NCBI RefSeq assembly: GCF_902506065.1
Contig: NZ_LR732912.1
Location: 2,537,016-2,601,015 of the forward strand
Source of the DNA: Arthrobacter sp. 9V
Lineage (GTDB): Bacteria; Actinomycetota; Actinomycetes; Actinomycetales; Micrococcaceae
DNA: 64,000 nucleotides
Reading direction: 5' to 3'
Shown piece after piece: positions 1 through 64,000 of this stretch. The translations under genes were made by a program, and so were the position numbers. The notes below the pieces were generated by a model. The model saw only the letters and a list, made by a program, of their open reading frames with translations, had not been told where the DNA came from and did not search any database. How positions within the stretch are numbered: the stretch's first letter is position 1; each line of letters opens with the position of its first letter.

Positions 1-1205
1 TCTACCTCTTCGCGAACGACTATCACTCATGCTGGATGAACAGCGCGGCGCTCACGAGACTCGGCATCACCAGTGACACACCCGACCCGATTGGAGGACG
101 TATAGAACGTGACGCCGACGGCCAGGCCACCGGCATGCTGTACGAAACTGCGCTCAAGTTTGTGTGGTCACATCGTGACGCGATGACCACAGACGCACAG
201 CGGGACGCCGACATCGACCGAGTAGTGGCCGCCTACCTTGCATCTGGCGTTACTGCGGCTGTAGACATGGCCCTTGAGGAAAATGGACTCGCCGCGCTCA
301 ACCGCGCCGCCGAACGTGGAGCGCTACCTTTGCGGATCGACGCGCACTGGTTCATCCTCAACACGGGACAGGACGCCGCCAATCTCGCACAGGTGGCCCG
401 CGCTGCCGAGCTCGCGGCGGAAAACCATCCGGGCGTGCGTGTTCTCGGCATCAAGTTGCTGGTGGACGGCACGATCGACGCGTGCACCGCAGCGATGAAA
501 CACCCCTATGCCGACGGTTCGAACGCCGAAACGATATGGCCCGCCGAACGGCTGTTCCCTGTGATCGCTGCGGCGGATGCTGCGGGTCTTCAGATCGCGA
601 TGCATGCCATCGGGGACCACGCCAGCACACTCGCATTGGACGCGATCGAGGATGCCATGGTCGCGAACGGCGATCTTGATCGTCGCCATCGCATCGAGCA
701 CCTGGAATACGCGGCACCCGGCACGGCCGAACGGATGTCCCGGCTGGGTGTGACCGCATCGATGCAACCAGTACACGCCGACCTCGCGATCTTCCCGAAC
801 TGGAGTGCGCAGCTTGGTGACGAACGGGTCGACCGCGCATTCGCCTGGTCTGAGTACGAGGATGCAGGGGCGCTGCTCGCGTTCTCCACGGACGCCCCAA
901 CCGCCCCCTTCGAGGCACTCACCAACATGTACGTAGCTGCCACCCGATCCTCCGCGCTCAATCCGTCCCTTCCGACCGAGCAACCGCAGTACGCCATGCC
1001 GCTGGAACGAGCTATCACACACGCTACGAGAGATGCTGCCGCGTCGGTTGGCGACGGTGAGTGGCGCGGCCGTATCGCTGTGGGGCAAGCCGCCGATTTC
1101 TGTGTGCTCGACACCGACCCATTCACCGATGGTGAGTCGTCGCTGCTCACCGCCCGCATCGTGCGCACGTTCATCGCAGGACGGGAGGAGTACTCGGTGG
1201 AGTAA
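1..1205 (+). CDS. Amidohydrolase family 3 (YtcJ-like), 5'-truncated by window edge
   Basis: The reading frame is open from the first base (codons from position 3), so the true start lies upstream. The first visible residues (NDYHSCWMNSAALTRLGI) match the D-x-H-x-x-W-x-N-S stretch of YtcJ-type amidohydrolases. Later metal or active-site blocks are visible: HAIGDHA, HRIEHLE and FSTDAP followed by PFEALTNMYVA. The N-terminal HxH metal pair of the family is outside the window. These are cytosolic TIM-barrel hydrolases of amide or N-formyl bonds with variable substrates, so no specific reaction can be assigned. The gene is followed by a hairpin terminator and converges on the lysR gene. Confidence 0.85.
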   Translation, partial: YLFANDYHSCWMNSAALTRLGITSDTPDPIGGRIERDADGQATGMLYETALKFVWSHRDAMTTDAQRDADIDRVVAAYLASGVTAAVDMALEENGLAALNRAAERGALPLRIDAHWFILNTGQDAANLAQVARAAELAAENHPGVRVLGIKLLVDGTIDACTAAMKHPYADGSNAETIWPAERLFPVIAAADAAGLQIAMHAIGDHASTLALDAIEDAMVANGDLDRRHRIEHLEYAAPGTAERMSRLGVTASMQPVHADLAIFPNWSAQLGDERVDRAFAWSEYEDAGALLAFSTDAPTAPFEALTNMYVAATRSSALNPSLPTEQPQYAMPLERAITHATRDAAASVGDGEWRGRIAVGQAADFCVLDTDPFTDGESSLLTARIVRTFIAGREEYSVE

Positions 1206-1320
1206 GGCGGAGCCGCATGATCGCTGCACCAACATGCAGTGATCCCTGATGACCTTCGGGTGAACGGTATTCCACCCGCATCCACGCGTCATCGGGCAGC
1301 TCGTGTCCCTCGCAAACTCG

Positions 1321-1350
1321 AAGTGCCCGTGGCGATCACCACGGGCACTT
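1321..1350. terminator. Bidirectional hairpin terminator
   Basis: A perfect 12-bp inverted repeat (1321-1332 and 1339-1350) encloses the 6-base loop CGATCA. It sits between the convergent amidohydrolase and lysR genes, which suits a shared terminator. There is no long T run on either side. Confidence 0.7.
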
Positions 1351-1433
1351 TCAGTTGACCATATCGCTTGGGTGTTCATTTCCGCGATGGACGGGCCATG
1401 CCCACGACGGCGGACCCGCGCGCTCACCTGGGG

Positions 1434-2375
1434 TCAGTCGAGTAGCGCTACGCCGAACTCGGCGACGACGGCCCGCAATTCCCTGACGTAGTGCTGTGCT
1501 TGGTCGGTGAGCGGGATCGCGGCGTGGCCGATCCAGCCGATCTCTATGCGTTCGTCAACGTCGAGAGGGATGGCGACGATCTCCGGGTCGAGCTCCCCGC
1601 TGATGATGCCCGTGGAGATCGTGTAGCCGTGGAGCCCGATCATGAGGTTGAAGATTGTGGCACGGTCAGAGACCCGGATCTCCTGCTTACTGGACATGGT
1701 GGAGAGAATCTCTTCGGCGAAGTAAAAGGAGTTGTTCGCACCTTGATCGAAGGTCAGCCGCGGCATCCCGGCGAGGTCATCGAGGGTCGCACGCTCTTTT
1801 GAAGCGAGCGGGTTGTTCCGTGCGACGAAAATGTGTGGATCGGCGAGGAAAAGCGGAGTGAACGCGAGCCCGGATTCCCGGAGCAGCTTGTCGATGACCT
1901 TCCGGTTGAAATCGTTCCGGTAGAGGATGCCTATCTCGCTGCGCAGCGTCCGGACATCCTCAATGATGTCCCAGGTGCGGGACTCACGGAGCGAGAACTC
2001 GTATTCGGCCACATCAGTGGCCTTGACCATCCGGACGAAGGCGTCCACCGCAAAAGAGTAGTGCTGCGTTGACACCCCGAGCAGACGTCGCCGCGGTGGC
2101 CTGCCTAGGTAGCGCTGCTCGAGGAGCGCAAACTGCTCCACGACCTGCCTCGCGTAGCCGAGGAACTCTACCCCGTCGGCGGTGAGGGTGGCCCCGCGGG
2201 CGGAACGAACCAGGAGCGCACGGCCAACCCGGGCCTCAAGGTCCTTCATCGATGCGGACATTGTCGGCTGCGCTACGTAGAGAAGATCGGCAGCCGCGGA
2301 GATCGACCCCTCTGCTGCAACTTCTATGAAGTAGCGGAGCTGCTGCAGGGTCAATCCGCTCGATATCTGGGCCAT
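1434..2375 (-). CDS. LysR family transcriptional regulator
   Basis: The product is 313 residues, the usual LysR length. Residues about 8-65 form the winged helix-turn-helix (LQQLRYFIEVAAEGSISAAA, then a recognition helix with VAQPTMSASMKDLE). The rest is a periplasmic-binding-protein-like effector domain. It is transcribed away from mesX, and the roughly 120-bp shared intergenic region carries ATAG/CTAT half-sites. By family habit it probably controls itself and the divergent mesX-mesD-flavin reductase genes, perhaps sensing a sulfur metabolite. The effector is not visible from sequence. Confidence 0.9.
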   Translation of the reverse strand: MAQISSGLTLQQLRYFIEVAAEGSISAAADLLYVAQPTMSASMKDLEARVGRALLVRSARGATLTADGVEFLGYARQVVEQFALLEQRYLGRPPRRRLLGVSTQHYSFAVDAFVRMVKATDVAEYEFSLRESRTWDIIEDVRTLRSEIGILYRNDFNRKVIDKLLRESGLAFTPLFLADPHIFVARNNPLASKERATLDDLAGMPRLTFDQGANNSFYFAEEILSTMSSKQEIRVSDRATIFNLMIGLHGYTISTGIISGELDPEIVAIPLDVDERIEIGWIGHAAIPLTDQAQHYVRELRAVVAEFGVALLD

Positions 2376-2400
2376 AGGAAAATTCTATATCAATGCATAG
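2374..2400. promoter_or_regulatory. Putative LysR operator with three spaced ATAG/CTAT half-sites
   Basis: ATAG (2374-2377), CTAT (2385-2388) and ATAG (2397-2400) form two overlapping inverted repeats with 7- and 8-base spacers, of the T-N11-A kind bound by LysR proteins. The first half-site overlaps the lysR start codon, which fits autorepression. The assignment is by position and symmetry only. Confidence 0.45.
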
Positions 2401-2495
2401 CAACCACTAGTTACCTGATATCCCTCGCCAGACTGCACTATGGATACATCCCCTTCGGAAAGGCCGTCTCCGGCCCATCAACGGAATGGCAGCAC

Positions 2496-3488
2496 ATGGC
2501 AGACGACTTCACCTTCAGCATCACCACCACCCCCTTCGACGAGGACTACTCCCCGTCGGAAGGCTCGCGGATCACCACGAATTTCGCCAACTTGGCACGG
2601 GGCGAGCACCGCCAGGAGAACCTCCGCAACGCCTTGACCATGATCCGGCGCCGCTTCAACGATCTGGCAAGCTGGGACAACCCGGACCGGGACCGTTACA
2701 CGCTCGAGCTTGAGATCGTCTCCGTGCAGATAGAGTTCACTGCCGAAGGTACGGACCAGAAGTTCCCCCTGTTCGAGGTTCTCGACATCCAGATCGTCGA
2801 CCAACTGAACGGGGTCCGCCACCAAGGAATCGTGGGGAACAACTTCTCCTCCTACGTCCGTGACTTCGACTTCAGCGTGGTACTGCCGGCGGCATCAGCG
2901 GAGGCAGGCAAGCCCACCGTTCCCGAGGACTTCGGCGATCTGCACGGCAAACTGTTCCAGCAATTCCTCGATTCCCCGGCATGCCAGGAACGTTTCCCGC
3001 AGCCGCCAGTGGTGTGCATCAGCGTCTCCACGACCAAGACGTACCGGCGAACGGAAAACCATCACCCCGTCCTGGGCGTCGAGTACCAGCAGGACGAGTT
3101 CTCACTGACCGACGCGTACTTCGCAAAGATGGGGCTGCAGGTCCGCTACTTCATGCCACGCGGCAGCGTAGCGCCGCTGGCCTTCTATTTCCGCGGCGAC
3201 CTGCTCAACGACTACACCAACCTGCAGCTCATCGGCACGATCAGCACCATGGAGACGTTCCAGAAGATCTACCGCCCGGAAATTTACAACGCGAACTCCG
3301 CCGCCGCCGTCGTCTATCAGCCGAGCCTGGGAGAGCAGGATTACTCGCGGACCCAGATCGATTACGACCGCGTCGAGCGCAGTCAGCTCGCGGTCACCCA
3401 GGCGAAGTACACCGAGGAACACTTCATCACGCCCCACAAGGATCTATTGGACCAGTGGACCGCCAAACACCCCGCTCTCGTCAACTGA
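2496..3488 (+). CDS. mesX: MesX (DUF1852), partner of oxygen-dependent methionine synthase MesD
   Basis: The 330-residue protein has the features of DUF1852 (FTFSITTTPFDEDYSP near the start; DRYTLELEIVSVQIEF; GIVGNNFSSYVRDFDFSV). DUF1852 genes sit directly upstream of MesD, one of the short folate-independent methionine synthases, and MesX is reported to be needed for MesD function in aerobic bacteria. The chemistry of MesX is not established. Here it is 20 bp upstream of mesD, with a flavin reductase gene behind, and all three are probably one transcript. No signal peptide is seen, so the protein should be cytosolic. The start at 2496 is the first ATG of the conserved block. Confidence 0.88.
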   Translation: MADDFTFSITTTPFDEDYSPSEGSRITTNFANLARGEHRQENLRNALTMIRRRFNDLASWDNPDRDRYTLELEIVSVQIEFTAEGTDQKFPLFEVLDIQIVDQLNGVRHQGIVGNNFSSYVRDFDFSVVLPAASAEAGKPTVPEDFGDLHGKLFQQFLDSPACQERFPQPPVVCISVSTTKTYRRTENHHPVLGVEYQQDEFSLTDAYFAKMGLQVRYFMPRGSVAPLAFYFRGDLLNDYTNLQLIGTISTMETFQKIYRPEIYNANSAAAVVYQPSLGEQDYSRTQIDYDRVERSQLAVTQAKYTEEHFITPHKDLLDQWTAKHPALVN

Positions 3489-3508
3489 CCCACGGAGAAA
3501 CGTCAATC

Positions 3509-4555
3509 ATGAACACACTTTTGCCCACCACCGTTGTTGGAAGCCTGCCCAAACCCTCGTGGCTCGCACAGCCCGAGACTCTGTGGTCTCCCTGGAAACT
3601 GGAGGGAGATGCGCTGCTCGAGGGCAAGCAGGATGCGCTGCGCATCGCCATCCATGAGCAGAGCCGACGCGGCATCGACATCGTCAGCGACGGCGAGCAA
3701 ACCCGCCAGCACTTCGTCACCACCTTCATCGAGCATCTCAGCGGGGTCGACTTTGAACAGCGCAAGACCGTGCGCATCCGCGATCGCTACGACGCGAGCG
3801 TGCCCACCGTCGTCGGGCCGGTGCGCCGCGAGCGGCCGGTATTCGTCGACGACGCGAAGTTCCTCCGCGCAACCACCGACCGGCCGATCAAATGGACCCT
3901 TCCCGGTCCCATGACCATGGTGGACACGCTCTTCGATGACCACTACAAGAGCCGCGAGAAGCTGGCCTGGGAGTTCGCTGCGATCCTGAACCAGGAAGCG
4001 AAAGAACTGGAGGCGGCCGGCGTGGACATCATCCAGTTCGACGAGCCCGCGTTCAACGTCTTCCTCGATGAGGTCAAGGACTGGGGCGTGGCTGCGCTTG
4101 AGCGAGCGGCAGAAGGGCTGCGTGCGGAGACCGCCGTACATATCTGCTACGGCTACGGGATCAAGGCAAACAACGACTGGAAGGCGACGCTCGGCTCGCA
4201 GTGGCGGCAGTACGAGGAAACGTTCCCGCTGCTTCAGAGCTCCAGCATCGACATCATCTCGCTGGAATCCCAGAACTCCCACGTGCCTATGGACCTCATC
4301 GAGCTCCTCCGCGGCAAGAAAGTCATGCTCGGGGCAATCGACGTCGCAAGCGAGACCATCGAGACCCCGGAGGAAGTCGCCGACACCCTCCGCAAGGCCC
4401 TGCAGTTCGTCGATGCGGACAAGCTCATTGCCAGCTCCAACTGCGGCATGGCCCCGTTCCCCCGGGACGTCGCACTGGCCAAGCTGAGTGCCCTCAGCGC
4501 AGGGACGGATATCGTTCGCGAGGAACTCGAGCGCTCCGCACCCAAGGTGCCATAA
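3509..4555 (+). CDS. mesD: MesD-type folate-independent methionine synthase
   Basis: The product is 348 residues, corresponding only to the C-terminal catalytic half of cobalamin-independent MetE. Zinc ligands are visible: H-x-C in VHICYGYG (about residues 210-212), Glu in ISLESQNSH and Cys in SSNCGMAPFPRD (about residue 311). The N-terminal folate-binding half is absent, which defines the short folate-independent enzymes, and coupling to MesX assigns it to the MesD family. It should make methionine from homocysteine with an unidentified methyl donor. The ATG at 3509 follows a GGAG site and begins the conserved TTVVGSLPKP block; a longer in-frame ORF begins inside mesX but is not real. Confidence 0.9.
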   Translation: MNTLLPTTVVGSLPKPSWLAQPETLWSPWKLEGDALLEGKQDALRIAIHEQSRRGIDIVSDGEQTRQHFVTTFIEHLSGVDFEQRKTVRIRDRYDASVPTVVGPVRRERPVFVDDAKFLRATTDRPIKWTLPGPMTMVDTLFDDHYKSREKLAWEFAAILNQEAKELEAAGVDIIQFDEPAFNVFLDEVKDWGVAALERAAEGLRAETAVHICYGYGIKANNDWKATLGSQWRQYEETFPLLQSSSIDIISLESQNSHVPMDLIELLRGKKVMLGAIDVASETIETPEEVADTLRKALQFVDADKLIASSNCGMAPFPRDVALAKLSALSAGTDIVREELERSAPKVP

Positions 4556-4557
4556 CG

Positions 4558-5130
4558 ATGTTTCACGCCTACCCCCCAGACACTTGGCTCGGGGCTCCGG
4601 AGCAAAGCTTCCCGTCCTCCCTCTCGGCTGACGAATTTAAAGCACTGTTTCGTGGCCACCCGGGCGGTGTCGCCGTCATCACGGCGGATGCCGGCGAAGG
4701 GCCGGTGGCACTGACAGTATCGTCGGTGGTGTCAGTGAGTGCCGAACCTCCGTTGCTGATTTTCTCGGTCTCGGCACTGTCCTCAGCATCGGCCGTGCTT
4801 TCCCGCGCTGAAACCGTCGTGGTGCACCTGCTGGACGCGCACGACGTCGACCTGGCGAAGTTCGGAGCGACCCCCGGCGCCGGCCGCTTCAACCAGACAC
4901 ACCGCTGGTCGGCCCTTGCAACCGGCGAAGCGGTGTATGACGACGTCCGCGCCTGGGTGCGCTGCGCCGTCATCAATCGCATGGAGGTAGGGACATCCAC
5001 CATCATCGCCGTTCACGCCCTGGAGTCCCGCGTGATGCGTGACGTCCCAGCGGGAGAACCCGGCGACGCCCTGGTCTACCACAACCGTTCCTGGCACCGT
5101 CTGGGCGAGCATTCCAAGCTCGACGGCTAA
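4558..5130 (+). CDS. Flavin reductase-like domain protein
   Basis: The 190-residue protein carries the FMN-binding split-barrel of flavin reductases: FRGHPGGVAVITADAGEGPV, then SVVSVSAEPPLLIFSVS, and a C-terminal DALVYHNRSWHRL. Such enzymes use NAD(P)H to make free FMNH2 for partner monooxygenases. The ATG lies 3 bases after the mesD stop, so translation is coupled. In this position it may supply reduced flavin to the oxygen-dependent MesX/MesD reaction, or to the five luciferase-like monooxygenases downstream, which otherwise have no obvious reductase in the window. Both roles are inference; the family call is firm. Confidence 0.85.
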   Translation: MFHAYPPDTWLGAPEQSFPSSLSADEFKALFRGHPGGVAVITADAGEGPVALTVSSVVSVSAEPPLLIFSVSALSSASAVLSRAETVVVHLLDAHDVDLAKFGATPGAGRFNQTHRWSALATGEAVYDDVRAWVRCAVINRMEVGTSTIIAVHALESRVMRDVPAGEPGDALVYHNRSWHRLGEHSKLDG

Positions 5131-5170
5131 GCGCCTCGCCAACAACGCGGGGCGCCAAGCCGAACAGCGC

Positions 5171-5200
5171 ACGACGGCGGGAGGTAACTCCCGCCGTCGT
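5171..5200 (+). terminator. Hairpin terminator after mesX-mesD-flavin reductase
   Basis: A perfect 13-bp stem (5171-5183 and 5188-5200) carries a GTAA tetraloop and is followed by CCTCGTTAAC. It closes the mes operon and separates it from the clamp-like gene. Confidence 0.8.
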
Positions 5201-5288
5201 CCTCGTTAACGTCGGCGCGTCCATCGACTTCCTGAACGGCTCGGATGCAACCCTGATCTGCACGCATGCGATGAGGGATGATGGCACT

Positions 5289-6773
5289 GTGCCAGAAATT
5301 AAGAAGTGGGAATTCAAGCGATTGATTGACGAGCTCTCAGATGACCAGTACAGCCTGGTCATTCAAGCACTTCGGGACGCGAGGCTGACATGGCCGGGCT
5401 GGACCGACCGCCTCAGCCCAACGATCGACCCTCCAAAACCAGCCGAGCCGTTCAGATTTCATATCCCCTTGATGCGACTCGTCTCGGCACTCGATCTGGT
5501 CAGGACGGGGGCTGACTACTCCCCTACAGGCGCCACCAAAGGCGGCATCTGGCTGCAACCCCTTCAAGACGGCGTAAGAATGTGTTCAAGCAGCGACTTC
5601 GCCGCAGCCATCTGCGACCTCGAAGCAAACGTTGACGTCCCAGGAACTGCTGTCATCGACTCTCGCGAGTTCTGGCAGATTGTCGATGCACTCCGGAAAG
5701 GGCTGCCTTCGGCGGCGCGAGCAGCCGCAATAGCAACGATCGAGCATGACGGAGAAGAGCGAGCACGCATCAGCGTTGGTGGGCGGTCCCACCTAGCTGC
5801 AATACTGACCCGCGTTATTGACGAACCCGAGCTACCCCCGCGAGCGGATGCCACGGTCAGGGTGCATACAGTTGCAGGTTTCAAGCAAGCAGTCCCTTTC
5901 GCATCAGCTTCCGCTGGGAGCAACACGACCGGCCCGGACCCCCGAGAACCAAATCAAGTGGCCCTCCGAACCTTGGATGGGCGCCTCGTCCTCGATGCCA
6001 TCGACCGGTACTCCTATGCCCAGTCCGCCGTCCTCGCCCGGCACGACTCAGACTTCACCACTTCCCTTAATAACCGCTGGCTTCAGGACGTCACCCAAGC
6101 AATCAGCAGCGGCGAAATCCACCTCGGTGAGACAACATCGCCGGCGGGCAAGAAGCTCGTCATGATCGCTGGAAGCCACTGGGCGGCTTGGACAAGCAAG
6201 GTTGCCCCCTGGAAAGAAACCCATAATCCTGCCGACTGCAATATCACCGCGTCGGCGACGTTCAATAGCAAGAAAGTCTTCTCCTATCTCTCCGAGGCAA
6301 AACGCCTGGCCGAGTCCTCGCGAACCGGCTACAAGAGCGGGATCGTCAGAGTGCAGCTGGAGCAGGATTTCCTACACATCTCTTCTGCCACTAGCCAAGA
6401 GACCGCTCGTACCGGTTCCATCCGTGTCGAAGCGCAAACCAATAATCAACAACCCGCGAGCACATATTTGGCAGTTCAGCGACTGCACGGCGCACTACGA
6501 CACTTCACGAACCACGACGTCACGATCCACCTCACTGACACCACCGCGGTTTACCTCACCACCCCTGGATACCACCCAGCGACCACCCTCCCGCTCTCTG
6601 GGCGATACCCGCACGAAAGCGCCGGAACACTAGCCTCGTCGGTGGGTGGCGGAGTGCTCGCTCATTTCCCACGCCCCCGACGTGGCAGTTGGCAGCCAAC
6701 AACAAAGAGTAATCGGCCAATCGGAGCGGCCAGCCAGCTCCGCACACCTAAGTATTCTGCGTCATGTCAATAA
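5289..6773 (+). CDS. Divergent DNA polymerase III beta-clamp (DnaN)-like protein with terminal extensions
   Basis: The 494-residue product shows three successive clamp-like segments. Segment 1 (about 54-185) has GGIWLQPLQDGVRMCSSSDF, then VPGTAVIDSREFWQIVDAL and ARISVGGRSHLAAI. Segment 2 (about 190-315) has VALRTLDGRLVLDAIDRYSYA, the counterpart of the 'atDryrLA' motif of DnaN. Segment 3 (about 320-430) ends in VTIHLTDTTAVYLTTPG, matching the last strands of a clamp. About 50 residues precede segment 1 and about 65 follow segment 3, replacing the usual MPM(R/L) C-terminus. GTG at 5289 follows GAGGGA; ATG at 5271 is the alternative. The gene stands alone and looks less GC-rich than its neighbours, suggesting transfer. 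Housekeeping DnaN is about 370-390 residues, so this is a paralogue. Homology is judged by eye. Confidence 0.7.
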   Translation: MPEIKKWEFKRLIDELSDDQYSLVIQALRDARLTWPGWTDRLSPTIDPPKPAEPFRFHIPLMRLVSALDLVRTGADYSPTGATKGGIWLQPLQDGVRMCSSSDFAAAICDLEANVDVPGTAVIDSREFWQIVDALRKGLPSAARAAAIATIEHDGEERARISVGGRSHLAAILTRVIDEPELPPRADATVRVHTVAGFKQAVPFASASAGSNTTGPDPREPNQVALRTLDGRLVLDAIDRYSYAQSAVLARHDSDFTTSLNNRWLQDVTQAISSGEIHLGETTSPAGKKLVMIAGSHWAAWTSKVAPWKETHNPADCNITASATFNSKKVFSYLSEAKRLAESSRTGYKSGIVRVQLEQDFLHISSATSQETARTGSIRVEAQTNNQQPASTYLAVQRLHGALRHFTNHDVTIHLTDTTAVYLTTPGYHPATTLPLSGRYPHESAGTLASSVGGGVLAHFPRPRRGSWQPTTKSNRPIGAASQLRTPKYSASCQ

Positions 6774-6883
6774 CTAAACTTCCAGCTGCGAACAAGGACA
6801 AGTTCGCGCAGCATCACTTCGAAACACCGAATTCCGTGAGGGTGCACGCAGCCGGAGGCAACTGCGGGATAAGGGAGGTACCT

Positions 6884-8539
6884 CTAGCCCGTCACCCGCC
6901 CCGGAATCGCGGAAATCAGTTGGCGGGTGTACTCCTGAGTGGGGCTGTCCAGCACTTCGAGTGCCTCCCCGATTTCCACCAATTTCCCGGCCTGCATCAC
7001 CGCCACGCGGTCTGAGATTTGCTGCACCACTGCAAGATCATGCGAGATGAACAGGTAGCTTAAGGACTCCTGCGCTTGCAGCTCAGCCAACAACGACAGG
7101 ATCTGCGCTTGCACGGAAACGTCCAAGGCAGACACGGCTTCATCCAGCACCACCAGCTCCGGTTTCAACGCCAAGGCCCGGGCGATGGCCACACGCTGAC
7201 GTTGGCCGCCAGAGAGTTCCGCCGGACGACGGGAACCGTAGTCCACGGGAAGATGGACTTCCTCAAGCAACGCCTTCACCCTGCCCTTCCGATCAGCCGG
7301 TGTGCCGTCCGCAAAGGCCCGCAGTGGCTCGGCAATGATGTCCTCCACAGTGAAACGAGGGTCCAGAGATGCGTAGGGACTCTGGAACACCACTTGGAAC
7401 CGGCGTCGGAGCTGGCGCAGCCTCTCTCCTTTCGCACTGGCCAGATCCACGCCGTCGAACACCACCGAACCGGACGTCGGTTTGTCCAACCTCAGCAACA
7501 AGCGGGCAACAGTGCTCTTTCCGGAGCCGGACTCCCCCACCAGCGCCAAAGTTTCGCCGCGGTTGATATTCAGCGAAACATCGTCGACGGCGGTCAGCGA
7601 TCTTGTGCCTCCGGTTGCACGCGGAAGTGTGAAGACTTTCCTGAGCGACTTGGCCTCCACCAGAGTTGAGCCGGACGCAGTACCGCCGGCCGGCGTCGTC
7701 CCCCGGTCAACAACTGGCACCGTTGGCCGCAGCCTGCGCGGGTTCAGCCCCGGTGCCGCTTCAATGAGTTGCCGGGTGTAGCTGTGCTGTGGGCTTCCCA
7801 GCACAGCCGCTGCTGACCCTTCCTCCACAATCTCTCCGCTACGCATCACAATAATGCGGTGCGCGCGGTCAGCCGCGACGCCGAGGTCGTGGGTGATCAG
7901 CAGGACCGCGGTCCCCCGCTCCTCGGTCAAGGCAGCAATGTTGTCCAGGATCTGCCGCTGTACCGTCACGTCCAGCGCACTGGTGGGCTCATCAGCGATG
8001 ACCAGTTTCGGCTGGGCAGCAAGCGCTGTGGCAATGAGGACACGTTGGCGCATGCCACCGGAGAACTGATGAGGAAACTGGCGCGCCCGGGAGGGAGCGT
8101 CGCGGATTCCGGATTCCTCCAGCAACCTGACGGCACTCTGCCGCGCAGCCTTCCTGGGCTGGAGCCGGTGGATGGTGAGCGCTTCGGCCACTTGTTCGCC
8201 CACCCGTTGGAGGGGATCCAATGACGCCGTGGGGTCCTGCGGAATCAGCCCGATATCCTTGCCGCGCACCCCCTGCCACTCCTTGCGCGTCAGCTGCGTC
8301 AGGTCCGTGCCGTCGAAGGTCACGCTGCCGGACAAAACTCGGGCGTTGCCAGGCAAAAGGTTGATGATGGAATGCGCCGTGGTGGTCTTGCCGGAGCCCG
8401 ACTCCCCCACAATCGCCACGACTTCGCTCGCCCGGACCTCAAAGCTGACACCCGCCACCGCGTTCCGCGGGGATCCGTCCACCGCATAGTCCACACGTAG
8501 GTTCTCCACCTTCAACAGCGTTTCAGCAGGGGAGCTCAT
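6884..8539 (-). CDS. Peptide-type ABC transporter, fused double ATPase (DppD-DppF-like)
   Basis: The 551-residue protein holds two complete ABC ATPase domains. Domain 1 (about 8-260) has Walker A GESGSGKTT, signature FSGGMRQRV and Walker B LVIADEP. Domain 2 (about 290-545) has [18 protein letters not shown] and LVVLDEA. It energises the two permeases encoded just upstream, overlapping the second by 4 bp. The Cys-rich C-terminal segment typical of DppD/OppD is absent from both halves, unlike the ATPases at 51.5-54.5 kb. As the last gene of the riboswitch-controlled operon it probably imports an organosulfur compound. Confidence 0.93.
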   Translation of the reverse strand: MSSPAETLLKVENLRVDYAVDGSPRNAVAGVSFEVRASEVVAIVGESGSGKTTTAHSIINLLPGNARVLSGSVTFDGTDLTQLTRKEWQGVRGKDIGLIPQDPTASLDPLQRVGEQVAEALTIHRLQPRKAARQSAVRLLEESGIRDAPSRARQFPHQFSGGMRQRVLIATALAAQPKLVIADEPTSALDVTVQRQILDNIAALTEERGTAVLLITHDLGVAADRAHRIIVMRSGEIVEEGSAAAVLGSPQHSYTRQLIEAAPGLNPRRLRPTVPVVDRGTTPAGGTASGSTLVEAKSLRKVFTLPRATGGTRSLTAVDDVSLNINRGETLALVGESGSGKSTVARLLLRLDKPTSGSVVFDGVDLASAKGERLRQLRRRFQVVFQSPYASLDPRFTVEDIIAEPLRAFADGTPADRKGRVKALLEEVHLPVDYGSRRPAELSGGQRQRVAIARALALKPELVVLDEAVSALDVSVQAQILSLLAELQAQESLSYLFISHDLAVVQQISDRVAVMQAGKLVEIGEALEVLDSPTQEYTRQLISAIPGRVTG

Positions 8540-9483
8540 GGCCGGTTCCTTTCAGAGTCTTGGAAAGCATGCGAAATACGGTTGGTGGACAGCACGACGG
8601 CGGCAATCACCACGCCCGGCAACGTCACCAACCACCACGCAGCCACCAGGTAGTCGCGACCTCCGGCCACCAGTGAACCCCATTCCGCAGAGGGTGGTGG
8701 TGCGCCGAACCCGAGGAAGCTCAGCGATGAAATCGACAGGACTGCCATGCCGAACTCCAGCGCGGACAAGGCCAGAACCGGGCCGGCAGCGTTGGGGAGG
8801 ACATGTCGGAGGAGGATGGAGTGCCACCCGACGCCCGAGGACCGTGCAGCCTCAACGTACACAGCAGTGCTCACCCGGAGGGTTTCAGCCCGCATGATCC
8901 GGGCGAAGTTGGCCACACTGGCAATACCCACCGCGATTGCGATGTTGATGGTTCCGAAGCCGAGCACCGTGATGAGAGCCAAGGAAAGCAGCAAGCTGGG
9001 AATGGCCAGCAGCACATCCATGACGCGCATGATGGCGTCATCCACCCACCCCCTGATGGAGCCAGCCAGCAAACCGAGCGCCGATCCCGCAACCAGGCCG
9101 ACGGCGACAGCCACAGCCGTGGCAGCCAAGGACGTCGCCGAGCCGTGGACCACCCGGGAGAACAGGTCGCGGCCCAGGCTGTCGGTTCCAAACCAGTGTT
9201 CCGCGGACGGCGGTTTGAGCCGCGACGACGGAACACCCGTGTCCGGAGGCCACTGGGTAAAAGCCTCGGGAACCAACGCCCACAGGATCACCAAGGCAAG
9301 GACCAGCACGGACAGCACCAACCCCGGCTTGGCCACAGCCTGGCGGACCCTGAGGACCCAGCCGCGGGCAGAAGCCCTGCCAACGGCACTCGGTGCAGCG
9401 GATCCCACGGAGCTCGTGGGTGGCTTTCCGTCCGACGAGCTGCTCTCAGCAGACGTAGGTTCCCTCACAAGTTGCTGCGTCAT
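8536..9483 (-). CDS. ABC transporter permease (DppC-like)
   Basis: The 315-residue inner-membrane protein has an N-terminal cytosolic segment of about 45 residues, then TM segments and the DppC signature HWFGTDSLGRDLFSRVV. The EAA loop (YVEAARSSGVGWHSILLRHV) and GFGAPPPSAEWGSLV follow near the C-terminus. It pairs with the DppB-like protein encoded 10 bp upstream to form the channel. Its stop overlaps the start of the fused ATPase by 4 bp, indicating translational coupling. Confidence 0.93.
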   Translation of the reverse strand: MTQQLVREPTSAESSSSDGKPPTSSVGSAAPSAVGRASARGWVLRVRQAVAKPGLVLSVLVLALVILWALVPEAFTQWPPDTGVPSSRLKPPSAEHWFGTDSLGRDLFSRVVHGSATSLAATAVAVAVGLVAGSALGLLAGSIRGWVDDAIMRVMDVLLAIPSLLLSLALITVLGFGTINIAIAVGIASVANFARIMRAETLRVSTAVYVEAARSSGVGWHSILLRHVLPNAAGPVLALSALEFGMAVLSISSLSFLGFGAPPPSAEWGSLVAGGRDYLVAAWWLVTLPGVVIAAVVLSTNRISHAFQDSERNRP

Positions 9484-9493
9484 GATGGCCCTC

Positions 9494-10441
9494 CTAGACC
9501 TTGGCGCCGCGCGCTGTGTTGATGCGCGGGTCCACGAGCGGGTAGATCAGGTCAATGATCAAGCTGGTGATGACAAAGATGGCGGCTGCCAGGACCACCA
9601 GGGTCTGGACCACCGGGATGTCCCTGCTGTTGACGGCTGTGACAGTGAGCCGCCCAATGCCTGCTCGGGAGAACACTGTCTCGCTCACCACTGCACCGGC
9701 CAGCAGATTTCCCACCAAAATTCCGAGCATGGTCAGCGTGGGAATGGCTGCGTTCCGGAGGGCATGGCCAAAGTTGATCAGCGCTTCACTGGCTCCCTTG
9801 GCCCGGATCTGTTCGATGTATGGTTCGCCCAACGTTTGGCGCAAGCTGCGCGTCAGCAGCTGGGCGATCACGGCAGAGGTGGGTATGGCCAAAGTCAGGG
9901 CTGGAAGCACGAGGCTCTGGCCGCCGTCGTTCCCTATCGCGGGAAACAAGCGCAACCGGAAGGAGAAGAACTGCAGGAGCAGGAGGCCGATCCAGAAGGT
10001 GGGCACCGCGATGCCCAAAGGCGGTAGCGAGGAGAAGGCCTGACGGATCCAGCGGTTGCGGCTGAACGCCGCAACCACTGCCAAGGCACTGCCCAGGAGC
10101 ACCGCGAGTGCGAATCCCGCTACAGCCAACTTGATGGTCTCCGGCAGGACTTCCGCCACAGTCTGAGTTGCAGGGACACCATTCTTGATGGATAGCCCGA
10201 AATCCAGCTGGAGCGCCTTGAACAGCGCCACGAAGTATTGCTCGTAAAGAGGCCTGTCCAAGCCATACTCCGCGCGCAGCTTCTCCACGAGTGCCGGATC
10301 CACTGCGTTCTGTTCGTCCCCGCTGGCCATGATGCTGACGGCGTCGCCGGGCAGCAAGTACAGGATCAGGAAGGACACTGTGTAGGCGGCCCAGAGGACG
10401 AACGCGCCTTGCAGCAACCGTTGGCCGATGTAGCGGATCAT
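9494..10441 (-). CDS. ABC transporter permease (DppB-like)
   Basis: The 315-residue protein begins MIRYIGQRLLQG, the standard DppB N-terminus, and contains LLPGDAVSIMASGD, a periplasmic loop rich in charged residues, and the EAA loop YIEQIRAKGASEALINFGHA. About six membrane segments are visible. It lies 7 bp downstream of the binding-protein gene and 10 bp upstream of the partner permease, in the SAM-IV-regulated operon. Confidence 0.93.
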   Translation of the reverse strand: MIRYIGQRLLQGAFVLWAAYTVSFLILYLLPGDAVSIMASGDEQNAVDPALVEKLRAEYGLDRPLYEQYFVALFKALQLDFGLSIKNGVPATQTVAEVLPETIKLAVAGFALAVLLGSALAVVAAFSRNRWIRQAFSSLPPLGIAVPTFWIGLLLLQFFSFRLRLFPAIGNDGGQSLVLPALTLAIPTSAVIAQLLTRSLRQTLGEPYIEQIRAKGASEALINFGHALRNAAIPTLTMLGILVGNLLAGAVVSETVFSRAGIGRLTVTAVNSRDIPVVQTLVVLAAAIFVITSLIIDLIYPLVDPRINTARGAKV

Positions 10442-10448
10442 GGGATTC

Positions 10449-12086
10449 CTACTTGCTCAGCCAGGCGTCATAGAAGTCCAGGCGGCTGGAAGCTTCGAAC
10501 GTGAGGCCCTTGACTTTGTCGCTGGCGGAAATAGTGGTGGACAGCTCATACAGCGGAATGGAGTGGGCGTCCTTGATCAGGATTTCCTGTGCTTCGTCCA
10601 CCAGCTTCTGGCGCGCGTCCTTGTCCAGCGCCGCGGCCTGCTCGCCCAGGACATCGTCCACTGGCAGCTTCTCGCGGAGGTTGCTTCCGCCACGGGCTGT
10701 GGTGGAGGCGAAAACGGTGCGCAGGACATCCGGGTCGCTGCGGGTCAGGTTGCCGTAGGAGAAGTCATAGGTCTTGTCAGCCTGGGCAGCCGTCACGTCC
10801 GCAATGGTGGTGAACTTCAGCTGCAGGTCCACGCCGATCACTTTGAGCTGCTGCTGCACGAGTTCCAGCACTTCCTTGGGTGACTGCCAGTAGGTGACCT
10901 TGAAGGACAGTTTCTCGCCGTTCTTCTCGCGGACGCCGTCCGTTCCCACCTTCCAGCCGGCATCGTCCAGGAGCTTCTTGGCGCCATCGGGATCGCTCTT
11001 CAGCAGCTCGCTGTAGTCCTTGAAGTACGGCGTGGTGTGGGAGAGAACGCCCTTGGCCGGCTGGTCCGCTTCGGTCAGCAAGGTCTTGGTAATTTCCTCG
11101 CGGTTGATGGCCTTGGAAATGGCCTGCCGGACGGCGGTTTCCTTGAGCTTGGGGTTGGTCTGGTTGGCGTACAGGTTGTAGACCACACCCGGGTTGGCCC
11201 GTGTTTCGTTCCAGAAGCCGTTGCCGTTGAACAGGCTGATGTCAGCGGCGGAGATCGCTGCCGTCGCATCGATCTGGCCGGACTGCAGGCTGCCCGTGCG
11301 GTTGCCTGCCTCGGGAATGATCTTGAAGGTGACAGTGTCCAGGTAGGCCTCGCCCTTGTTGCTGTTGGTGGCGGCGGGCCAGTTGTAACCGGCCCTGCGT
11401 TCCAAGACAGCTTCCTTGTCCACGGTGTAGCTCTTCACGCTGAACGGCCCGGAGCCGGAGAACTTCCCGGCGCAACGGTCAGCTTCGGAGAGCGTGGCAG
11501 ATGCCGGGGACAACAGGCCCAGCGTGAACGTGGACGTTGCCTGGAGGAACTGCGCGTTCGGCTTGGAGAAGTCCACCACCACGGTCTGCGGGTCCTTCAC
11601 GGTGATGGCACTGACGTCGCTCAGGTAAGTAGAACCCAGCGTTGCCTTGGCACCGAGTGCTTTGATGGCCTCAAAGTTGGTCTTCACCGAGGCAGCATCA
11701 ATCGCCGTGCCGTCTGCGAACGTCGCACCGCTGCGGAGTGTGAACGTGAAACTGGTGGCGTTGGTGTTGGTTTCGAACTTCTCCGCCAGCCACGGAACGA
11801 TCTCGCCCGTCTTCGGATCCTGAGACGTCAACGACGCCACGGTTTGGCGGGCAATCGCGATCGCATCGTTGTTGCCCACCTGCTGCGGGTCGATGCAGCC
11901 GCGATCAACGGACACCGCGAAGTTCAGGTTGCCACCGGAGACCGGTGTGGCGTCGGCACTTTGCTGATTGCCGGCGTCGGCCCCTCCAGCGCAGGCTGAA
12001 GCCAGGAGCGCAAAGGCTCCCAGGACGGAAACGACGGCGGCTGGTTTCCACAGCTTGCGCGCTGAGGTTGGGTTGGGGACGCTCAT
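10449..12086 (-). CDS. Peptide/nickel-type ABC substrate-binding lipoprotein
   Basis: The 545-residue protein starts with a lipoprotein signal: basic residues, then VVSVLGAFALLASACAG with Cys about residue 32. The mature part is a SBP_bac_5 domain (GGNLNFAVSVDRGCIDPQQVG, then EIVPWLAEKFETN and FTLRSGATFADGTAIDA). It captures the solute for the importer encoded downstream. Its ATG overlaps the stop of the upstream monooxygenase gene by 4 bp, so transport and monooxygenase are made together. The ligand is unknown; a sulfur compound is inferred from the riboswitch and the oxygenases. Confidence 0.92.
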   Translation of the reverse strand: MSVPNPTSARKLWKPAAVVSVLGAFALLASACAGGADAGNQQSADATPVSGGNLNFAVSVDRGCIDPQQVGNNDAIAIARQTVASLTSQDPKTGEIVPWLAEKFETNTNATSFTFTLRSGATFADGTAIDAASVKTNFEAIKALGAKATLGSTYLSDVSAITVKDPQTVVVDFSKPNAQFLQATSTFTLGLLSPASATLSEADRCAGKFSGSGPFSVKSYTVDKEAVLERRAGYNWPAATNSNKGEAYLDTVTFKIIPEAGNRTGSLQSGQIDATAAISAADISLFNGNGFWNETRANPGVVYNLYANQTNPKLKETAVRQAISKAINREEITKTLLTEADQPAKGVLSHTTPYFKDYSELLKSDPDGAKKLLDDAGWKVGTDGVREKNGEKLSFKVTYWQSPKEVLELVQQQLKVIGVDLQLKFTTIADVTAAQADKTYDFSYGNLTRSDPDVLRTVFASTTARGGSNLREKLPVDDVLGEQAAALDKDARQKLVDEAQEILIKDAHSIPLYELSTTISASDKVKGLTFEASSRLDFYDAWLSK

Positions 12087-13498
12087 GCGACTTCTTCGCT
12101 TTCAGTGAGTTTGGTGCTGGTGAGTGATCCGCGGCGGGTCAGCGGGGCGCGGAGGCCGAGGTTTTCGCGGAGGTTGGTGCCTTCGTAGTCGGTGCGGTAG
12201 ACACCGCGGTCCTGCAGGCGGGGAACCAGTTCGTTGACAATGTCATCCAGCCCGCCGGGGACAATCCACGGGGTGATGTTGAAGCCGTCAACTGCGCCGG
12301 TGTGGGCATACTCGGCGAGTTTGTCCGCAATGTCGTCGTACGATCCCACCAGACCGCGGCCGTTGAGCCGGGAACGGGCAGCAACGAACTGACGGATCGA
12401 CTGCCCGTTTTCCTTGGCGTCCGCGCGCCACTGGGCGGCGAGGTCCTTGGCGCTCTTCCCGTGGAAGGCGTTGCCGCGGGTGGGGTTGGTGACGTCCACA
12501 ATAGGGTCGATGTCCGGCAGCGGACCGTCGGGGTCGTATTCGGTGAGGGTGCGTCCCCAGAACTGTTCCAAGTAGGCGATGGCCGTTTCCGGACCCACCT
12601 GCAGCGAGCGGACCCATTGGTGCTTTTCTTCCGCTTCAGCAGCTGTGGCACCGAGGATGAACTCCTGGCCGGGGAAAATCTTCACGTCATCTGCCGGACG
12701 CCCGGCCTTGAGGGTGCGGGCCACGATGTCGTCGCGGAACTTCTTGGCGTCTTCCAGTTCCGGATGTGCCGAGAAGATCACGTCGGCGTTCCGCACGGCG
12801 AAATCACGGCCGTCCGGCGAGTCCCCGGCCTGGAACAGAACAGGGTGCTGCTGGCTGGAACGCGGCAACCTGCCGGTGATTTCGACGTCGAAACTCTCAT
12901 CCTTGCGCTTGACCGTGGTGATGGCGTCCTCGCGGAGCCAGCGTGGATCCTTCCGGGACCCGGCGATTGCGCCGTCAGCCCAGGAATCCCAAATGGCCTT
13001 GGCCGTTTGAACGAACGCTTCGGCCCGGACGTAACGGTCCTCGTGCTTGAGGAACCCGCCGCGCCTGAAGTTGGCACCGGTCCATGCGTTGTCCGTGGTG
13101 ACGATGTTCCAGGCAGCACGGCCGCCGGACAGCAGGTCCAGGCTGGCCAGGCGGTGGGCAAGGTCCGCGGGATCGTTGTACGTGGTGTTCTGTGTGGCAA
13201 CCAAACCGATATTCGTGGTGATGGCTGCGAGCGCGGCGAGGGCGGTCTGCGCGTCGGGACGGCCCACGACATCCAGATCGTGGATCTTTCCAAGGTGTTC
13301 CCGGAGGCGTAGTCCTTCTCCGAGGAAGAAGGCGGAGAAGAGTCCGCGCTCTGCTGTCTGGGCGACCCGGCGGAATGACTCAAAGTCGGTTTGCGAGCCG
13401 CTCTGCGGGTCCTTCCACACAGTGGTGTGGTTGACGCCTTGGAAGAAGACACCGAACTGGATCTGGCCGTTGCCTGCGATGCGGTGGTGGTTGGTCAT
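12083..13498 (-). CDS. NtaA/SnaA/DszA-family FMN-dependent monooxygenase
   Basis: The 471-residue protein has the long NtaA/DszA-type luciferase fold, with IQFGVFFQGVNHTTVW, EGLRLREHLGKIHDLDVVGRPD, LSGGRAAWNIVTTDNAW and VLFQAGDSPDGRDFA. Such enzymes use FMNH2 and O2 from a separate reductase to cleave C-S or C-N bonds. It is the second gene of the riboswitch operon and overlaps the binding-protein gene. Related enzymes act on dibenzothiophene sulfone, nitrilotriacetate or S-modified cysteines, so the substrate cannot be read from sequence. Confidence 0.9.
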   Translation of the reverse strand: MTNHHRIAGNGQIQFGVFFQGVNHTTVWKDPQSGSQTDFESFRRVAQTAERGLFSAFFLGEGLRLREHLGKIHDLDVVGRPDAQTALAALAAITTNIGLVATQNTTYNDPADLAHRLASLDLLSGGRAAWNIVTTDNAWTGANFRRGGFLKHEDRYVRAEAFVQTAKAIWDSWADGAIAGSRKDPRWLREDAITTVKRKDESFDVEITGRLPRSSQQHPVLFQAGDSPDGRDFAVRNADVIFSAHPELEDAKKFRDDIVARTLKAGRPADDVKIFPGQEFILGATAAEAEEKHQWVRSLQVGPETAIAYLEQFWGRTLTEYDPDGPLPDIDPIVDVTNPTRGNAFHGKSAKDLAAQWRADAKENGQSIRQFVAARSRLNGRGLVGSYDDIADKLAEYAHTGAVDGFNITPWIVPGGLDDIVNELVPRLQDRGVYRTDYEGTNLRENLGLRAPLTRRGSLTSTKLTESEEVA

Positions 13499-13560
13499 GG
13501 TTCTGCTCTCTGAATCTGGTGGCCGTGGGCTCTTGGCGGCGGGCGGTGGTCAGGCGGCGG

Positions 13561-14655
13561 TCAGGCCGCGGCGAAGCGGTTCGCGGGACGGGGAAGGCCG
13601 AAGGATTCGCGCAATGTGCTTCCCGGGGCCGGCGGTACCACCAGCCCGCTGCGGAACAGTTCCGGGAGCACTTTGTTGGCCAATTCAGGCAGGTCCACAT
13701 CCAGTACCGCTGGCTTGAGGCGGACGCCGTCGGCTGCTGCGAACAGCGTGGTGAGCAGTTCCACCAAGCCTTCGGCGCTGCCCACGTAGCGGGCACCGCC
13801 CGTCCACTCTTCGTACGAGTCCAATTCGGCAAGACGGTCCTGCGCGGTCTGCCCACGGGAATCGAGGATGAGGTCCAGCTCCACTAGGGTCCTCGGCGCA
13901 CCCGCGGCAGCTGCTTGGGCTGCTTGCGGGAGTGCGTCCGTGGTGACTGCGGAGACCAGGGCAACGTCAGCCTCGACGGCGGGGATCAGCTCAACGGGCG
14001 CGAACACCACTACCTGCCCTTGAAGTGGGCGCGGGATGATGGACGGTCCCTTGACGGAGAAGCGTTCACCTTCAAAGTCGGCGTAGTGCAGCTTGTCCCG
14101 GTCCAGGTACCGCCCGGTGGCAATGTCACGGATCACCGCGTCGTCTTCCCAGGAGTCCCAAAGCCGGCGGCTGGCTTGGACCACATCCGCGGCTTCGCTA
14201 ACTGCCTCGCTTTCTGGCAACTGCGTGCGCCCCACGGAGCGGGCTTCCTTGGCCAGGTTGTCCCCGGCGACCAGCCAACCCGCCCTCCCCAAGGAGGAGT
14301 AGTCCAGGCTGGCCAGCTGCGTAGCTACATGGAACGGCTCGGTAAAGAGCGTTCCGGCTTCCGGGACCAGGCCGATGGAGCGGGTGATGGGCGCCGCGAA
14401 GGCTGCCCGCTGGATCGCGTCGATTCGTCCGGGGATCCCAGTGGAGCCCGTGTCCACCACGCGGGTGTCCTTGAACGTGGCCAGATGGAAACCGGCGATG
14501 TCCGCTGCCTGGACGGTTTCACGGATCCGCTGGCCCCCCAATAGCGCCTGCGGATCATGGTGGGCCTTGCGCCACGACGCGGGGTGGGCGCCGTCGCCGT
14601 CGAGCTCCACTGCGATGACGCGGGAGCGGAATTCGGGTACAGGTGTGGAAGGCAT
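13561..14655 (-). CDS. LLM-class flavin-dependent oxidoreductase
   Basis: The 364-residue luciferase-like protein contains HPASWRKAHHDPQALL, ITRSIGLVPEAGTLFTEPFHVATQLASLDYSSLGRAGWLV split by helices, and ALPQAAQAA in the C-terminal half. The ATG at 14655 is preferred over the longer 14736 frame because GAGAG lies just upstream and homology begins there; the longer start would fall inside the riboswitch. It is the first gene behind the SAM-IV element, 62 bp from the NtaA-type gene. It probably works with that enzyme on an organosulfur substrate, with reduced FMN from a separate reductase. Confidence 0.87.
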   Translation of the reverse strand: MPSTPVPEFRSRVIAVELDGDGAHPASWRKAHHDPQALLGGQRIRETVQAADIAGFHLATFKDTRVVDTGSTGIPGRIDAIQRAAFAAPITRSIGLVPEAGTLFTEPFHVATQLASLDYSSLGRAGWLVAGDNLAKEARSVGRTQLPESEAVSEAADVVQASRRLWDSWEDDAVIRDIATGRYLDRDKLHYADFEGERFSVKGPSIIPRPLQGQVVVFAPVELIPAVEADVALVSAVTTDALPQAAQAAAAGAPRTLVELDLILDSRGQTAQDRLAELDSYEEWTGGARYVGSAEGLVELLTTLFAAADGVRLKPAVLDVDLPELANKVLPELFRSGLVVPPAPGSTLRESFGLPRPANRFAAA

Positions 14656-14702
14656 GATTCTCTCTTTCAGAGGCCGCACAGCGGCCGGGACGACATTCAC
14701 TT

Positions 14703-14800
14703 GCCGCAGATGCGGCCTGGTCTGTTTCCGGAGCACCCCGCCACGTAATGCCTGAGGGTTGCCGCAGCACGAGCCGGTCCTTGGCGTGCTGACTCTTGAC
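14703..14800 (-). promoter_or_regulatory. SAM-IV riboswitch
   Basis: Read on the minus strand, the segment follows the SAM-IV consensus in order: GGTCAAGAG, CAGCACG with its partner CGTGCTG around CCGGCT, the core CGGCAACCCTC, then GGCGGGGTGCTCCGG, GACCAGG and a terminal CGGCAAG. SAM-IV elements occur in actinobacteria before sulfur-metabolism genes and turn them off when S-adenosylmethionine is plentiful. This one precedes the monooxygenase and importer operon (14655 down to 6884). The predicted transcript start lies 1-3 bases before the motif. Identification rests on recalled consensus and core bases, not on a covariance search. Confidence 0.85.
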
Positions 14801-14809
14801 CTGAACTTG

Positions 14810-14839
14810 AATCTAGGAGGCTGTCCAAGGAATGTACAA
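14810..14839 (-). promoter_or_regulatory. Predicted promoter for the riboswitch operon
   Basis: On the minus strand TAGATT (14810-14815) is a plausible -10 box, with TTGTAC (14834-14839) 18 bp upstream as a weak -35. The implied start at about 14803 places the 5' end of the RNA at the first bases of the SAM-IV motif, which supports the call. Confidence 0.5.
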
Positions 14840-15011
14840 ACCGCTGGACTTGCGGCGTCAAGGCGGGAAATACCACGTCAAAGGCCTGCTGGAATCGTCA
14901 TTTTCGGGCTTTTGAAGGGTCGGTTGTGACGGCCCGTTTCGCCGGATTTCGTTGGATTTAGCCCGGTTGAGCGGGGTGACGGATCGGCTTTGGGCTCTGC
15001 GCTGGGATCCG

Positions 15012-15017
15012 TAGTGT
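15012..15017 (+). promoter_or_regulatory. -10 box giving a leaderless transcript
   Basis: TAGTGT ends 7 bases before the A of the ATG at 15024, so the predicted transcription start is the start codon itself. No ribosome-binding site precedes this ATG. The -35 region is weak (TTGGGC, 16-bp spacer). Confidence 0.45.
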
Positions 15018-15023
15018 CGTGCC

Positions 15024-16163
15024 ATGCCGAAGCCTCCCGTTACTCCCCTGTCCGTCCTTGACCTGAGCCCGGTGTCCGCCGGTCAGACTCCCGGCGATGC
15101 CCTGCGGAGCACCGTTGCCCTTGCCGCAGTTACCGAGGCTTCCGGCTACTCGCGGTATTGGCTGGCCGAGCACCACCTCAACACCGGCGTTGCCGGGTCA
15201 GCCCCGCACATTCTGGCCGGGTTGGTTGCCTCGGCCACCAAGACCATCAGGGTGGGGACCGCGGCCACCTTGCTGGGGAACTACAGGCCGCTCCAGATTG
15301 CCGAGAGCATTGGAACGCTGGCCGCCGTTTTCCCGGACCGTATCGACCTTGGCTTTGGCCGCTCAGGTCCGCCCAAATCCCCCAGCGATCCGGCTCCCGG
15401 AGTGGTACCCGCTAATTCTTCCGAGCCCACCGATCGTGTGGTCGACGGACTTCTGGTTCCTGCGCCGCGCCCCATCTTCGGTGCGGTCCTGCCCAGGAAG
15501 TTCCGGCTGCAGGGCGAGCTGCTGGGCCGCTTCCCCGGAGACACGGACAACTTCGAGAACGACATCCAGGACATCATCGGATTTTTCACCGGCGAGTACA
15601 GGACCAAACACGGCGAGGAAGTCACCGCGATCCCCGCCCTCGGCCAGGCGCCCCAGTTTTGGATCCACGGGTCCACCGCCGGACCCAGTGCCCGCTTGGC
15701 TGGCAAGCTGGGCCTCCCCTTCGGCGCGAACTATCACGTAGCACCGGCGGGCGTTCTGGACTCCATTGCCGAATACCGGGCCCACTTCGAACCCTCCGCG
15801 GCCTTGCGGGAACCGCATGTGATCGTCTCAGCGGACGTGCTGGTAGCCCCGGAGGAACGCCAGGCCCAGCGCCTGGCCTTCGGCTACGCCCAGTGGGTTC
15901 ACGGGATCCGTAGCGGCCAGGGTGCCATCCCGTACCCGTCACCGGAGGATGCGCTGGAGCTTTCCTTGGACGCCGAAGCCGGGGAGCTCATCAAGGATCG
16001 TCTGGACACCCGGTTCGTGGGCGACCCCCACCAGGTCAGCGAAGGACTCCGCACTTTGCAGCGGGCCACGGGTGCCCAGGAACTTCTCATCACCACCATT
16101 GCCCATGACCCCGCCGACCGGCAGAACTCCTACCAGCTGCTGGCCGAGGTATGGGGTCTCTAG
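15024..16163 (+). CDS. LLM-class flavin-dependent oxidoreductase (MsnO8-like)
   Basis: The 379-residue protein is the short, single-subunit luciferase-like type: LSVLDLSPVSAGQTPGDAL, YWLAEHHLNTG, IRVGTAATLLGNYRPLQIAE and RIDLGFGRSGPP are all hallmarks. Members oxidise substrates with FMNH2 and O2. It is divergent from the SAM-IV operon and 41 bp upstream of a rhodanese gene, probably in one transcript, which fits release of sulfite, sulfide or sulfane sulfur. The start appears leaderless. Confidence 0.87.
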   Translation: MPKPPVTPLSVLDLSPVSAGQTPGDALRSTVALAAVTEASGYSRYWLAEHHLNTGVAGSAPHILAGLVASATKTIRVGTAATLLGNYRPLQIAESIGTLAAVFPDRIDLGFGRSGPPKSPSDPAPGVVPANSSEPTDRVVDGLLVPAPRPIFGAVLPRKFRLQGELLGRFPGDTDNFENDIQDIIGFFTGEYRTKHGEEVTAIPALGQAPQFWIHGSTAGPSARLAGKLGLPFGANYHVAPAGVLDSIAEYRAHFEPSAALREPHVIVSADVLVAPEERQAQRLAFGYAQWVHGIRSGQGAIPYPSPEDALELSLDAEAGELIKDRLDTRFVGDPHQVSEGLRTLQRATGAQELLITTIAHDPADRQNSYQLLAEVWGL

Positions 16164-16204
16164 CGTTTCCGATTTTCCAATCACCACCTATATAAGGGAG
16201 CACC

Positions 16205-16657
16205 ATGTCCATTGAAACCGCCGTCCAAGAATCAGTCCAAGACACCCAGCTGATCACTGCCGATGCCGCTGCCAAGCTCATCGAAGAAGGTGCCCTGCTG
16301 ATCGACGTCCGCAGCGAAGGCGGCCGCGCCAGCACCGACGCAGTCCCCGTCGCTGTGGTGGTGAACCGCGAGCACGTGGAGGAGGACTTCAGCCCGAAAT
16401 CCGCGCATCGGCTGCCCCAGGTCACCGGCACGGACCAGAAGATCGTGGTGTTCTGCGGCTCCGTGAACGGTTCACGACCCGTCGCGCAGAAGCTCAAGGT
16501 CCTCGGCTACGCAAACGCTGTCCACGTGGACGGTGGCTTCCCGGCCCTCCGCGACGCCGGCGTCCCCACCACCGGGCCCACCGCACCGCCCGCCGAAGCG
16601 GCACCGCCCGCCGCCACCACTCAGGCGTCCACCGATTCGGTGGCTTCCGAGCGCTGA
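16205..16657 (+). CDS. Rhodanese-like domain protein
   Basis: The 150-residue single-domain protein has a rhodanese fold: LIDVRSEGGRA near the N-terminus and the active-site loop VVFCGSVNGSR with Cys84 as the likely persulfide-carrying residue. NREHVEEDF sits in the middle. Residues after about 115 are an Ala/Pro-rich tail. It probably moves sulfane sulfur or acts in sulfide handling next to the monooxygenase. AAGGGAG 4 bp before the ATG is a strong ribosome site. Its 3' end overlaps the MFS gene on the other strand by 37 bp. Confidence 0.88.
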   Translation: MSIETAVQESVQDTQLITADAAAKLIEEGALLIDVRSEGGRASTDAVPVAVVVNREHVEEDFSPKSAHRLPQVTGTDQKIVVFCGSVNGSRPVAQKLKVLGYANAVHVDGGFPALRDAGVPTTGPTAPPAEAAPPAATTQASTDSVASER

Positions 16658-18156
16658 GTACCTGCCGCCGTCGGACCTTCCGGCGTCAGCACCAGTGCCG
16701 TCGTCGCGGCTTCCCTTCCGGAAGTCACGACGGCGGCACTTGTCTTTGTGAGGTCCCGCGCCTCGCGCAGCCAGTCGAGTCCGCCGGCGAGCAAGGCGAC
16801 ACCCAGCAAGATGCAGCACATGACGATGCCTTGGTGGAAGGCGTCCTTGGAGGCTTGGCCGGTGGCCGCGCCATGCGCTTGAAGGAACATTCCTGCAGCC
16901 GCGGCGGAGCAAAGCGCCGCAGCGAACCGCTGGCTGAGTTGGTAGAACCCTGCAGCCACTCCGGCGGCGCCCACGGGCGCATGGGCGAGGGTGAGTGTCT
17001 GGTTAGGCGCGACCACCAGGCCGGTTGACACACCTTGGAGAAGCCCGACGGCGGCCACCGCAAGAGCCGCTGTCCCGCCGTCGAGCCCCTGCACAAAAAG
17101 GTCCTTGGCAATCAGGCAGGCCAGACTGCCGAGAAGCGCGTACACGATCCCGGCCCGCCCGTACCGGACCACGAAACGCCAGCTGAAACTCGACGCCAGC
17201 AGCATGCCGGCGGCTTGCGGCGCAAGGATGGCTGCCGCTGCCAACGGAGCCATCCCAGTTCCAGAGAGGAAATAGAAGGCGGTCACGGCCGCCATTCCGG
17301 CACCCACACCGAATTGGCAGAGTGCCACCACTGTTCCCAGTGCGTAACCCTTGGATTTCGCCAGCGGGGCACTGAGCAACGGGGTTCGGCCACGCCGGTG
17401 GTACAGGATCTCCCAGCCGGCGAAGGCGAGGAGCGCACCGGCACCGACAGCCAGCGACGTCACAGCAATGGTGCCCGCGCCGTAGATCGTGGGAATGAGT
17501 GATGCCACCACCACTCCGCCCAACAGCAACGCGCCCATGACGTCGATGGACGGCTTGGCGTTTCCGGGGTGTCTGCCTGCCGGCCGCGGGAGGAGGCGGA
17601 AGGCAAGTGGCACCAGGATCAGCACTAAGGGAACGTTCGCCAGGAACAGGATCCGCCATCCGATCGCGGGGTCGCCCAGCGAGAGGACGAGTCCCCCAAG
17701 CAGTGGTCCGCACACTGCAGCGGAACCACCGGCGGCGGCGTAGGCGCCCAAGGCCTTCGCACGGTCCTGTCCCTTATAGATGTCCTGCAGGAGTCCGAGA
17801 ACCTGCGGGTTCAGGGTGCCTGCACCAAGTCCTTGGAGGAGCCTGGCGATGATGACCAGCGAGGGGTCTGTGGCCAGGCCACCCACCAGGCTGGATGCCC
17901 CGAAGACGGCAATGCCGGCGATGAAAAGCGTGCGCCTCCCGACAATGTCGCCCAGCCTACCTGCGGGAACCAATGCGACGCCGAACGCCAGCGAGTAGCT
18001 CGCCAGGATCCACTGCACGGACCCGGAATCGGCGTGCAGGGAGGCGGACATCGCGGGAACGGCCAGGACAAACATTGACTGGTCTAGCAGCGTGATGAAT
18101 CCGGCGCCCAGGCAAAGCCAGAGGGCGGAACGTTTAGCGTGATTTCCGTGGCCCAT
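16621..18156 (-). CDS. MFS transporter, DHA2 (EmrB/QacA) type
   Basis: The product is about 511 residues with roughly 14 hydrophobic segments. Motif A is visible as AGRLGDIVGRRTLFIAG, preceded by LDQSMFVLAVPAMSASL and SVQWILASYSLAFG, which is typical of proton-driven drug exporters. ATG at 18156 (MGHGNHAKRS) is chosen; an in-frame ATG at 18195 would add 13 unconserved residues. The C-terminus is an Ala/Thr-rich tail overlapping the rhodanese gene tail-to-tail. In this island it may export a sulfur metabolite or toxic by-product; drug efflux is equally possible. Confidence 0.88.
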   Translation of the reverse strand: MGHGNHAKRSALWLCLGAGFITLLDQSMFVLAVPAMSASLHADSGSVQWILASYSLAFGVALVPAGRLGDIVGRRTLFIAGIAVFGASSLVGGLATDPSLVIIARLLQGLGAGTLNPQVLGLLQDIYKGQDRAKALGAYAAAGGSAAVCGPLLGGLVLSLGDPAIGWRILFLANVPLVLILVPLAFRLLPRPAGRHPGNAKPSIDVMGALLLGGVVVASLIPTIYGAGTIAVTSLAVGAGALLAFAGWEILYHRRGRTPLLSAPLAKSKGYALGTVVALCQFGVGAGMAAVTAFYFLSGTGMAPLAAAAILAPQAAGMLLASSFSWRFVVRYGRAGIVYALLGSLACLIAKDLFVQGLDGGTAALAVAAVGLLQGVSTGLVVAPNQTLTLAHAPVGAAGVAAGFYQLSQRFAAALCSAAAAGMFLQAHGAATGQASKDAFHQGIVMCCILLGVALLAGGLDWLREARDLTKTSAAVVTSGREAATTALVLTPEGPTAAGTQRSEATESVDA

Positions 18157-18335
18157 GATTGTGGACTCTAGGCGGGTTCTGCCGGGTCCGGGCATCGCGA
18201 GACACCCGGTTAAGGGGCGTTAATCCGGGTTACCGCCGGTGACTCGTTTATGACTCTTTGGGGCTTGTCCGCCGACGCTCCGGTCATGGAAGGACGCAGC
18301 GGGAAACGCTTTTTTGTGGGGCGATGTCCGCGTCT

Positions 18336-18341
18336 TAGCGT
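18336..18341 (+). promoter_or_regulatory. -10 box giving a leaderless transcript
   Basis: TAGCGT ends 7 bases before the ATG at 18348, the same spacing as TAGTGT before the gene at 15024. No ribosome-binding site is present, so translation is probably leaderless. Confidence 0.45.
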
Positions 18342-18347
18342 GGCCGC

Positions 18348-19721
18348 ATGACCGTGTATGAATCAATCCTGGACGCAATCGGCGGCACTCCCCTGCTTCG
18401 GCTGGAGCGGCTGGGCGAAGGTGTCCGGCCCCGCATCTACGCGAAGCTCGAGTTCCAGAACATCGGCGGGAGCGTGAAGGACCGGGCCGCACTTTCCATG
18501 ATCCGGGCCGCAGAACGGGCCGGTTTGTTGGAGCCCGGCGGGACCGTGGTGGAAGGGACCAGCGGTAACACTGGCATCGGGCTGAGTTTGGTGGCCGCAC
18601 AACTGGGGTATCGCTCCGTGATTTTCGCTCCGGCGGCCACAGCTGCTGAAAAGATCCGCCTCCTGCGCGCTTTCGGAGCCGAAGTCCATCTGGTGGCTGA
18701 TTTCGTTCCGCGATCCGATCCTGGCCACCTGGCCAACCGGGCAGCGGCCTTCGCGGCCTCCACTCCCGGGGCCTGGCTCGCCCTGCAGTACGACAACCCA
18801 GCCAACCCGCAAGCCCACGCGGAGAGCACCGGGCCGGAGATCTGGACCGACACCGCGGGGTCGGTTACGCACTTTGTGGCCAGCGTCGGGACCGGCGGGA
18901 CCATCAGCGGAACCGGCCGGTACTTGAAGCAGGCCAGCGACGGACTGGTGCAGGTCATCGCCGCTGACCCCGAGCACTCGCGCTATGGAGGGGGCAACGG
19001 CTCGCTCAAATACACGGAGGGCGCCGGCCACCCCCTGCACCCGGCGTCGAAGGAAGACATCTGGCCTGAGGCGTTCGACACCGCATTGGTGGACAAATAC
19101 ATCAGCGTCAGTGATCGCGACGCCATTTTCACCGCCCACCGTGCCGCCCGCGAGGAAGGACTCCTCATCGGTGCCACCGGCGGGACCGCCCTGGCTGCTG
19201 CCTTGAACCTCGCCGAAACCTTGGACGAGGAGCACACCATCGTGGTGGTCCTGCCGGACTCGGGCAGGAACTACCTGTCCACCTATTTCGACGACCACTG
19301 GCTCGCCTCGCTCGGCTTCCTGGAACCCCCGACGCCGGAAGGAACCATCCGTTCGCTTCTCACCACTGCGCCTGCCGGAGTGCAGCTTTTGGCGAGCGAC
19401 CTGACAGCGGCGGAGGCCGTCGTCGAACTTCACTCCCGGGGAATAACTCCGGACGAGCCGGTGTTCCTGGTCCTGGACCGGGGCCAGAGTTTCGGGACCG
19501 TGCATCCACGCGAAGTCATGGGAGTGGTGACCCTACGTTCACTGGGCGACGTTGAGCCGGCCACGCCGGCGGTCACTGCGGCCATCCCCCACCGCACGAT
19601 TGCCGCGGGACTGCCGGTTACGGAGGCAGGCGCGGCCGCGGACCCGGATTCCGGCGCTGGTGCAACGCCGGAGGTCATCGCGGTCCTGATCGACGGCCGA
19701 ATCGCCGCCACTCTCCCGTAG
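18348..19721 (+). CDS. Cystathionine beta-synthase-like PLP enzyme
   Basis: The 457-residue protein has a fold-type II PLP domain (about 1-320). Lys44 in GGSVKDRA is the PLP Schiff-base lysine and TSGNTG (72-77) is the substrate loop; GTGGTISGTGRYLK binds the phosphate. The last 120 residues resemble a CBS-domain regulatory region (VFLVLDRGQSFGTVHPREVMGVVTL). It should condense serine or O-acetylserine with homocysteine or sulfide, feeding transsulfuration or cysteine synthesis from sulfur released by neighbouring monooxygenases. Which of the two reactions it prefers cannot be read here. Confidence 0.88.
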   Translation: MTVYESILDAIGGTPLLRLERLGEGVRPRIYAKLEFQNIGGSVKDRAALSMIRAAERAGLLEPGGTVVEGTSGNTGIGLSLVAAQLGYRSVIFAPAATAAEKIRLLRAFGAEVHLVADFVPRSDPGHLANRAAAFAASTPGAWLALQYDNPANPQAHAESTGPEIWTDTAGSVTHFVASVGTGGTISGTGRYLKQASDGLVQVIAADPEHSRYGGGNGSLKYTEGAGHPLHPASKEDIWPEAFDTALVDKYISVSDRDAIFTAHRAAREEGLLIGATGGTALAAALNLAETLDEEHTIVVVLPDSGRNYLSTYFDDHWLASLGFLEPPTPEGTIRSLLTTAPAGVQLLASDLTAAEAVVELHSRGITPDEPVFLVLDRGQSFGTVHPREVMGVVTLRSLGDVEPATPAVTAAIPHRTIAAGLPVTEAGAAADPDSGAGATPEVIAVLIDGRIAATLP

Positions 19722-19812
19722 GTGGCGTTGCTTCCTCACCTGCTTTGCCGCCTTGGATGCTCAGAAACAACCGGGAAAAGTTGGATTGGGCGAGGACTGC
19801 CCTCAAAGAGGG

Positions 19813-20973
19813 TTAGGAAGCGTCGGCCAGCACCCGTGCCCGGGCAGCGGCTTGGCCCGCCCGGAGTTCCTCGGCCGTGCGGCCCTGCTCCCGATGCGCC
19901 ACTTCCTGCTTCAACTGCGGAATGACGTGCTGGCCAAACTCCAGTGCGTCCGGGACGAAGTCGTACCCGCGGAGGCCGAAGATCTCGAAACCGAGGTCGT
20001 GGTAGTCCAGGATCGCTTGGGTGACGGTGTCGTAGCTGCCCACCAACGCCGTCGCGCTTCCGCCCCCGCCACCCGCTGCTTTGGCGAGGGCCGTCCAGAG
20101 GGCGCGGTCGTGCAGGTCAGCTCGTTCCGCAGCGGCGAGCAATCGCTGGGTGCCGGCGGCTTCGGGCTTCTGGTTGTAATGGCGGACAGGATCAATGACC
20201 TCACCGGCAGACCGTCGCGCCTCGAACGTTCCAAAGATCGCGTGCGCTTTCTCCCACGCCAGCTCATCAGACGCAGCAACAATGGGCCGGAACGCGATCT
20301 GCCAACGCAATGGTTCAACGCGCCCCAGAGCAGCGGCCCGTGCAAGGATCTGCTCTTGCTGTGAAGCGGCGTCGGCCAGCGGCTCGCCGAAGAGCGCATA
20401 GATGTCTGCTTCGGCAGCGCCCACAGACCACGCGGCCTCGGAGGAGCCGCCAAAGGAAATACCCGGCCTCTTCCCGGCAAAGGGCGCCAGCCCAGAGGCA
20501 AAGTCCTCAAAGCGATAGTGCTCGCTGTCCCAACTGAACGAATCCCCCGACCATGCCCGCCGAACGATCTGCATGTACTCCAGCGTCCGGCCGTACCGCG
20601 CATCCTTGGCCAGGAAATCGCCCTCGCGGGCTTGGTCCGTTTGGCTTCCGCCGGTGATGAAGTGCACGGTCAGCCGGCCTTGCGCGATGTGATCCAGCGT
20701 CAGGAAGGACCGGGCGGCGAACGTCGGGTGGGAAACGTTGGGCCGGTGAGCCAACCTCAACTGGATTCTCTCCGTGTTCGCCGCGACCCACGCCGCGTGG
20801 ACTGAAGGATCCTGCGTGGTGGAGTTGTAGGCGAACAGGACGTGGTCCCAGTTGTTGTCCTCGTGGATCCGCGCAATCCTGGCGGCGTACGCGGGGTCAA
20901 AGAAAGATGTGGTGGCAGGGGACGTCTCCGTGGAGTCGTTACCGGCACCCATACCGAGGAATTCGATAGGCAT
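19813..20973 (-). CDS. SsuD-like FMN-dependent (alkanesulfonate-type) monooxygenase
   Basis: The 386-residue luciferase-fold protein shows SsuD-type blocks: IEFLGMGAGND, HEDNNWDHVLFAYNSTTQDP, RLTVHFITGGSQTDQAREGD and DARYGRTLEYMQIVRRAW. SsuD enzymes use FMNH2 and O2 to release sulfite from sulfonates. It lies 17 bp downstream of metI, so it forms the operon metN-metI-oxygenase. That suggests the MetNI importer and this enzyme share a substrate, possibly an oxidised sulfur amino acid rather than plain methionine. Confidence 0.88.
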   Translation of the reverse strand: MPIEFLGMGAGNDSTETSPATTSFFDPAYAARIARIHEDNNWDHVLFAYNSTTQDPSVHAAWVAANTERIQLRLAHRPNVSHPTFAARSFLTLDHIAQGRLTVHFITGGSQTDQAREGDFLAKDARYGRTLEYMQIVRRAWSGDSFSWDSEHYRFEDFASGLAPFAGKRPGISFGGSSEAAWSVGAAEADIYALFGEPLADAASQQEQILARAAALGRVEPLRWQIAFRPIVAASDELAWEKAHAIFGTFEARRSAGEVIDPVRHYNQKPEAAGTQRLLAAAERADLHDRALWTALAKAAGGGGGSATALVGSYDTVTQAILDYHDLGFEIFGLRGYDFVPDALEFGQHVIPQLKQEVAHREQGRTAEELRAGQAAARARVLADAS

Positions 20974-20990
20974 GTTGTGGCTCCTGAAAG

Positions 20991-21650
20991 TTAGCGGCGG
21001 AGGATGCGCTGGGCCAGGAAGTTACCCAGCAACTGCGCGGCCTGGACCATGACGATGATGATCAGGACGGTCACCAGGGTGACTTCCCAGTTGAACTGCT
21101 GGTAGCCGTACATAATGGCGAAGTTGCCCAGCCCACCGCCGCCGATGTACCCGGCCATGGCAGACATGTCCACGATCGCGATGATCATGAACGTGTAGCC
21201 CAGGATCAGGGGTGCGAGCGACTCCGGAATCACCACGGACCACAGGATGTGCAGCCTGCTGTCACCCATGGCCCTGGCAGCTTCCACCACGCCCGGGTCT
21301 GAGGCCACCAGGTTTTGCTCCACTACCCGGCCAATCACGACGCCGGCCATCAGCGCCATGGGCAGGATGGCCGCCGTCGTGCCAATAGTGGTGCCCATGA
21401 TGATCAGGGTCAGCGGCGCAATGGCCGTGATGAAGATGATGAACGGGATGGGCCGGATGATGTTCACCAGGAAATTCAGGAACGAGAATACGGCCCTATT
21501 GGCAAACAGGTTTCCGGGCCTGGTGGCGTAGAGCGTGACCCCCAGCGCAAGCCCGGCGATGCCGCTGAGCAGGACGGTAATGACCACCATGTAGATGGTC
21601 TGTTGGAAGGATTCGCCCAGGACGGGCAGGAGGGTTGTCCAGTCGGTCAT
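20991..21650 (-). CDS. metI: Methionine-type ABC transporter permease MetI
   Basis: The 219-residue membrane protein has about five TM segments. The coupling helix region VVEAARAMGDSRLHILWSVVIPES and the N-terminal MTDWTTLLPVLGESFQQTIYM are characteristic of MetI. Its start lies 2 bp after the metN stop. It forms the channel of the MetNIQ importer for methionine or related compounds. Confidence 0.93.
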   Translation of the reverse strand: MTDWTTLLPVLGESFQQTIYMVVITVLLSGIAGLALGVTLYATRPGNLFANRAVFSFLNFLVNIIRPIPFIIFITAIAPLTLIIMGTTIGTTAAILPMALMAGVVIGRVVEQNLVASDPGVVEAARAMGDSRLHILWSVVIPESLAPLILGYTFMIIAIVDMSAMAGYIGGGGLGNFAIMYGYQQFNWEVTLVTVLIIIVMVQAAQLLGNFLAQRILRR

Positions 21651-21652
21651 GG

Positions 21653-22771
21653 CTATTCTCCGGCGTTCGCGGGGACGGTGGCTGGGACTTGCGGAACGGC
21701 ACTGTCGGCGGGGTCCGCCGTCGGCGTTTGGCGTTCGACGGCGGTGACGTCGCCCAGCTCGGCGAGCGCGGCGTCAATCGCGGTTTCGCTGCCCGTGAGT
21801 TCGTAGGTGAGTGTGCCCAGGATCTTGTTCTGGATCTCGGTGACACCCCCGAACACCACACTGGAGCCCACGCCATGGCGCGCGAACGTGGCCGCAACCA
21901 GAGGGGTCGGCGCTGCCTCGGAGATGCCGATGGACACAAGCTGGCCCGGGTGGGCTGCGGCGAGGCGGCTGACGGTGTCCACTTCCGGCGTGCCGTGGAC
22001 GGCTGTGGAGACGAAGCGCTGGGTGGAGTCGCTCTGGGGGTCGGCGAATACGGAGTACGTGGGTCCGGTTTCCACTACCCGGCCGGATTCCATCATCACC
22101 ACGGTGTCGCAGATTTCGCGGACAACGTGCATCTCGTGGGTGATCACCACAACGGTGGTGCCGAGTTCCTTATTAATGCGGCGGAGCAGTCGGAGGACGT
22201 CGCGGGTGGTTTCGGGATCCAGGGCGCTGGTTGCTTCGTCAGCGAGGAGGATGTCCGGGGCGTTTGCCAGCGCACGGGCAATGCCCACGCGTTGCTGCTG
22301 TCCGCCGGAGAGACGGCGAGGGTAGGAGCTTGCCTTGTCCGCGATACCCACGAACACAAGAAGCTCCTCTACGCGCGGCTTGATCTTCTCCTTGGGCCAC
22401 CCTGCCACCTTCAACGGGTAGGCGACGTTTCCGAACACGGTGCGGGACTTCAGGAGATTGAATTGTTGGAAGATCATGCCGATGCCGGCACGGACTTTGC
22501 GCAACTGGCCTTCTGGGAGCGAGGAGATGTCCTGGCCCTTGACGAAAACCTGGCCCTCGGTGGGACGTTCCAGGCCGTTGAGAAGGCGGACCAGCGTGGA
22601 TTTTCCGGCACCGGAATATCCCACAATGCCCACCACCGTGCCTTCTTCAATGTCCAGGGTCACATCGTCCACGGCGCGTACTGGGTCCGGGCGCTGGCCG
22701 CGTTGTCCGGGATGGCGTCCTTGGACCGGGAACACTTTGCTGACGCCGCGCAGCGAAATGATCGCGCTCAC
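21653..22771 (-). CDS. metN: Methionine-type ABC transporter ATPase MetN with NIL domain
   Basis: The 372-residue protein has Walker A GYSGAGKST (about 46-54), signature [15 protein letters not shown], Walker B DILLADEATSALD and the H-loop VVVITHEMHVV. The C-terminal ~80 residues (RLAAAHPGQLVSIGISEAAP and following) form the NIL domain that binds methionine and inhibits transport from inside. It is the first gene of metN-metI-oxygenase and is divergent from metQ across about 220 bp. Confidence 0.95.
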   Translation of the reverse strand: MSAIISLRGVSKVFPVQGRHPGQRGQRPDPVRAVDDVTLDIEEGTVVGIVGYSGAGKSTLVRLLNGLERPTEGQVFVKGQDISSLPEGQLRKVRAGIGMIFQQFNLLKSRTVFGNVAYPLKVAGWPKEKIKPRVEELLVFVGIADKASSYPRRLSGGQQQRVGIARALANAPDILLADEATSALDPETTRDVLRLLRRINKELGTTVVVITHEMHVVREICDTVVMMESGRVVETGPTYSVFADPQSDSTQRFVSTAVHGTPEVDTVSRLAAAHPGQLVSIGISEAAPTPLVAATFARHGVGSSVVFGGVTEIQNKILGTLTYELTGSETAIDAALAELGDVTAVERQTPTADPADSAVPQVPATVPANAGE

Positions 22772-22993
22772 CGGTGCCTCCTTTTGGGGTTGATTGGATG
22801 CCTATTCCAACAGCGCCCCGGCTTCCGAATCGAACCCAATGAACCCATGTGACCTGCGGTTTCTTTCCTTGACGGTGCGCGTCGGAGTGTTGCGAGGGCG
22901 TTCGATTCTCACTGTGCCAACTGCCTAGCGTGAGCCAGGGGGAACACCCCGTACTTTCCATTCGCACCAATATCCTTTGTACGGAGAAGCATC

Positions 22994-23878
22994 ATGAAGA
23001 ACCGCCTGTTAGTGGCCGCCGTCGGCCTGATCGCCGCCCTATCTCTCTCGGCTTGCGGGGGTGCTTCGAGTGGTTCGACACCCGCGGCGAACACCAAAGT
23101 GGTCATTGGCGTCGACGACGGTGCTGAGGAGCACTGGACCTTGCTGAAGAACAAGCTGAAGGATCAGGGGATCGATCTTGAGGTCAAGAACTTCACCGAT
23201 GGCGCGCAGATCAACACGGCCACCCAGCAGGGTCAGGTGGATATCAACCTGTTCCAGCACTTGAAGTACTTGTCGCAGTTCAACGTCAACAGCAATGGCA
23301 CCCTGGTTCCGGTGGGCGCTACCGCCGTGTACCCGCTGGCGCTGTACTCGGAGAAGTTCAAGTCCGTTGAGGAACTGCCGGCTGATGCCGAGGTTGCCAT
23401 TCCCAACAACCCCACCAACCAGGCCCGGGCCCTGCTGAACCTGCAGACCGCCGGCCTGTTGCAGCTCAAGGATGGCGGCAACTCGCTCTCCACCCCGGCT
23501 GAGATCACCTCGAGCAAGATCAAGGTTGTCCCGGTGGACAGCAACCAGACGGTGAACGCGCTCAAGGGAACCACGGATGCCGCCGTCGTGAACAACACGC
23601 AGGCTCAGAAGGGTGGGCTTGGCGACGAGAAGATCATCTTCAAGGAGGACCTGAACTCTGAGTCCCTGGCGCCGTACATCAACGGCTTCGTGGTGAAGGC
23701 TGACCGCAAGGACGATCCCACCTGGAAGAAGATCGTGGAGGCTTACCACTCTCCTGAAGTCGAAGCCTCGGTCACCAAGCTCAATGACGGAAATCTTCAG
23801 TTCAAGGCTGACTGGACCGCGGCCAAGCTGCAGGAAGTCCTCACCGCTGAAGAAGCTGCCATCAAGAAGACCAAATAG
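22994..23878 (+). CDS. metQ: MetQ/NlpA-type substrate-binding lipoprotein
   Basis: The 294-residue protein has a lipoprotein signal (LIAALSLSACGG, Cys21) and a mature NlpA domain: KVVIGVDDGAEEHW, FTDGAQINTATQQGQVDINLFQHLKYL and VPVDSNQTVNALKGT. It delivers D/L-methionine-like ligands to MetNI, encoded on the opposite strand. A ribosome site (ACGGAGAAG) precedes the ATG. TAGCGT at 22926-22931 is a possible -10 box giving a leader of about 60 bases. No riboswitch motif was found in this gap. Confidence 0.93.
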   Translation: MKNRLLVAAVGLIAALSLSACGGASSGSTPAANTKVVIGVDDGAEEHWTLLKNKLKDQGIDLEVKNFTDGAQINTATQQGQVDINLFQHLKYLSQFNVNSNGTLVPVGATAVYPLALYSEKFKSVEELPADAEVAIPNNPTNQARALLNLQTAGLLQLKDGGNSLSTPAEITSSKIKVVPVDSNQTVNALKGTTDAAVVNNTQAQKGGLGDEKIIFKEDLNSESLAPYINGFVVKADRKDDPTWKKIVEAYHSPEVEASVTKLNDGNLQFKADWTAAKLQEVLTAEEAAIKKTK

Positions 23879-23971
23879 CACTTGAGAGGCAGCGGCCCTG
23901 CGCCACAGAAGGGCTGCCGCCCCTCAACCTCCCTGACCCCGAAGAGCACCCAAGAGCACCGAAGCAGGCCC

Positions 23972-25315
23972 ATGAACCAGACACTCATCCGTGAACGCCA
24001 GCAGATCCATTTTTTCGCCTACCTGGTGGGCACCGGCATCCATCTGGCTTCATGGCGCCACGAAACAGCCTTCCCCCAGGCGAGCATCGATTTCGCCCAC
24101 CAGGTACAGCTCGCCAAAACTGCCGAGGACGCCAAATTCGACGCGATCTTCCTGGGTGACTCCCTCGCAATCGACGAGACGTCCAATCCGGGTATCCTTA
24201 ACCGCTTCGATCCCATCGGCCTGGTCACGGCGCTTGGCGCGGTTACCAGCCACATCGGCCTGATCGCCACGTCTTCCACGTCCTACGACGAGCCCTTCAA
24301 CTTTGCCCGCGCAGCCCTTACCGCGGACCACATCAGCGGCGGCCGCGTCGGCTGGAACATCGTCACCACGCGGGACCTCACCAACAGCACGGCCGGCAAC
24401 TTCAGCGCCGATGAGCACTTCGACCACAGCCTCCGCTACCGCCGCGCTGAAGAGTTCGTGGAAGTTACCAAAGGACTGTGGAGTTCCTGGGATACGGACG
24501 CTTTCCTCTACAACAAGGACTCCGGCAGCTTCTTTGATCGGCGCAAACTAAGCCGTCTGGATTACGAAGGCGAGTTCTTCAAAGTTGCGGGTCCGCTCAA
24601 CATCGGGCCATCTCCGCAGCATTCGCCGTTGCTGGCCCAGGCCGGCACTTCTGGCCCCGGGCAGCAGTTGGGCGCCCGCTTTGCCAACGCCCTCTTCGCG
24701 AGCCACCCCGACATTCCGCAGGCGCGGCAGTACCGGGAATCCGTCCGGGACCAGGCTGCGGCGTTCGGCCGAAATCCTGATGAGATCTACGTCTACCAAG
24801 CCATCTCTCCCGTCGTTGCAGACACCCGTGAGGAAGCCGTGGAACGCATCCGGGAGCTGGACAACCTCATCACTGACCAGCAGGTGCTGGATTTCCTGCA
24901 GGAGTACTTCGCTGACCACCTCGACTTCACCGGGCTGGGAGCTGACGCCACCGTGGCGCAGTCAGGCATTCCTACCATCGCGCAGCCCAGGACCGATTTC
25001 CGCTCGGCCGGCGAGCAGATCCGGGGCCGCGAAGATGAGGTAACGCTCAAGGATCTCTACTCGATCCTCACAGGCGACAAACGCAATCCCGACTTCATCG
25101 GAACCCCACAGCACGTGGCCGATTCTTTGGCTCGGTGGCATGCAGAAGGCGCCGCCGATGGCTTCAACCTCATGTTCTCGCTGCTCCCCCAGGACCTGGA
25201 GCGCTTCGCCTCCGAGGTCATTCCCCTGCTTCAGGAGCGTGGCCTCGCCCGCCGTGAGTACTCGGGCACCACCTTGAAATCGCACCTCGGACTCGATCCG
25301 CAGCTGAAAGGATAA
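23972..25315 (+). CDS. NtaA/SnaA/DszA-family FMN-dependent monooxygenase
   Basis: The 447-residue long-type luciferase protein shows QIHFFAYLVGTGIHLASWRH, DAIFLGDSLAIDE, SGGRVGWNIVTTRDLTNST and SPLLAQAGTSGPGQQLGA. ATG at 23972 is chosen because homology begins at MNQTLIRERQQ; the upstream 30 codons show no conservation and no ribosome site. It follows metQ by 93 bp and precedes a GNAT gene by 2 bp. The pairing of oxygenase and acetyltransferase recalls pathways that N-acetylate S-modified cysteines before oxidative cleavage, which is only an analogy. Confidence 0.88.
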   Translation: MNQTLIRERQQIHFFAYLVGTGIHLASWRHETAFPQASIDFAHQVQLAKTAEDAKFDAIFLGDSLAIDETSNPGILNRFDPIGLVTALGAVTSHIGLIATSSTSYDEPFNFARAALTADHISGGRVGWNIVTTRDLTNSTAGNFSADEHFDHSLRYRRAEEFVEVTKGLWSSWDTDAFLYNKDSGSFFDRRKLSRLDYEGEFFKVAGPLNIGPSPQHSPLLAQAGTSGPGQQLGARFANALFASHPDIPQARQYRESVRDQAAAFGRNPDEIYVYQAISPVVADTREEAVERIRELDNLITDQQVLDFLQEYFADHLDFTGLGADATVAQSGIPTIAQPRTDFRSAGEQIRGREDEVTLKDLYSILTGDKRNPDFIGTPQHVADSLARWHAEGAADGFNLMFSLLPQDLERFASEVIPLLQERGLARREYSGTTLKSHLGLDPQLKG

Positions 25316-25317
25316 CC

Positions 25318-25860
25318 ATGACCACTACGTCGACAGTCGCCGCGGGCACAATAGTGATTCGCGAGGCTCTTGAGGATGAGTACGACGCCGTGGGCCGGCT
25401 GACGTACGAAGGTTTCGGCCACCATCTTCCCGGGGCGCATCAACCCGACGAAGAGCGGCTCGGTCTGTTGCTGGATGCCGCCGCGCGGGCTCGCGAAGGT
25501 GTGCTGCTGGTAGCCGAGGATCAGGAAACGGGGCGCTTGGTGGGAACGGCAACCCTGCTGCCCTATGGCTCCCGACTGAGCCGGCAGGCCTTGGAGGGCG
25601 AAGTGGAACTCAGGCTGCTCGCAGTTTTGCCCGAAGCCCGCCGGACCGGACTCGGCCGGAGATTGCTGGACGAATCTGCCCGCTTGGCCGCAGTTCGGGG
25701 CGCCGAGCGCGTGGTGCTGGACACCGCCGTCGACAATGAGCCGTCACAACGCCTATACCGCCGGCTTGGCTATGTGCGCCGGCCCGAGCGTGAGAAAGAA
25801 CGTCCCGCGCCCAAGGTGCAGTTGGTGGTGTACACGTTGGACTTGCCGCCCGCCGCTTGA
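25318..25860 (+). CDS. GNAT family N-acetyltransferase
   Basis: The 180-residue protein has a GNAT fold: IREALEDEYDAVGRLTYEGF, then LRLLAVLPEARRTGLGRRLLDESARLA with the acetyl-CoA loop RRTGLGRR, and a C-terminal DNEPSQRLYRRLGYVRR. It starts 2 bp after the monooxygenase stop, so the two are coupled. It may acetylate the substrate or product of that enzyme, for example an S-alkyl cysteine. The acceptor is unknown. Confidence 0.88.
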   Translation: MTTTSTVAAGTIVIREALEDEYDAVGRLTYEGFGHHLPGAHQPDEERLGLLLDAAARAREGVLLVAEDQETGRLVGTATLLPYGSRLSRQALEGEVELRLLAVLPEARRTGLGRRLLDESARLAAVRGAERVVLDTAVDNEPSQRLYRRLGYVRRPEREKERPAPKVQLVVYTLDLPPAA

Positions 25861-25879
25861 CCGCTTCCACATGGCAAAA

Positions 25880-25927
25880 GGCCGGCCCGCTCCCCGCGCG
25901 AACCGCAAGGGGAAGCGGACCAGCCCG
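25880..25927. terminator. Imperfect hairpin between convergent genes
   Basis: GGCCGGCCCGCTCCCC is followed by a 13-base loop and GGGGAAGCGGACC. The arms pair imperfectly, with one bulge. It lies between the converging GNAT and binding-protein genes, as expected for a shared terminator. Confidence 0.5.
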
Positions 25928-25934
25928 TTCCTAC

Positions 25935-27077
25935 TTACTCCTGGCCGAGGCCTGCGGCCGAGGTCTTCTTGCCTTCAACCTCGTTCAAGGTGCGGAGATC
26001 GAAGATGCCGTTGATGTCGGCCTGTTGGGTGGTCCCGGCTTTGACACCGTCTTCCAGCAGCTTGTTATACGTTCCAGCCAAGGGGTCGGTAGTGAACTTG
26101 ATGTTCTGGAGCGCCCGTTCAATCACGTTGGCCGGCAGCGGCTTGCCTGCAGTGTCCTTGAGGACGGCGTTGATGGTGGTGGCCTTCTCCTCAGCGGAAG
26201 CGGAGTTGAGCCAGTTCACGGATTCCACGTGGCCCTTCAGGAGGGCTTTCACGGTTTCCGGGTGCTCGGCGGCGAACTTCTTGTTCACGATCAGGATGGT
26301 GGTGGTGAAGTCACCGTTTTCCCACAGGTCCTTCTCATCCACCAGAACCTTCGCGCCGGCTTCGAGCACCAGGCGGGAGGCCCAAGGCTCAGGCAACCAC
26401 GCGCCGTCGAGCTTTCCATCCTGGAAGAGCTTCAGCGACTGGGCGTTCTCCGTGGGGTTGATGTTCACGTCGCCGCTGCCATCAGTGTTGGTCTTAAAGC
26501 CCTGGCCACCAAGCCAGGCCCGGAGAGCGACGTCCTGGGTTCCACCGAGCTGCGGGGAGCTGAGGATCTTGCCCTTGAGGTCGGCCGCGGAGTTGATCTC
26601 CGGCTTCACCACCAACTGCGCACCACCGGACGCTGCACCGGCGATGATGCTGATGGACTCGCCGTTGCTCTTGACGTAGGAGTTGATGGCCGGGTTCGGG
26701 CCGATATAGGTGGCGTCGATGGCGCCGGCGTTCAGGGCTTCGATCGCGGCGGGGCCGGCGTTGAAGACCTGGGTGCTGAGCTTGGTATCGCCGAGTTCCT
26801 TGGCGATCAGGCCCTTGCTGGTGCCTACCAGTGCGGGGCCGTGGGTGACGTTGCTGAAGTAGCCAAGCTTCAGCTCAGCAGCCGGGGACGTGGTGGGCGC
26901 CGGGGCGGCCTGGTTGTTCTGCGAAACAGCGGAAGCAACTGCAGCGCCTGCGCCGATGAGGAGCACCAAGCCCACGCCGAGGGCGATCTCTACTGTGCGG
27001 CGGCGCTTGGGCTTGGCTGCGGTCTCACCGGCAACGATGCGGGTGGACGAGTTGTCTTGGGGTGAAGACACGGACAT
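25935..27077 (-). CDS. Sulfonate/nitrate-type ABC substrate-binding protein (SsuA-like), orphan
   Basis: The 380-residue protein has a basic N-terminus and one hydrophobic segment (VEIALGVGLVLLIGAGAAVA) without a lipobox Cys, so it may stay membrane-anchored. The mature domain (LKLGYFSNVTHGPALVGTSKGL, YIGPNPAINSY and DGAWLPEPWASRLV) fits the SsuA/TauA/NrtA family. ATG at 27077 follows AAAGGAAT; the longer frame from 27119 is rejected. No matching permease or ATPase lies next to it, so partners must be elsewhere or borrowed. A role in sulfonate uptake fits the island. Confidence 0.85.
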   Translation of the reverse strand: MSVSSPQDNSSTRIVAGETAAKPKRRRTVEIALGVGLVLLIGAGAAVASAVSQNNQAAPAPTTSPAAELKLGYFSNVTHGPALVGTSKGLIAKELGDTKLSTQVFNAGPAAIEALNAGAIDATYIGPNPAINSYVKSNGESISIIAGAASGGAQLVVKPEINSAADLKGKILSSPQLGGTQDVALRAWLGGQGFKTNTDGSGDVNINPTENAQSLKLFQDGKLDGAWLPEPWASRLVLEAGAKVLVDEKDLWENGDFTTTILIVNKKFAAEHPETVKALLKGHVESVNWLNSASAEEKATTINAVLKDTAGKPLPANVIERALQNIKFTTDPLAGTYNKLLEDGVKAGTTQQADINGIFDLRTLNEVEGKKTSAAGLGQE

Positions 27078-27610
27078 ATTCCTTTGCGAGAGGGCTGGCC
27101 TGCAGAAGCTCCAGGCCATAAACGGAGATGGTGAGGATGCTGGGGATGACCCGCCGACACCCAGCGGACGCGGAAAGCAAAGACGTCCTTAGGGATCCTC
27201 ATGCGACGGAGTTTGCTCTTCTTCAGAGCCGATGCATGCTCGAGATTACGTAGCTCACTCCCCCGTAACAAAGGGGTATGTCTCCAGCAGTAATGCGGCG
27301 ACACCAAAGTTCTCGGGACGACGCGTTGGCGCAACAAACAGACCATTACCGTCATCTTGGGCGCGCAAGCAGGCTGGCCGGAACCATCAACAAAGAATGG
27401 TGTCGCTGAATTGCGCTCCTTTACTCAATAATCTGCTTTACTACCCCGCATTGAGAACTGTTGATTGAAGTTTCAGGAAACTCGCGAGTAAATTCCGAAT
27501 CCCGCTAGCTTTTGAGGACCCAGTCATTTGTGACCGGGATTTCCATCAAAAGCCTTTGGGTGCTTCGCGCAGGAATGCCTTGTCATGCACCCGGACAGAG
27601 AGACGCCGGC
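27078..27610. other. Intergenic region between divergent binding-protein and FAD-oxidase genes
   Basis: This 533-bp gap between divergent genes has no convincing coding region. It looks more AT-rich than its surroundings at 27380-27480 and should hold both promoters. The minus-strand leader of the SsuA-like gene is over 100 bases and contains a tiny frame of four codons beginning ATGCATCGG near 27235. No SAM-IV or other recognisable riboswitch core was found on either strand. Confidence 0.6.
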
Positions 27611-29023
27611 ATGACAACACAGCAGCTCAGCCAAGAACAAACCACCATCCAGGATTACGTCCGCGAACTCACGCGACGGGTTGAAGGCATCGAGATCCTC
27701 GAGCCCGGCGCCGGGACCACCCGCTACAGCCACGACGCAGCCACCGCTAAAACTACAGCCGACAGCGGAAAGCCGGGTCCCGCCGTCGTGCTTCCCGCAA
27801 CAACAGCCGAGGTCCAGGCAGCCGTGAAGCTGGCGGCGGAGCTTGGCGTAACGGTGGTGCCCCGTGGTGCTGGAACGGGCCTGTCGGGTGGCGCCACCGC
27901 GCACACGGAGCAGATAGTTATTTCCACCGAGAAACTCACCCGCATCATTGAGGTATCACCTCTGGATGAAGTGGCGGTAGTTGAACCCGGCGTCATCAAT
28001 GCCGATCTGAATAGGCACCTTGAACCATTCGGTCTTTTCTACGCCCCGGATCCGGCAAGTTTCGATATTTCCTCCATCGGAGGCAATATCGCCACCAACG
28101 CCGGCGGGCTAAGGTGCGCCAAATACGGGGTGACCCGCGAATCCATCCTGTCGCTCGACGTCGTTCTTCCGGACGGGAGCCTGATTACCGTCGGCCACCG
28201 CTCCATCAAGGGCGTGACCGGACTGGATCTGACGTCCCTGTTCGTCGGTTCGGAGGGAATTCTGGGCATCGTCACCAAAGCGACCGTGCGCCTGCGTCCC
28301 ATCCCGGTCGCCCGCAAAACGGTCACCGCGTTCTTTAACAGCACGGCAGAGGGTGCTGAGGGGCTCGCGGCCATCACCCTCTCACCGGTGCGCCCGGCCG
28401 CGATCGAATTCTTCGACACTCCCAGTCTGGCGAACATTGACGCCCACTCCGGAACCGCGCTGCGAGAAAGGGGCGCCGCGCTGATCCTCATCGAAATCGA
28501 CGGCTACGGCATCGGCGATCAAGCCGCCCACCTCGCCACAGCGCTCACCGCGGCAGGCGGCCGCGTCACGGTGGAATCCGACGACGACGGCGTGCGGCTC
28601 TGGGAACTGCGCCGCAGCGGCCGCGGTCTCCCGCAGGACAAGTGGTACATCGGCGAGGACATCGCCGTCCCCAAGTCCCAACTGCCCAAGGTTTACGCGG
28701 CCTTCCCGGCCTTGGAGGCCCGCTTCGGCGTGGAAATTTCGGCGGTATCGCACGCAGGTGACGGCAATCTCCACCCGCTGATCACCAAGGGCAAAACGCC
28801 CGACGACGGCACGAACCCACCCGCCTCCCTCGCCGAAGCTGCCACAGAGCTGGTGAAGGTGGCGCTCTCGCTCGGCGGCACGGTCACAGGAGAGCACGGT
28901 GTGGGAACCATCAAACGCGAATGGGCAGCGCTGGAACTTTCAGAGCGGAGCCGCGAACTCCAGCATGCCATCAAGGCCGCCATTGACCCCCAGCAACTTC
29001 TCAATCCGGGCAAGGCCATCTAG
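27611..29023 (+). CDS. FAD-linked oxidase, GlcD / D-lactate dehydrogenase-like
   Basis: The 470-residue protein has an FAD_binding_4 domain (VVPRGAGTGLSGGATAHTEQ, DPASFDISSIGGNIATNAGG, GVTGLDLTSLFVGSEG) and a C-terminal FAD-oxidase domain ending TVTGEHGVGTIKREW...LNPGKAI. Such enzymes oxidise D-2-hydroxy acids such as glycolate or D-lactate to 2-oxo acids. ATG at 27611 is preferred; 33 upstream codons in frame are unconserved. It heads an operon with an importer and an aminotransferase, so the imported solute may be a hydroxy acid or yield one, with the 2-oxo acid then transaminated. That is inference. Confidence 0.88.
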   Translation: MTTQQLSQEQTTIQDYVRELTRRVEGIEILEPGAGTTRYSHDAATAKTTADSGKPGPAVVLPATTAEVQAAVKLAAELGVTVVPRGAGTGLSGGATAHTEQIVISTEKLTRIIEVSPLDEVAVVEPGVINADLNRHLEPFGLFYAPDPASFDISSIGGNIATNAGGLRCAKYGVTRESILSLDVVLPDGSLITVGHRSIKGVTGLDLTSLFVGSEGILGIVTKATVRLRPIPVARKTVTAFFNSTAEGAEGLAAITLSPVRPAAIEFFDTPSLANIDAHSGTALRERGAALILIEIDGYGIGDQAAHLATALTAAGGRVTVESDDDGVRLWELRRSGRGLPQDKWYIGEDIAVPKSQLPKVYAAFPALEARFGVEISAVSHAGDGNLHPLITKGKTPDDGTNPPASLAEAATELVKVALSLGGTVTGEHGVGTIKREWAALELSERSRELQHAIKAAIDPQQLLNPGKAI

Positions 29024-29079
29024 CCGCCCTCCGCAGCACTACCCCAACGCAATCTTCACTACGCTTCAGGAGCCACCCC

Positions 29080-30732
29080 ATGACTACCTTCAACACCCCC
29101 GAGTTCCGCAGGCGGGCCTTCCTCGCCGGCCTCGGCGCACTGTCCACCTCCGCCCTCGTCACGGCGTGCGGCGGCACCACCGCCGGCACCGGAAGCGGTT
29201 CGACCACACCCGTGGATGGCGGCAACATCACCTTCCTGATCCAGGGCTACGACACCGGCTGGGTTTCCAGCAAGACCTCCATCTCCAGCTACGAGGGCAA
29301 CCTGTGGGGCCAGATCACGGACAAGCTGGTGTACGTCAATGAAAAGGGCGAGCTGAGCCCGTGGGTTGCCGAGAGCTGGGAAGAACTCAACGGCGCCAAG
29401 GACTTCGTCATCCACCTGAAGCAGGGCGTCACCTTCTCCGACGGCACCCCGCTGGACGCAGCCGCCGTCGTCGCCAACCTCACCGCCTGGGCGAAGGGCG
29501 ATCCCACCCGCGGCGTCAGCAAGGTGGGCCTGTTCCCGTCGACCAACTTTGTCTCTGCCGAGGCCACTGACGCAATCACGGTCAAGGTTTCGTTCTCCTC
29601 CCCCGCGCTCGGCTTCATCGCCACACTCGCCTATCACGGCTGCATCCTGCTTTCGCCCAAGACCCTCGCGCTCCCAGTCGAAGCGCAGGCGGACCTCAGC
29701 CAGGAAATCGGCAGCGGCCCGTTCGTGGTCAAGTCCTGGAAGCAGGGTGACAGCTACGTCCTGGAAAAACGCAAGGACTACAACTGGGGCCCGGCAGCGC
29801 TTGGCCACACTGGCCCGGCACGCCTGGACACCATCACGTACAAGGTCATCAAGGACACCTCGGTCCGGACATCCACCGTGGTTTCGGGACAGGCGGAGGT
29901 TGCCTTCAACGTGGAACCCCAGGAAATTGAGTCGCTCAAGGCCCAGGGCTTCACGGTGGGAACGCCGCGATACCTGGGCTTCGTGGACGGATTCCAGGTC
30001 AACACCCAAGCCTTCCCCACCAACGATCCCGCGGTCCGTAAGGCCATCCAGCACGGCATCGACCGCGACGAGATCCTCAAGACCGTTTACACCAGCGACT
30101 GGAATGCGGCCACCACGTTCATTCAGGGCAACGTGCCGGAAGCAGGCGAGTTCAGCGACACCTTTAAGTTCGACGCCGATAAAGCCAACAAAATCCTCGA
30201 CGACGCCGGCTGGGCTTCCGGTTCGGATGGTTACCGTTCCAAGGACGGCAAAACCGTCGAATTCACCCTGACACCCAACCCGTACGTGCCCTCCACCAAA
30301 GCCGAGGACGAGCTCATCGCCCAGCAGCTCAAGAAGGTGGGTATCAAGGTCAATCTCAAGGTGGTGGACGTCGCCGGCTACGCGGCCGTGCAGGCCAGCA
30401 AACCGCCGCTGTTCCAAACTTCCCGCAGCTTCGTCGACGTCGGAACGGTCGCCGGAGTCCTGACCAGCCAGAACAAGGGCGAAGACTGGTTTGGGCTGGG
30501 CACCAGTGACCAGAAGCTGAACGACCTTTCCACCGCCATCGCCACGGCCTCGGACCGGGCCTCCCGCGAAAAGGTTGCCGATGAACTGCAGCAGTACGTC
30601 CTGGAACAGGGCTACTTCATCCCCCTCAACCAACTGGTCCAGCGCCTGTACCTGATCAGCCCCAAGATCAAGGACGTTCAGTACAACGGCCTGGCGTACG
30701 CGAACTTCTACACGGCCTGGATTTCGCAGTGA
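29080..30732 (+). CDS. Peptide/nickel-type ABC substrate-binding lipoprotein
   Basis: The 550-residue protein begins with a twin-arginine-like stretch (RRRAFLAGLGAL) and a lipobox ending VTAC (Cys31), so it is probably an exported lipoprotein. The SBP_bac_5 domain is complete (GGNITFLIQGYDTGW, KDFVIHLKQGVTFSDGTPLDA, LYLISPKIKDVQYN near the end). It is the receptor of the importer encoded next; its stop codon overlaps the permease GTG. The ligand is unknown. Confidence 0.92.
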   Translation: MTTFNTPEFRRRAFLAGLGALSTSALVTACGGTTAGTGSGSTTPVDGGNITFLIQGYDTGWVSSKTSISSYEGNLWGQITDKLVYVNEKGELSPWVAESWEELNGAKDFVIHLKQGVTFSDGTPLDAAAVVANLTAWAKGDPTRGVSKVGLFPSTNFVSAEATDAITVKVSFSSPALGFIATLAYHGCILLSPKTLALPVEAQADLSQEIGSGPFVVKSWKQGDSYVLEKRKDYNWGPAALGHTGPARLDTITYKVIKDTSVRTSTVVSGQAEVAFNVEPQEIESLKAQGFTVGTPRYLGFVDGFQVNTQAFPTNDPAVRKAIQHGIDRDEILKTVYTSDWNAATTFIQGNVPEAGEFSDTFKFDADKANKILDDAGWASGSDGYRSKDGKTVEFTLTPNPYVPSTKAEDELIAQQLKKVGIKVNLKVVDVAGYAAVQASKPPLFQTSRSFVDVGTVAGVLTSQNKGEDWFGLGTSDQKLNDLSTAIATASDRASREKVADELQQYVLEQGYFIPLNQLVQRLYLISPKIKDVQYNGLAYANFYTAWISQ

Positions 30733-31697
30733 CGGGCGACTACCGGCGTTTTGCCCTGACGCGCGCAGGACAGGCGATCGTCGTTGTGCTCCTCGCGTAC
30801 GTGTTCACGTTCCTGATCATCAGCGTCCTCCCGGGCGATGCCATTACCAATACGCTCAGGGATCCGCAGCACGGCTTGAGCGAGGAAGACATCCAGCGGA
30901 TTGTTGCGTTTTACGGGCTCGATCAGCCGGTGATCGTCCAATTGCTGCTCTCCCTGGGACGCTTCCTGACCGGTGAACTGGGTTTCTCCTTGCAGTCCAA
31001 CCTTCCGGTGTCCCAACTGGTGGGTGATGCCCTGCCTTCGACGCTGACCCTGGCAACAACGGCACTGTTCATCGCCATCATTTTCGCTGTCGCCATTGCC
31101 TATGGAGCCCAGTACCTGCCGGGGAAGTGGGCCGCAATCGTCCGGTCCATACCGTCGTTCTTCCTGTCGGTACCCAACTTCGTCATCGGCCTGGTGCTGA
31201 TCGAGTTCTTCGCCTTCCGGTTGCACTCGTTCACCACCACCGATCCCAACAGCCCGGTAGCAACTCTGTTCGCCGCGATCACCCTGGCCATCCCGGTCTC
31301 GGCGCCCCTAGCCGAAGTTCTTATAGCCAGCCTGGACCACGAATCCCGGCAGGAATACGCTCTGGTGGCCCGTTCGCGCGGGCTGATCGAGGCCAAGCTG
31401 TTCGCCAAGCACCTCGTGAAGCCCTCGGCCCTGCCTTCGGTTGCCATGGTGGCGCTCATTGTGGGTGAACTGCTGGGAGGTTCAGTGATTACGGAGACCA
31501 TCTTTGGCCGCGATGGAATCGGCACAGTGGTCCAAAAGGCCGTGACCGGTGAGGACCAACCCGTCCTCCAAGCGGTCGTTTCCCTCTCAGCCGTGGTCTT
31601 TGTCGCCGTGAACCTGGTGGCGGACCTTGCCTCGCCGCTGTTGGATCCACGCGTCAAACTCCGGGAGACCACACTCAAGGAAAAGGTGGGCGCATGA
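30729..31697 (+). CDS. ABC transporter permease (DppB-like)
   Basis: The 322-residue membrane protein starts at a GTG overlapping the binding-protein stop (GTGA). DppB features are FALTRAGQAIVVVLLAYVFTF, VLPGDAITNTLRDPQHGLSE and the coupling loop EYALVARSRGLIEAKLFAKHL. About six TM segments are visible. It forms the channel with the next gene product. Confidence 0.92.
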   Translation: MTGDYRRFALTRAGQAIVVVLLAYVFTFLIISVLPGDAITNTLRDPQHGLSEEDIQRIVAFYGLDQPVIVQLLLSLGRFLTGELGFSLQSNLPVSQLVGDALPSTLTLATTALFIAIIFAVAIAYGAQYLPGKWAAIVRSIPSFFLSVPNFVIGLVLIEFFAFRLHSFTTTDPNSPVATLFAAITLAIPVSAPLAEVLIASLDHESRQEYALVARSRGLIEAKLFAKHLVKPSALPSVAMVALIVGELLGGSVITETIFGRDGIGTVVQKAVTGEDQPVLQAVVSLSAVVFVAVNLVADLASPLLDPRVKLRETTLKEKVGA

Positions 31698-32548
31698 CTG
31701 CCATCCTCAGCAACACCCAGCTCCGCGACCTCGGGTCAGCGCCGAGGAAACTCACCGCCGGTCTGCCCCCGGCAACCGTCCTCTTGTCCTTCGCGGTTGT
31801 TCTGGTGGTCATCCTATGGTCATTGGTACCGGGCTTCTTCACGTCCTTGAGCCCGGTCACGGGCGACACCGCCAGCAAGTTGGCCGCACCGAGCGCCGCC
31901 CACTGGTTCGGCACCGACTACCTCGGCCGCGACCAATACGCCCGCGTAGTCCACGGAACCGCATCTTCAGTAACAAGTGCACTGGTGGCCGTGCTCATCG
32001 GCTTGGTGATCGGCAGCATCATCGGCCTGGCCAGCGGGTTCCGTGGCGGCTGGGTGGATGCCGTCCTGGGACGTTTCGTTGACGTCCTGCTGGCCATCCC
32101 CGGCTTCCTCCTGGCGGTGGTCATCGTCAGCTCACTGGGTTTCCAGACCATCAACGCCGCGATCGCCACGGGAGTGTCCGCCGTCGCGGTCTTTGCCCGG
32201 CTGATGCGGGCAGAAGTGATGCGGGTCCGCAGCGCCACCTACGTTGAAGCGTCCTACCTCGAGGGCGGAAACCGGCTGCACGCACTGCTGGGACATGTCC
32301 TCCCCAACGCGTACCGCTCCGTGCTGGTCCTCGCGGTCCTGCAGTTCGGCACGTCCATCCTCATCATCGCCTCCCTGGCCTTCCTCGGCTACGGCGATCC
32401 ACCCCCCGCCTCGGATTGGGGGCTCCTGGTCGCTTCGGGCAAAACCTACGTCACCGCGCCATGGCTCGTGTACGCCCCCGCTTTGGTCATCGTGGTCACC
32501 GTCCTGTCGGTGAACCGCATCAGCCGCTGGCTGCGAAACGCCAAGTGA
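31694..32548 (+). CDS. ABC transporter permease (DppC-like)
   Basis: The 284-residue protein has the DppC signature HWFGTDYLGRDQYARVV, the coupling loop YVEASYLEGGNRLHALLGHV and GYGDPPPASDWGLLVASG. Its ATG overlaps the stop of the upstream permease (ATGA). With the DppB-like partner it makes the channel of the importer. Confidence 0.92.
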   Translation: MTAILSNTQLRDLGSAPRKLTAGLPPATVLLSFAVVLVVILWSLVPGFFTSLSPVTGDTASKLAAPSAAHWFGTDYLGRDQYARVVHGTASSVTSALVAVLIGLVIGSIIGLASGFRGGWVDAVLGRFVDVLLAIPGFLLAVVIVSSLGFQTINAAIATGVSAVAVFARLMRAEVMRVRSATYVEASYLEGGNRLHALLGHVLPNAYRSVLVLAVLQFGTSILIIASLAFLGYGDPPPASDWGLLVASGKTYVTAPWLVYAPALVIVVTVLSVNRISRWLRNAK

Positions 32549-32568
32549 CAATTCGAAAGGACACCGAC

Positions 32569-34266
32569 GTGTCAGCTGACCTACTCACGGTGGAAGGCTT
32601 GTCGATCGCTTACGGTCCCACCGCCGTCGTTAATGACGTCTCGTTTTCGGTAGCCAAAGGCGAGAGCCTGGCACTGATTGGCGAGTCCGGTTCGGGGAAG
32701 TCCACCATCGCCAAGGCCGTCCTGCGTCTGCTCCCCCACGGCGAAGCGACGGCGACGGGCCGGGTGGCATTGAACGGTCGGGACGTTTTGGCCTTGCCCG
32801 AAAAACAGTTCCGTCCCCTGCGCGGCCGGGAGCTCGGTTTTATCCCCCAGGATCCGGCCTCCGCGCTGAATCCGGTCCGGACCATCGGCGCCCAAGCACA
32901 TGAAGCAGCGGCGTTGCTCGGCGAAAGCGATCCTTCAGTCCGGCGCACCAGGATCTTGGATGTGCTGGAGCAAGTGGGACTGCCCGATCCCGTGCGGGTG
33001 TACGACTCCTACCCCCACCAACTCTCGGGCGGCATGCTCCAACGCGTGCTCATCGCGCTCACTGTTCTGCCCCGACCGTCACTGATTGTGGCCGACGAAC
33101 CCACGTCTGCGCTGGATGTGACCGTCCAAAAGCTGATCCTGGACATGCTCACCGAGCTCCGCCAGGAACTGGACATTAGCCTGCTGCTCATAACGCACGA
33201 CCTCGCCATCGCGGCCGAACGCGCCGATTCGCTGGTGGTGCTCAAGGATGGTGCCGTGCAGGAAAGCGGCCCGTCACGGGACGTTTTCGCCTCACCCCGA
33301 ACGGACTACGCCCGCAGCCTGCAAGCCGACGTCCCCGCGCTTCACCCGGACCGGTACCGTGACCAGCGCGTTGTGTTTCGACCAGCCGAGCAGGCGCACG
33401 ACGGCGACTCCCGCACTGGGGCTGCTTCCTCACCGTCACCGGGACTTCAGATTGAAGTTCAGGGCGTGACCAAGCGCTTCTCCGCCGGTGGGAAGGACGT
33501 CCTTGCCTGCGACGGAGTGTCCTTCTCCGTGCAACGCGGGCGGACGCACGCCCTCGTTGGCGAATCCGGTTCCGGCAAGACCACTGCCGTGCGGCTGCTG
33601 CTTGGACTCGAACAACCGGACGGCGGGCAAATCTCCGTTGCCGGCCAATCGACGTCGGGCAGGTCCCGCGCGGAAGTGCGCGACATCCGCAGGCACCTTC
33701 AACTCGTGTACCAAAACCCTTTCACGTCTTTGGACCCCACCTGGCGGGTAGGCAGGATCATCCGTGAACCGTTGGACCAGTTCGGAGTAGGGACCAAGCC
33801 GGAGCGTGCCCAGCGGGTGAGCGAGGCGCTGGAGTCAGTGGGGCTTCCGGCCGATGTAGCGTCCAGACGGCCCGCGCACTTGTCCGGTGGCCAACGCCAA
33901 CGGGTGGCGATCGCCCGCGCGCTGGTGGTGAGGCCCGACGTCGTGGTTTTGGATGAGCCGACGTCCGCATTGGATGTGAGCGTCCAAGCGGGGATCCTTG
34001 AGCTGCTGTCCAGACTGCAACGCGAACTGGGCCTCACGTACCTGTTCGTCTCCCACGATTTGGCACTGGTAAGGCAAGTGGCTGACACCGTTTCCGTCCT
34101 GCGAAAGGGACAGGTGGTGGAAGCCGGCGCGGTGGAGGACATCTTCTCGCGACCACAGCACCCCTATACCCGTGCACTCCTCGACTCGATTCCGCTGGCC
34201 ACTCCCGCATCCGCGCTTGGCGGGCTTGCCACGGAAACCAAACAACTAGCAAAGGCCACGGCATGA
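32569..34266 (+). CDS. Peptide-type ABC transporter, fused double ATPase (DppD-DppF-like)
   Basis: The 565-residue protein has two ABC domains: [22 protein letters not shown] and LIVADEP in the first; [24 protein letters not shown] and VVVLDEP in the second. The start is taken as GTG at 32569, 8 bp after AAAGGA; the frame stays open into the permease gene but that part is not conserved. No Cys-rich tail follows either domain, as in the homologue at 6884-8539. Layout and domain order match that operon closely. Confidence 0.92.
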   Translation: MSADLLTVEGLSIAYGPTAVVNDVSFSVAKGESLALIGESGSGKSTIAKAVLRLLPHGEATATGRVALNGRDVLALPEKQFRPLRGRELGFIPQDPASALNPVRTIGAQAHEAAALLGESDPSVRRTRILDVLEQVGLPDPVRVYDSYPHQLSGGMLQRVLIALTVLPRPSLIVADEPTSALDVTVQKLILDMLTELRQELDISLLLITHDLAIAAERADSLVVLKDGAVQESGPSRDVFASPRTDYARSLQADVPALHPDRYRDQRVVFRPAEQAHDGDSRTGAASSPSPGLQIEVQGVTKRFSAGGKDVLACDGVSFSVQRGRTHALVGESGSGKTTAVRLLLGLEQPDGGQISVAGQSTSGRSRAEVRDIRRHLQLVYQNPFTSLDPTWRVGRIIREPLDQFGVGTKPERAQRVSEALESVGLPADVASRRPAHLSGGQRQRVAIARALVVRPDVVVLDEPTSALDVSVQAGILELLSRLQRELGLTYLFVSHDLALVRQVADTVSVLRKGQVVEAGAVEDIFSRPQHPYTRALLDSIPLATPASALGGLATETKQLAKATA

Positions 34267-35465
34267 CCACCCAGACGCTGACAACCACCCGACGCCCCGC
34301 ACTGGTCGAGGCCTTCACCGCACCGAAGGGATTCGGCGACCAAACGCTCCGGGACCGCAGGGCAGATGCGATCGAACTTCTGGGCGGCATCCCGGACCCC
34401 AGCGTCCTCCCCACAGAGGCATTGGCCGCCGCTACCAGCCGCGTGCTGGCCAGACCAGGCGTCCCGGCACTGCAGTACTCGCGAACGGAGGGCATCTCCC
34501 CGCTGCGTGAATGGATCGCCGCGCGCGAAGGTGTTTCGGTGGACCGCATCCTGATCACCAACGGCGGCTTCCACGGACTCTCCCTTGCCATCCAATCCGT
34601 GGTGGAACGAGGCGACCTGGTGGCGGTGGACAACCCGATCTTTCCATTGTTCCTGCGGGGGCTTCAGTTGTCGGATGCGCGGACCTTGCCCATCTTGGTG
34701 GGACTCCAAGGCCTCGACGTGGATCACCTCTCAGACCAGTTACGCGCGGGCGCCCGTCCATCCGCGCTCTATACCGTGCCGGACTTCCACAATCCCTCGC
34801 AGGGAACTCTGCCTGGAGAGGCCCGGAAGGAGCTGGTCCGGTTGGCCGAGCACTACGGCTTCGTGGTCCTGGCCGACAACCCGTACCGCGAACTTCGTTT
34901 TGCCGGTGAACAGGAGAGCGTGGAGGAATTCAACAACTCTGATCACGTCCTCCACATCAACACGTTCACCAAAACCCTGGGGCCGGGACTTCGCCTCGGC
35001 TGGACCGTGGCACCCGAGCGCCTGTCACGCGATCTTGTGGCTTTGCGGAGCAGGCAGGATTCACACAGCTCCACTCTGGTCCAAGCGATCATCGGAGAAC
35101 TGGTGACCGCCGACCCCGGAATCTTCGACGCAACCCTGGACCGGGCCCGTGCCCTGTACAAGAACCGGGCCGAAACGCTTGTCGCCGCACTGCATCGTGA
35201 GGCGCCAGGGGCTTTCGAAACCGTTCTTCCCGACGGCGGTCTATTCCTCTGGCCCAAACTGGCAGACCCTGCCGTTGACCCGGACCAACTGGCCGCCGAC
35301 GCCAGCGCTGAAGGCGTGGAGTACCAACGGGGTTCGTTCTTCCCTTCGGGACCGGGTACGGACGCTGACCGGCACCTTCGCCTGGCCTACGGTGACGTTC
35401 CGGCGCCGAAGCTTGAGGAAGCGGCTGCAAGGCTGGGGCGGGCGCTGGCGAGGCAGCACGGCTAG
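34263..35465 (+). CDS. Class I/II PLP-dependent aminotransferase
   Basis: The 400-residue fold-type I protein resembles the MocR/2-aminoadipate transaminase branch without a DNA-binding domain: RTEGISPLREWIAAREG, YTVPDFHNPSQGTLP, VLADNPYRELRF and the PLP lysine in NTFTKTLGPGLRLGW (about residue 237). Its ATG overlaps the ATPase stop, so it is the last gene of the importer operon. It could transaminate the 2-oxo acid from the FAD-oxidase or act on an imported amino compound. A terminator follows. Confidence 0.9.
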   Translation: MTTQTLTTTRRPALVEAFTAPKGFGDQTLRDRRADAIELLGGIPDPSVLPTEALAAATSRVLARPGVPALQYSRTEGISPLREWIAAREGVSVDRILITNGGFHGLSLAIQSVVERGDLVAVDNPIFPLFLRGLQLSDARTLPILVGLQGLDVDHLSDQLRAGARPSALYTVPDFHNPSQGTLPGEARKELVRLAEHYGFVVLADNPYRELRFAGEQESVEEFNNSDHVLHINTFTKTLGPGLRLGWTVAPERLSRDLVALRSRQDSHSSTLVQAIIGELVTADPGIFDATLDRARALYKNRAETLVAALHREAPGAFETVLPDGGLFLWPKLADPAVDPDQLAADASAEGVEYQRGSFFPSGPGTDADRHLRLAYGDVPAPKLEEAAARLGRALARQHG

Positions 35466-35496
35466 ATAGTTGGTTCAGGATCGAGTGAGGCATGAC

Positions 35497-35524
35497 GACG
35501 ACGGCGGGAGGTACCGCCGTCGTC
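35497..35524. terminator. Bidirectional hairpin terminator
   Basis: An 11-bp perfect stem (35497-35507 and 35514-35524) with a 6-base loop lies between the aminotransferase and the convergent HxlR gene. Its stem nearly repeats that of the terminator at 5171-5200, which suggests a genome-wide terminator type. Confidence 0.7.
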
Positions 35525-35541
35525 CTCCGTCCTGTCTGTTC

Positions 35542-36024
35542 CTATTCGCCGGGCGCCGACTCCGCGCCGGCCGCTGTCACAAGCGGCCCGAACATCAGAC
35601 TTCCTTGGGCGAATTCTTCACCGCACACCGCACAGGAGACCACCGGCTGCAGGTCGGCGCCGCAACTGTGCTGGTAGGAAGCACGGGGCGTCTCGTCGTG
35701 CATCCACGCACTGCTCCATGCTGCCAGTGCGATGAGGATGGGTGCTACTTCGGTCCCGGAAGTTGTGAGGTGGTACTCGTAGCGCGGGGGATGTTCGGAG
35801 TACTGGACGCGCTCAATCACGCCGCGATTTTCGAGGGTTCGTAGTCGACCCGTGAGTATGTCACGGGACGCCCCGGTATTTCTCGCGATCTGATCGAACC
35901 GGTGAACGCCCAAGGACATCTCGCGAAGCGCCAGCAGCGCCCACCGCTCCCCCAGAACGTCGAGCCCCGCCGCGATAAAACACGCCCTGGGCCCATCAAG
36001 TTCCTTGTCTGTCGGACTGTTCAC
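35542..36024 (-). CDS. HxlR family transcriptional regulator
   Basis: The 160-residue protein has the HxlR winged helix (LDVLGERWALLALREMSLG, FDQIARNTGASRDILTGRLR, GVIERVQYSEHPPRYEYHL). The C-terminus adds HSCGADLQPVVSCAVCGEEF, a three-Cys segment that could bind a metal or sense redox or electrophile stress. It is divergent from an SDR and a thioesterase gene, which it probably controls. Confidence 0.9.
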   Translation of the reverse strand: MNSPTDKELDGPRACFIAAGLDVLGERWALLALREMSLGVHRFDQIARNTGASRDILTGRLRTLENRGVIERVQYSEHPPRYEYHLTTSGTEVAPILIALAAWSSAWMHDETPRASYQHSCGADLQPVVSCAVCGEEFAQGSLMFGPLVTAAGAESAPGE

Positions 36025-36053
36025 CTGTCACCTGCTTTCGTTACGTTTCTCAA

Positions 36054-36081
36054 GTATACAAGTGGGTTGGAAAATCCAACC
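36054..36081. promoter_or_regulatory. Putative HxlR operator and inverted repeat
   Basis: A GTATAC core flanked by CAA and AAG (36051-36062) is followed by a perfect 7-bp inverted repeat around AAA (GGTTGGA 36065-36071, TCCAACC 36075-36081). Both lie in the 126-bp divergent promoter of hxlR and the SDR gene. Function is inferred from position. Confidence 0.4.
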
Positions 36082-36150
36082 GTCTCCATTACTCTGATGT
36101 TCTGAGGTCGCGACAACCGCGTCGCCTCCAATCTGAGTTCAGGAGAATCC

Positions 36151-36867
36151 ATGCCGCTGCTATCTGGCGCCGTCGTCCTTGTTACCGGTGCAAATGGAGG
36201 CCTGGGCCACGAACTCGTGCAACAGGCGCTCGCCCGGGGTGCCGCGAAGGTCTATGCGACGGCCCGCCGACCGCAGGAGTGGAGCGACTCCCGAGTCGTC
36301 CCCCTCGCCCTGGATGTCACCAACCCGGACTCGATCCGGACCGCAGTTACTCAGGCCCAGGATGTCACCGTTCTGATCAACAACGCCGGCATCAGCGTCG
36401 AATCGGATACATTCCTGGCTCTCTCCGACGAGAAGTTCCGCGAAATCATGGAGACAAACTTCTTCGGACCGGTTGCCTTGACCAGGGCGTTCGCACCGGT
36501 GCTCGCCGCCAACGGGACATCAGCGGTCCTCAACATTCACTCGGTGCTCAGCTGGATCGCCCTCACCGGCGCCTACAGTGCGTCAAAGGCAGGGCTGTGG
36601 TCGGCTACCAACTCCTTCCGCCAGGAATTGGCGCCCCAAGGCACGCATGTCACCGGTGTTCACGTCGGCTACATGGACACAGCCATGGCCAAGGGCGTCA
36701 ATGCCCCGAAGACCTCGGCCGAGGAAGTGGCGCGGAAGTCCTTCGATGGGCTGGAGCAGGGTGACTACGAGGTCATCGTGGACGAAATCAGCGCAGGGGT
36801 AAAAATGGGCCTGGCAGGGCCGATCTCGGACCTTTACCCCGCATTGGCAGCCAGCACCCCGGCATGA
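36151..36867 (+). CDS. Short-chain dehydrogenase/reductase
   Basis: The 238-residue classical SDR has the cofactor motif TGANGGLG (about 11-18), NNAG (about 74-77), a catalytic Ser in IHSVLSW and YSASK (about 144-148). ARR after the second strand favours NADP. It should reduce or oxidise a small carbonyl or alcohol in the cytosol. It is divergent from HxlR and 43 bp upstream of the thioesterase gene, probably as one stress- or aromatic-responsive operon. Confidence 0.9.
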   Translation: MPLLSGAVVLVTGANGGLGHELVQQALARGAAKVYATARRPQEWSDSRVVPLALDVTNPDSIRTAVTQAQDVTVLINNAGISVESDTFLALSDEKFREIMETNFFGPVALTRAFAPVLAANGTSAVLNIHSVLSWIALTGAYSASKAGLWSATNSFRQELAPQGTHVTGVHVGYMDTAMAKGVNAPKTSAEEVARKSFDGLEQGDYEVIVDEISAGVKMGLAGPISDLYPALAASTPA

Positions 36868-36910
36868 CCGAAGCAAAACCTGAAGTCATGAGAGCCCCAA
36901 GGAGAACCCC

Positions 36911-37429
36911 GTGACAACCGACACCTCAGCACAACGCTCTGAAACATTCACGTGGATTGATCCGGCAATCGCGCTCGAAAAGCTGCCACGGCTCTCGGGT
37001 ATGGACTACTTCTCCGGCCTGCGGGACGGCAGCATTGCTCCGCCGCCGATTGCCTCCCTGATGAACTTCGATCTCGTCGACGCGAAATACGGCCACGTGG
37101 AGTTCCAGTGCCGGCCGGGAGAAGCGCATTACAACCCCCTCGGGATGGTGCACGGTGGCCTCGCCTGCACGCTCCTGGACACGGTACTCGGCTGCGCAGC
37201 ACACACCACCTTGGATGCGGGGGTCGGCTACACCTCCATCGATCTGGCGGTCAAATACCTCAGACCCATCACGCTTCAGAAGGGTGCTCTGCTCGCAGAG
37301 GGTTCAGTTGTAAAAGCCGGCCCGCGGGCAATCTTCACCGAAGGACGCCTCAGCACCGCCGACGGAAAACTCCTCGCCACTGCCACAAGCACGCTGCTGG
37401 TCTTCCCGCACCAACCGGGCGGGAACTAG
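36911..37429 (+). CDS. PaaI-type hotdog-fold thioesterase
   Basis: The 172-residue protein has the PaaI/YbgC hotdog pattern: AHYNPLGMVHGGLACTLLD (with the HGG active-site region), GYTSIDLAVKYLRPI and a C-terminal GRLSTADGKLLATATSTLLV. Such enzymes hydrolyse acyl-CoA thioesters. It starts at GTG with GGAG 6 bp upstream and follows the SDR gene. The substrate is unknown. Confidence 0.9.
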   Translation: MTTDTSAQRSETFTWIDPAIALEKLPRLSGMDYFSGLRDGSIAPPPIASLMNFDLVDAKYGHVEFQCRPGEAHYNPLGMVHGGLACTLLDTVLGCAAHTTLDAGVGYTSIDLAVKYLRPITLQKGALLAEGSVVKAGPRAIFTEGRLSTADGKLLATATSTLLVFPHQPGGN

Positions 37430-37517
37430 CTACAGCCGCTCCTCAGAGGACCAGCCTAAGACCATGGGAGAGGTCCATCGAGGGCCTGCATGTGCGGCCA
37501 GCCAAGATGCCCGGGGC

Positions 37518-37561
37518 CCGAAGACACTCGACTATGTGATGCTTCCGCCGAGTGTCTTCGG
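37518..37561. repeat. 13-bp perfect inverted repeat, possible terminator
   Basis: CCGAAGACACTCG (37518-37530) and its exact complement (37549-37561) enclose 18 bases. It lies 89 bp after the thioesterase stop and may end that transcript, although the loop is long and no T run follows. A relic repeat of a mobile element is the alternative. Confidence 0.55.
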
Positions 37562-37905
37562 TGTGGGACGGGACGTTCAGGTTTACTCGTAACGGTGCTC
37601 TATCGGGCTTTGTCCCCACCCGTTTTAACCTGACAAAGCTGCGCCAGACCCGGTCTGCTCACGCCAGGAGAGAGCCGGATCCAGGCGGCATCTACGCAGT
37701 TCCTCGAAGTCATGTTGCGCTCAGTCCCCCTGCCCATGAAGGGGTGTGGGACAACCACGACCTACCGGACGAACTTGGAGAGGACCCGCATAGCCCCAGC
37801 TCACAGCAAGCGAAGGGCCCACCAGCCACGCCCCTGATTCCGCTCCCCCACAATTGAACAGGCCAACCGGCGGCCAGGCAACAGCCGGAACCACATCAGA
37901 GGCTC

Positions 37906-37925
37906 CTGTCAACAGCTGTCAACAG
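37906..37925 (+). repeat. Tandem 10-bp direct repeat
   Basis: CTGTCAACAG occurs twice in direct tandem, about 40 bp from the tRNA-like att sequence. Short direct repeats of this kind occur at integrase arm sites, but no integrase gene is in the window. From 37430 to 38456 no intact gene is seen. Confidence 0.6.
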
Positions 37926-37937
37926 TTAAAAGCAAAA

Positions 37938-37957
37938 ACCCCCTCTGACGAGGGGGT
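37938..37957 (-). terminator. Rho-independent terminator downstream of tRNA fragment
   Basis: A 7-bp GC-rich stem (37938-37944 and 37951-37957) with a 6-base loop is followed on the minus strand by a run of five T (37934-37938). It sits 6 bp after the tRNA 3' fragment, where a tRNA terminator would be. Confidence 0.75.
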
Positions 37958-37963
37958 ATGCCG

Positions 37964-37983
37964 TGCCCGAGGTGGGACTCGAA
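37964..37983 (-). other. tRNA 3'-end fragment, candidate attachment site
   Basis: On the minus strand these 20 bases read TTCGAGTCCCACCTCGGGCA: a T-loop, the 3' side of a T stem, and the 3' acceptor strand ending in a discriminator A. The preceding bases do not pair with the T stem and no matching 5' acceptor (GCCCGAGG) occurs within 100 bp, so this is not a whole tRNA. It fits the 3' copy left at one end of an element integrated into a tRNA gene, with the native terminator on its left. The tRNA identity (perhaps Leu) is uncertain. Confidence 0.65.
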
Positions 37984-38077
37984 CGGGATTCCGAGCCTTG
38001 GAAACACTGGGAAGTGGCGGAAACATGCGGAATCCGGGCCGATTCGATGGCTGAACGAGGCAGTCCGCGGTGGAAAG

Positions 38078-38094
38078 TGTGGACATTGTCCACA
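38078..38094. repeat. 17-bp palindrome
   Basis: TGTGGACA-T-TGTCCACA is a perfect palindrome with a 1-base centre, about 95 bp right of the tRNA fragment. It could be an operator or a recombinase-binding site. No gene start is adjacent. Confidence 0.5.
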
Positions 38095-38139
38095 AACTCC
38101 ATGAGGCCCTCATCCACAACTGCATGACGTGCGAGGCGG

Positions 38140-38262
38140 TCAAACCCGGGTGATGGAACCGATCCGAAAAATGGAATCGGAGGTGGCCTCAACACCACTC
38201 GTTTTATTTACGGCGCCTGCCGCGGTCTGCACCACCTCGCCATCACTGAGGATCGCCACGGA
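38140..38262 (-). pseudogene. Truncated serine beta-lactamase-like hydrolase fragment
   Basis: The minus strand encodes VAILSDGEVVQTAAGAVNKT, then SGVEATSDSIFRIGSITRV and stop. This matches the N-terminal part of the serine hydrolase at 55677-57065 (GEVIEAAAGVLNKNTGVEVT, then DSLFQVGSITKLW). The frame ends at the catalytic S-x-x-K motif, where K is R, and nothing homologous follows. Upstream codons in the same frame are not recognisable. It is a relic, cut near the att-like site. Confidence 0.7.
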
Positions 38263-38456
38263 CGCAAGTCGGGCAGTTTTTCCTCCACCCGGACCCAACC
38301 TGTGGCAGTGATTCCACCATGAAGCTCCCTCTGGTTGTGCCAGCAATATCGCCGAGTCTATTGCCGGCTCCGCGCAATGAATTGGTGGCAACAACGACCC
38401 TTCCGTGCAGTTGGGTTCGATCGCGCAAGGCAGTGCACCCGATTGCACGCGTGGGC

Positions 38457-40973
38457 CTACTGGCGCGAGCCGATCTCCACGATGGGGCGGACCCGCAGGG
38501 TGGCGCGCGTCGAAACCGCCAAGGCTATTAGTGCCAGAGCGCACATCGACCCAATCACCACGAGACACCAGAACAGCGAAAGCTGGGGCAAGGGATGCCC
38601 GGTGACGCCCACGCTTATGCCCACGAGCGGCGGCAAGGCTATGGTGAGGCCGAACACAGTTGCCAGAAGGGCAACCACCATGGCTTCACGCCGCATCATT
38701 CCCCGGACCTGCCGTCGCGAAGCTCCGATGAGCTGCATCAGCGCAAACTCGCGCGATCGTTGTCCAGTAGCCATCATCAAGGTATTCACCACGGCGATCG
38801 CGATGTACCCCAGAATCACGATGAGCGCGACCAGCCCCACCCATCCCTGCTGTGACCGCCCTGCAGAACCAGCAGGGTCCGCTGCGTTGCCGCCGCTGAC
38901 CACGAAGCCCGCTTCTGAAAGGGCTGAGCGCGTCGAATTCACGTCATCTACGGCGTTAACAAGCGCAAATCCATGGAGACCGGCCGTGGTGTGTGACCGC
39001 ACCGCCTCACCAGACATCGTGACGTCGCCAAATCCCAAACCGCGTTCGTATATCGCCACAACTGTGGCGTCGAGCCGACCGCCATCGCCGAAGTGGCCGG
39101 CTATGTTATCGCCAATGCCAATGCCGAGTATCTGCTGCGCGTTACTGCTGAGGGCCACTTGATGTTCCCCTCTGAGGGCTTCGAGCGATCCTTCCTGCAC
39201 CTTGAGATCCAAGGTCTCTGCGGCAGCGCGGGGGTCAACACCTTGCGCAACGAATGCGGAACTGCTCGCTGGTTGTCCTCCGTACGTCCTATCCTGGTGG
39301 AGCACCAACTGACTCACCACCACAGGGTTTGCGATGGCAACACCGGGCGTCGCCTTGATTTCCTCGACACGCTCGCTCGAAAGCCCTCCCGGCGCAGTCA
39401 CCCGCAACTGGGCAAGCACGCCGGCTTGCGCCTGGGCCTTGGCTTCGCTGGCCAGGATGGAAGGACCGCCAAGCTGCACCAGGCCCAACGAGATGCCAAG
39501 CGCGAGCGGTGTGATTGCAGCAGCCAGCCGCCTTGCGTTCGCGATTCCGTTCTTCGAGGCGAGAAACGCTGAAGTAGATGAGTGTGCACGGCTGGTCCCG
39601 ATGCAGCGGACGGCGAAGCGAACAAGCAAGGGACCCAGCAGGGCGAGCGAAATGATGAGGATGATCGAGGCACCCGCCGCCGCACCGGCGGCACTTTGTC
39701 CCTTGATGGCCAATGGGAGGGCCGAGAGCGTCAAACCAGCCACAGCGAGCGCGATCCCGGTCATCCACCGCCCCCTGCTTATAGTCGTTGGACCATTCGA
39801 GGCTTCACGCACGGCCTCGACCGGGTCCATTCGAGCCGAACGGCTTGCGGCGACCCTGGCGGCGCCCCGGCCGGCCAAGAGCACCAGGGTCACCGCTCCG
39901 AGAGCCGGAATCGGACTGAACGCGAGTGCGAAGTCACCAGGGATAACGCCTGAGTTCACGAAAGCGCCCTGCAGCGTTGTTGCCAGCACGTACCCGGGGG
40001 CGATACCCAGGAGCGCAGCGATCGACCCAACTGTGAACACCTCGCGAGCCACGAGGCGGTGTATCTGGGTGGGACCCGCCCCGACCGCCCGGAGCAGGGC
40101 GAAATCCCGACGGCGGGACTGCATTGAGAGCGACAGGGTTCCGGCGACGATGAACATCGTGACAAGCAGGCACGTGCCTGTGAACGCGCCGCCAATGGCC
40201 ACGAGTGACGAGCGTGCGGCCGCGGATTCCAGGAATTCAACATCGCCTTTGGCATCACCAGTCTGCGCTGCCAGATGAGGGAAACGCGCAGAGATTGCCG
40301 CTGCCAAGGCCGCTGGCTGCGTGCCGTCCTCAGCAAAGACGCCCAGGACCTGCGGCGCACCGCCCTTGTGGTCCAGTTGCGCGATTCGTTCCCCGCTGAG
40401 GAACACGTGTTGAGCGCGTGTGACTTCCATCGGTGCGTTTGCTTTGCCAACAACGCGGTATTCAGCGGGAACACCTCCATGCGTAAAACGGAGCATGTCT
40501 CCTACCACCGCAGCGGAGGAAGCCGATACTACGACTTCATCGCTGACCGAAGGTGCGGTTCCTTCCTGGATCGTGAACCCGCCCAGGCTTGAGGTGGACC
40601 ATGGATGTCCATCAACCGTGCCTTCCTCGGATGCAAGCTGAACCGTGGCATCTGCGACTACCGATGCCACCCCGGAAATTTCAGAGATCTGCTCTGCGAG
40701 TCCCGCCGAAAGGGGGACTCGCTCAAACAGGGGCAGCGGGATATCGTCCTTGATGGGAAGTGACTGTCTGCCACCAACGATCACATCGACAGCAGCGTAT
40801 CGCTCCGGGGCTATGCCGCCACGGATGCCGGACTCCACCAGGACGCCCAAGCCTGTGATGAGCGCCGTCGCGACGAGAATCGATACCGCCACGCCCACGA
40901 AGCTTGTGCGGTTGTGGCGCAGGCCCGCATGGACCAGACGACGAAAGGTTAGACGCCTACTACCCATCACCAC
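38457..40973 (-). CDS. FtsX/MacB-type ABC transporter permease
   Basis: The 838-residue membrane protein begins with a TM after [18 protein letters not shown] and has a large extracellular domain (about 40-250). Two FtsX blocks follow, one with [20 protein letters not shown] and another with [20 protein letters not shown] near the C-terminus. Eight to ten TM segments are visible. Its start overlaps the stop of the ATPase gene by 7 bp, so the two form one mechanotransmission-type exporter, often for peptides, antibiotics or lipoproteins. Confidence 0.9.
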
Positions 40974-41737
40974 TCCCCCAAGGTGCTCATGTGGTCTGTA
41001 ATTTGGGTGGGGCTGGCACCGTCGAGGTGTCCTGCGAAGGCGCCATCAGCGAGGAAGATGACCCGATCGGCGTGTGCTGCGACCACGGGATCGTGCGTGA
41101 CAACAACCACGGTCTGTTCCAGTTCGCGCGCCGTGTGTGCAAGCAGATCCAGCACCTGCTTCCCTGAACGTGAGTCGAGGGCCCCCGTGGGTTCGTCCCC
41201 GAACACAACATACGGTCGTGTGATCAGGGCTCTTGCTATCGCAACCCGCTGCTGCTGCCCGCCCGAAAGTTCCGAGGGCCGCCTCCCTGAATGGGCTTCC
41301 AGACCAACGGAATGCAAGAGGAAGTCCAACCAGCCTTTTTCAACCGAGCCTCCGGCTAGCAGCAACGGCAAGCTGATATTCTCCTCCACCGACAGTGCAG
41401 GAAGCAGGTTGTATGCCTGAAACACGAAGCCCACATGGTCGCGCCGGAATGCCGTAAGTGCTGACTTTGACAACCCGGTTACCTCTGTACCGCCAAGCCG
41501 GATCGAGCCGCTCGTGGGGGTGTCGAGGCCAGCGGCGCAGTGGAGCAACGTGCTCTTGCCCGAGCCTGACGGTCCCATGATGGCGGTGAAGCTGCCGCGC
41601 TGGAGAGACAGGCTGACGCCGCCGAGCGCAGTGACCTTATTGGCCTTCGAGCCGTACGTTTTGATGACTGAATCGAGGCACAGCACCTCGGTGGACTGAT
41701 GCATCGCCTTGGCGATGCCGCGGAGTAGGGAAGCCAT
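40967..41737 (-). CDS. LolD/MacB-type ABC transporter ATPase
   Basis: The 256-residue ATPase has Walker [10 protein letters not shown], signature [15 protein letters not shown], Walker [14 protein letters not shown] and the H-loop VVVVTHDP, a typical LolD/MacB pattern. It powers the FtsX-like permease encoded downstream. MHQSTEV at 41704 is an alternative start. The substrate is unknown; proximity to a two-component system suggests an envelope-stress or antibiotic-response pump. Confidence 0.92.
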
Positions 41738-41834
41738 GCTTCAACGCTAAAACGGACGCGTGCTCCGTCCCATCCAGCCAGGCCCCGGAAAGAAGGTGGT
41801 GCTGGCTATACCAAGCGCTGAGCCCAGCGACCTG

Positions 41835-43343
41835 CTACTCGCAGAACATGTCCCTGCCAGGAAGCTTCCCGTCAAGCAAGTAATCGTTCACGGCGGAATT
41901 GGCGCATTGGTTGCCGTAGGTCGGGAAAACGGCGTGTATGCGCCCAGGGAGCGTAACTAAGCGGGAGCCTTTCATCGCTGCGTGCATGCCCAAGCCTTCC
42001 TCATAGGTGGTCCTGGTGTCCCCCACCGCCTGTATCTGCAAGGCGGGCACTGCGTTGTCGATGGTAATGGGCATGGGAGGGGCCTCCCGCCAGAACGAAC
42101 AGGGGGTAATCGTATTGTGCACCCCGGCAAAGATTGGCTGGTCCCGCCGGTGCCGCTGGATCTCGTCCCAGTACCACTCGGGGTCGGAGGGCATGGTTAC
42201 GTCCCCGCAAATGATGGCGAGGGTTGCAGAGTAGTCGGGGCCGGTGCCGAGCTCAGTCATGAACCATGCTTGGACCAAGCCGGCAAGCATGGGATGAAGC
42301 TCAACGTTTTCACCGTGGGCGAGGTCCCGCAGTTGAACCAGCACCTGCGCGAACGTTTCGTTATCCGCTTGAAGGTCGCTGACCCCGTTGACGTACATGA
42401 GGAAGGGCAACACGTGATCGTCCAGCATGTGACCGCCTACCGGGATGGGCTTAGTTGCTGCGTCACTGATGAGCATTTCGATGCCATGCCGTACCTCGGT
42501 TGACGTCGACCCCAATCTGTATCTGTTATCCCGCGAAGATGCCCACGCTGCGAAGTCGTCTATTGCCTTCTCGTTTGCGGCAGCCATGTCCTTGAACATG
42601 GTGATTCCATACTTGGCAGGGTCGGGTGCGCTGTCCAGGACCAGACGATCGATCCTGTCGGGGAACATCTGGCTATACGTAGCGCCGAGGAACGTCCCGT
42701 AGGACCAACCCAGAAATGATGTCTCGGATTCGCCCATTGCCGCCCTGATAACGTCAATGTCCCGCGCAATATTCTGTGTATTGATGTGGGGAAGGATATC
42801 AGGGTACTTCTCCCAGCACCGATCAGCTGCCTCCTTAGCCCTTGCGACATTCTCATCAAATCCTTCGCGGTCGGCGCCGGCGGACCGCATCCAGGACATC
42901 TGGGGAACGCCGCAGTCCACTGGAGTGCTCTTCCCCAGCCCACGCGTATCCATGCCTATCACGTCATAGGCCGCGGCGACCTCCGGCGTCATGCCGGAGC
43001 GGAGTATGGCCGGCAAGCCCAAGCCCCTCCCTCCAGGGCCGCCCGGGTTGGTCTGCAGGATCCCGCGCCGCTGCGAAGGGTCCGTGGATGCGATCCTGGA
43101 GATCGCTACGGTGATGGTCTTGCCGTCCGGGGCGGCATAGTCGAGTGGAACGGTAACCGTTGCACACTCAGTTCCAGAGTTGGCGAGCTCTTGGTCCTCG
43201 CACGCAACCCACCCGATGCTCTGATCGTGAAAGCGCGCCAAGCCGCTTGCCGGATCGGCAGGTAGGGTTGCCGGCGCACAGCCTGCCATGAGTGGGACGG
43301 TGAGCAGGGCCGCGGCGACGGACGTGGTACGCAGCTTTTTCAT
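41835..43343 (-). CDS. Secreted alpha/beta-hydrolase lipoprotein (tripeptidyl aminopeptidase type)
   Basis: The 502-residue protein has a lipoprotein signal (VAAALLTVPLMAGCA, Cys22). Its catalytic domain has ILQTNPGGPGGRGLG (oxyanion region) and the nucleophile elbow GWSYGT (Ser about 212), and the C-terminus has a TAP-like part with LPGRIHAVFP and two Cys-containing segments. Streptomyces Tap/Slp-type enzymes release N-terminal tripeptides outside the cell. It may feed peptide importers or act on the cell envelope. Confidence 0.88.
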   Translation of the reverse strand: MKKLRTTSVAAALLTVPLMAGCAPATLPADPASGLARFHDQSIGWVACEDQELANSGTECATVTVPLDYAAPDGKTITVAISRIASTDPSQRRGILQTNPGGPGGRGLGLPAILRSGMTPEVAAAYDVIGMDTRGLGKSTPVDCGVPQMSWMRSAGADREGFDENVARAKEAADRCWEKYPDILPHINTQNIARDIDVIRAAMGESETSFLGWSYGTFLGATYSQMFPDRIDRLVLDSAPDPAKYGITMFKDMAAANEKAIDDFAAWASSRDNRYRLGSTSTEVRHGIEMLISDAATKPIPVGGHMLDDHVLPFLMYVNGVSDLQADNETFAQVLVQLRDLAHGENVELHPMLAGLVQAWFMTELGTGPDYSATLAIICGDVTMPSDPEWYWDEIQRHRRDQPIFAGVHNTITPCSFWREAPPMPITIDNAVPALQIQAVGDTRTTYEEGLGMHAAMKGSRLVTLPGRIHAVFPTYGNQCANSAVNDYLLDGKLPGRDMFCE

Positions 43344-43390
43344 GGGTCATTTTCCTTTTCTGATGACGTCGATACCCCGAAGGGCTGAAG

Positions 43391-44725
43391 CTAACGGGCT
43401 GGTCGAAGGCGTGGAAGATTTGTGTGACCTATCAGTGCGCAGCAGAACAGCGCGACGCTTATTGCGGCCGTCACCGGGGTGACTCCCTCTATCAACAGGA
43501 CAATCACTCCCACTACGCCGAGCACGGTGCTGAACGCAGCGCGTCGGTTGCTGCTCGGACATAGACGCGGCTCGCTGCCCGCACGTTCGAAAAGCCCAAG
43601 TACCTGGACAACGGGGATGAGGGCACACAGGACAGCCGCGAGCCAATACGACCGCGTAAACCACCACTCTCCGCTCCCTGGCACAGGCAGTCGCAAGGGC
43701 AGAATGAGGAGCAGCCCCGCAAGGGCCACGAGAACCGGCATGTGCCATAGATAGATCGTCATCGCGCGTGAACCAACAGCACGGATCGAACTGATGACAC
43801 CTGGATTTTCTGCCCAACGCCGGATGCTCGGCTGGCAAAGGGAGAAGACCATCACCTGCACAACTGCCAGCAGTGCCAAGGCTCCCGTGGGCGGATTGAG
43901 ATTCACGTACATGTCGCCGGAGTACCAGCCGGCAACAGTCAAGGCCAATAACAGGGCCAGTGTTAACCCCGCTGCCCATCCCCGGGCAACCGGAGCCAAT
44001 CGCTCAAGCGACCCATCCGCGAGCCAAAAGCCCAGCTGCTGGACAAAGAGCCAAACAAACACGAGGTTTGCGTAGCCGACGGCCGTTTGGTCTGTCAGAA
44101 TCCTGAGTGCGTCGACAACAACTATAGGGAGAAGTAAACCCACTATGGCACCGACTCGCGCCTTTTTGTGCGCATGCGCCATGAAAGGAACCAAAGCCGA
44201 ACAGCCAAGATACACGGCCAGGAACCATAAGGGCTGGCTGATGCGGTATCCGGCGGTTGAAACTATCTCGGCGGGAACGCCCGCCAGCGTCAGCAGTAGC
44301 AGGCCGAAACCCACCAAACCGACCAGAACCACCGCCGGAACCATGAGCCTCAAAAGCCGGGAGCGAACATAGTCCGCCGCCGTTTCACCCCTGGCTGACA
44401 GGACGCGCCATTGGGAGATCGAGCTGAAGCCTCCCGCCATGAAGAACAGCGGCATGACTTGCGCAAACCACGTAACGGAAGCGAACCATGACTGGTTATC
44501 AAGGGCGTTTTCGAGGACGGGCCCATCAGGTCCCAGGCTCACGCCAACCATGAGGGCGTGAAGAACTACCACCACTACCAAGCTAAGGCTCCGAACCACG
44601 TCGATACTGACGTCTCGTGACGACTGCTTCTTGAGGCCGTCCGGGTGCTGCAGAGGCGCGACAGACGTGCCGCCCATGTCTCTCGCCTCCGGATGGATGG
44701 CTGTGAATGTTGCATCGGTATTCAT
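43391..44725 (-). CDS. Acyltransferase 3 family membrane protein
   Basis: The 444-residue protein has about ten hydrophobic segments. The N-terminal motif SIDVVRSLSLVVVVVLHALMV, with His following, is typical of acyltransferase 3 (OatA/NodX) proteins, as are FFMAGGFSS and LWFLAVYL. Such proteins O-acetylate sugars, peptidoglycan or lipids from the cytosolic side. It lies 47 bp upstream of the alpha/beta-hydrolase gene on the same strand. The target is unknown. Confidence 0.88.
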   Translation of the reverse strand: MNTDATFTAIHPEARDMGGTSVAPLQHPDGLKKQSSRDVSIDVVRSLSLVVVVVLHALMVGVSLGPDGPVLENALDNQSWFASVTWFAQVMPLFFMAGGFSSISQWRVLSARGETAADYVRSRLLRLMVPAVVLVGLVGFGLLLLTLAGVPAEIVSTAGYRISQPLWFLAVYLGCSALVPFMAHAHKKARVGAIVGLLLPIVVVDALRILTDQTAVGYANLVFVWLFVQQLGFWLADGSLERLAPVARGWAAGLTLALLLALTVAGWYSGDMYVNLNPPTGALALLAVVQVMVFSLCQPSIRRWAENPGVISSIRAVGSRAMTIYLWHMPVLVALAGLLLILPLRLPVPGSGEWWFTRSYWLAAVLCALIPVVQVLGLFERAGSEPRLCPSSNRRAAFSTVLGVVGVIVLLIEGVTPVTAAISVALFCCALIGHTNLPRLRPAR

Positions 44726-44860
44726 GCTTTCGACGCTACGGATTGCCGGAGCCGGGCACGATGGTGCAGAGTGCCATCTTCTTGATGGTGAGAGCTACAC
44801 CGCCCAATGGTGGAGCTGGCTACACCGACGAGCGGCCCGCCGCTAAGGCAGACTGAGTAG

Positions 44861-46111
44861 ATGATCAAAAGACGACTTGGGCGATGGTGCCGCGCCTTTG
44901 CCTACCTCGCCGGTGAACTGGTATTCGGATTCATTTCCATGGGACTCTTCATGCTCGCGGCTGTTCTCACTCCCCTGCTTTTGTTCAGTGGCGGGTGGCT
45001 GATTGCGCACCCCGCTGTGGCTGCGCTCCGTTGGTGGGCCACAATTGCCCGGCGCCGCCTAAGCCACTACAGAGGAAGCGAACTCACGGCTGACTACCTT
45101 CCACTTCGCCGGAAACCTTCTTTCGAAGAGAGACTGCGCCTTGTTTTTTCCCGGAGGACCGGCAAGGACACCCTTTGGCTGGTGGGGCATGGATTGTTCA
45201 CGCCGCTCGTCACCGTTTTGTGCATCGGGCTGCCTTTCGCCGCTCTGAACACGTTGCTCATCCCGACATACTGGTATCTCCTTCCCCCGGACCAGCCAGT
45301 CAGCAGCATCTATCCAGTAACTTCTTGGGAGGGCGCCTACTGGATGGTGCCGATCGGGCTTGGCTATGCGGCCGTTTCCTGGTGGTTGATCCCAGCAGTA
45401 GCGCAAGGGTCTTCCTGGATCCAGTCGCGGATCCTTGCCCCTTCCAAATCAACCTTGGTAGAAAGGGTGACGGCGCTGACGGCGTCCAGGGCTGCAGCCT
45501 TGGACGCACACGCCGCTGAGCTCAAGAGAATCGAACGGGACCTTCACGACGGCGCGCAGAATCGACTGGTGGGCGTGGTCATGATGCTTGGGCTGGCGGA
45601 ACGGACGCTTGAAAAGAACCCGGATGAGGCCCTCCCCCACGTCCGGCGGGCCCAACAGGCTGCCACAGAAGCACTGGCGGGCCTCCGGACAGCCGTGCAT
45701 GACATCCATCCGCCGATCCTTGACGAACTCGGACTGGAAGGTGCCCTCTCCGCGCTCACGGGAAGGTCAGCAATCCCATGCCGCCTGACCCTGAAGGAGC
45801 TTCAAAGGGTACCCGCAGCGTTGGAGTCCGCAAGCTATTTCATTGTCGCCGAGGCCCTGACCAACGCAAATAAGTACAGCGCCGCCTCGCAAATATCCGT
45901 CGAGGTCAGCCGGGAGGCAGTTCGGCCGGGGACGGCGGATAAACTATTCATCTCCGTCGAAGATAATGGTTCCGGCGGAGCGCTTGAACGTCCGGGCGGA
46001 GGACTCGCAGGCATCCGCCGCCGGACAGAGGCTTTCGAAGGTTCAGCCCGGTTTGAGAGCCCAGCAGGGGGACCTACAACTGTCAGGGTGGAGTTGCCGT
46101 GCGAGTGGTAA
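44861..46111 (+). CDS. Sensor histidine kinase, NarL-type (HisKA_3)
   Basis: The 416-residue protein has about four TM segments in residues 15-190 and no large extracellular domain, so it probably senses a membrane signal. The dimerisation helix carries ERDLHDGAQNRLVGVV with the phosphorylated His, and the ATPase domain has EDNGSGG and GGGLAGIRRRTEAFEG. It overlaps its response regulator by 13 bp. Small-molecule or envelope stress sensing is likely from the topology. Confidence 0.92.
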   Translation: MIKRRLGRWCRAFAYLAGELVFGFISMGLFMLAAVLTPLLLFSGGWLIAHPAVAALRWWATIARRRLSHYRGSELTADYLPLRRKPSFEERLRLVFSRRTGKDTLWLVGHGLFTPLVTVLCIGLPFAALNTLLIPTYWYLLPPDQPVSSIYPVTSWEGAYWMVPIGLGYAAVSWWLIPAVAQGSSWIQSRILAPSKSTLVERVTALTASRAAALDAHAAELKRIERDLHDGAQNRLVGVVMMLGLAERTLEKNPDEALPHVRRAQQAATEALAGLRTAVHDIHPPILDELGLEGALSALTGRSAIPCRLTLKELQRVPAALESASYFIVAEALTNANKYSAASQISVEVSREAVRPGTADKLFISVEDNGSGGALERPGGGLAGIRRRTEAFEGSARFESPAGGPTTVRVELPCEW

Positions 46112-46737
46112 TAGCCGAGGATGATGCCCTCCTTCGGGAAGGGCTCTCGCTTCTCTTGAAAAGCGAGGGTTTCGACATTGTGGCTGCTGTGGACAATGCC
46201 GATGACTTCCTTGCCGTGCTGGACGATGTCGACGCCGCCGTCCTGGACGTGCGGATGCCGCCCACCTTCACTAACGAGGGACTGCAGGCAGCACGGGAAG
46301 CCCGACGACGACGGCCAGGCTTCCCGGTTTTGGTCCTCTCCGCATATGTGGAAGACCGCTATGCTGGGGACCTGCTCTCCGAGGGCGCTGCCGGCCTCGG
46401 CTACCTGTTGAAGGAACGCGTGGGAAAAGTGGCCGAATTTACCGACACGCTCCGTCGGGTAGCCGCCGGTGCAACCGTTATGGATCCGGAGGTCATCTCC
46501 CAGCTCATGAGCAGGCGGGGGGCCAGCGACCCTGTGAGTACGTTGACCCCCCGGGAGCGCGAGGTTCTGGGCTTGATGGCTGAAGGCCTGGACAACCTTT
46601 CCATAGCGGGGCGGTTGGTGGTTACGGAGACTGCCGTCAGCAAACACATAGGGAACATCTTCCAAAAGCTGGACCTGTCCGCCATGGACCCAGGACACCG
46701 GCGGGTTTTAGCCGTCCTCGCCTACCTACGGACGTAG
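46099..46737 (+). CDS. LuxR/NarL-family response regulator
   Basis: The 212-residue protein has a receiver domain (VVIAEDDALLREGL, phospho-Asp in AAVLDVRMP, Lys in LLKERV) and a C-terminal LuxR helix-turn-helix (LTPREREVLGLMAEGLDNLS, ETAVSKHIGNIFQKL). It starts at a GTG inside the kinase gene, so the pair is coupled. It may control the nearby ABC exporter and acyltransferase. Confidence 0.93.
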   Translation: MRVVIAEDDALLREGLSLLLKSEGFDIVAAVDNADDFLAVLDDVDAAVLDVRMPPTFTNEGLQAAREARRRRPGFPVLVLSAYVEDRYAGDLLSEGAAGLGYLLKERVGKVAEFTDTLRRVAAGATVMDPEVISQLMSRRGASDPVSTLTPREREVLGLMAEGLDNLSIAGRLVVTETAVSKHIGNIFQKLDLSAMDPGHRRVLAVLAYLRT

Positions 46738-46757
46738 CCCCGGGGACGCACCCGCCG

Positions 46758-47870
46758 TCAGGCCACGACCTCGCATTCGCGGACCATTAGTTCAGCCAGC
46801 ATATCTACGTCGACCTCGACGCCCAGCCCGGGTTTCTCCGTGATTTGTACGTCCGGAACCACGTACTTCAGGTCGCCTGGTTCCTTTGCGAACCTCATGG
46901 GACCGGAAAGTTCTGTGGAAACGATGTTGGGGTGGCTCAGTGCCAGGTGGAAGCCCGCGGAAGAGGCGATGCTCGTCTCCAGCATCGAGCCGATTTGTAC
47001 TTTGAGCCCACCGAGTTCAGCTTGGGTTGCCAATCGGTGGCACGGCGTAATCCCACCGCTCTTCATAAGCTTCAGGTTGACCATATCCACTGAACGGTCA
47101 CGGACAAAGTGCGCAAGATCCCGGGCGTCCACCACGGATTCGTCTGCCATGAGCCGCATGACGGTGCCCTGCCGCACCAACCGGAAACCATCAATATCGT
47201 CGGCCAGGATTGGCTGCTCCACCCAGTCGATGTCGTACTGCTCCAAGGCCCGGATCATGGTGAGCGCGGTGGCGGGGTCTTCCCAGCCTTGGTTCGCATC
47301 AACGCGGATTCCCATGTCCATGCCAATTGCAGCACGCACGGCACGTACACGCTCGATGTCCAGGCCGTCTCCCCCGCCCAACTTCATTTTGAGGTGCCGG
47401 TACCCTTCCTGCCGCGCTACAACGGCTTGCGCGGCAAGAACGTCCGGGGCCAAAATGCTCATCACTCTGGCAATTGTTGGCTGTTGCGGCCGGCGTCCGC
47501 CCAGCAAGGAATACACCGGACGCCCTGCAGCCTTTCCAGCTAGATCCCAGCAGGCGATGTCTACCGCCGCTTTGGCAGCACCGCACCCCTTGAGCGCGGC
47601 ATCGAGGCGTTGATGGATGGCCGTGATGTCACGAGGATCCAGGCCTAGAACCGCTGGCAGCAGCTCTGTTCTGAGCGCTTCAACACTACCTGTGGGGGTC
47701 TCGCCCGTAATGTGCCCGTCAGGCACGCTCTCGCCAAATCCCATCAGTCCGTCGTCCGTTTCCAGGGTGAGGATAATGCTTGGCATCGAGGGGTAGGACG
47801 CGTAGGAGACCACAAAGGGTTCGGTTAACGGAAGGTCAATCAGGGTAATGGTGGCGCGAGTGAGTTTCAT
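46758..47870 (-). CDS. Enolase-superfamily racemase/epimerase (MLE subgroup)
   Basis: The 370-residue protein has an N-terminal capping domain and a TIM barrel. The acid/base lysines are in HLKMKLG (K161, K163) and NLKLMKSGG (K267); metal ligands are D191 (RVDANQG), E218 (WVEQP) and D243 (MADES). MLETSIASS follows. B. subtilis-type L-Ala-D/L-Glu epimerases carry a D-x-D substrate motif near the end, where this protein has TELSGP, so it is probably not a canonical dipeptide epimerase. N-acyl-amino-acid or amino-acid-betaine racemization are alternatives. It is the last gene of the dipeptide importer operon. Confidence 0.88.
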   Translation of the reverse strand: MKLTRATITLIDLPLTEPFVVSYASYPSMPSIILTLETDDGLMGFGESVPDGHITGETPTGSVEALRTELLPAVLGLDPRDITAIHQRLDAALKGCGAAKAAVDIACWDLAGKAAGRPVYSLLGGRRPQQPTIARVMSILAPDVLAAQAVVARQEGYRHLKMKLGGGDGLDIERVRAVRAAIGMDMGIRVDANQGWEDPATALTMIRALEQYDIDWVEQPILADDIDGFRLVRQGTVMRLMADESVVDARDLAHFVRDRSVDMVNLKLMKSGGITPCHRLATQAELGGLKVQIGSMLETSIASSAGFHLALSHPNIVSTELSGPMRFAKEPGDLKYVVPDVQITEKPGLGVEVDVDMLAELMVRECEVVA

Positions 47871-47911
47871 AGGTGTCTTCCTATCGATCGGTCAGCGGCA
47901 GCGATCTGTCG

Positions 47912-49552
47912 CTAGGAGCGCGAGGACAGAATGCAGAGCTGAAGCATGGCAGCAAAGCGTGTTTTAGGATCGTCCAGGTCGAGTCCGCCTACGAGCGAGA
48001 GGCGCCGAAGCCGGTACCTGAAAGTATTGGGATGGATATAAACAGCTGCGGAGGCCACTGCTACATCGCCAAACGCGTCCAGCCAGGCACGGAGGGTGTC
48101 CACCAGGTTAGCGTTGTGCTTCTCGTCGTAGGCGTATAGGCGCGCAATCTGCCCTGTAGGTTGTTCGCCTCGGGAAGCCGCCAGGTCGGAGAGCTCAAGG
48201 ATCAACGCTTCAACATGGACATCAGCCAGACGTGCCACCCGTTGCCCTTTCCCGTCTCCGGTTCGCAGGACACGAAGAACTCGGTCTGCACTGGTTCGGG
48301 CAGCAGGCAGCTCAGTTGCACCCTTGGCAAGAGACCCGACGCCGATGGCGGCGTTGGCACGATCGCCCAGCCTCCGCAGGAAATCACCACCGGTTGCGGC
48401 CGCGCGCTCTTCCCCCTGGTCGTCTTGGGAAACGGGAAGCAAGGCGTACGTGGTGTCTCCAAGAAGGGCTACTGCGGCACGTGGCTGCACCGCGCCCAGA
48501 TGCATGGCGAAGCTGTCGCTGATTCTCTGCCTCTCCATGGCAAGTCCTGCGTCGCCCTCCACGTGCCGGCCTGGATTCTGGAGCACGGCCAAGGCAAGCA
48601 CCACAAGCGGTTGCTCCGCCAAGCCCAAACGATCCAGTGCGTCCTGGGCGCCAAGGCCTCCCTCCAAGGCCTTGCTTAGAAGGTCGGCGCGCATTCTTCG
48701 CTCTACATCAGCGCCGGTACGCAGACGGAGCAGATGCAGGGCCACCAATTTGGCCGAGTCCCGCAGGGACTGCATCCTTTCTTCACCAAGTGGCCTTCGC
48801 ACAGCCACCCAGATAGACCCAAGGACTTCGTCGCCTGCACGGACAGCCACGGCAACTCTTGGAAGTGATATGGCGTCAAGGTTTGGCGGCAAGGCCTCAA
48901 CCGTGACCGGCTCGTTGGACCGATACAGCTCCCGGAAGACTCCCCGTTCCACAAATATTTTGGACACAGCCTCAGGTACCTGGCGCCCGAGTATCGTCTC
49001 AACCCTTGAGTGGTCAGCCTCATCCTGGCGTCCTGAAAAGGCGAGCACGCGGGAGCTGCGGTCCTCGATGACCACGGGCGCATCCATGAGTGCCGCGATG
49101 GCGTTCGCCAACGAAAACAAATCGCCCGAGGGCAGCCCACCCATCGAATCCGTGCTGGCTGCACCAGCCTCACGAGCCGCCATCAAAGTACGCAGCATTG
49201 CCGCCAATTGTGCCCACGCGGCGCCCGGGGTGAGCCCCAGTAGGGTCACTCCTGATTCCCTGACGGCGTTGGCTATCCGGAGGTCAGCTGCGACCGGGGC
49301 ACGGACAACCAGCCCTAAGGCTCCCTGTAGGCCCAGCCGTGTCAGCAACGGCGCGATGCACTCGGCGTCCTGAAGACCTATACCGAGCACCAAGGCGTTG
49401 GGCGGAAGCACCGGCTCGTCGAACGGGTCGTGGATGACGACTCCGCCGATCTCGTCGGGACGTCCAACGTCTCCCGCCACAAGCTCCAGGAGGGTTGCCC
49501 CGAGGTCGTCGAGGACGCGCCCGAGGCTGATGCGGGGATGCTGATTGCTCAT
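47912..49552 (-). CDS. PucR family transcriptional regulator
   Basis: The 546-residue protein has an N-terminal PucR-like segment (about 1-130), a central GAF-like region and a C-terminal PucR helix-turn-helix ending AAVYIHPNTFRYRLRRLSLV with GLDLDDPKTRF. Its start overlaps the stop of the S9 peptidase gene by 4 bp, so it is expressed with the transporter and probably regulates it and the divergent plus-strand operon. The inducer may be an amino acid or peptide. Confidence 0.9.
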   Translation of the reverse strand: MSNQHPRISLGRVLDDLGATLLELVAGDVGRPDEIGGVVIHDPFDEPVLPPNALVLGIGLQDAECIAPLLTRLGLQGALGLVVRAPVAADLRIANAVRESGVTLLGLTPGAAWAQLAAMLRTLMAAREAGAASTDSMGGLPSGDLFSLANAIAALMDAPVVIEDRSSRVLAFSGRQDEADHSRVETILGRQVPEAVSKIFVERGVFRELYRSNEPVTVEALPPNLDAISLPRVAVAVRAGDEVLGSIWVAVRRPLGEERMQSLRDSAKLVALHLLRLRTGADVERRMRADLLSKALEGGLGAQDALDRLGLAEQPLVVLALAVLQNPGRHVEGDAGLAMERQRISDSFAMHLGAVQPRAAVALLGDTTYALLPVSQDDQGEERAAATGGDFLRRLGDRANAAIGVGSLAKGATELPAARTSADRVLRVLRTGDGKGQRVARLADVHVEALILELSDLAASRGEQPTGQIARLYAYDEKHNANLVDTLRAWLDAFGDVAVASAAVYIHPNTFRYRLRRLSLVGGLDLDDPKTRFAAMLQLCILSSRS

Positions 49553-51555
49553 TCAAGTCCCCGTTCAACTACCGTCGGGCGAGCCTGCAATTCAGTCCTT
49601 AGGTACACACCATTGGCATGTTCCTCCACCCAATCAACGATCCGTCGGTTGAAGTCAATCCTGTGCGAAGGCGGACCTACATCCGGGAAAAGATGAGAAC
49701 CCCCGGGATATAGAACCAGACGGCTCACTGTGCCCTGCTCACACAGAGCCGCATGCCACTGTTCGGCCTGGCCCACCGGGCACCGGAGGTCGTTGGCACC
49801 GTGCAGGATGAGCGTTGGGGTCGCTACTTGATCCACCCTGGTTATCGGTGACATTACCTCGTACGCCTCCGGGGATGTGGCCTCGTGGTATCCGAGTTCG
49901 CGTTCGGTGAAGAAGTGTCCGCTGTCAGAGGTTCCTGCGAAGCTCCTGAGGTCGCTGACTACCCCGCCTGCGACAGCGGCGGAAAATCTGTTGTCGCGGC
50001 TGGTTAGGTAACAGGTCATATATCCCCCGTAGCTATACCCGGTAACCGCCAAACGATTCGGGTCTGCCAGCCCTTCGGCAACAAGGACATCCAACGGCTC
50101 CAGGAAATCGGGGGCATCAACTATGCCCCAACGCCCCAACGCAGCCTGGTAGAACTGTTCGCCGTAGCCATCGCTCCCCCGGACGTTGAGCAACAACACC
50201 GCCCATCCACGGGCAGCCAGTTCCTGGTGATAGATGTTCACTTCATCCGCTGCGCTGTTCCAAGCGTTATGCGGACCACCATGGATGTCCAACAACAACG
50301 GTTGGGCGCCCATGGTCTCCGGATTCCTCATGATCCAGCCGTGCACAACCGTGCCATCAGAGGTGGTGAACTCCCGCTCCTCGCGAGGGAACAGTTCCAC
50401 GTCCCCAAAGTTTTCCCCGTGCCGGGTAAGGACATGCGTGGCGCCCGTTTCAGTGTCAACACTTACTACCTCACCGAAGGAGGTCGGCGTCCTGAGGATG
50501 GTGACTGCCGTGCTGCCGGCCACGGCGAGTTCCGAGACCACTAAGCCGTCGCCCTGCAGGACGGGACGAGGTAGGCCGCCGTCGACGTCCACGCCAAAAA
50601 GGTGCGTGAAGCCACGCTCCCGGATGCAGAACAGCAGCGTCCCACCGTTTCTCGTGAGCCGAGGCGAGGCGCCTGGATAAGCGGGGGCTCCGGCCATGAC
50701 GTTACGGTCCAGGGAACCTGCAAGGTCCAGGCCGGGGCCGCCATCCAACGGAAGCCGAACCAGGGAGTTGTGGCCAACCGGCCGGGTGGACACCACAAAA
50801 AGTGATTCTCCATCCACAGCCCATTCCAACGCGCTGACTACAATGTCAGCGGGCCCCACCACTACAGGCTTGCCCTCTGGACGGTTGATATCCACAACAT
50901 GAACCGGCGCGACGAGGCTGGCATCATTATCTACTGCCGGGCCTGCCGCAAATGCCAACCGGCTGCCGTCAGGAGACCACTCCGGGTCCCGCACATGCCA
51001 CTGCCCGTGAGTGAGCCGGTTGCAAACCCCGCTTGCCGGTTCCAGGACATGCAGCTGCCGCACTAACGTTCCGAGCAAGCCGACACCATCTGACCGATAG
51101 TTCAAGCCATCGGCCACCTTCGGAGGATCTGCCAACGGAACCCGCTCTGACGGACCGACACCCGGAACGGCACCGGGAACAAAGGCGCCGAAAGCAACGC
51201 GCGAACAGTCGGGACTCCACACAGGTTTGCCGGCTCCTTGCGGCAAGGTGGCTACGGTCTCCACAAGTCCATCATTGACGTCCAAGAGGCAGAGCAGACT
51301 CCGGCCCTCGGATTCGCGGACGAACGAGAGACTTCCATTCCTCAACCAAGCAGGCGATGAATCACTGTTACCGAAAGTGAGTTGCCGTGCTGAACGGCCG
51401 CCGGTATCCACCACCCAAAGGTTCCGTTGTGTGCTGTCCGTGCCGGCATCCAGTCGTCGCAGCACGTAGGCCACCAGCTGACCGTCCGGGGACAGCGTGG
51501 GCTGCTCCGGGACCTCCAGTTCCAGCAAGTCCTCACAACGAAGCCTGCGAGTCAT
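49549..51555 (-). CDS. S9 family (prolyl oligopeptidase/acylaminoacyl-type) serine peptidase
   Basis: The 668-residue protein has an N-terminal beta-propeller (about 1-400, with TolB-like YVLRRLDAGTDSTQ, DPEWSPDGSRLAFA) and a C-terminal alpha/beta-hydrolase domain. The catalytic triad is Ser in GYSYGGYM (about 509), Asp in GANDLRCP (about 588) and His in GGSHLFPD (about 620). There is no signal peptide, so it acts inside the cell on imported peptides. It lies 4 bp overlapping between DppF and PucR in the importer operon. Confidence 0.92.
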   Translation of the reverse strand: MTRRLRCEDLLELEVPEQPTLSPDGQLVAYVLRRLDAGTDSTQRNLWVVDTGGRSARQLTFGNSDSSPAWLRNGSLSFVRESEGRSLLCLLDVNDGLVETVATLPQGAGKPVWSPDCSRVAFGAFVPGAVPGVGPSERVPLADPPKVADGLNYRSDGVGLLGTLVRQLHVLEPASGVCNRLTHGQWHVRDPEWSPDGSRLAFAAGPAVDNDASLVAPVHVVDINRPEGKPVVVGPADIVVSALEWAVDGESLFVVSTRPVGHNSLVRLPLDGGPGLDLAGSLDRNVMAGAPAYPGASPRLTRNGGTLLFCIRERGFTHLFGVDVDGGLPRPVLQGDGLVVSELAVAGSTAVTILRTPTSFGEVVSVDTETGATHVLTRHGENFGDVELFPREEREFTTSDGTVVHGWIMRNPETMGAQPLLLDIHGGPHNAWNSAADEVNIYHQELAARGWAVLLLNVRGSDGYGEQFYQAALGRWGIVDAPDFLEPLDVLVAEGLADPNRLAVTGYSYGGYMTCYLTSRDNRFSAAVAGGVVSDLRSFAGTSDSGHFFTERELGYHEATSPEAYEVMSPITRVDQVATPTLILHGANDLRCPVGQAEQWHAALCEQGTVSRLVLYPGGSHLFPDVGPPSHRIDFNRRIVDWVEEHANGVYLRTELQARPTVVERGLE

Positions 51556-52541
51556 GACAGCCCCGCCTTGCCCGCTGGCAACAATTCATCGGCGAAGTGG
51601 CATGCCGCCGCATGTTGATGGTCCTCGGCTGCTGGATCGGACTCTTTGCAAATGCCGCGGCCTGGAAGTACAAGAGGGCCAATCGGACACCTCATGTGGT
51701 ATCTGCAGCCACTGGGTGGGTGGTGCGGGTCCGCTGGCTCAGCGTCATTGACCGCCCTGACGGCCGGATCAATGGCCATCGGAGTGAGACTGGAACGCGT
51801 GTGGCTTGGTACAGCGGCCAGCAGGTCCTTGGTATAGGGATGTTGGGGGTTTGAAAGGATCTGCTCTGCGGGTCCTTGTTCGACGATCCGCCCGAGATAC
51901 ATCACTGCAATGCGGTCCGCCACGTAACGCACAACCGCCAGATTGTGCGAAATGAACAGCATGGACAACCGGAGTTCGCGTTGCAGGTCCCGCACCAGGT
52001 TCAAGACTGTGCCTTGGACCGAGACGTCAAGCGCAGAAGTGATCTCGTCCGCGATGATTACTTCCGGCTGCCCGGCCAGTGCCCTTGCCAGGGCAACCCG
52101 CTGCAGTTGTCCACCCGACATCTGGCCGGGGTAACTGAAGGCTCGTTGCGGATCCAGGCCCACCATCTCCAGGAGCCGTTGTACCTCGGCGGTTCGCTTC
52201 GCCTTGGCCCCCTTCCCGTAAAGGGAGAGCGATTCTGCGATGGAGTCGCCGATGCTCATGCGCGGATTCAGCGAGGAATGCGGGTCCTGGAATACCATCT
52301 GCAGGGGTCTGCGCTCTCCCTGGCGGGTGCTCAGGGGTTGGCCCTTCAAGAGGATCCGGCCACCGGAGAGGGGAGTAAGACCTGCCGCGGCCCGGGCCAA
52401 TGTTGATTTCCCTGAGCCGGATTCCCCCACCAAACCAACCACCTGACCTCGGGGCACCACGAGGTCAACCCCGTCCACAGCCGTCATCCCGCGACGGCCA
52501 CCGAACCGGACCGAAACCTGCTCGAACCGAAGCTCACTCAT
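51552..52541 (-). CDS. Dipeptide/oligopeptide ABC transporter ATPase (DppF-like)
   Basis: The 329-residue ATPase has Walker A GESGSGKST, signature MSGGQLQRVALARAL and Walker B VIIADE. The C-terminal oligopeptide-type segment carries four cysteines (SGCRYHMRCPIG, RGICKE, AAACHF), a pattern reported to bind an Fe-S cluster in some Dpp ATPases. It works with the permease-ATPase fusion encoded 4 bp overlapping upstream. Confidence 0.92.
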   Translation of the reverse strand: MSELRFEQVSVRFGGRRGMTAVDGVDLVVPRGQVVGLVGESGSGKSTLARAAAGLTPLSGGRILLKGQPLSTRQGERRPLQMVFQDPHSSLNPRMSIGDSIAESLSLYGKGAKAKRTAEVQRLLEMVGLDPQRAFSYPGQMSGGQLQRVALARALAGQPEVIIADEITSALDVSVQGTVLNLVRDLQRELRLSMLFISHNLAVVRYVADRIAVMYLGRIVEQGPAEQILSNPQHPYTKDLLAAVPSHTRSSLTPMAIDPAVRAVNDAEPADPHHPPSGCRYHMRCPIGPLVLPGRGICKESDPAAEDHQHAAACHFADELLPAGKAGLS

Positions 52542-54523
52542 AGTGCATCTCCTTGTAATGCTGCAGCGTGCAATTTCAGTTCCACAGGAATTAGTCGGGG
52601 ATCAGTCTCCGAGGAGGGATGCCAGCAGGCCACCCGGTGCCCATCTTCCCGCTGGACGAGTACGGGATCTTCGCGGACGCACTGCTCAGATGCTTTGGCG
52701 CAGCGGGCGGCAAAGGCACATCCTCCAGGCAGCTGTGACGGATCAGCGGGGCGACCAGGTACCACGGCCAGCGGTCTTTCACGGTCCGTGTCCATGTCCG
52801 GGACCGCGGCCAGAAGGGCCTGCGTATACGGGTGCAAGGCTTGCCTTTTGAGATCCGAAGCAGGCAGATCTTCCACGATGCGGCCCGCATACATCACAAG
52901 GACCCGATCGCAAACCTGCCCTACCAACGTAAGGTCGTGGCTGATGAGCAGCATCGCCACGTTGTCCTTTTCCCTGATGGCGGAGAGCAACCGCAGCACC
53001 TGTTGCTGCACAGTTACGTCCAATGCCGTGGTGGGCTCGTCGGCGACGATCAGCGCCGGGCATCCCATGATGCCCATCCCGATCATTGCGCGCTGCCGCA
53101 TCCCGCCGGAGAATTCATGGGGGTACTGCTTCAGCCGCCTGTCTGCGGCCGGTACCCTGACCGCCCGGAGACGGTCAACAGCCCGAGTCAGGGCCTGCCG
53201 GCGGTTCATCCCCTGATGCCGCATGGCGACCTCCGCCAACTGCATGCCGATCCTCATAGTGGGGTTGAAGGACTTCATGGGATCCTGGAACACCATGGCG
53301 AACGAGGTTCCCAGCAGTTGGCGGCGGGCCCGCGAGGTCCCGGACAATTGATCCTGGCCAAGGAACTCAAGGCGGGATGCCTTCACCTGCCCCGGGTACT
53401 CCACCAACTGCGCCAGCGCCAAGGCGGTCTGAGTCTTGCCGGAGCCGGATTCCCCCACCATCCCCACCGCTTCTCCTCGCGCCAGGCTAAAGCTCACGCC
53501 ACGGACAGGAGTGATGGGGCCGTTGGGGCCGGGAAAACTGACGAAGAGGTCCGTGACAGTCAGAACTGCGCCGTGCGCCTCAACCGGGGCCGTTTGGACG
53601 TTGCTTGAAGGCTCGACGACGGTTGGCGCCAGCACACGCTGAGGTGCTGTGCCCGTGCCGGTGATGCCTGTTGGGGTGCCGAGGGCCTTGGCCACCGCTT
53701 CGCCGAAGAGGTTGAACGCCAGTCCGGCGATGACCACTGCCATGGTCGGAGCAAGCGCCGCCATGGGGTGCACATAAATACTGTTAAGGCCTTCATTGAG
53801 TAACCTGCCCCAATCGTAGGCTGGCGGTTGGACACCCAGTCCCAGGAACGACAACCCGGCGAAGGCCAAGAGCGAACCGCCCGCACCGATCGTGGCCGTG
53901 ACCACCAGAGGTTCGGCGATGTTGGGGAGTATGTGCCGGAACAGCCGATGAAGCTTCCCGACGCCGGCCATTTTTGCAGCAGCAATAAAGTCCCGCTCTT
54001 CTTGTGTTGCCACCAGGGTTTGGGTCAGGCGGGCAAAAGAAGGAGCAGTGGCGAAACCAATGGCCAACACCGCGCCCGTTTCGCCGACGCCAAAGATTAC
54101 CGCGAAAAACATTGCCAGGAGCAGACCCGGGAAAGCCACGGCGATGTTCACGAAGGCTGTGACGATTCTTCCGGCGCGCCGCCCCACCAGTGATGGAACG
54201 GTGCCGAGGGCAAGGCCGGCAAGAACGCCAATCCCGGTTGCCGCCAAGGCCAGCTTGACGGACAACCCGGTGGCAACCAGCAGACGGAAGAACAAATCAC
54301 GGCCCAGGCTGTCAGTGCCCACCAGGTGTTCTGCCGACGGTCCTTGCAAAATGGCCTTGGTGTTCACCTCCTCGGCCTGTCCGGACCACAGAATGGGCGC
54401 GGCCACTGCCAGCGCAAGGACCAGAAAAAGCATCACCGCAGAAACTGCGCCTACAGGCGACTTCAGCGCCACCAACCACCGAGCCCCCGCCCCCGGGGCA
54501 GTTACCTTGCTTAAAGTGCGCAT
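52538..54523 (-). CDS. DppC-DppD fusion: ABC permease joined to ATPase
   Basis: The 661-residue protein joins two usually separate subunits. Residues about 1-285 form a DppC permease (HLVGTDSLGRDLFFRLL, coupling loop FIAAAKMAGVGKLHRLFRHI, GVQPPAYDWGRLL). A linker of about 30 Thr/Pro/Ala-rich residues follows. Residues about 318-645 form a DppD ATPase (GESGSGKTQ, FSGGMRQRAMIGM, LIVADEP) with the four-Cys tail (GGCAFAARCAKASEQCV, VACWHP). The reading frame is uninterrupted, so this is a true fusion. It overlaps dppF and is 3 bp from the dppB-like gene. Confidence 0.93.
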   Translation of the reverse strand: MRTLSKVTAPGAGARWLVALKSPVGAVSAVMLFLVLALAVAAPILWSGQAEEVNTKAILQGPSAEHLVGTDSLGRDLFFRLLVATGLSVKLALAATGIGVLAGLALGTVPSLVGRRAGRIVTAFVNIAVAFPGLLLAMFFAVIFGVGETGAVLAIGFATAPSFARLTQTLVATQEERDFIAAAKMAGVGKLHRLFRHILPNIAEPLVVTATIGAGGSLLAFAGLSFLGLGVQPPAYDWGRLLNEGLNSIYVHPMAALAPTMAVVIAGLAFNLFGEAVAKALGTPTGITGTGTAPQRVLAPTVVEPSSNVQTAPVEAHGAVLTVTDLFVSFPGPNGPITPVRGVSFSLARGEAVGMVGESGSGKTQTALALAQLVEYPGQVKASRLEFLGQDQLSGTSRARRQLLGTSFAMVFQDPMKSFNPTMRIGMQLAEVAMRHQGMNRRQALTRAVDRLRAVRVPAADRRLKQYPHEFSGGMRQRAMIGMGIMGCPALIVADEPTTALDVTVQQQVLRLLSAIREKDNVAMLLISHDLTLVGQVCDRVLVMYAGRIVEDLPASDLKRQALHPYTQALLAAVPDMDTDRERPLAVVPGRPADPSQLPGGCAFAARCAKASEQCVREDPVLVQREDGHRVACWHPSSETDPRLIPVELKLHAAALQGDAL

Positions 54524-54526
54524 ATG

Positions 54527-55510
54527 TCAGCTCTCTTTAATCGTCGAACGCGGATCGAGCAGCCCCAGTGCTACGTCAACCAAAAGATTCACCAGCAACA
54601 CACCCATGCCGTAAACCAACACCACACCCTGAACCACTGGGTAGTCCTTGGCGAGGATGGACGCGACAATAGTGCTGCCAAGACCAGGCCAGGCGAAGAC
54701 GTTTTCCACCAGGACTGTTCCTGCCACCATGGCACTGAGCATCAAGCCACCGAGGGTCAGTGTGGCAGTCAAGGCATTTGGCAGGGCATGCCTGAAATAC
54801 ACCACCCAGTCCGGGAGTCGCTTGGCACGGGCAGTGCGAACGTAGTCAGCACCGAGGACGGAGAGCATTTCCACCCGCACGATGCGGGCCAGTACAGCAA
54901 CCGAGCCGACGGCCATGGACAGAACGGGTAGGACGTACGAGCTCGCGTCGGATCGTCCAGCCACCGGAAACCAGCCGAGGTGTACGGCGAATAAGAACAC
55001 CAACCCCACGGCTAGGAGGAACTCCGGTATTGCTGCCACCAAGATCGAAGTGGATGTGAAGGCGAGCTCTGTCCGACGGCGCCGGCCGCCTCTCGTGAGC
55101 ACTCCCATCAGCGCACCCAGAGGTACTGCAATCAGGACGGCCAGCATGAAGGCCAGACCGGCGAGCTCAAAGGTCGCCGGAAATCGTTCGCCTATGACCT
55201 GAGCTACCGGCAGGTCAGAAGTCATGGAGGTTCCAAGGTTTCCGCTCAACAAGCCCTGGAGGTAGTGGAAGTATTGCAGCCAAAGGGGGTCGTTGAGACC
55301 CAAAGCTTCACGTCGGGCCTCCACCAAGGCAGCCGGAGCCGTGGCACCCAGCGCGGACCTCACTGGATCGCCCGGAATCAGATGGATCATGAGGAAGGAC
55401 GCGCTCACCAGCACCCAGATGGAAACCACCAAGCGACCTATCCTTCGCGCCGCAAAGCCTGTCCACGGACTGCTTATAGCGACCGCGACGACACTAGGTG
55501 CAGTGCTCAA
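54527..55510 (-). CDS. Dipeptide ABC transporter permease (DppB-like)
   Basis: The 327-residue membrane protein has RRIGRLVVSIWVLVSASFLM, HLIPGDPVRSALG, ALGLNDPLWLQYFHYLQGLL and the coupling loop YVRTARAKRLPDWVVYFRHA, all typical of DppB. It is the first gene of the minus operon and is divergent from the plus-strand hydrolase operon across 166 bp. Confidence 0.93.
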   Translation of the reverse strand: MSTAPSVVAVAISSPWTGFAARRIGRLVVSIWVLVSASFLMIHLIPGDPVRSALGATAPAALVEARREALGLNDPLWLQYFHYLQGLLSGNLGTSMTSDLPVAQVIGERFPATFELAGLAFMLAVLIAVPLGALMGVLTRGGRRRRTELAFTSTSILVAAIPEFLLAVGLVFLFAVHLGWFPVAGRSDASSYVLPVLSMAVGSVAVLARIVRVEMLSVLGADYVRTARAKRLPDWVVYFRHALPNALTATLTLGGLMLSAMVAGTVLVENVFAWPGLGSTIVASILAKDYPVVQGVVLVYGMGVLLVNLLVDVALGLLDPRSTIKES

Positions 55511-55676
55511 GTTTTCAACTCCTGCTTTTTGGGTCTCATGGACCTCCCACGAGACCGGCGATCTCTATTATGTGGCTCACATTTCCGGAGGCCGTTGGCC
55601 TTTTGGCCCATGCATTTCGCCATGGATAGTGGGAATGGACAAAAGCGCCGGTTAGTCCGCGCCTTACCATTGGCCA

Positions 55677-57065
55677 ATGACCAATCTCAATGAACTTCGT
55701 ACCTGGCTGGAAGGCCGCCTCCCCGCGTTGCTGGCCGAACATCAGGTTCCGGGCGCGGCTGTAGCGGTCTCTGTTAAGGGCGAGGTGATAGAGGCCGCTG
55801 CCGGCGTGCTCAACAAGAACACCGGCGTCGAGGTGACCACGGACTCGCTGTTCCAAGTTGGTTCGATCACCAAGCTCTGGACAGCCACCCTCATCATGCA
55901 ACTGGTAGACGAAGGGAAGATTGATCTCGACGTTCCAGTCACGACTTACCTCCCTGGTTTCCGACTCAAAGATGAGTCAGCCGCTGCCGTTGTTACCACC
56001 CGCCAACTGCTGAGTCACACTGCCGGATTTGAGGGCGACATCTTCACCGACACCGGTCAGGGTGACGACGCCATTTCCAAGCTTGTGGAGACCTTTGGAG
56101 AAGTTCCGCAGTTATTCACGCCGGGCACCATGTTCTCCTACAACAACGCGGCATACGTGGTGCTGGGCAGGATGATGGAAGTTCTGCGTGGTAAGCCCTA
56201 TGACGAGTGCCTACGCGAGTTTCTGTTCGCGCCGCTGGAACTCACTCACGCGGCAAACGGCCCCTACGAGGCCATTCTCTTCCGCACTGCGGTGGGACAC
56301 ATCGTCCAGAACGAAGGTGAAGAGCCTCAGGTGAGCCCTATCTGGGCGTTGCCTCGCTCAACTGCTCCTGTGGGGGCCATGCTCACCATGAGTCCACGTG
56401 ACCTCCTCAAGTTCGCGCAGATGCACCTTGATTCGGGGCGAACGGGATCAGGAGAGCAAATACTCAGCGCCACATCCGCTGCTGCCATGCTGAAACCACA
56501 AGTGAAGCTGCCGGATTTGGGATGGATGGGCGCTGCGTGGGGCCTCGGCTTCGCACTTTTCGACTACGACGGCGGCACTGTAGTGGGTCACGACGGCGGC
56601 ACTATCGGCCAGACGGCCTTCTTGCGGCTTTGCCCGGAGAAGGACGTTTCCCTCGCACTTTTCTGTAATGGGGGCACCCCGCTTTCGGTGTTTACGGAAA
56701 TCGGAGAACGTGTGCTGCGGGAGTTTGCCGGCATCGGCCTGCCGCAACTTCCTGCTCCCTCCGAATCACAAACGCCAGTAGATGCATCCCGTTACGTGGG
56801 CCAGTACTGCTCACAGGTTGCCGACGTTGTGGTCAGCCAGGACGCAGAAGGCAGGATCTGGCTGGAAAGAACACCCAAGGGGCTCTACGAGGAAGTTGGG
56901 GACCAGACGGAAAAGATTGAATTGGTGGCAGCCGGCGGGGACAACTTTTTGCCTGCGCAATTGCAATACGGCATGCACCTACCTCATGTATTCCTCGGCG
57001 ATGACGGTGAAGGCCGGGCACTATTCGTCCATACCGGCCGGGCCGATCGCCGCGCCAACGCATGA
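55677..57065 (+). CDS. Serine hydrolase, class C beta-lactamase/D-aminopeptidase fold, no signal peptide
   Basis: The 462-residue protein has S63-I-T-K66 in VGSITKLWTA, Y-x-N in FSYNNAAYVVLG (about 158) and an H-x-G motif in GHDGGTIGQ. Residues after about 360 form a beta-rich C-terminal domain like those of D-aminopeptidases and EstB-type proteins. It starts MTNLNELRTW with no export signal, so it acts in the cytosol, unlike true beta-lactamases. It probably hydrolyses D-amino-acid peptides or amides from the divergent importer. The start lacks a ribosome site; TACCAT at 55665-55670 suggests a leaderless mRNA. Confidence 0.88.
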   Translation: MTNLNELRTWLEGRLPALLAEHQVPGAAVAVSVKGEVIEAAAGVLNKNTGVEVTTDSLFQVGSITKLWTATLIMQLVDEGKIDLDVPVTTYLPGFRLKDESAAAVVTTRQLLSHTAGFEGDIFTDTGQGDDAISKLVETFGEVPQLFTPGTMFSYNNAAYVVLGRMMEVLRGKPYDECLREFLFAPLELTHAANGPYEAILFRTAVGHIVQNEGEEPQVSPIWALPRSTAPVGAMLTMSPRDLLKFAQMHLDSGRTGSGEQILSATSAAAMLKPQVKLPDLGWMGAAWGLGFALFDYDGGTVVGHDGGTIGQTAFLRLCPEKDVSLALFCNGGTPLSVFTEIGERVLREFAGIGLPQLPAPSESQTPVDASRYVGQYCSQVADVVVSQDAEGRIWLERTPKGLYEEVGDQTEKIELVAAGGDNFLPAQLQYGMHLPHVFLGDDGEGRALFVHTGRADRRANA

Positions 57066-57961
57066 ACATGGAAACGGAGAAACTTGCAGGGATTTTCGCT
57101 TCTGCAGGAGCTGTGGGATCCCTGCACGCACGGGAGATCGGGGTCATCGATGGTCCCGAGGTTTCTCTGAACGCGGATGAACCCGTAGTCCTGGCTTCTG
57201 TCTTCAAGGTGCCCTTTGCCGTTGCCTACTCACGGGAAGTCTCGGCGGGCCGCCTGGTGGAAACTGAGAGAACCACCGTGACTTCGCGGTACCGGGTAGG
57301 AGGTCTGGGGACCGCAGGCTGCGCGGACGACGTCGAAATGAGCTGGCGTGATCTGGCCTTCTTCATGCTGGCCATGAGTGACAATGCCGCCACGGACGTC
57401 CTCTACCACCGTTTGGGCCAAGCTGCAGTGGACGCCGTCCTGGATGACTTGAACCTCAAACACACGCAGATCATCGGGTGCGGGGAAGACCTGGACCATC
57501 AGGTGGCGGAAGATCTTGGCATGGACCCGAAGGCCGGCCCCGTCGATTTAGAGGCCATACTTGCGGCGGCAACGCCCCAGCAGATTTGGTCCTTGGGAAT
57601 CCTTGACCCGGCCAGGACACCCTCCTCTACGGCCCGGGACATCGTTCGCCTTTTGGAGGCCATCTGGACGGATTCGGCAGGCTCACCGGAGGCGTGCGAG
57701 CGAGTCCGGTTAATGATGGCCCAGCAGATTTGGCGGCAGCGCCTTGCGTCCGGTTTCGACGGGAGCGTTCTGGTAGCCGGCAAGACCGGCACCCTTCCGG
57801 CCATACGCAACGAGGTGGGAGTAGTGACGTATCCGGACGGTCGCCACTATGCCGTCGCCGTCTTTACCAGGGCGGCGACCCTTGAGGACCCTCAGCCCGC
57901 TATCGATGCGTCAATTGGCCAAGCGGCGCGCTTGGCTGTGGATTTCCTGCGCCAACAGTAA
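57062..57961 (+). CDS. Class A beta-lactamase-fold serine hydrolase, no signal peptide
   Basis: The 299-residue protein has the class A motifs S46-V-F-K49, S106-D-N108 and K-T-G in AGKTGTLP (about 239). No signal peptide precedes the domain, so it is intracellular. Its ATG overlaps the stop of the other hydrolase. Class A-like enzymes placed in peptide-catabolic operons are poorly understood; an amidase or D-peptidase role is more plausible than antibiotic resistance. A Glu166-type residue could not be placed with confidence. Confidence 0.88.
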   Translation: MNMETEKLAGIFASAGAVGSLHAREIGVIDGPEVSLNADEPVVLASVFKVPFAVAYSREVSAGRLVETERTTVTSRYRVGGLGTAGCADDVEMSWRDLAFFMLAMSDNAATDVLYHRLGQAAVDAVLDDLNLKHTQIIGCGEDLDHQVAEDLGMDPKAGPVDLEAILAAATPQQIWSLGILDPARTPSSTARDIVRLLEAIWTDSAGSPEACERVRLMMAQQIWRQRLASGFDGSVLVAGKTGTLPAIRNEVGVVTYPDGRHYAVAVFTRAATLEDPQPAIDASIGQAARLAVDFLRQQ

Positions 57962-57986
57962 ACGGCCAGGACATCCATCTCCACCG

Positions 57987-58056
57987 CCAGAGGCCTCGTA
58001 GTCCTTTTGGACAAACGCTAACGTCGGCGCTTGTCGCCTTAGCTAAAGGCCTCTGG
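57987..58056. promoter_or_regulatory. Inverted repeats before the peptide-binding protein gene
   Basis: CCAGAGGCCT (57987-57996) and its exact complement AGGCCTCTGG (58047-58056) flank two smaller dyads. The element lies 25-94 bp upstream of the binding-protein ATG. It could be a terminator-like attenuator that adjusts its level relative to the hydrolases, or a regulator site. Confidence 0.45.
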
Positions 58057-58080
58057 AACATATGCGGAAAGAATAACCCC

Positions 58081-59685
58081 ATGAAAATTCACGGCATGAT
58101 CAAAGCGGTTCTTAGCATCACCGCCATCGGGGCGCTATCAGTGACGATGGTTGCCTGCTCTGGTTCCGCGCCGAAGGCCGGCGGCGGGGAGCTCGCGAAC
58201 GGCAAAACGTTCACCTTGAGGCTGAGCGTGGACCCGGGTTCCCTGGACCCCCACTTTGCTTCCAATTCCATTACCCAGCAGGCCACGAGGTTCCTTTACG
58301 ATTCACTGGTCAATTTTGATCCCGACGGGAACATCATCCCGGGCCTGGCGCAGACCTGGGAGGGGACAGAAACCACCGTCACCTACACCCTGCGCAAAGA
58401 CATCACATGCTCGGACGGCACCCTTTTAACGCCGGAGATTGTGGCAGCCAACATCAACTTCGTGGGAGACGCCGCCAATAACTCCACACGGACGGGCGTC
58501 TATGTTCCTCCTGGTGGCACAGCTACTGCTGACAGCGTCGCCGGAACCGTGACCGTCACGTCGGCGTCGCCCGAGCCCTTCCTGATCCGCAACGTGGGCG
58601 GACTGCCTATCGTCTGTGCCGCGGGAGCGAAAGACCGCAGTATCCTCGCCCAAGGGGCGGACGGTACCGGGATGTACACAGTGACTGAGGTAGCAGCGGG
58701 AGACCACTACACCTTGACCCGCCGCAAGGACTACGCATGGGGCCCGGGCGACTGGAAGAAGGACCAGGAGGGCCTGCCAGACAAAGTTGTCCTCAAAGTC
58801 ATCGCCAATGAGACCACGGCAGCAAATCTACTGCTGTCCGGGGAAGTGAATGCTGCCACCATTGTTGGACCTGACAAACAGAGGCTTGAAGGCAAGAAAG
58901 CCTTCCAGCGTGATTTGGTCACGGCCTTGGGGCAAATCTGGTTCAACCAGAAGCCAGGTTCCCCGGGTGCGGATGAGAATGTCCGCCGCGCGTTGACTCA
59001 AGCCCTGAAACTCGATGAACTCGGGCAAGTGGTGACAAGTGGCACGGGTAAGCCCTCCACGGGTCTCATTGCGCCTGTGCTGAGCCCCTGCAAGCAGGAC
59101 ACGCTAAGCGGCAATCTGCCTGAGCACGATCTCGAAGCGGCAAAATCCGCGTTGGACGCAGCAGGGTGGAAAGCCGCCGGGAATGGCGTGCGGAGCAAAG
59201 ACGGGACGCCCCTGAAAATGGAGTTCTTCTATCCCAGCACCATGGGCCCCTCTTTTGCCGCCGGGGCGGAACTGATCAAGGAAGTTTGGTCCGGGATCGG
59301 TGTGGATGTTCAACTGCGGCCGGTCACGGATGCCGAGGGGAGCTCCCTGATTCTTGGCGGACAAGGAGGATGGGGGGCGGCCTTTGTGCCGATAGGCGTA
59401 GCACTGCCAAATGAACTGGTACCTCTTGTATCAGGACCCACCCCTCCCGAGGGCACCAATTTTGCCTACATCACCAATCCTGGCTACTTGGAGAACGTCC
59501 AGAAGGCTGTTGCCACCACCGGTGAGGCGGGATGCGAACATTGGGCCGCTGCCGAGAAGCAAATCTTTGAGCACGTCGACGTCGTACCGTTCGTCAACTC
59601 CACAACCCCAACCTTCGCCCAGGGCGCTACGTTCGAACTGGCCGACGGGCAGTTGGCTCCTGCCTCGGTTCGCATGCTCCGCTAA
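58081..59685 (+). CDS. Peptide-type ABC substrate-binding lipoprotein
   Basis: The 534-residue protein has a lipoprotein signal (ITAIGALSVTMVACSG, Cys22) and an SBP_bac_5 domain (FTLRLSVDPGSLDPHFASNS, LAQTWEGTETTVTYTLRKD, LLLSGEVNAATIVG). It is the only binding-protein gene for the divergent DppB/DppCD/DppF genes, so it is their likely receptor. It follows the two cytosolic hydrolases and precedes an acyltransferase and a D-aminopeptidase. Specificity for D-amino-acid-containing peptides is inferred from these neighbours. Confidence 0.92.
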   Translation: MKIHGMIKAVLSITAIGALSVTMVACSGSAPKAGGGELANGKTFTLRLSVDPGSLDPHFASNSITQQATRFLYDSLVNFDPDGNIIPGLAQTWEGTETTVTYTLRKDITCSDGTLLTPEIVAANINFVGDAANNSTRTGVYVPPGGTATADSVAGTVTVTSASPEPFLIRNVGGLPIVCAAGAKDRSILAQGADGTGMYTVTEVAAGDHYTLTRRKDYAWGPGDWKKDQEGLPDKVVLKVIANETTAANLLLSGEVNAATIVGPDKQRLEGKKAFQRDLVTALGQIWFNQKPGSPGADENVRRALTQALKLDELGQVVTSGTGKPSTGLIAPVLSPCKQDTLSGNLPEHDLEAAKSALDAAGWKAAGNGVRSKDGTPLKMEFFYPSTMGPSFAAGAELIKEVWSGIGVDVQLRPVTDAEGSSLILGGQGGWGAAFVPIGVALPNELVPLVSGPTPPEGTNFAYITNPGYLENVQKAVATTGEAGCEHWAAAEKQIFEHVDVVPFVNSTTPTFAQGATFELADGQLAPASVRMLR

Positions 59686-59701
59686 AAGTCCCGTTCACAG
59701 C

Positions 59702-59736
59702 GAATGCTTCGTCCTGTTCCGCAGGGCGGAGCATTC
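59702..59736 (+). terminator. Hairpin terminator after the binding-protein gene
   Basis: A 15-bp stem with two G-U pairs (59702-59716 and 59722-59736) carries a TTCCG loop and is followed by CCTATTTTC. It would end or attenuate transcription before the acyltransferase and M55 genes. Confidence 0.75.
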
Positions 59737-59831
59737 CCTATTTTCGGAGTGGTTCTTCCAGACAAGCAGTGCGTCAACTGTTGGTCCGGGCGGACAAAGC
59801 CAGACGCCCCTCACCACGCAAGGATTGAATC

Positions 59832-60698
59832 ATGTCACTGAATCTTGACGCCCACCCCTCCGCAGAGCGCGCACTGTTCACTGCAGCATCAGCGGCGGCC
59901 ACGGCCAACGTCCACATCATAGACGAGCACAACCGGGACAAGCTCCAGCAGGTTGAAGAGTTGCTGGTCTCCGTATGGGGAATGTCTCCTCACGGAGCTC
60001 CCATCCCCTTCGATTTGCTGCGCAGCATCTCTCATGCAGGGTGCAACGTCGCAGCCGCCTATACCCCTGAAGGGGTCCTTTGCGGAACCGCGGTGGCAAT
60101 CGTTTCACCTGAAGGGTCAGTGTACTCACTGATTGCCGGGGTGCTTCCGGGCATTGCTGACAGAGGCGTAGGCTTCGCCCTGAAGCAACACCAGCGGGCC
60201 TGGTCCCTGGCGCGCGGCATGGAAACCATGACATGGACGTTCGATCCACTGGTCAGCCGGAATGCCCGGTTCAACCTGACTAAGCTGGGCGCTGTTGCTT
60301 CAGAGTATGAACGAAACTTCTACGGTGAAATGCAGGACGAACTTAATGCCAATGACCAATCCGACAGGTTGGTTGTCGTATGGCCGTTATCCTCTGCGCG
60401 CACCATCCAGTGCAGCGAAGGGCTGCCCGAAGAGGTAACCCTTCCGCAGGGCGCACTGGATCGGGTCATGGAATACGGCCCCGACTCGCAGCCTGCGTTG
60501 GTGCAGTCCGAGGGCAATCTATGGTGCCGGGCGCCCCGGGACATTATCGCCCTACGAGGAACAAACCCGCAGGAAGCCGCTCTATGGCGCTCGCACCTCC
60601 GCGCCATCCTGGAAGCCGCATTGGCGTCCGGTTACGTTGCATCAGGAGTCAGCCGTACGGGCTGGTACAAGCTCACACCCGCCGCATTCACGTTCTAA
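59832..60698 (+). CDS. COG3375-type GNAT acyltransferase
   Basis: The 288-residue protein matches the COG3375 family: YSLIAGVLPGIADRGVGFAL (acyl-CoA loop), then TWTFDPLVSRNARFNLTKLG and a following YERNFYGEMQDELN, SDRLVVVW. Relatives in Geobacillus-type clusters N-succinylate D-amino acids so that an enolase-superfamily N-succinylamino-acid racemase can invert them. An enolase-superfamily gene lies in the divergent operon here (46758-47870). Residues 1-30 and the last 80 are less conserved. Confidence 0.87.
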   Translation: MSLNLDAHPSAERALFTAASAAATANVHIIDEHNRDKLQQVEELLVSVWGMSPHGAPIPFDLLRSISHAGCNVAAAYTPEGVLCGTAVAIVSPEGSVYSLIAGVLPGIADRGVGFALKQHQRAWSLARGMETMTWTFDPLVSRNARFNLTKLGAVASEYERNFYGEMQDELNANDQSDRLVVVWPLSSARTIQCSEGLPEEVTLPQGALDRVMEYGPDSQPALVQSEGNLWCRAPRDIIALRGTNPQEAALWRSHLRAILEAALASGYVASGVSRTGWYKLTPAAFTF

Positions 60699-60708
60699 GG
60701 AGACTCAC

Positions 60709-61554
60709 ATGAAGGTATACATCTCTGTTGATATGGAGGGCATCTCGGGAGTGGCCACATACGACCAAATCATCCGGGGAGGCCGAGGCTACCCACGGGC
60801 ACAAGCACTCATGACAGCGGAAGTTAACGCTGCAATTGAAGGTGCCTTCCAAGGCGGTGCCACGGAGGTTCTGGTCAACGATAGCCACGGGACCATGAAC
60901 AACCTCCTGCACGAGGATCTGGACGCCAGGGCTCGCGTTATCTTCGGCTCACCTACGGCATTCTGTATGGCCGAGGGCCTGACGTCGGACTTCGATGTTG
61001 CCTTTTACGTTGGATACCATGCCCCTGCCGGCGTGGAGGGCCTGTTGGCCCACAGCTTCTCCGCGCTCTTCACCAGTTTCAAGCTCAATGGAGAGATCGC
61101 ATCAGAAGCGAGCATCAATGGGCTTTTCGCCGCTACCCGAGGGGTTCCCGTTGGCTTGGTGACAGGGGACGACGTCATCTGTGCCATTGCCGAGCAAGAG
61201 TTTCCGGGAGTGGTGACCGTTCCGGTGAAGGTAGCCCACGGATTCCAGGCAGCAAACAGTCTCTCCCCTGGTTTCGCCCGCGAGGCCATTCGCAAGAGTG
61301 CCCGCGCAGCCGTCCAAGGCGTGGAAAAGACCCGGTTGCTACCCGTTCCGGATCGACTCCGGCTCGAGATCGGCTTCCAGAACCCGTTGGCCGCTGAACT
61401 TTTGGAAGCCGTCCCCGGCGTATCCCGAATCAGCAACCTCGTGATCGCCCGGGAGGTGGACACGTCCGAAGAACTTCTTGGAATGATTGGGACTACGTAC
61501 GAGCTGGCTGCGGTGGCCGCGAAGACGATGTTTCTTCGAGAGTCCCTGAACTAA
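60709..61554 (+). CDS. dppA: M55 family D-aminopeptidase (DppA-like)
   Basis: The 281-residue protein matches B. subtilis DppA at each active position as recalled: D8 and E10 in SVDMEG, H60 in NDSHG, H104 in VGYHAPAG, H115 in LLAHS and E133 in IASEAS. DppA is a decameric cytosolic zinc enzyme releasing N-terminal D-Ala or Gly from D-peptides. ATG at 60709 follows AAGGAGA; a longer frame starting inside the acyltransferase gene is not real. It is the last gene of the plus operon and anchors the D-peptide interpretation. Confidence 0.93.
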   Translation: MKVYISVDMEGISGVATYDQIIRGGRGYPRAQALMTAEVNAAIEGAFQGGATEVLVNDSHGTMNNLLHEDLDARARVIFGSPTAFCMAEGLTSDFDVAFYVGYHAPAGVEGLLAHSFSALFTSFKLNGEIASEASINGLFAATRGVPVGLVTGDDVICAIAEQEFPGVVTVPVKVAHGFQAANSLSPGFAREAIRKSARAAVQGVEKTRLLPVPDRLRLEIGFQNPLAAELLEAVPGVSRISNLVIAREVDTSEELLGMIGTTYELAAVAAKTMFLRESLN

Positions 61555-61566
61555 CTTTCACATCAC

Positions 61567-61618
61567 GGTTAAACAACTTTGCAGGAGCCTGTTCCGGCTC
61601 CTGCAAAGTTGTTTAACC
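61567..61618. terminator. Strong bidirectional terminator
   Basis: A perfect 23-bp stem (61567-61589 and 61596-61618) has a 6-base loop, TGTTCC. The arms carry short A/T runs, so it can stop transcription from both the M55 gene and the converging ABC operon. Confidence 0.9.
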
Positions 61619-61638
61619 CTCTCATAAGGCAGCTGGCG

Positions 61639-62442
61639 TCAGTACCTTATCCGTGGGATCGAGCGGAGGAGGGTCTTAGTGTATCCGTCGCGTGGTTCCG
61701 CGAAGACCGTTTCCGTGGTCCCGGCTTCCACGATGTTGCCGTGGTACATCACCACCACGTTTTCGCAAAGACTGCGGACCACCGCCAGATCATGAGCGAT
61801 GAACAAGACAGACAACCCCAGTTCGTCCCTCAGATCGGCCATAAGGTTGACGATGCCGGCTTGTACGGAGACGTCCAAGGCGGACACGGCCTCGTCCGCT
61901 ACCAACAGGGATGGTTCAAGGGCCAGTGCCTTGGCAATGGCCACTCGTTGTCGTTGCCCACCGGACATGGAGATCGGGTAAGTGTCCAATGCCCTCTCGG
62001 GCAACTGAACTTGCTCCATGAGTTCCCGGCAGCGCTTGTTCACATCGCGCCGTTCTACAATCTTGTGGACACTTAACAGCTCGGCCAGCGTCTGACGAAC
62101 AGTCATCCTCGGATCCAGGGAAGAATACGGGTCTTGGAAAACCATCTGGATCTGGCGCCTTAGTTCCTTGGTTCTGCGCGCTGGCAAGTGGGTACCGTTG
62201 AAGACCATGGTCCCGGTAAATGAACTCTCCAAAGCGGTCAGCACCCGGGCCAATGTAGACTTCCCTGAACCGGATTCACCCACCAATCCCAGAATCGTGC
62301 CCCTCGGGACAGAAAGATCCACGCCGTTCAGGGCAACGATTTGGCGCTTGCTGCGGCCACGGCCACTGGAGAACTCCACCCGTATGTCCCGCATCTCCAA
62401 AATGTTGTCACAGCCGGGCCGGTTTGGCTGAGTGTTGGACAT
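61639..62442 (-). CDS. Oligopeptide ABC transporter ATPase (DppF/OppF-like)
   Basis: The 267-residue ATPase has GESGSGKST, signature MSGGQRQRVAIAKAL, SLLVADEAVSALD and H-loop VLFIAHDLA. ATG at 62442 follows AAGGAG; the longer frame to 62676 is an artefact of overlap with the upstream gene. It ends soon after the ATPase core (SIPRIRY), without the Cys-rich tail. It is the most downstream gene of a second peptide importer. Confidence 0.9.
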   Translation of the reverse strand: MSNTQPNRPGCDNILEMRDIRVEFSSGRGRSKRQIVALNGVDLSVPRGTILGLVGESGSGKSTLARVLTALESSFTGTMVFNGTHLPARRTKELRRQIQMVFQDPYSSLDPRMTVRQTLAELLSVHKIVERRDVNKRCRELMEQVQLPERALDTYPISMSGGQRQRVAIAKALALEPSLLVADEAVSALDVSVQAGIVNLMADLRDELGLSVLFIAHDLAVVRSLCENVVVMYHGNIVEAGTTETVFAEPRDGYTKTLLRSIPRIRY

Positions 62443-62443
62443 G

Positions 62444-63379
62444 CTACAGCTCCTTAGAGATCGATTGGATACCAGGGCCGTGGTCCGCCATCCGCATTGC
62501 GAACGAATAGCCGGCTGGCCTGTCCCGGAGCGCCAACGTGGTTCCTGGTATTGGTTGCAGCCGTTGACCCGGCTCATCAATGCGCGGGGTGGCCGAGAGG
62601 AGGGCGCGGGTATAGTCCTCCTGCGGATTCCCCAAGACCTCGGCCGCGGTACCGGACTCCACCAATCGCCCGGCATAGAGAACGCTGATGGTGCTGCAGA
62701 GTTCGGAAACTACGGCCAGGTCATGGGTGACGTAAAGTATGCCCGCGTTCAACTCCGTCTTCAGCCCCGCGAAGAGAGCCAGAACCTGCGCTTGAACTGT
62801 GACATCAAGGGCCGTTGTGGGTTCGTCACACAGAATCAGCTCAGGTTCGCAAGCAACGCTGGCGGCAATCATGACCCGCTGCCTCATCCCCCCGGACAAC
62901 TGGAACGGATAAGCGTCCACTCGGAGTTCCGGGTTGGGTATTCCCACCAAACTCATCATGTGGATGGCGCAATTCCGGGCTTCCTTCCGGCTGAGTCCTT
63001 TTCGCTGGGCTATTCCATCCGATATCTGCGTGCCAACCCGGGCAATGGGATTCAGCGCCACAGCAGGTTCCTGAAAAACCATCGATATTCCTGTGCCGCG
63101 GATTTTTCGGATATTCCTGCCATTGTTGGCAAAAAGGTCTGTTCCGTTGAAAAATGCACTTCCTCCGCTGACCCTTGCGTTCTGCGGGAGCAAACCCATC
63201 AGCGAACGCAGTGCCAGGCTCTTCCCGGACCCTGATTCCCCCACAAGGCCATGGGCTTCCCCCCGCTGAACGCTAAAGGATACGTCCCTTAGCGCCGGGT
63301 AGGCACGGCCTTGGATGGAAACATCAACGCATAGTCCTTCGACTGTCAGCAACGACTCCACCACCGGGATCCCCCTCAT
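62444..63379 (-). CDS. Oligopeptide ABC transporter ATPase (DppD/OppD-like)
   Basis: The 311-residue ATPase has GESGSGKSL, signature LSGGMRQRVMIAASV and LILCDEPTTALD. The C-terminal segment that normally reads P-x-G-C-x-F-A-x-R-C is present as RPAGYSFAMRMADHG, so both cysteines are replaced and the Fe-S-type motif is degenerate. It overlaps the permease gene upstream by 4 bp. Confidence 0.9.
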   Translation of the reverse strand: MRGIPVVESLLTVEGLCVDVSIQGRAYPALRDVSFSVQRGEAHGLVGESGSGKSLALRSLMGLLPQNARVSGGSAFFNGTDLFANNGRNIRKIRGTGISMVFQEPAVALNPIARVGTQISDGIAQRKGLSRKEARNCAIHMMSLVGIPNPELRVDAYPFQLSGGMRQRVMIAASVACEPELILCDEPTTALDVTVQAQVLALFAGLKTELNAGILYVTHDLAVVSELCSTISVLYAGRLVESGTAAEVLGNPQEDYTRALLSATPRIDEPGQRLQPIPGTTLALRDRPAGYSFAMRMADHGPGIQSISKEL

Positions 63380-64000
63380 CGCTTGGCCCGCAAGGTGTTG
63401 GCAATTCCATCCCCTAGGAATGTAAGGGAGAGGCTCGCCAGGATGACTGCTGCACCGGGAATCAGGACAAGCGAGTAGTTTCCCGAGGCCAGGAATTGTT
63501 GACCGTCACTGATCATTTGTCCCCAGTCCGGAGTAGGCGGAACAATTCCGAGCCCGAAATAGCTCAGCGTCACAATGACGCCAATGTTTGCTACGACGTC
63601 ACTCATTGCGAACACAATGGCCTGCGTCGCGGTATTGGGGAGGACATGCCTGACCACGATGCGGGCGTTGCTCAAGCCGCCGGTTTCACAGGACTGGATG
63701 AAGTCCCTGCTCCTGATGACGAGTGTCTCGGCGCGCACTATTCGTGCGTAGGACACCCAGCTCACCAAGCTGATGGCAAGAAAGATACTCATGGGTCCGT
63801 TCCCGAATACAAACACCAGGGTAATGACCAGAACAAAGAACGGGAAAGCGGAAACAACGTCGGCGATGCGCATTATCAAAGTGTCGAACCAGCCGCGGAA
63901 GTAGCCACACAGTGCTCCCACAACAGTGCCCAGGGCGAAGGGAAAGAGTACTGCCAAAAAGGCTATTCCAAGGTCGCTGCGGGCGCCGAACAGCAAGCGG
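63376..64000 (-). CDS. ABC transporter permease (DppC-like), 5'-truncated by window edge
   Basis: The frame runs off the right edge, so the start and first TM are missing. Visible parts include LLFGARSDLGIAFLA, the coupling loop FIQSCETGGLSNARIVVRHV and GIVPPTPDWGQMISDG. It belongs with the two ATPases encoded downstream. The DppB partner and binding protein are expected beyond the window. Confidence 0.9.
   Translation of the reverse strand, partial: RLLFGARSDLGIAFLAVLFPFALGTVVGALCGYFRGWFDTLIMRIADVVSAFPFFVLVITLVFVFGNGPMSIFLAISLVSWVSYARIVRAETLVIRSRDFIQSCETGGLSNARIVVRHVLPNTATQAIVFAMSDVVANIGVIVTLSYFGLGIVPPTPDWGQMISDGQQFLASGNYSLVLIPGAAVILASLSLTFLGDGIANTLRAKR

Follow-up and report, generated by a model that had tools for sequence, protein, structure and literature searches.

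A rare, highly divergent beta-clamp family that appears to have lost the canonical partner pocket, and its probably frameshifted member in Arthrobacter sp. 9V

According to passages of a 2024 review, the motifs of all known partners of the sliding clamp bind one pocket, which is evolutionarily preserved and for which 18 distinct residues are given in the E. coli clamp (PMC11139829). For an E. coli clamp lacking the last five residues, sections of a second paper describe that it is not loadable and does not support Pol III alone, and that it works as a heterodimer with the wild type (PMC3022782). The family treated here was not seen described in listings of the open-licence literature on second DnaN, phage clamps, GriR and pocket-less clamps.

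The window investigated here is a stretch of 64,000 nucleotides from Arthrobacter sp. 9V (NZ_LR732912.1). For one of its genes the initial annotation had proposed an orphan, highly divergent clamp-fold protein, and this was borne out by profiles, predicted structure and relatives. We interpret the gene, with a probability of about 0.72, as a C-terminally frameshifted copy from a rare accessory beta-clamp family, in which the three-domain fold and an N-terminal extension are kept and the partner pocket and the MPVRL-type C-terminus are lost. The locus is composed as follows (window positions):

4558..5130, + strand: flavin reductase-like gene, conserved left neighbour of the apparent hot spot, named by inspection
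5171-5207: inverted repeat 3' of the flavin reductase-like gene
5271..5272, no strand: left insertion junction, spanned by the annotated ATG
5271-6773, + strand: ORF encoding the clamp-like protein, 500 aa, from the open reading frame list
5289..5447, + strand: N-terminal extension including the likely native GTG start, 53 aa, two predicted helices
5448..5858, + strand: clamp domain 1, holding VPGTAVIDSREFW, from alignment and predicted structure
5859..6236, + strand: clamp domain 2, from alignment and predicted structure
5997..6020, + strand: AIDRYSYA, replacing ATDRYRLA of ordinary clamps, within the apparently lost partner-binding pocket, from alignment
6237..6572, + strand: clamp domain 3, ending in VYLTTPG, the last part in frame with the relatives, from alignment
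6573..6773, + strand: out-of-frame tail without domain; indels from 6575 onward displace the C-terminus of the relatives
6774..6865, + strand: SW1-like DNA past the ORF end; similarity stops at 6865 (G152: 6704)

The ATG at 5271 was rejected as start because it sits on the left insertion junction, and the likely native start is GTG 5289, 53 aa ahead of domain 1. Of the extra N-terminal segment claimed before, these 53 aa are real and the ATG start is not. Three segments quoted as clamp-like in the initial annotation each mapped to their own clamp domain (1, 2 and 3) in the alignment. It was also correct that the gene stands alone among neighbours of differing composition: its GC content is 58.6% (whole window 62.1%) and its GC3 65%, compared with 74-85% in three neighbours. 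A sigma-70-like promoter was not found in window 4900-7000, where 0.4 would be expected by chance; hence, this search is uninformative. Window 2496-5130 carries a gene for a MesX-type oxygenase (PF08908), then a MetE-like gene, then the flavin reductase-like gene, an arrangement that resembles a folate-independent methionine synthase cluster.

Relatives were sought in genus, family, order, phylum and class genome groups, which overlap. In the genus search six of the 206 whole genomes matched at E <= 0.001. Arthrobacter sp. SW1 (G005; NZ_MJLT01000017.1) has an open copy with 80-84% identity. The copy of genome G152 lies at the same site as that of the window and is 76% identical; the matched part contains two in-frame stops. 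G066 has a broken fragment with 58% identity over 53 residues. This remnant, at L070 6033-6265, contains in-frame stops, and stretches of 60 and 28 residues in it share about 52% and 54% identity, respectively, with SW1. A full-length relative (E 2.8e-86, 36% identity) was found by the class search (236 genomes) in a distant actinobacterium, G1376. The family-level search (395 genomes) added only G300, an ordinary clamp, the phylum-level search (396 genomes) only G907, a weak match not counted as a family member, and the order-level search (396 genomes) nothing. G091, G192 and G300 (E <= 0.001) were rejected as family members, their conserved motifs being those of ordinary phage-type clamps. 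Their loci (L006, L007 and L015, respectively) are probably prophages; by eye, a DNA methyltransferase-like gene was seen nearby in L006 and L007.

Searches of 50,697 phage records and 72,556 plasmid records, and pattern searches of viral_contigs, yielded no family member. Phage and plasmid matches at E 0.7 to 8 were regarded as chance, with one exception at E 2, the ordinary clamp of phage Persistence. The N-terminal extension alone gave nothing convincing against phages, and among 96 genus genomes clear matches only in G000 (the genome itself) and G005, with three more at E 0.07-0.09. Its codon pattern selected 26 viral stretches, none of which held a true relative; the weak extension matches there (E 0.003-0.04) are expected, since the stretches were chosen by this very pattern. 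From viral_contigs the ordinary clamp L015 retrieved nothing, and the ordinary-clamp alignment A3 retrieved 16 loci. The family to which the window gene belongs is rare.

The window protein has a real three-domain clamp fold, which is very divergent. The phrog_947 profile ('DNA polymerase processivity factor') matched its residues 68-433 with E 5.6e-9, and also the proteins of SW1 (3.9e-10) and G1376 (1.3e-7). With a profile of 19 other clamps, in which no member of the window/SW1/G1376 family was included, E-values of 8.9e-12 for the window protein and 1e-12 for the SW1 copy were obtained; the best control reached 0.26 (400 shuffles, 2 reversals and 142 window open frames including the clamp ORF). 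TIGR00663 (E 8.2e-4, 18.4 bits) and PF02768 (E 0.0042, 17.3 bits) hit the window protein under their curated cut-offs of 137.65 and 27 bits, respectively, and Pfam gave no match for the proteins of SW1 (E 0.1) and G1376 (E 10). Identity to the other clamps compared is 13-21%, for example 20.9% to L015 and 20.1% to Persistence gp71. A two-sequence profile aligned against three clamps by hhalign gave 59% probability (E 9.2e-5). The comparison with the genome's own dnaN, recommended in the initial annotation, revealed a separate normal gene with 18.1% identity (L010, C137:4709688-4710062), the single PF02768 match of the genome, to which the window gene is extra. In the tree the family splits from the clamps on a branch of about 5 changes per column, too long to place it.

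The AlphaFold2 model from the two-sequence alignment only was useless (pLDDT 30.8). Once 14 viral clamps had been added to the alignment, pLDDT 75.2 and pTM 0.68 were reached; these added clamps bias the model towards the clamp fold, and the profile evidence does not depend on the model. Two helices are predicted in the N-terminal extension, as well as the six long ones that three clamp domains should have. By sequence, the net charge of the inner helices is +6 in window and SW1, and -2 to +11 in the 19 others. Foldseek gave 513 matches of the model at E <= 0.001. All 50 matches listed were sliding clamps, the best among those listed being 5ah2 chain C (E 6.5e-22), and VIA-align to 8dkd yielded Z 32.2 and 3.0 A over 349 residues. 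Profile search and Foldseek both returned clamps; a blank clamp profile search and a model without the three clamp folds, the outcomes named before as speaking against a clamp, were not obtained. In PDB sequence searches with the window protein and the two-sequence profile no sliding clamp matched. Ribosomal uS11 (best 0.0038) and, with the window protein, aminopeptidase C had weak E-values and were treated as chance; a TetR_C_11 match (0.09) in the window protein was likewise dropped.

The 53-residue N-terminal extension is common to the three full-length proteins (window, SW1 and G1376) and is the best-conserved part of the family. Between window and G1376 33 of its 53 residues are identical (62%), compared with 38% in domain 1, 30% in domain 2 and 28% in domain 3. 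The pocket was scored as agreement with the consensus of the remaining clamps at 18 E. coli-based positions. In the first alignment the window protein keeps 2 and SW1 1 of the 18, in the second window, SW1 and G1376 keep 3, 2 and 3; the alignment is unsure around E. coli positions 242-247 and at the C-terminus, and the count moves by one between alignments. The 19 other clamps keep 10-18 positions; the value of 10/18 belongs to the E. coli clamp, whose background is nearly as divergent as that of the window protein. For the latter, 2/18 in the pocket is only modestly below its background of 25/71 conserved columns. Where ordinary clamps have TDRYRL, the window reads IDRYSY and G1376 NNRKAA. 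The family lacks the VDGDYPK stretch, with a common GxHWAAW close to its place, and also the MPVRL-type C-terminal strand, where PPALWAVPR is found in SW1 and PPAVRATR in G1376. Judged by these alignments, the canonical partner pocket appears to be lost in the three full-length members. The suggestion that the protein might alter partner recruitment gains indirect support from this loss.

For the C-terminus, the initial annotation had assumed a further added segment, which proved to be a frameshift effect. Between window and SW1, 428 codons can be aligned free of indels, and single-base indels set in at 6575. The native tail is PGYQPGQYPPALWAVPR in SW1 and AGFRPGDRPPAVRATR in G1376; these are identical in 8 of 18 residues, and because of this resemblance the SW1 frame was taken as ancestral. 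The window holds the letters of the native tail in other frames, and the frame used continues to 6773. Thus, the apparent extension is most likely an effect of decay, as the tail is out of frame after the indels. The G152 copy has further frameshifts within the fold, so that two of the three full-length copies in Arthrobacter have a damaged frame. One of the two window indels falls in a run of C, which leaves room for an assembly error; the other ORFs in window 1-14 kb are long and open, counting against frequent indel errors. We regard the frameshift as decay and an assembly error as the less likely cause.

The gene is under purifying selection between window and SW1. In an ungapped comparison of 430 codons, of which the last two lie at the indel, dN was 0.073 and dS 0.286 by NG86 (dN/dS about 0.25); YN00 gave 0.069/0.309. 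Changes were assigned to the lineages of window, SW1 and G152 with 422 usable of the 428 codons. The window lineage has 29 synonymous and 38 nonsynonymous changes (ratio approx. 0.54), the SW1 lineage 40 and 24 (approx. 0.25) and the G152 lineage 30 and 22 (approx. 0.30), with a neutral expectation of 2.42 nonsynonymous to synonymous. Window and SW1 lineage differ (Fisher p 0.036), and the window lineage is still under the neutral expectation (p 0.010). The lineage ratios together with the below-neutral changes indicate that the gene was once functional and that constraint was relaxed in the window lineage. What the window carries at this insertion hot spot is probably a remnant in decay, no longer functional.

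Of the 206 genus genomes, 83 have a match to the flavin reductase-like left neighbour at E <= 0.001, many over short pieces only, and the best 30 of these loci were used for comparison of the site. Own locus and G152 aside, 28 are clamp-free. Eight of them follow the window sequence as far as 5270-5271 and then lose it, and 20 lose it earlier (5128-5235); in the stretches compared, none of the 28 is similar to window 5272-9000. What follows downstream varies among the clamp-free genomes (junctions of eight, ORFs of six), some being alike. Because of this varying content beyond the junction the site looks like an insertion hot spot. The clamp of G152, at the same site as in the window, indicates one shared insertion. 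The SW1 clamp lies in other surroundings, with a Fic/DOC gene near and an N6 DNA methylase further off, and the surroundings of the G1376 clamp are likewise unlike those of the window. The proposed mobility is thus supported by the hot-spot insertion and the differing surroundings of the SW1 and G1376 members. Transposon-like ends were sought as well, and no convincing terminal repeats were detected around the window gene.

By eye, an ORF of about 90 residues was seen downstream of the SW1 clamp (L003 about 9230-9500), past the part that SW1 and the window have in common. Direct repeats of about 300 bp, 3.38 kb apart, flank the SW1 pair and include about 22 bases of tRNA-Leu 3'-end sequence. 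One such repeat lies 3' of the G152 clamp, and two of the 28 clamp-free sites have one. A repeat of about 145 bp, starting with about 22 bases of the tRNA-Leu 3' end and ending in a palindrome of the TGTGGACA-N-TGTCCACA type, was located as follows:

window 37954-38096; L003 6705-6844 and 10082-10221; L018; L028: tRNA-Leu repeat of about 145 bp
3115-3249 of the reverse complement of L004: the same repeat in G152

It is scattered in Arthrobacter genomes and lies near the clamp in two. The tRNA-Leu repeats are possibly attachment-site remnants of small integrative elements.

Without the pocket, neither loading nor polymerase recruitment via the usual clamp-binding motif would be expected. By analogy with the truncated E. 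coli clamp, an intact family member should not act via clamp-binding motifs, and the window copy still less. An intact member would most likely either use its N-terminal extension or pair with the host clamp and alter the traffic of the latter; its role may be that of a host-clamp modulator or of a clamp with new partners. Our wider proposal is tentative: a clamp-fold family without the universal pocket might work via a new module at the N-terminus, and its members could be either DNA-tethering rings that have partners of their own or modulators that silence another clamp by pairing with it.

Alternatively, the gene could descend from a phage- or plasmid-borne clamp which replicated only its element together with an own polymerase and is now a fossil, pocket loss being drift. 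We consider this rather doubtful. The best-fitting profile is that of a phage family (phrog_947), the nearest ordinary clamps compared (L015, Persistence gp71) are of phage or prophage type, and the insertion is solitary and decaying. However, extension and pocket loss are also found in the open frames of SW1 and G1376, and selection is visible between window and SW1. In addition, the phage and plasmid records and the viral_contigs patterns yielded no family member, and by eye replication genes were not seen beside the SW1 and G1376 copies.

A conflict role as decoy or poison, pairing with the clamp of the host or of an invading phage and blocking it, seems unlikely. Heterodimers of a wild-type clamp with one lacking a functional pocket are described in parts of PMC3022782, but with 18.1% identity to the host clamp such pairing is doubtful here. 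The Fic/DOC gene near the SW1 copy and the N6 DNA methylase further off would fit a decoy, yet by eye G1376 is without neighbours of either type, and no PADLOC match was obtained. That the gene encodes a second clamp insensitive to a drug, as griR and mypR do in the griselimycin and mycoplanecin producers, is very improbable. Self-resistance DnaN genes of actinomycetes, near transposase genes, are known from portions of PMC10817943, and the altered place is indeed the pocket; a replacement must still bind the polymerase, however, and nearly the whole pocket is gone. Furthermore, no peptide synthetase gene was noticed in the ORFs of window 1-14 kb or near L003 or G1376. Chance similarity of a protein that is not a clamp can hardly be maintained, despite Pfam and NCBIfam matches under the cut-offs or, for SW1 and G1376, blank, the 59% in hhalign and the failed two-sequence model, since the phage clamp profile covers most of the length of three members, controls score far lower and the structure matches are clamps.

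A frameshifted copy from a rare accessory clamp family is therefore our preferred reading. If the wider proposal is true, the family would form a class of clamps that clamp-binding motifs do not read. Were such a pocket-less family under selection, it would demonstrate that rewiring of the ring is possible and supply a clamp naturally devoid of the pocket for study. The copies of use are the open ones from SW1 and G1376; that of the window is probably broken.

Among the known systems, GriR and MypR are likewise second DnaN-type genes of actinomycetes in mobile surroundings, as described in parts of PMC10817943. There, griR and mypR are described with antibiotic gene clusters; none was noticed in the ORF lists here, and the pocket is nearly erased. 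The phrog_947 actinophage and prophage clamps provide the best-scoring profile and the nearest ordinary clamps compared. Unlike the window family, 17 phage- or prophage-type clamps keep 15-18 of the 18 pocket positions, and gp71 of the Arthrobacter phage Persistence sits among replication genes. The clamps of window, L003 and G1376 do not, the neighbours being largely judged by eye. DnaN (L010; 5ah2 of M. smegmatis; 8dkd of M. thermoresistibile) is alike in the three-domain fold with six inner helices, and the inner charge of window and SW1 is inside the range of other clamps. The window protein differs from DnaN by its low identity to the host clamp, the apparent loss of pocket and MPVRL, the N-terminal extension and the orphan site. 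As a DnaN member the family fails in pocket, C-terminus and curated cut-off; it is clamp-like by fold alone.
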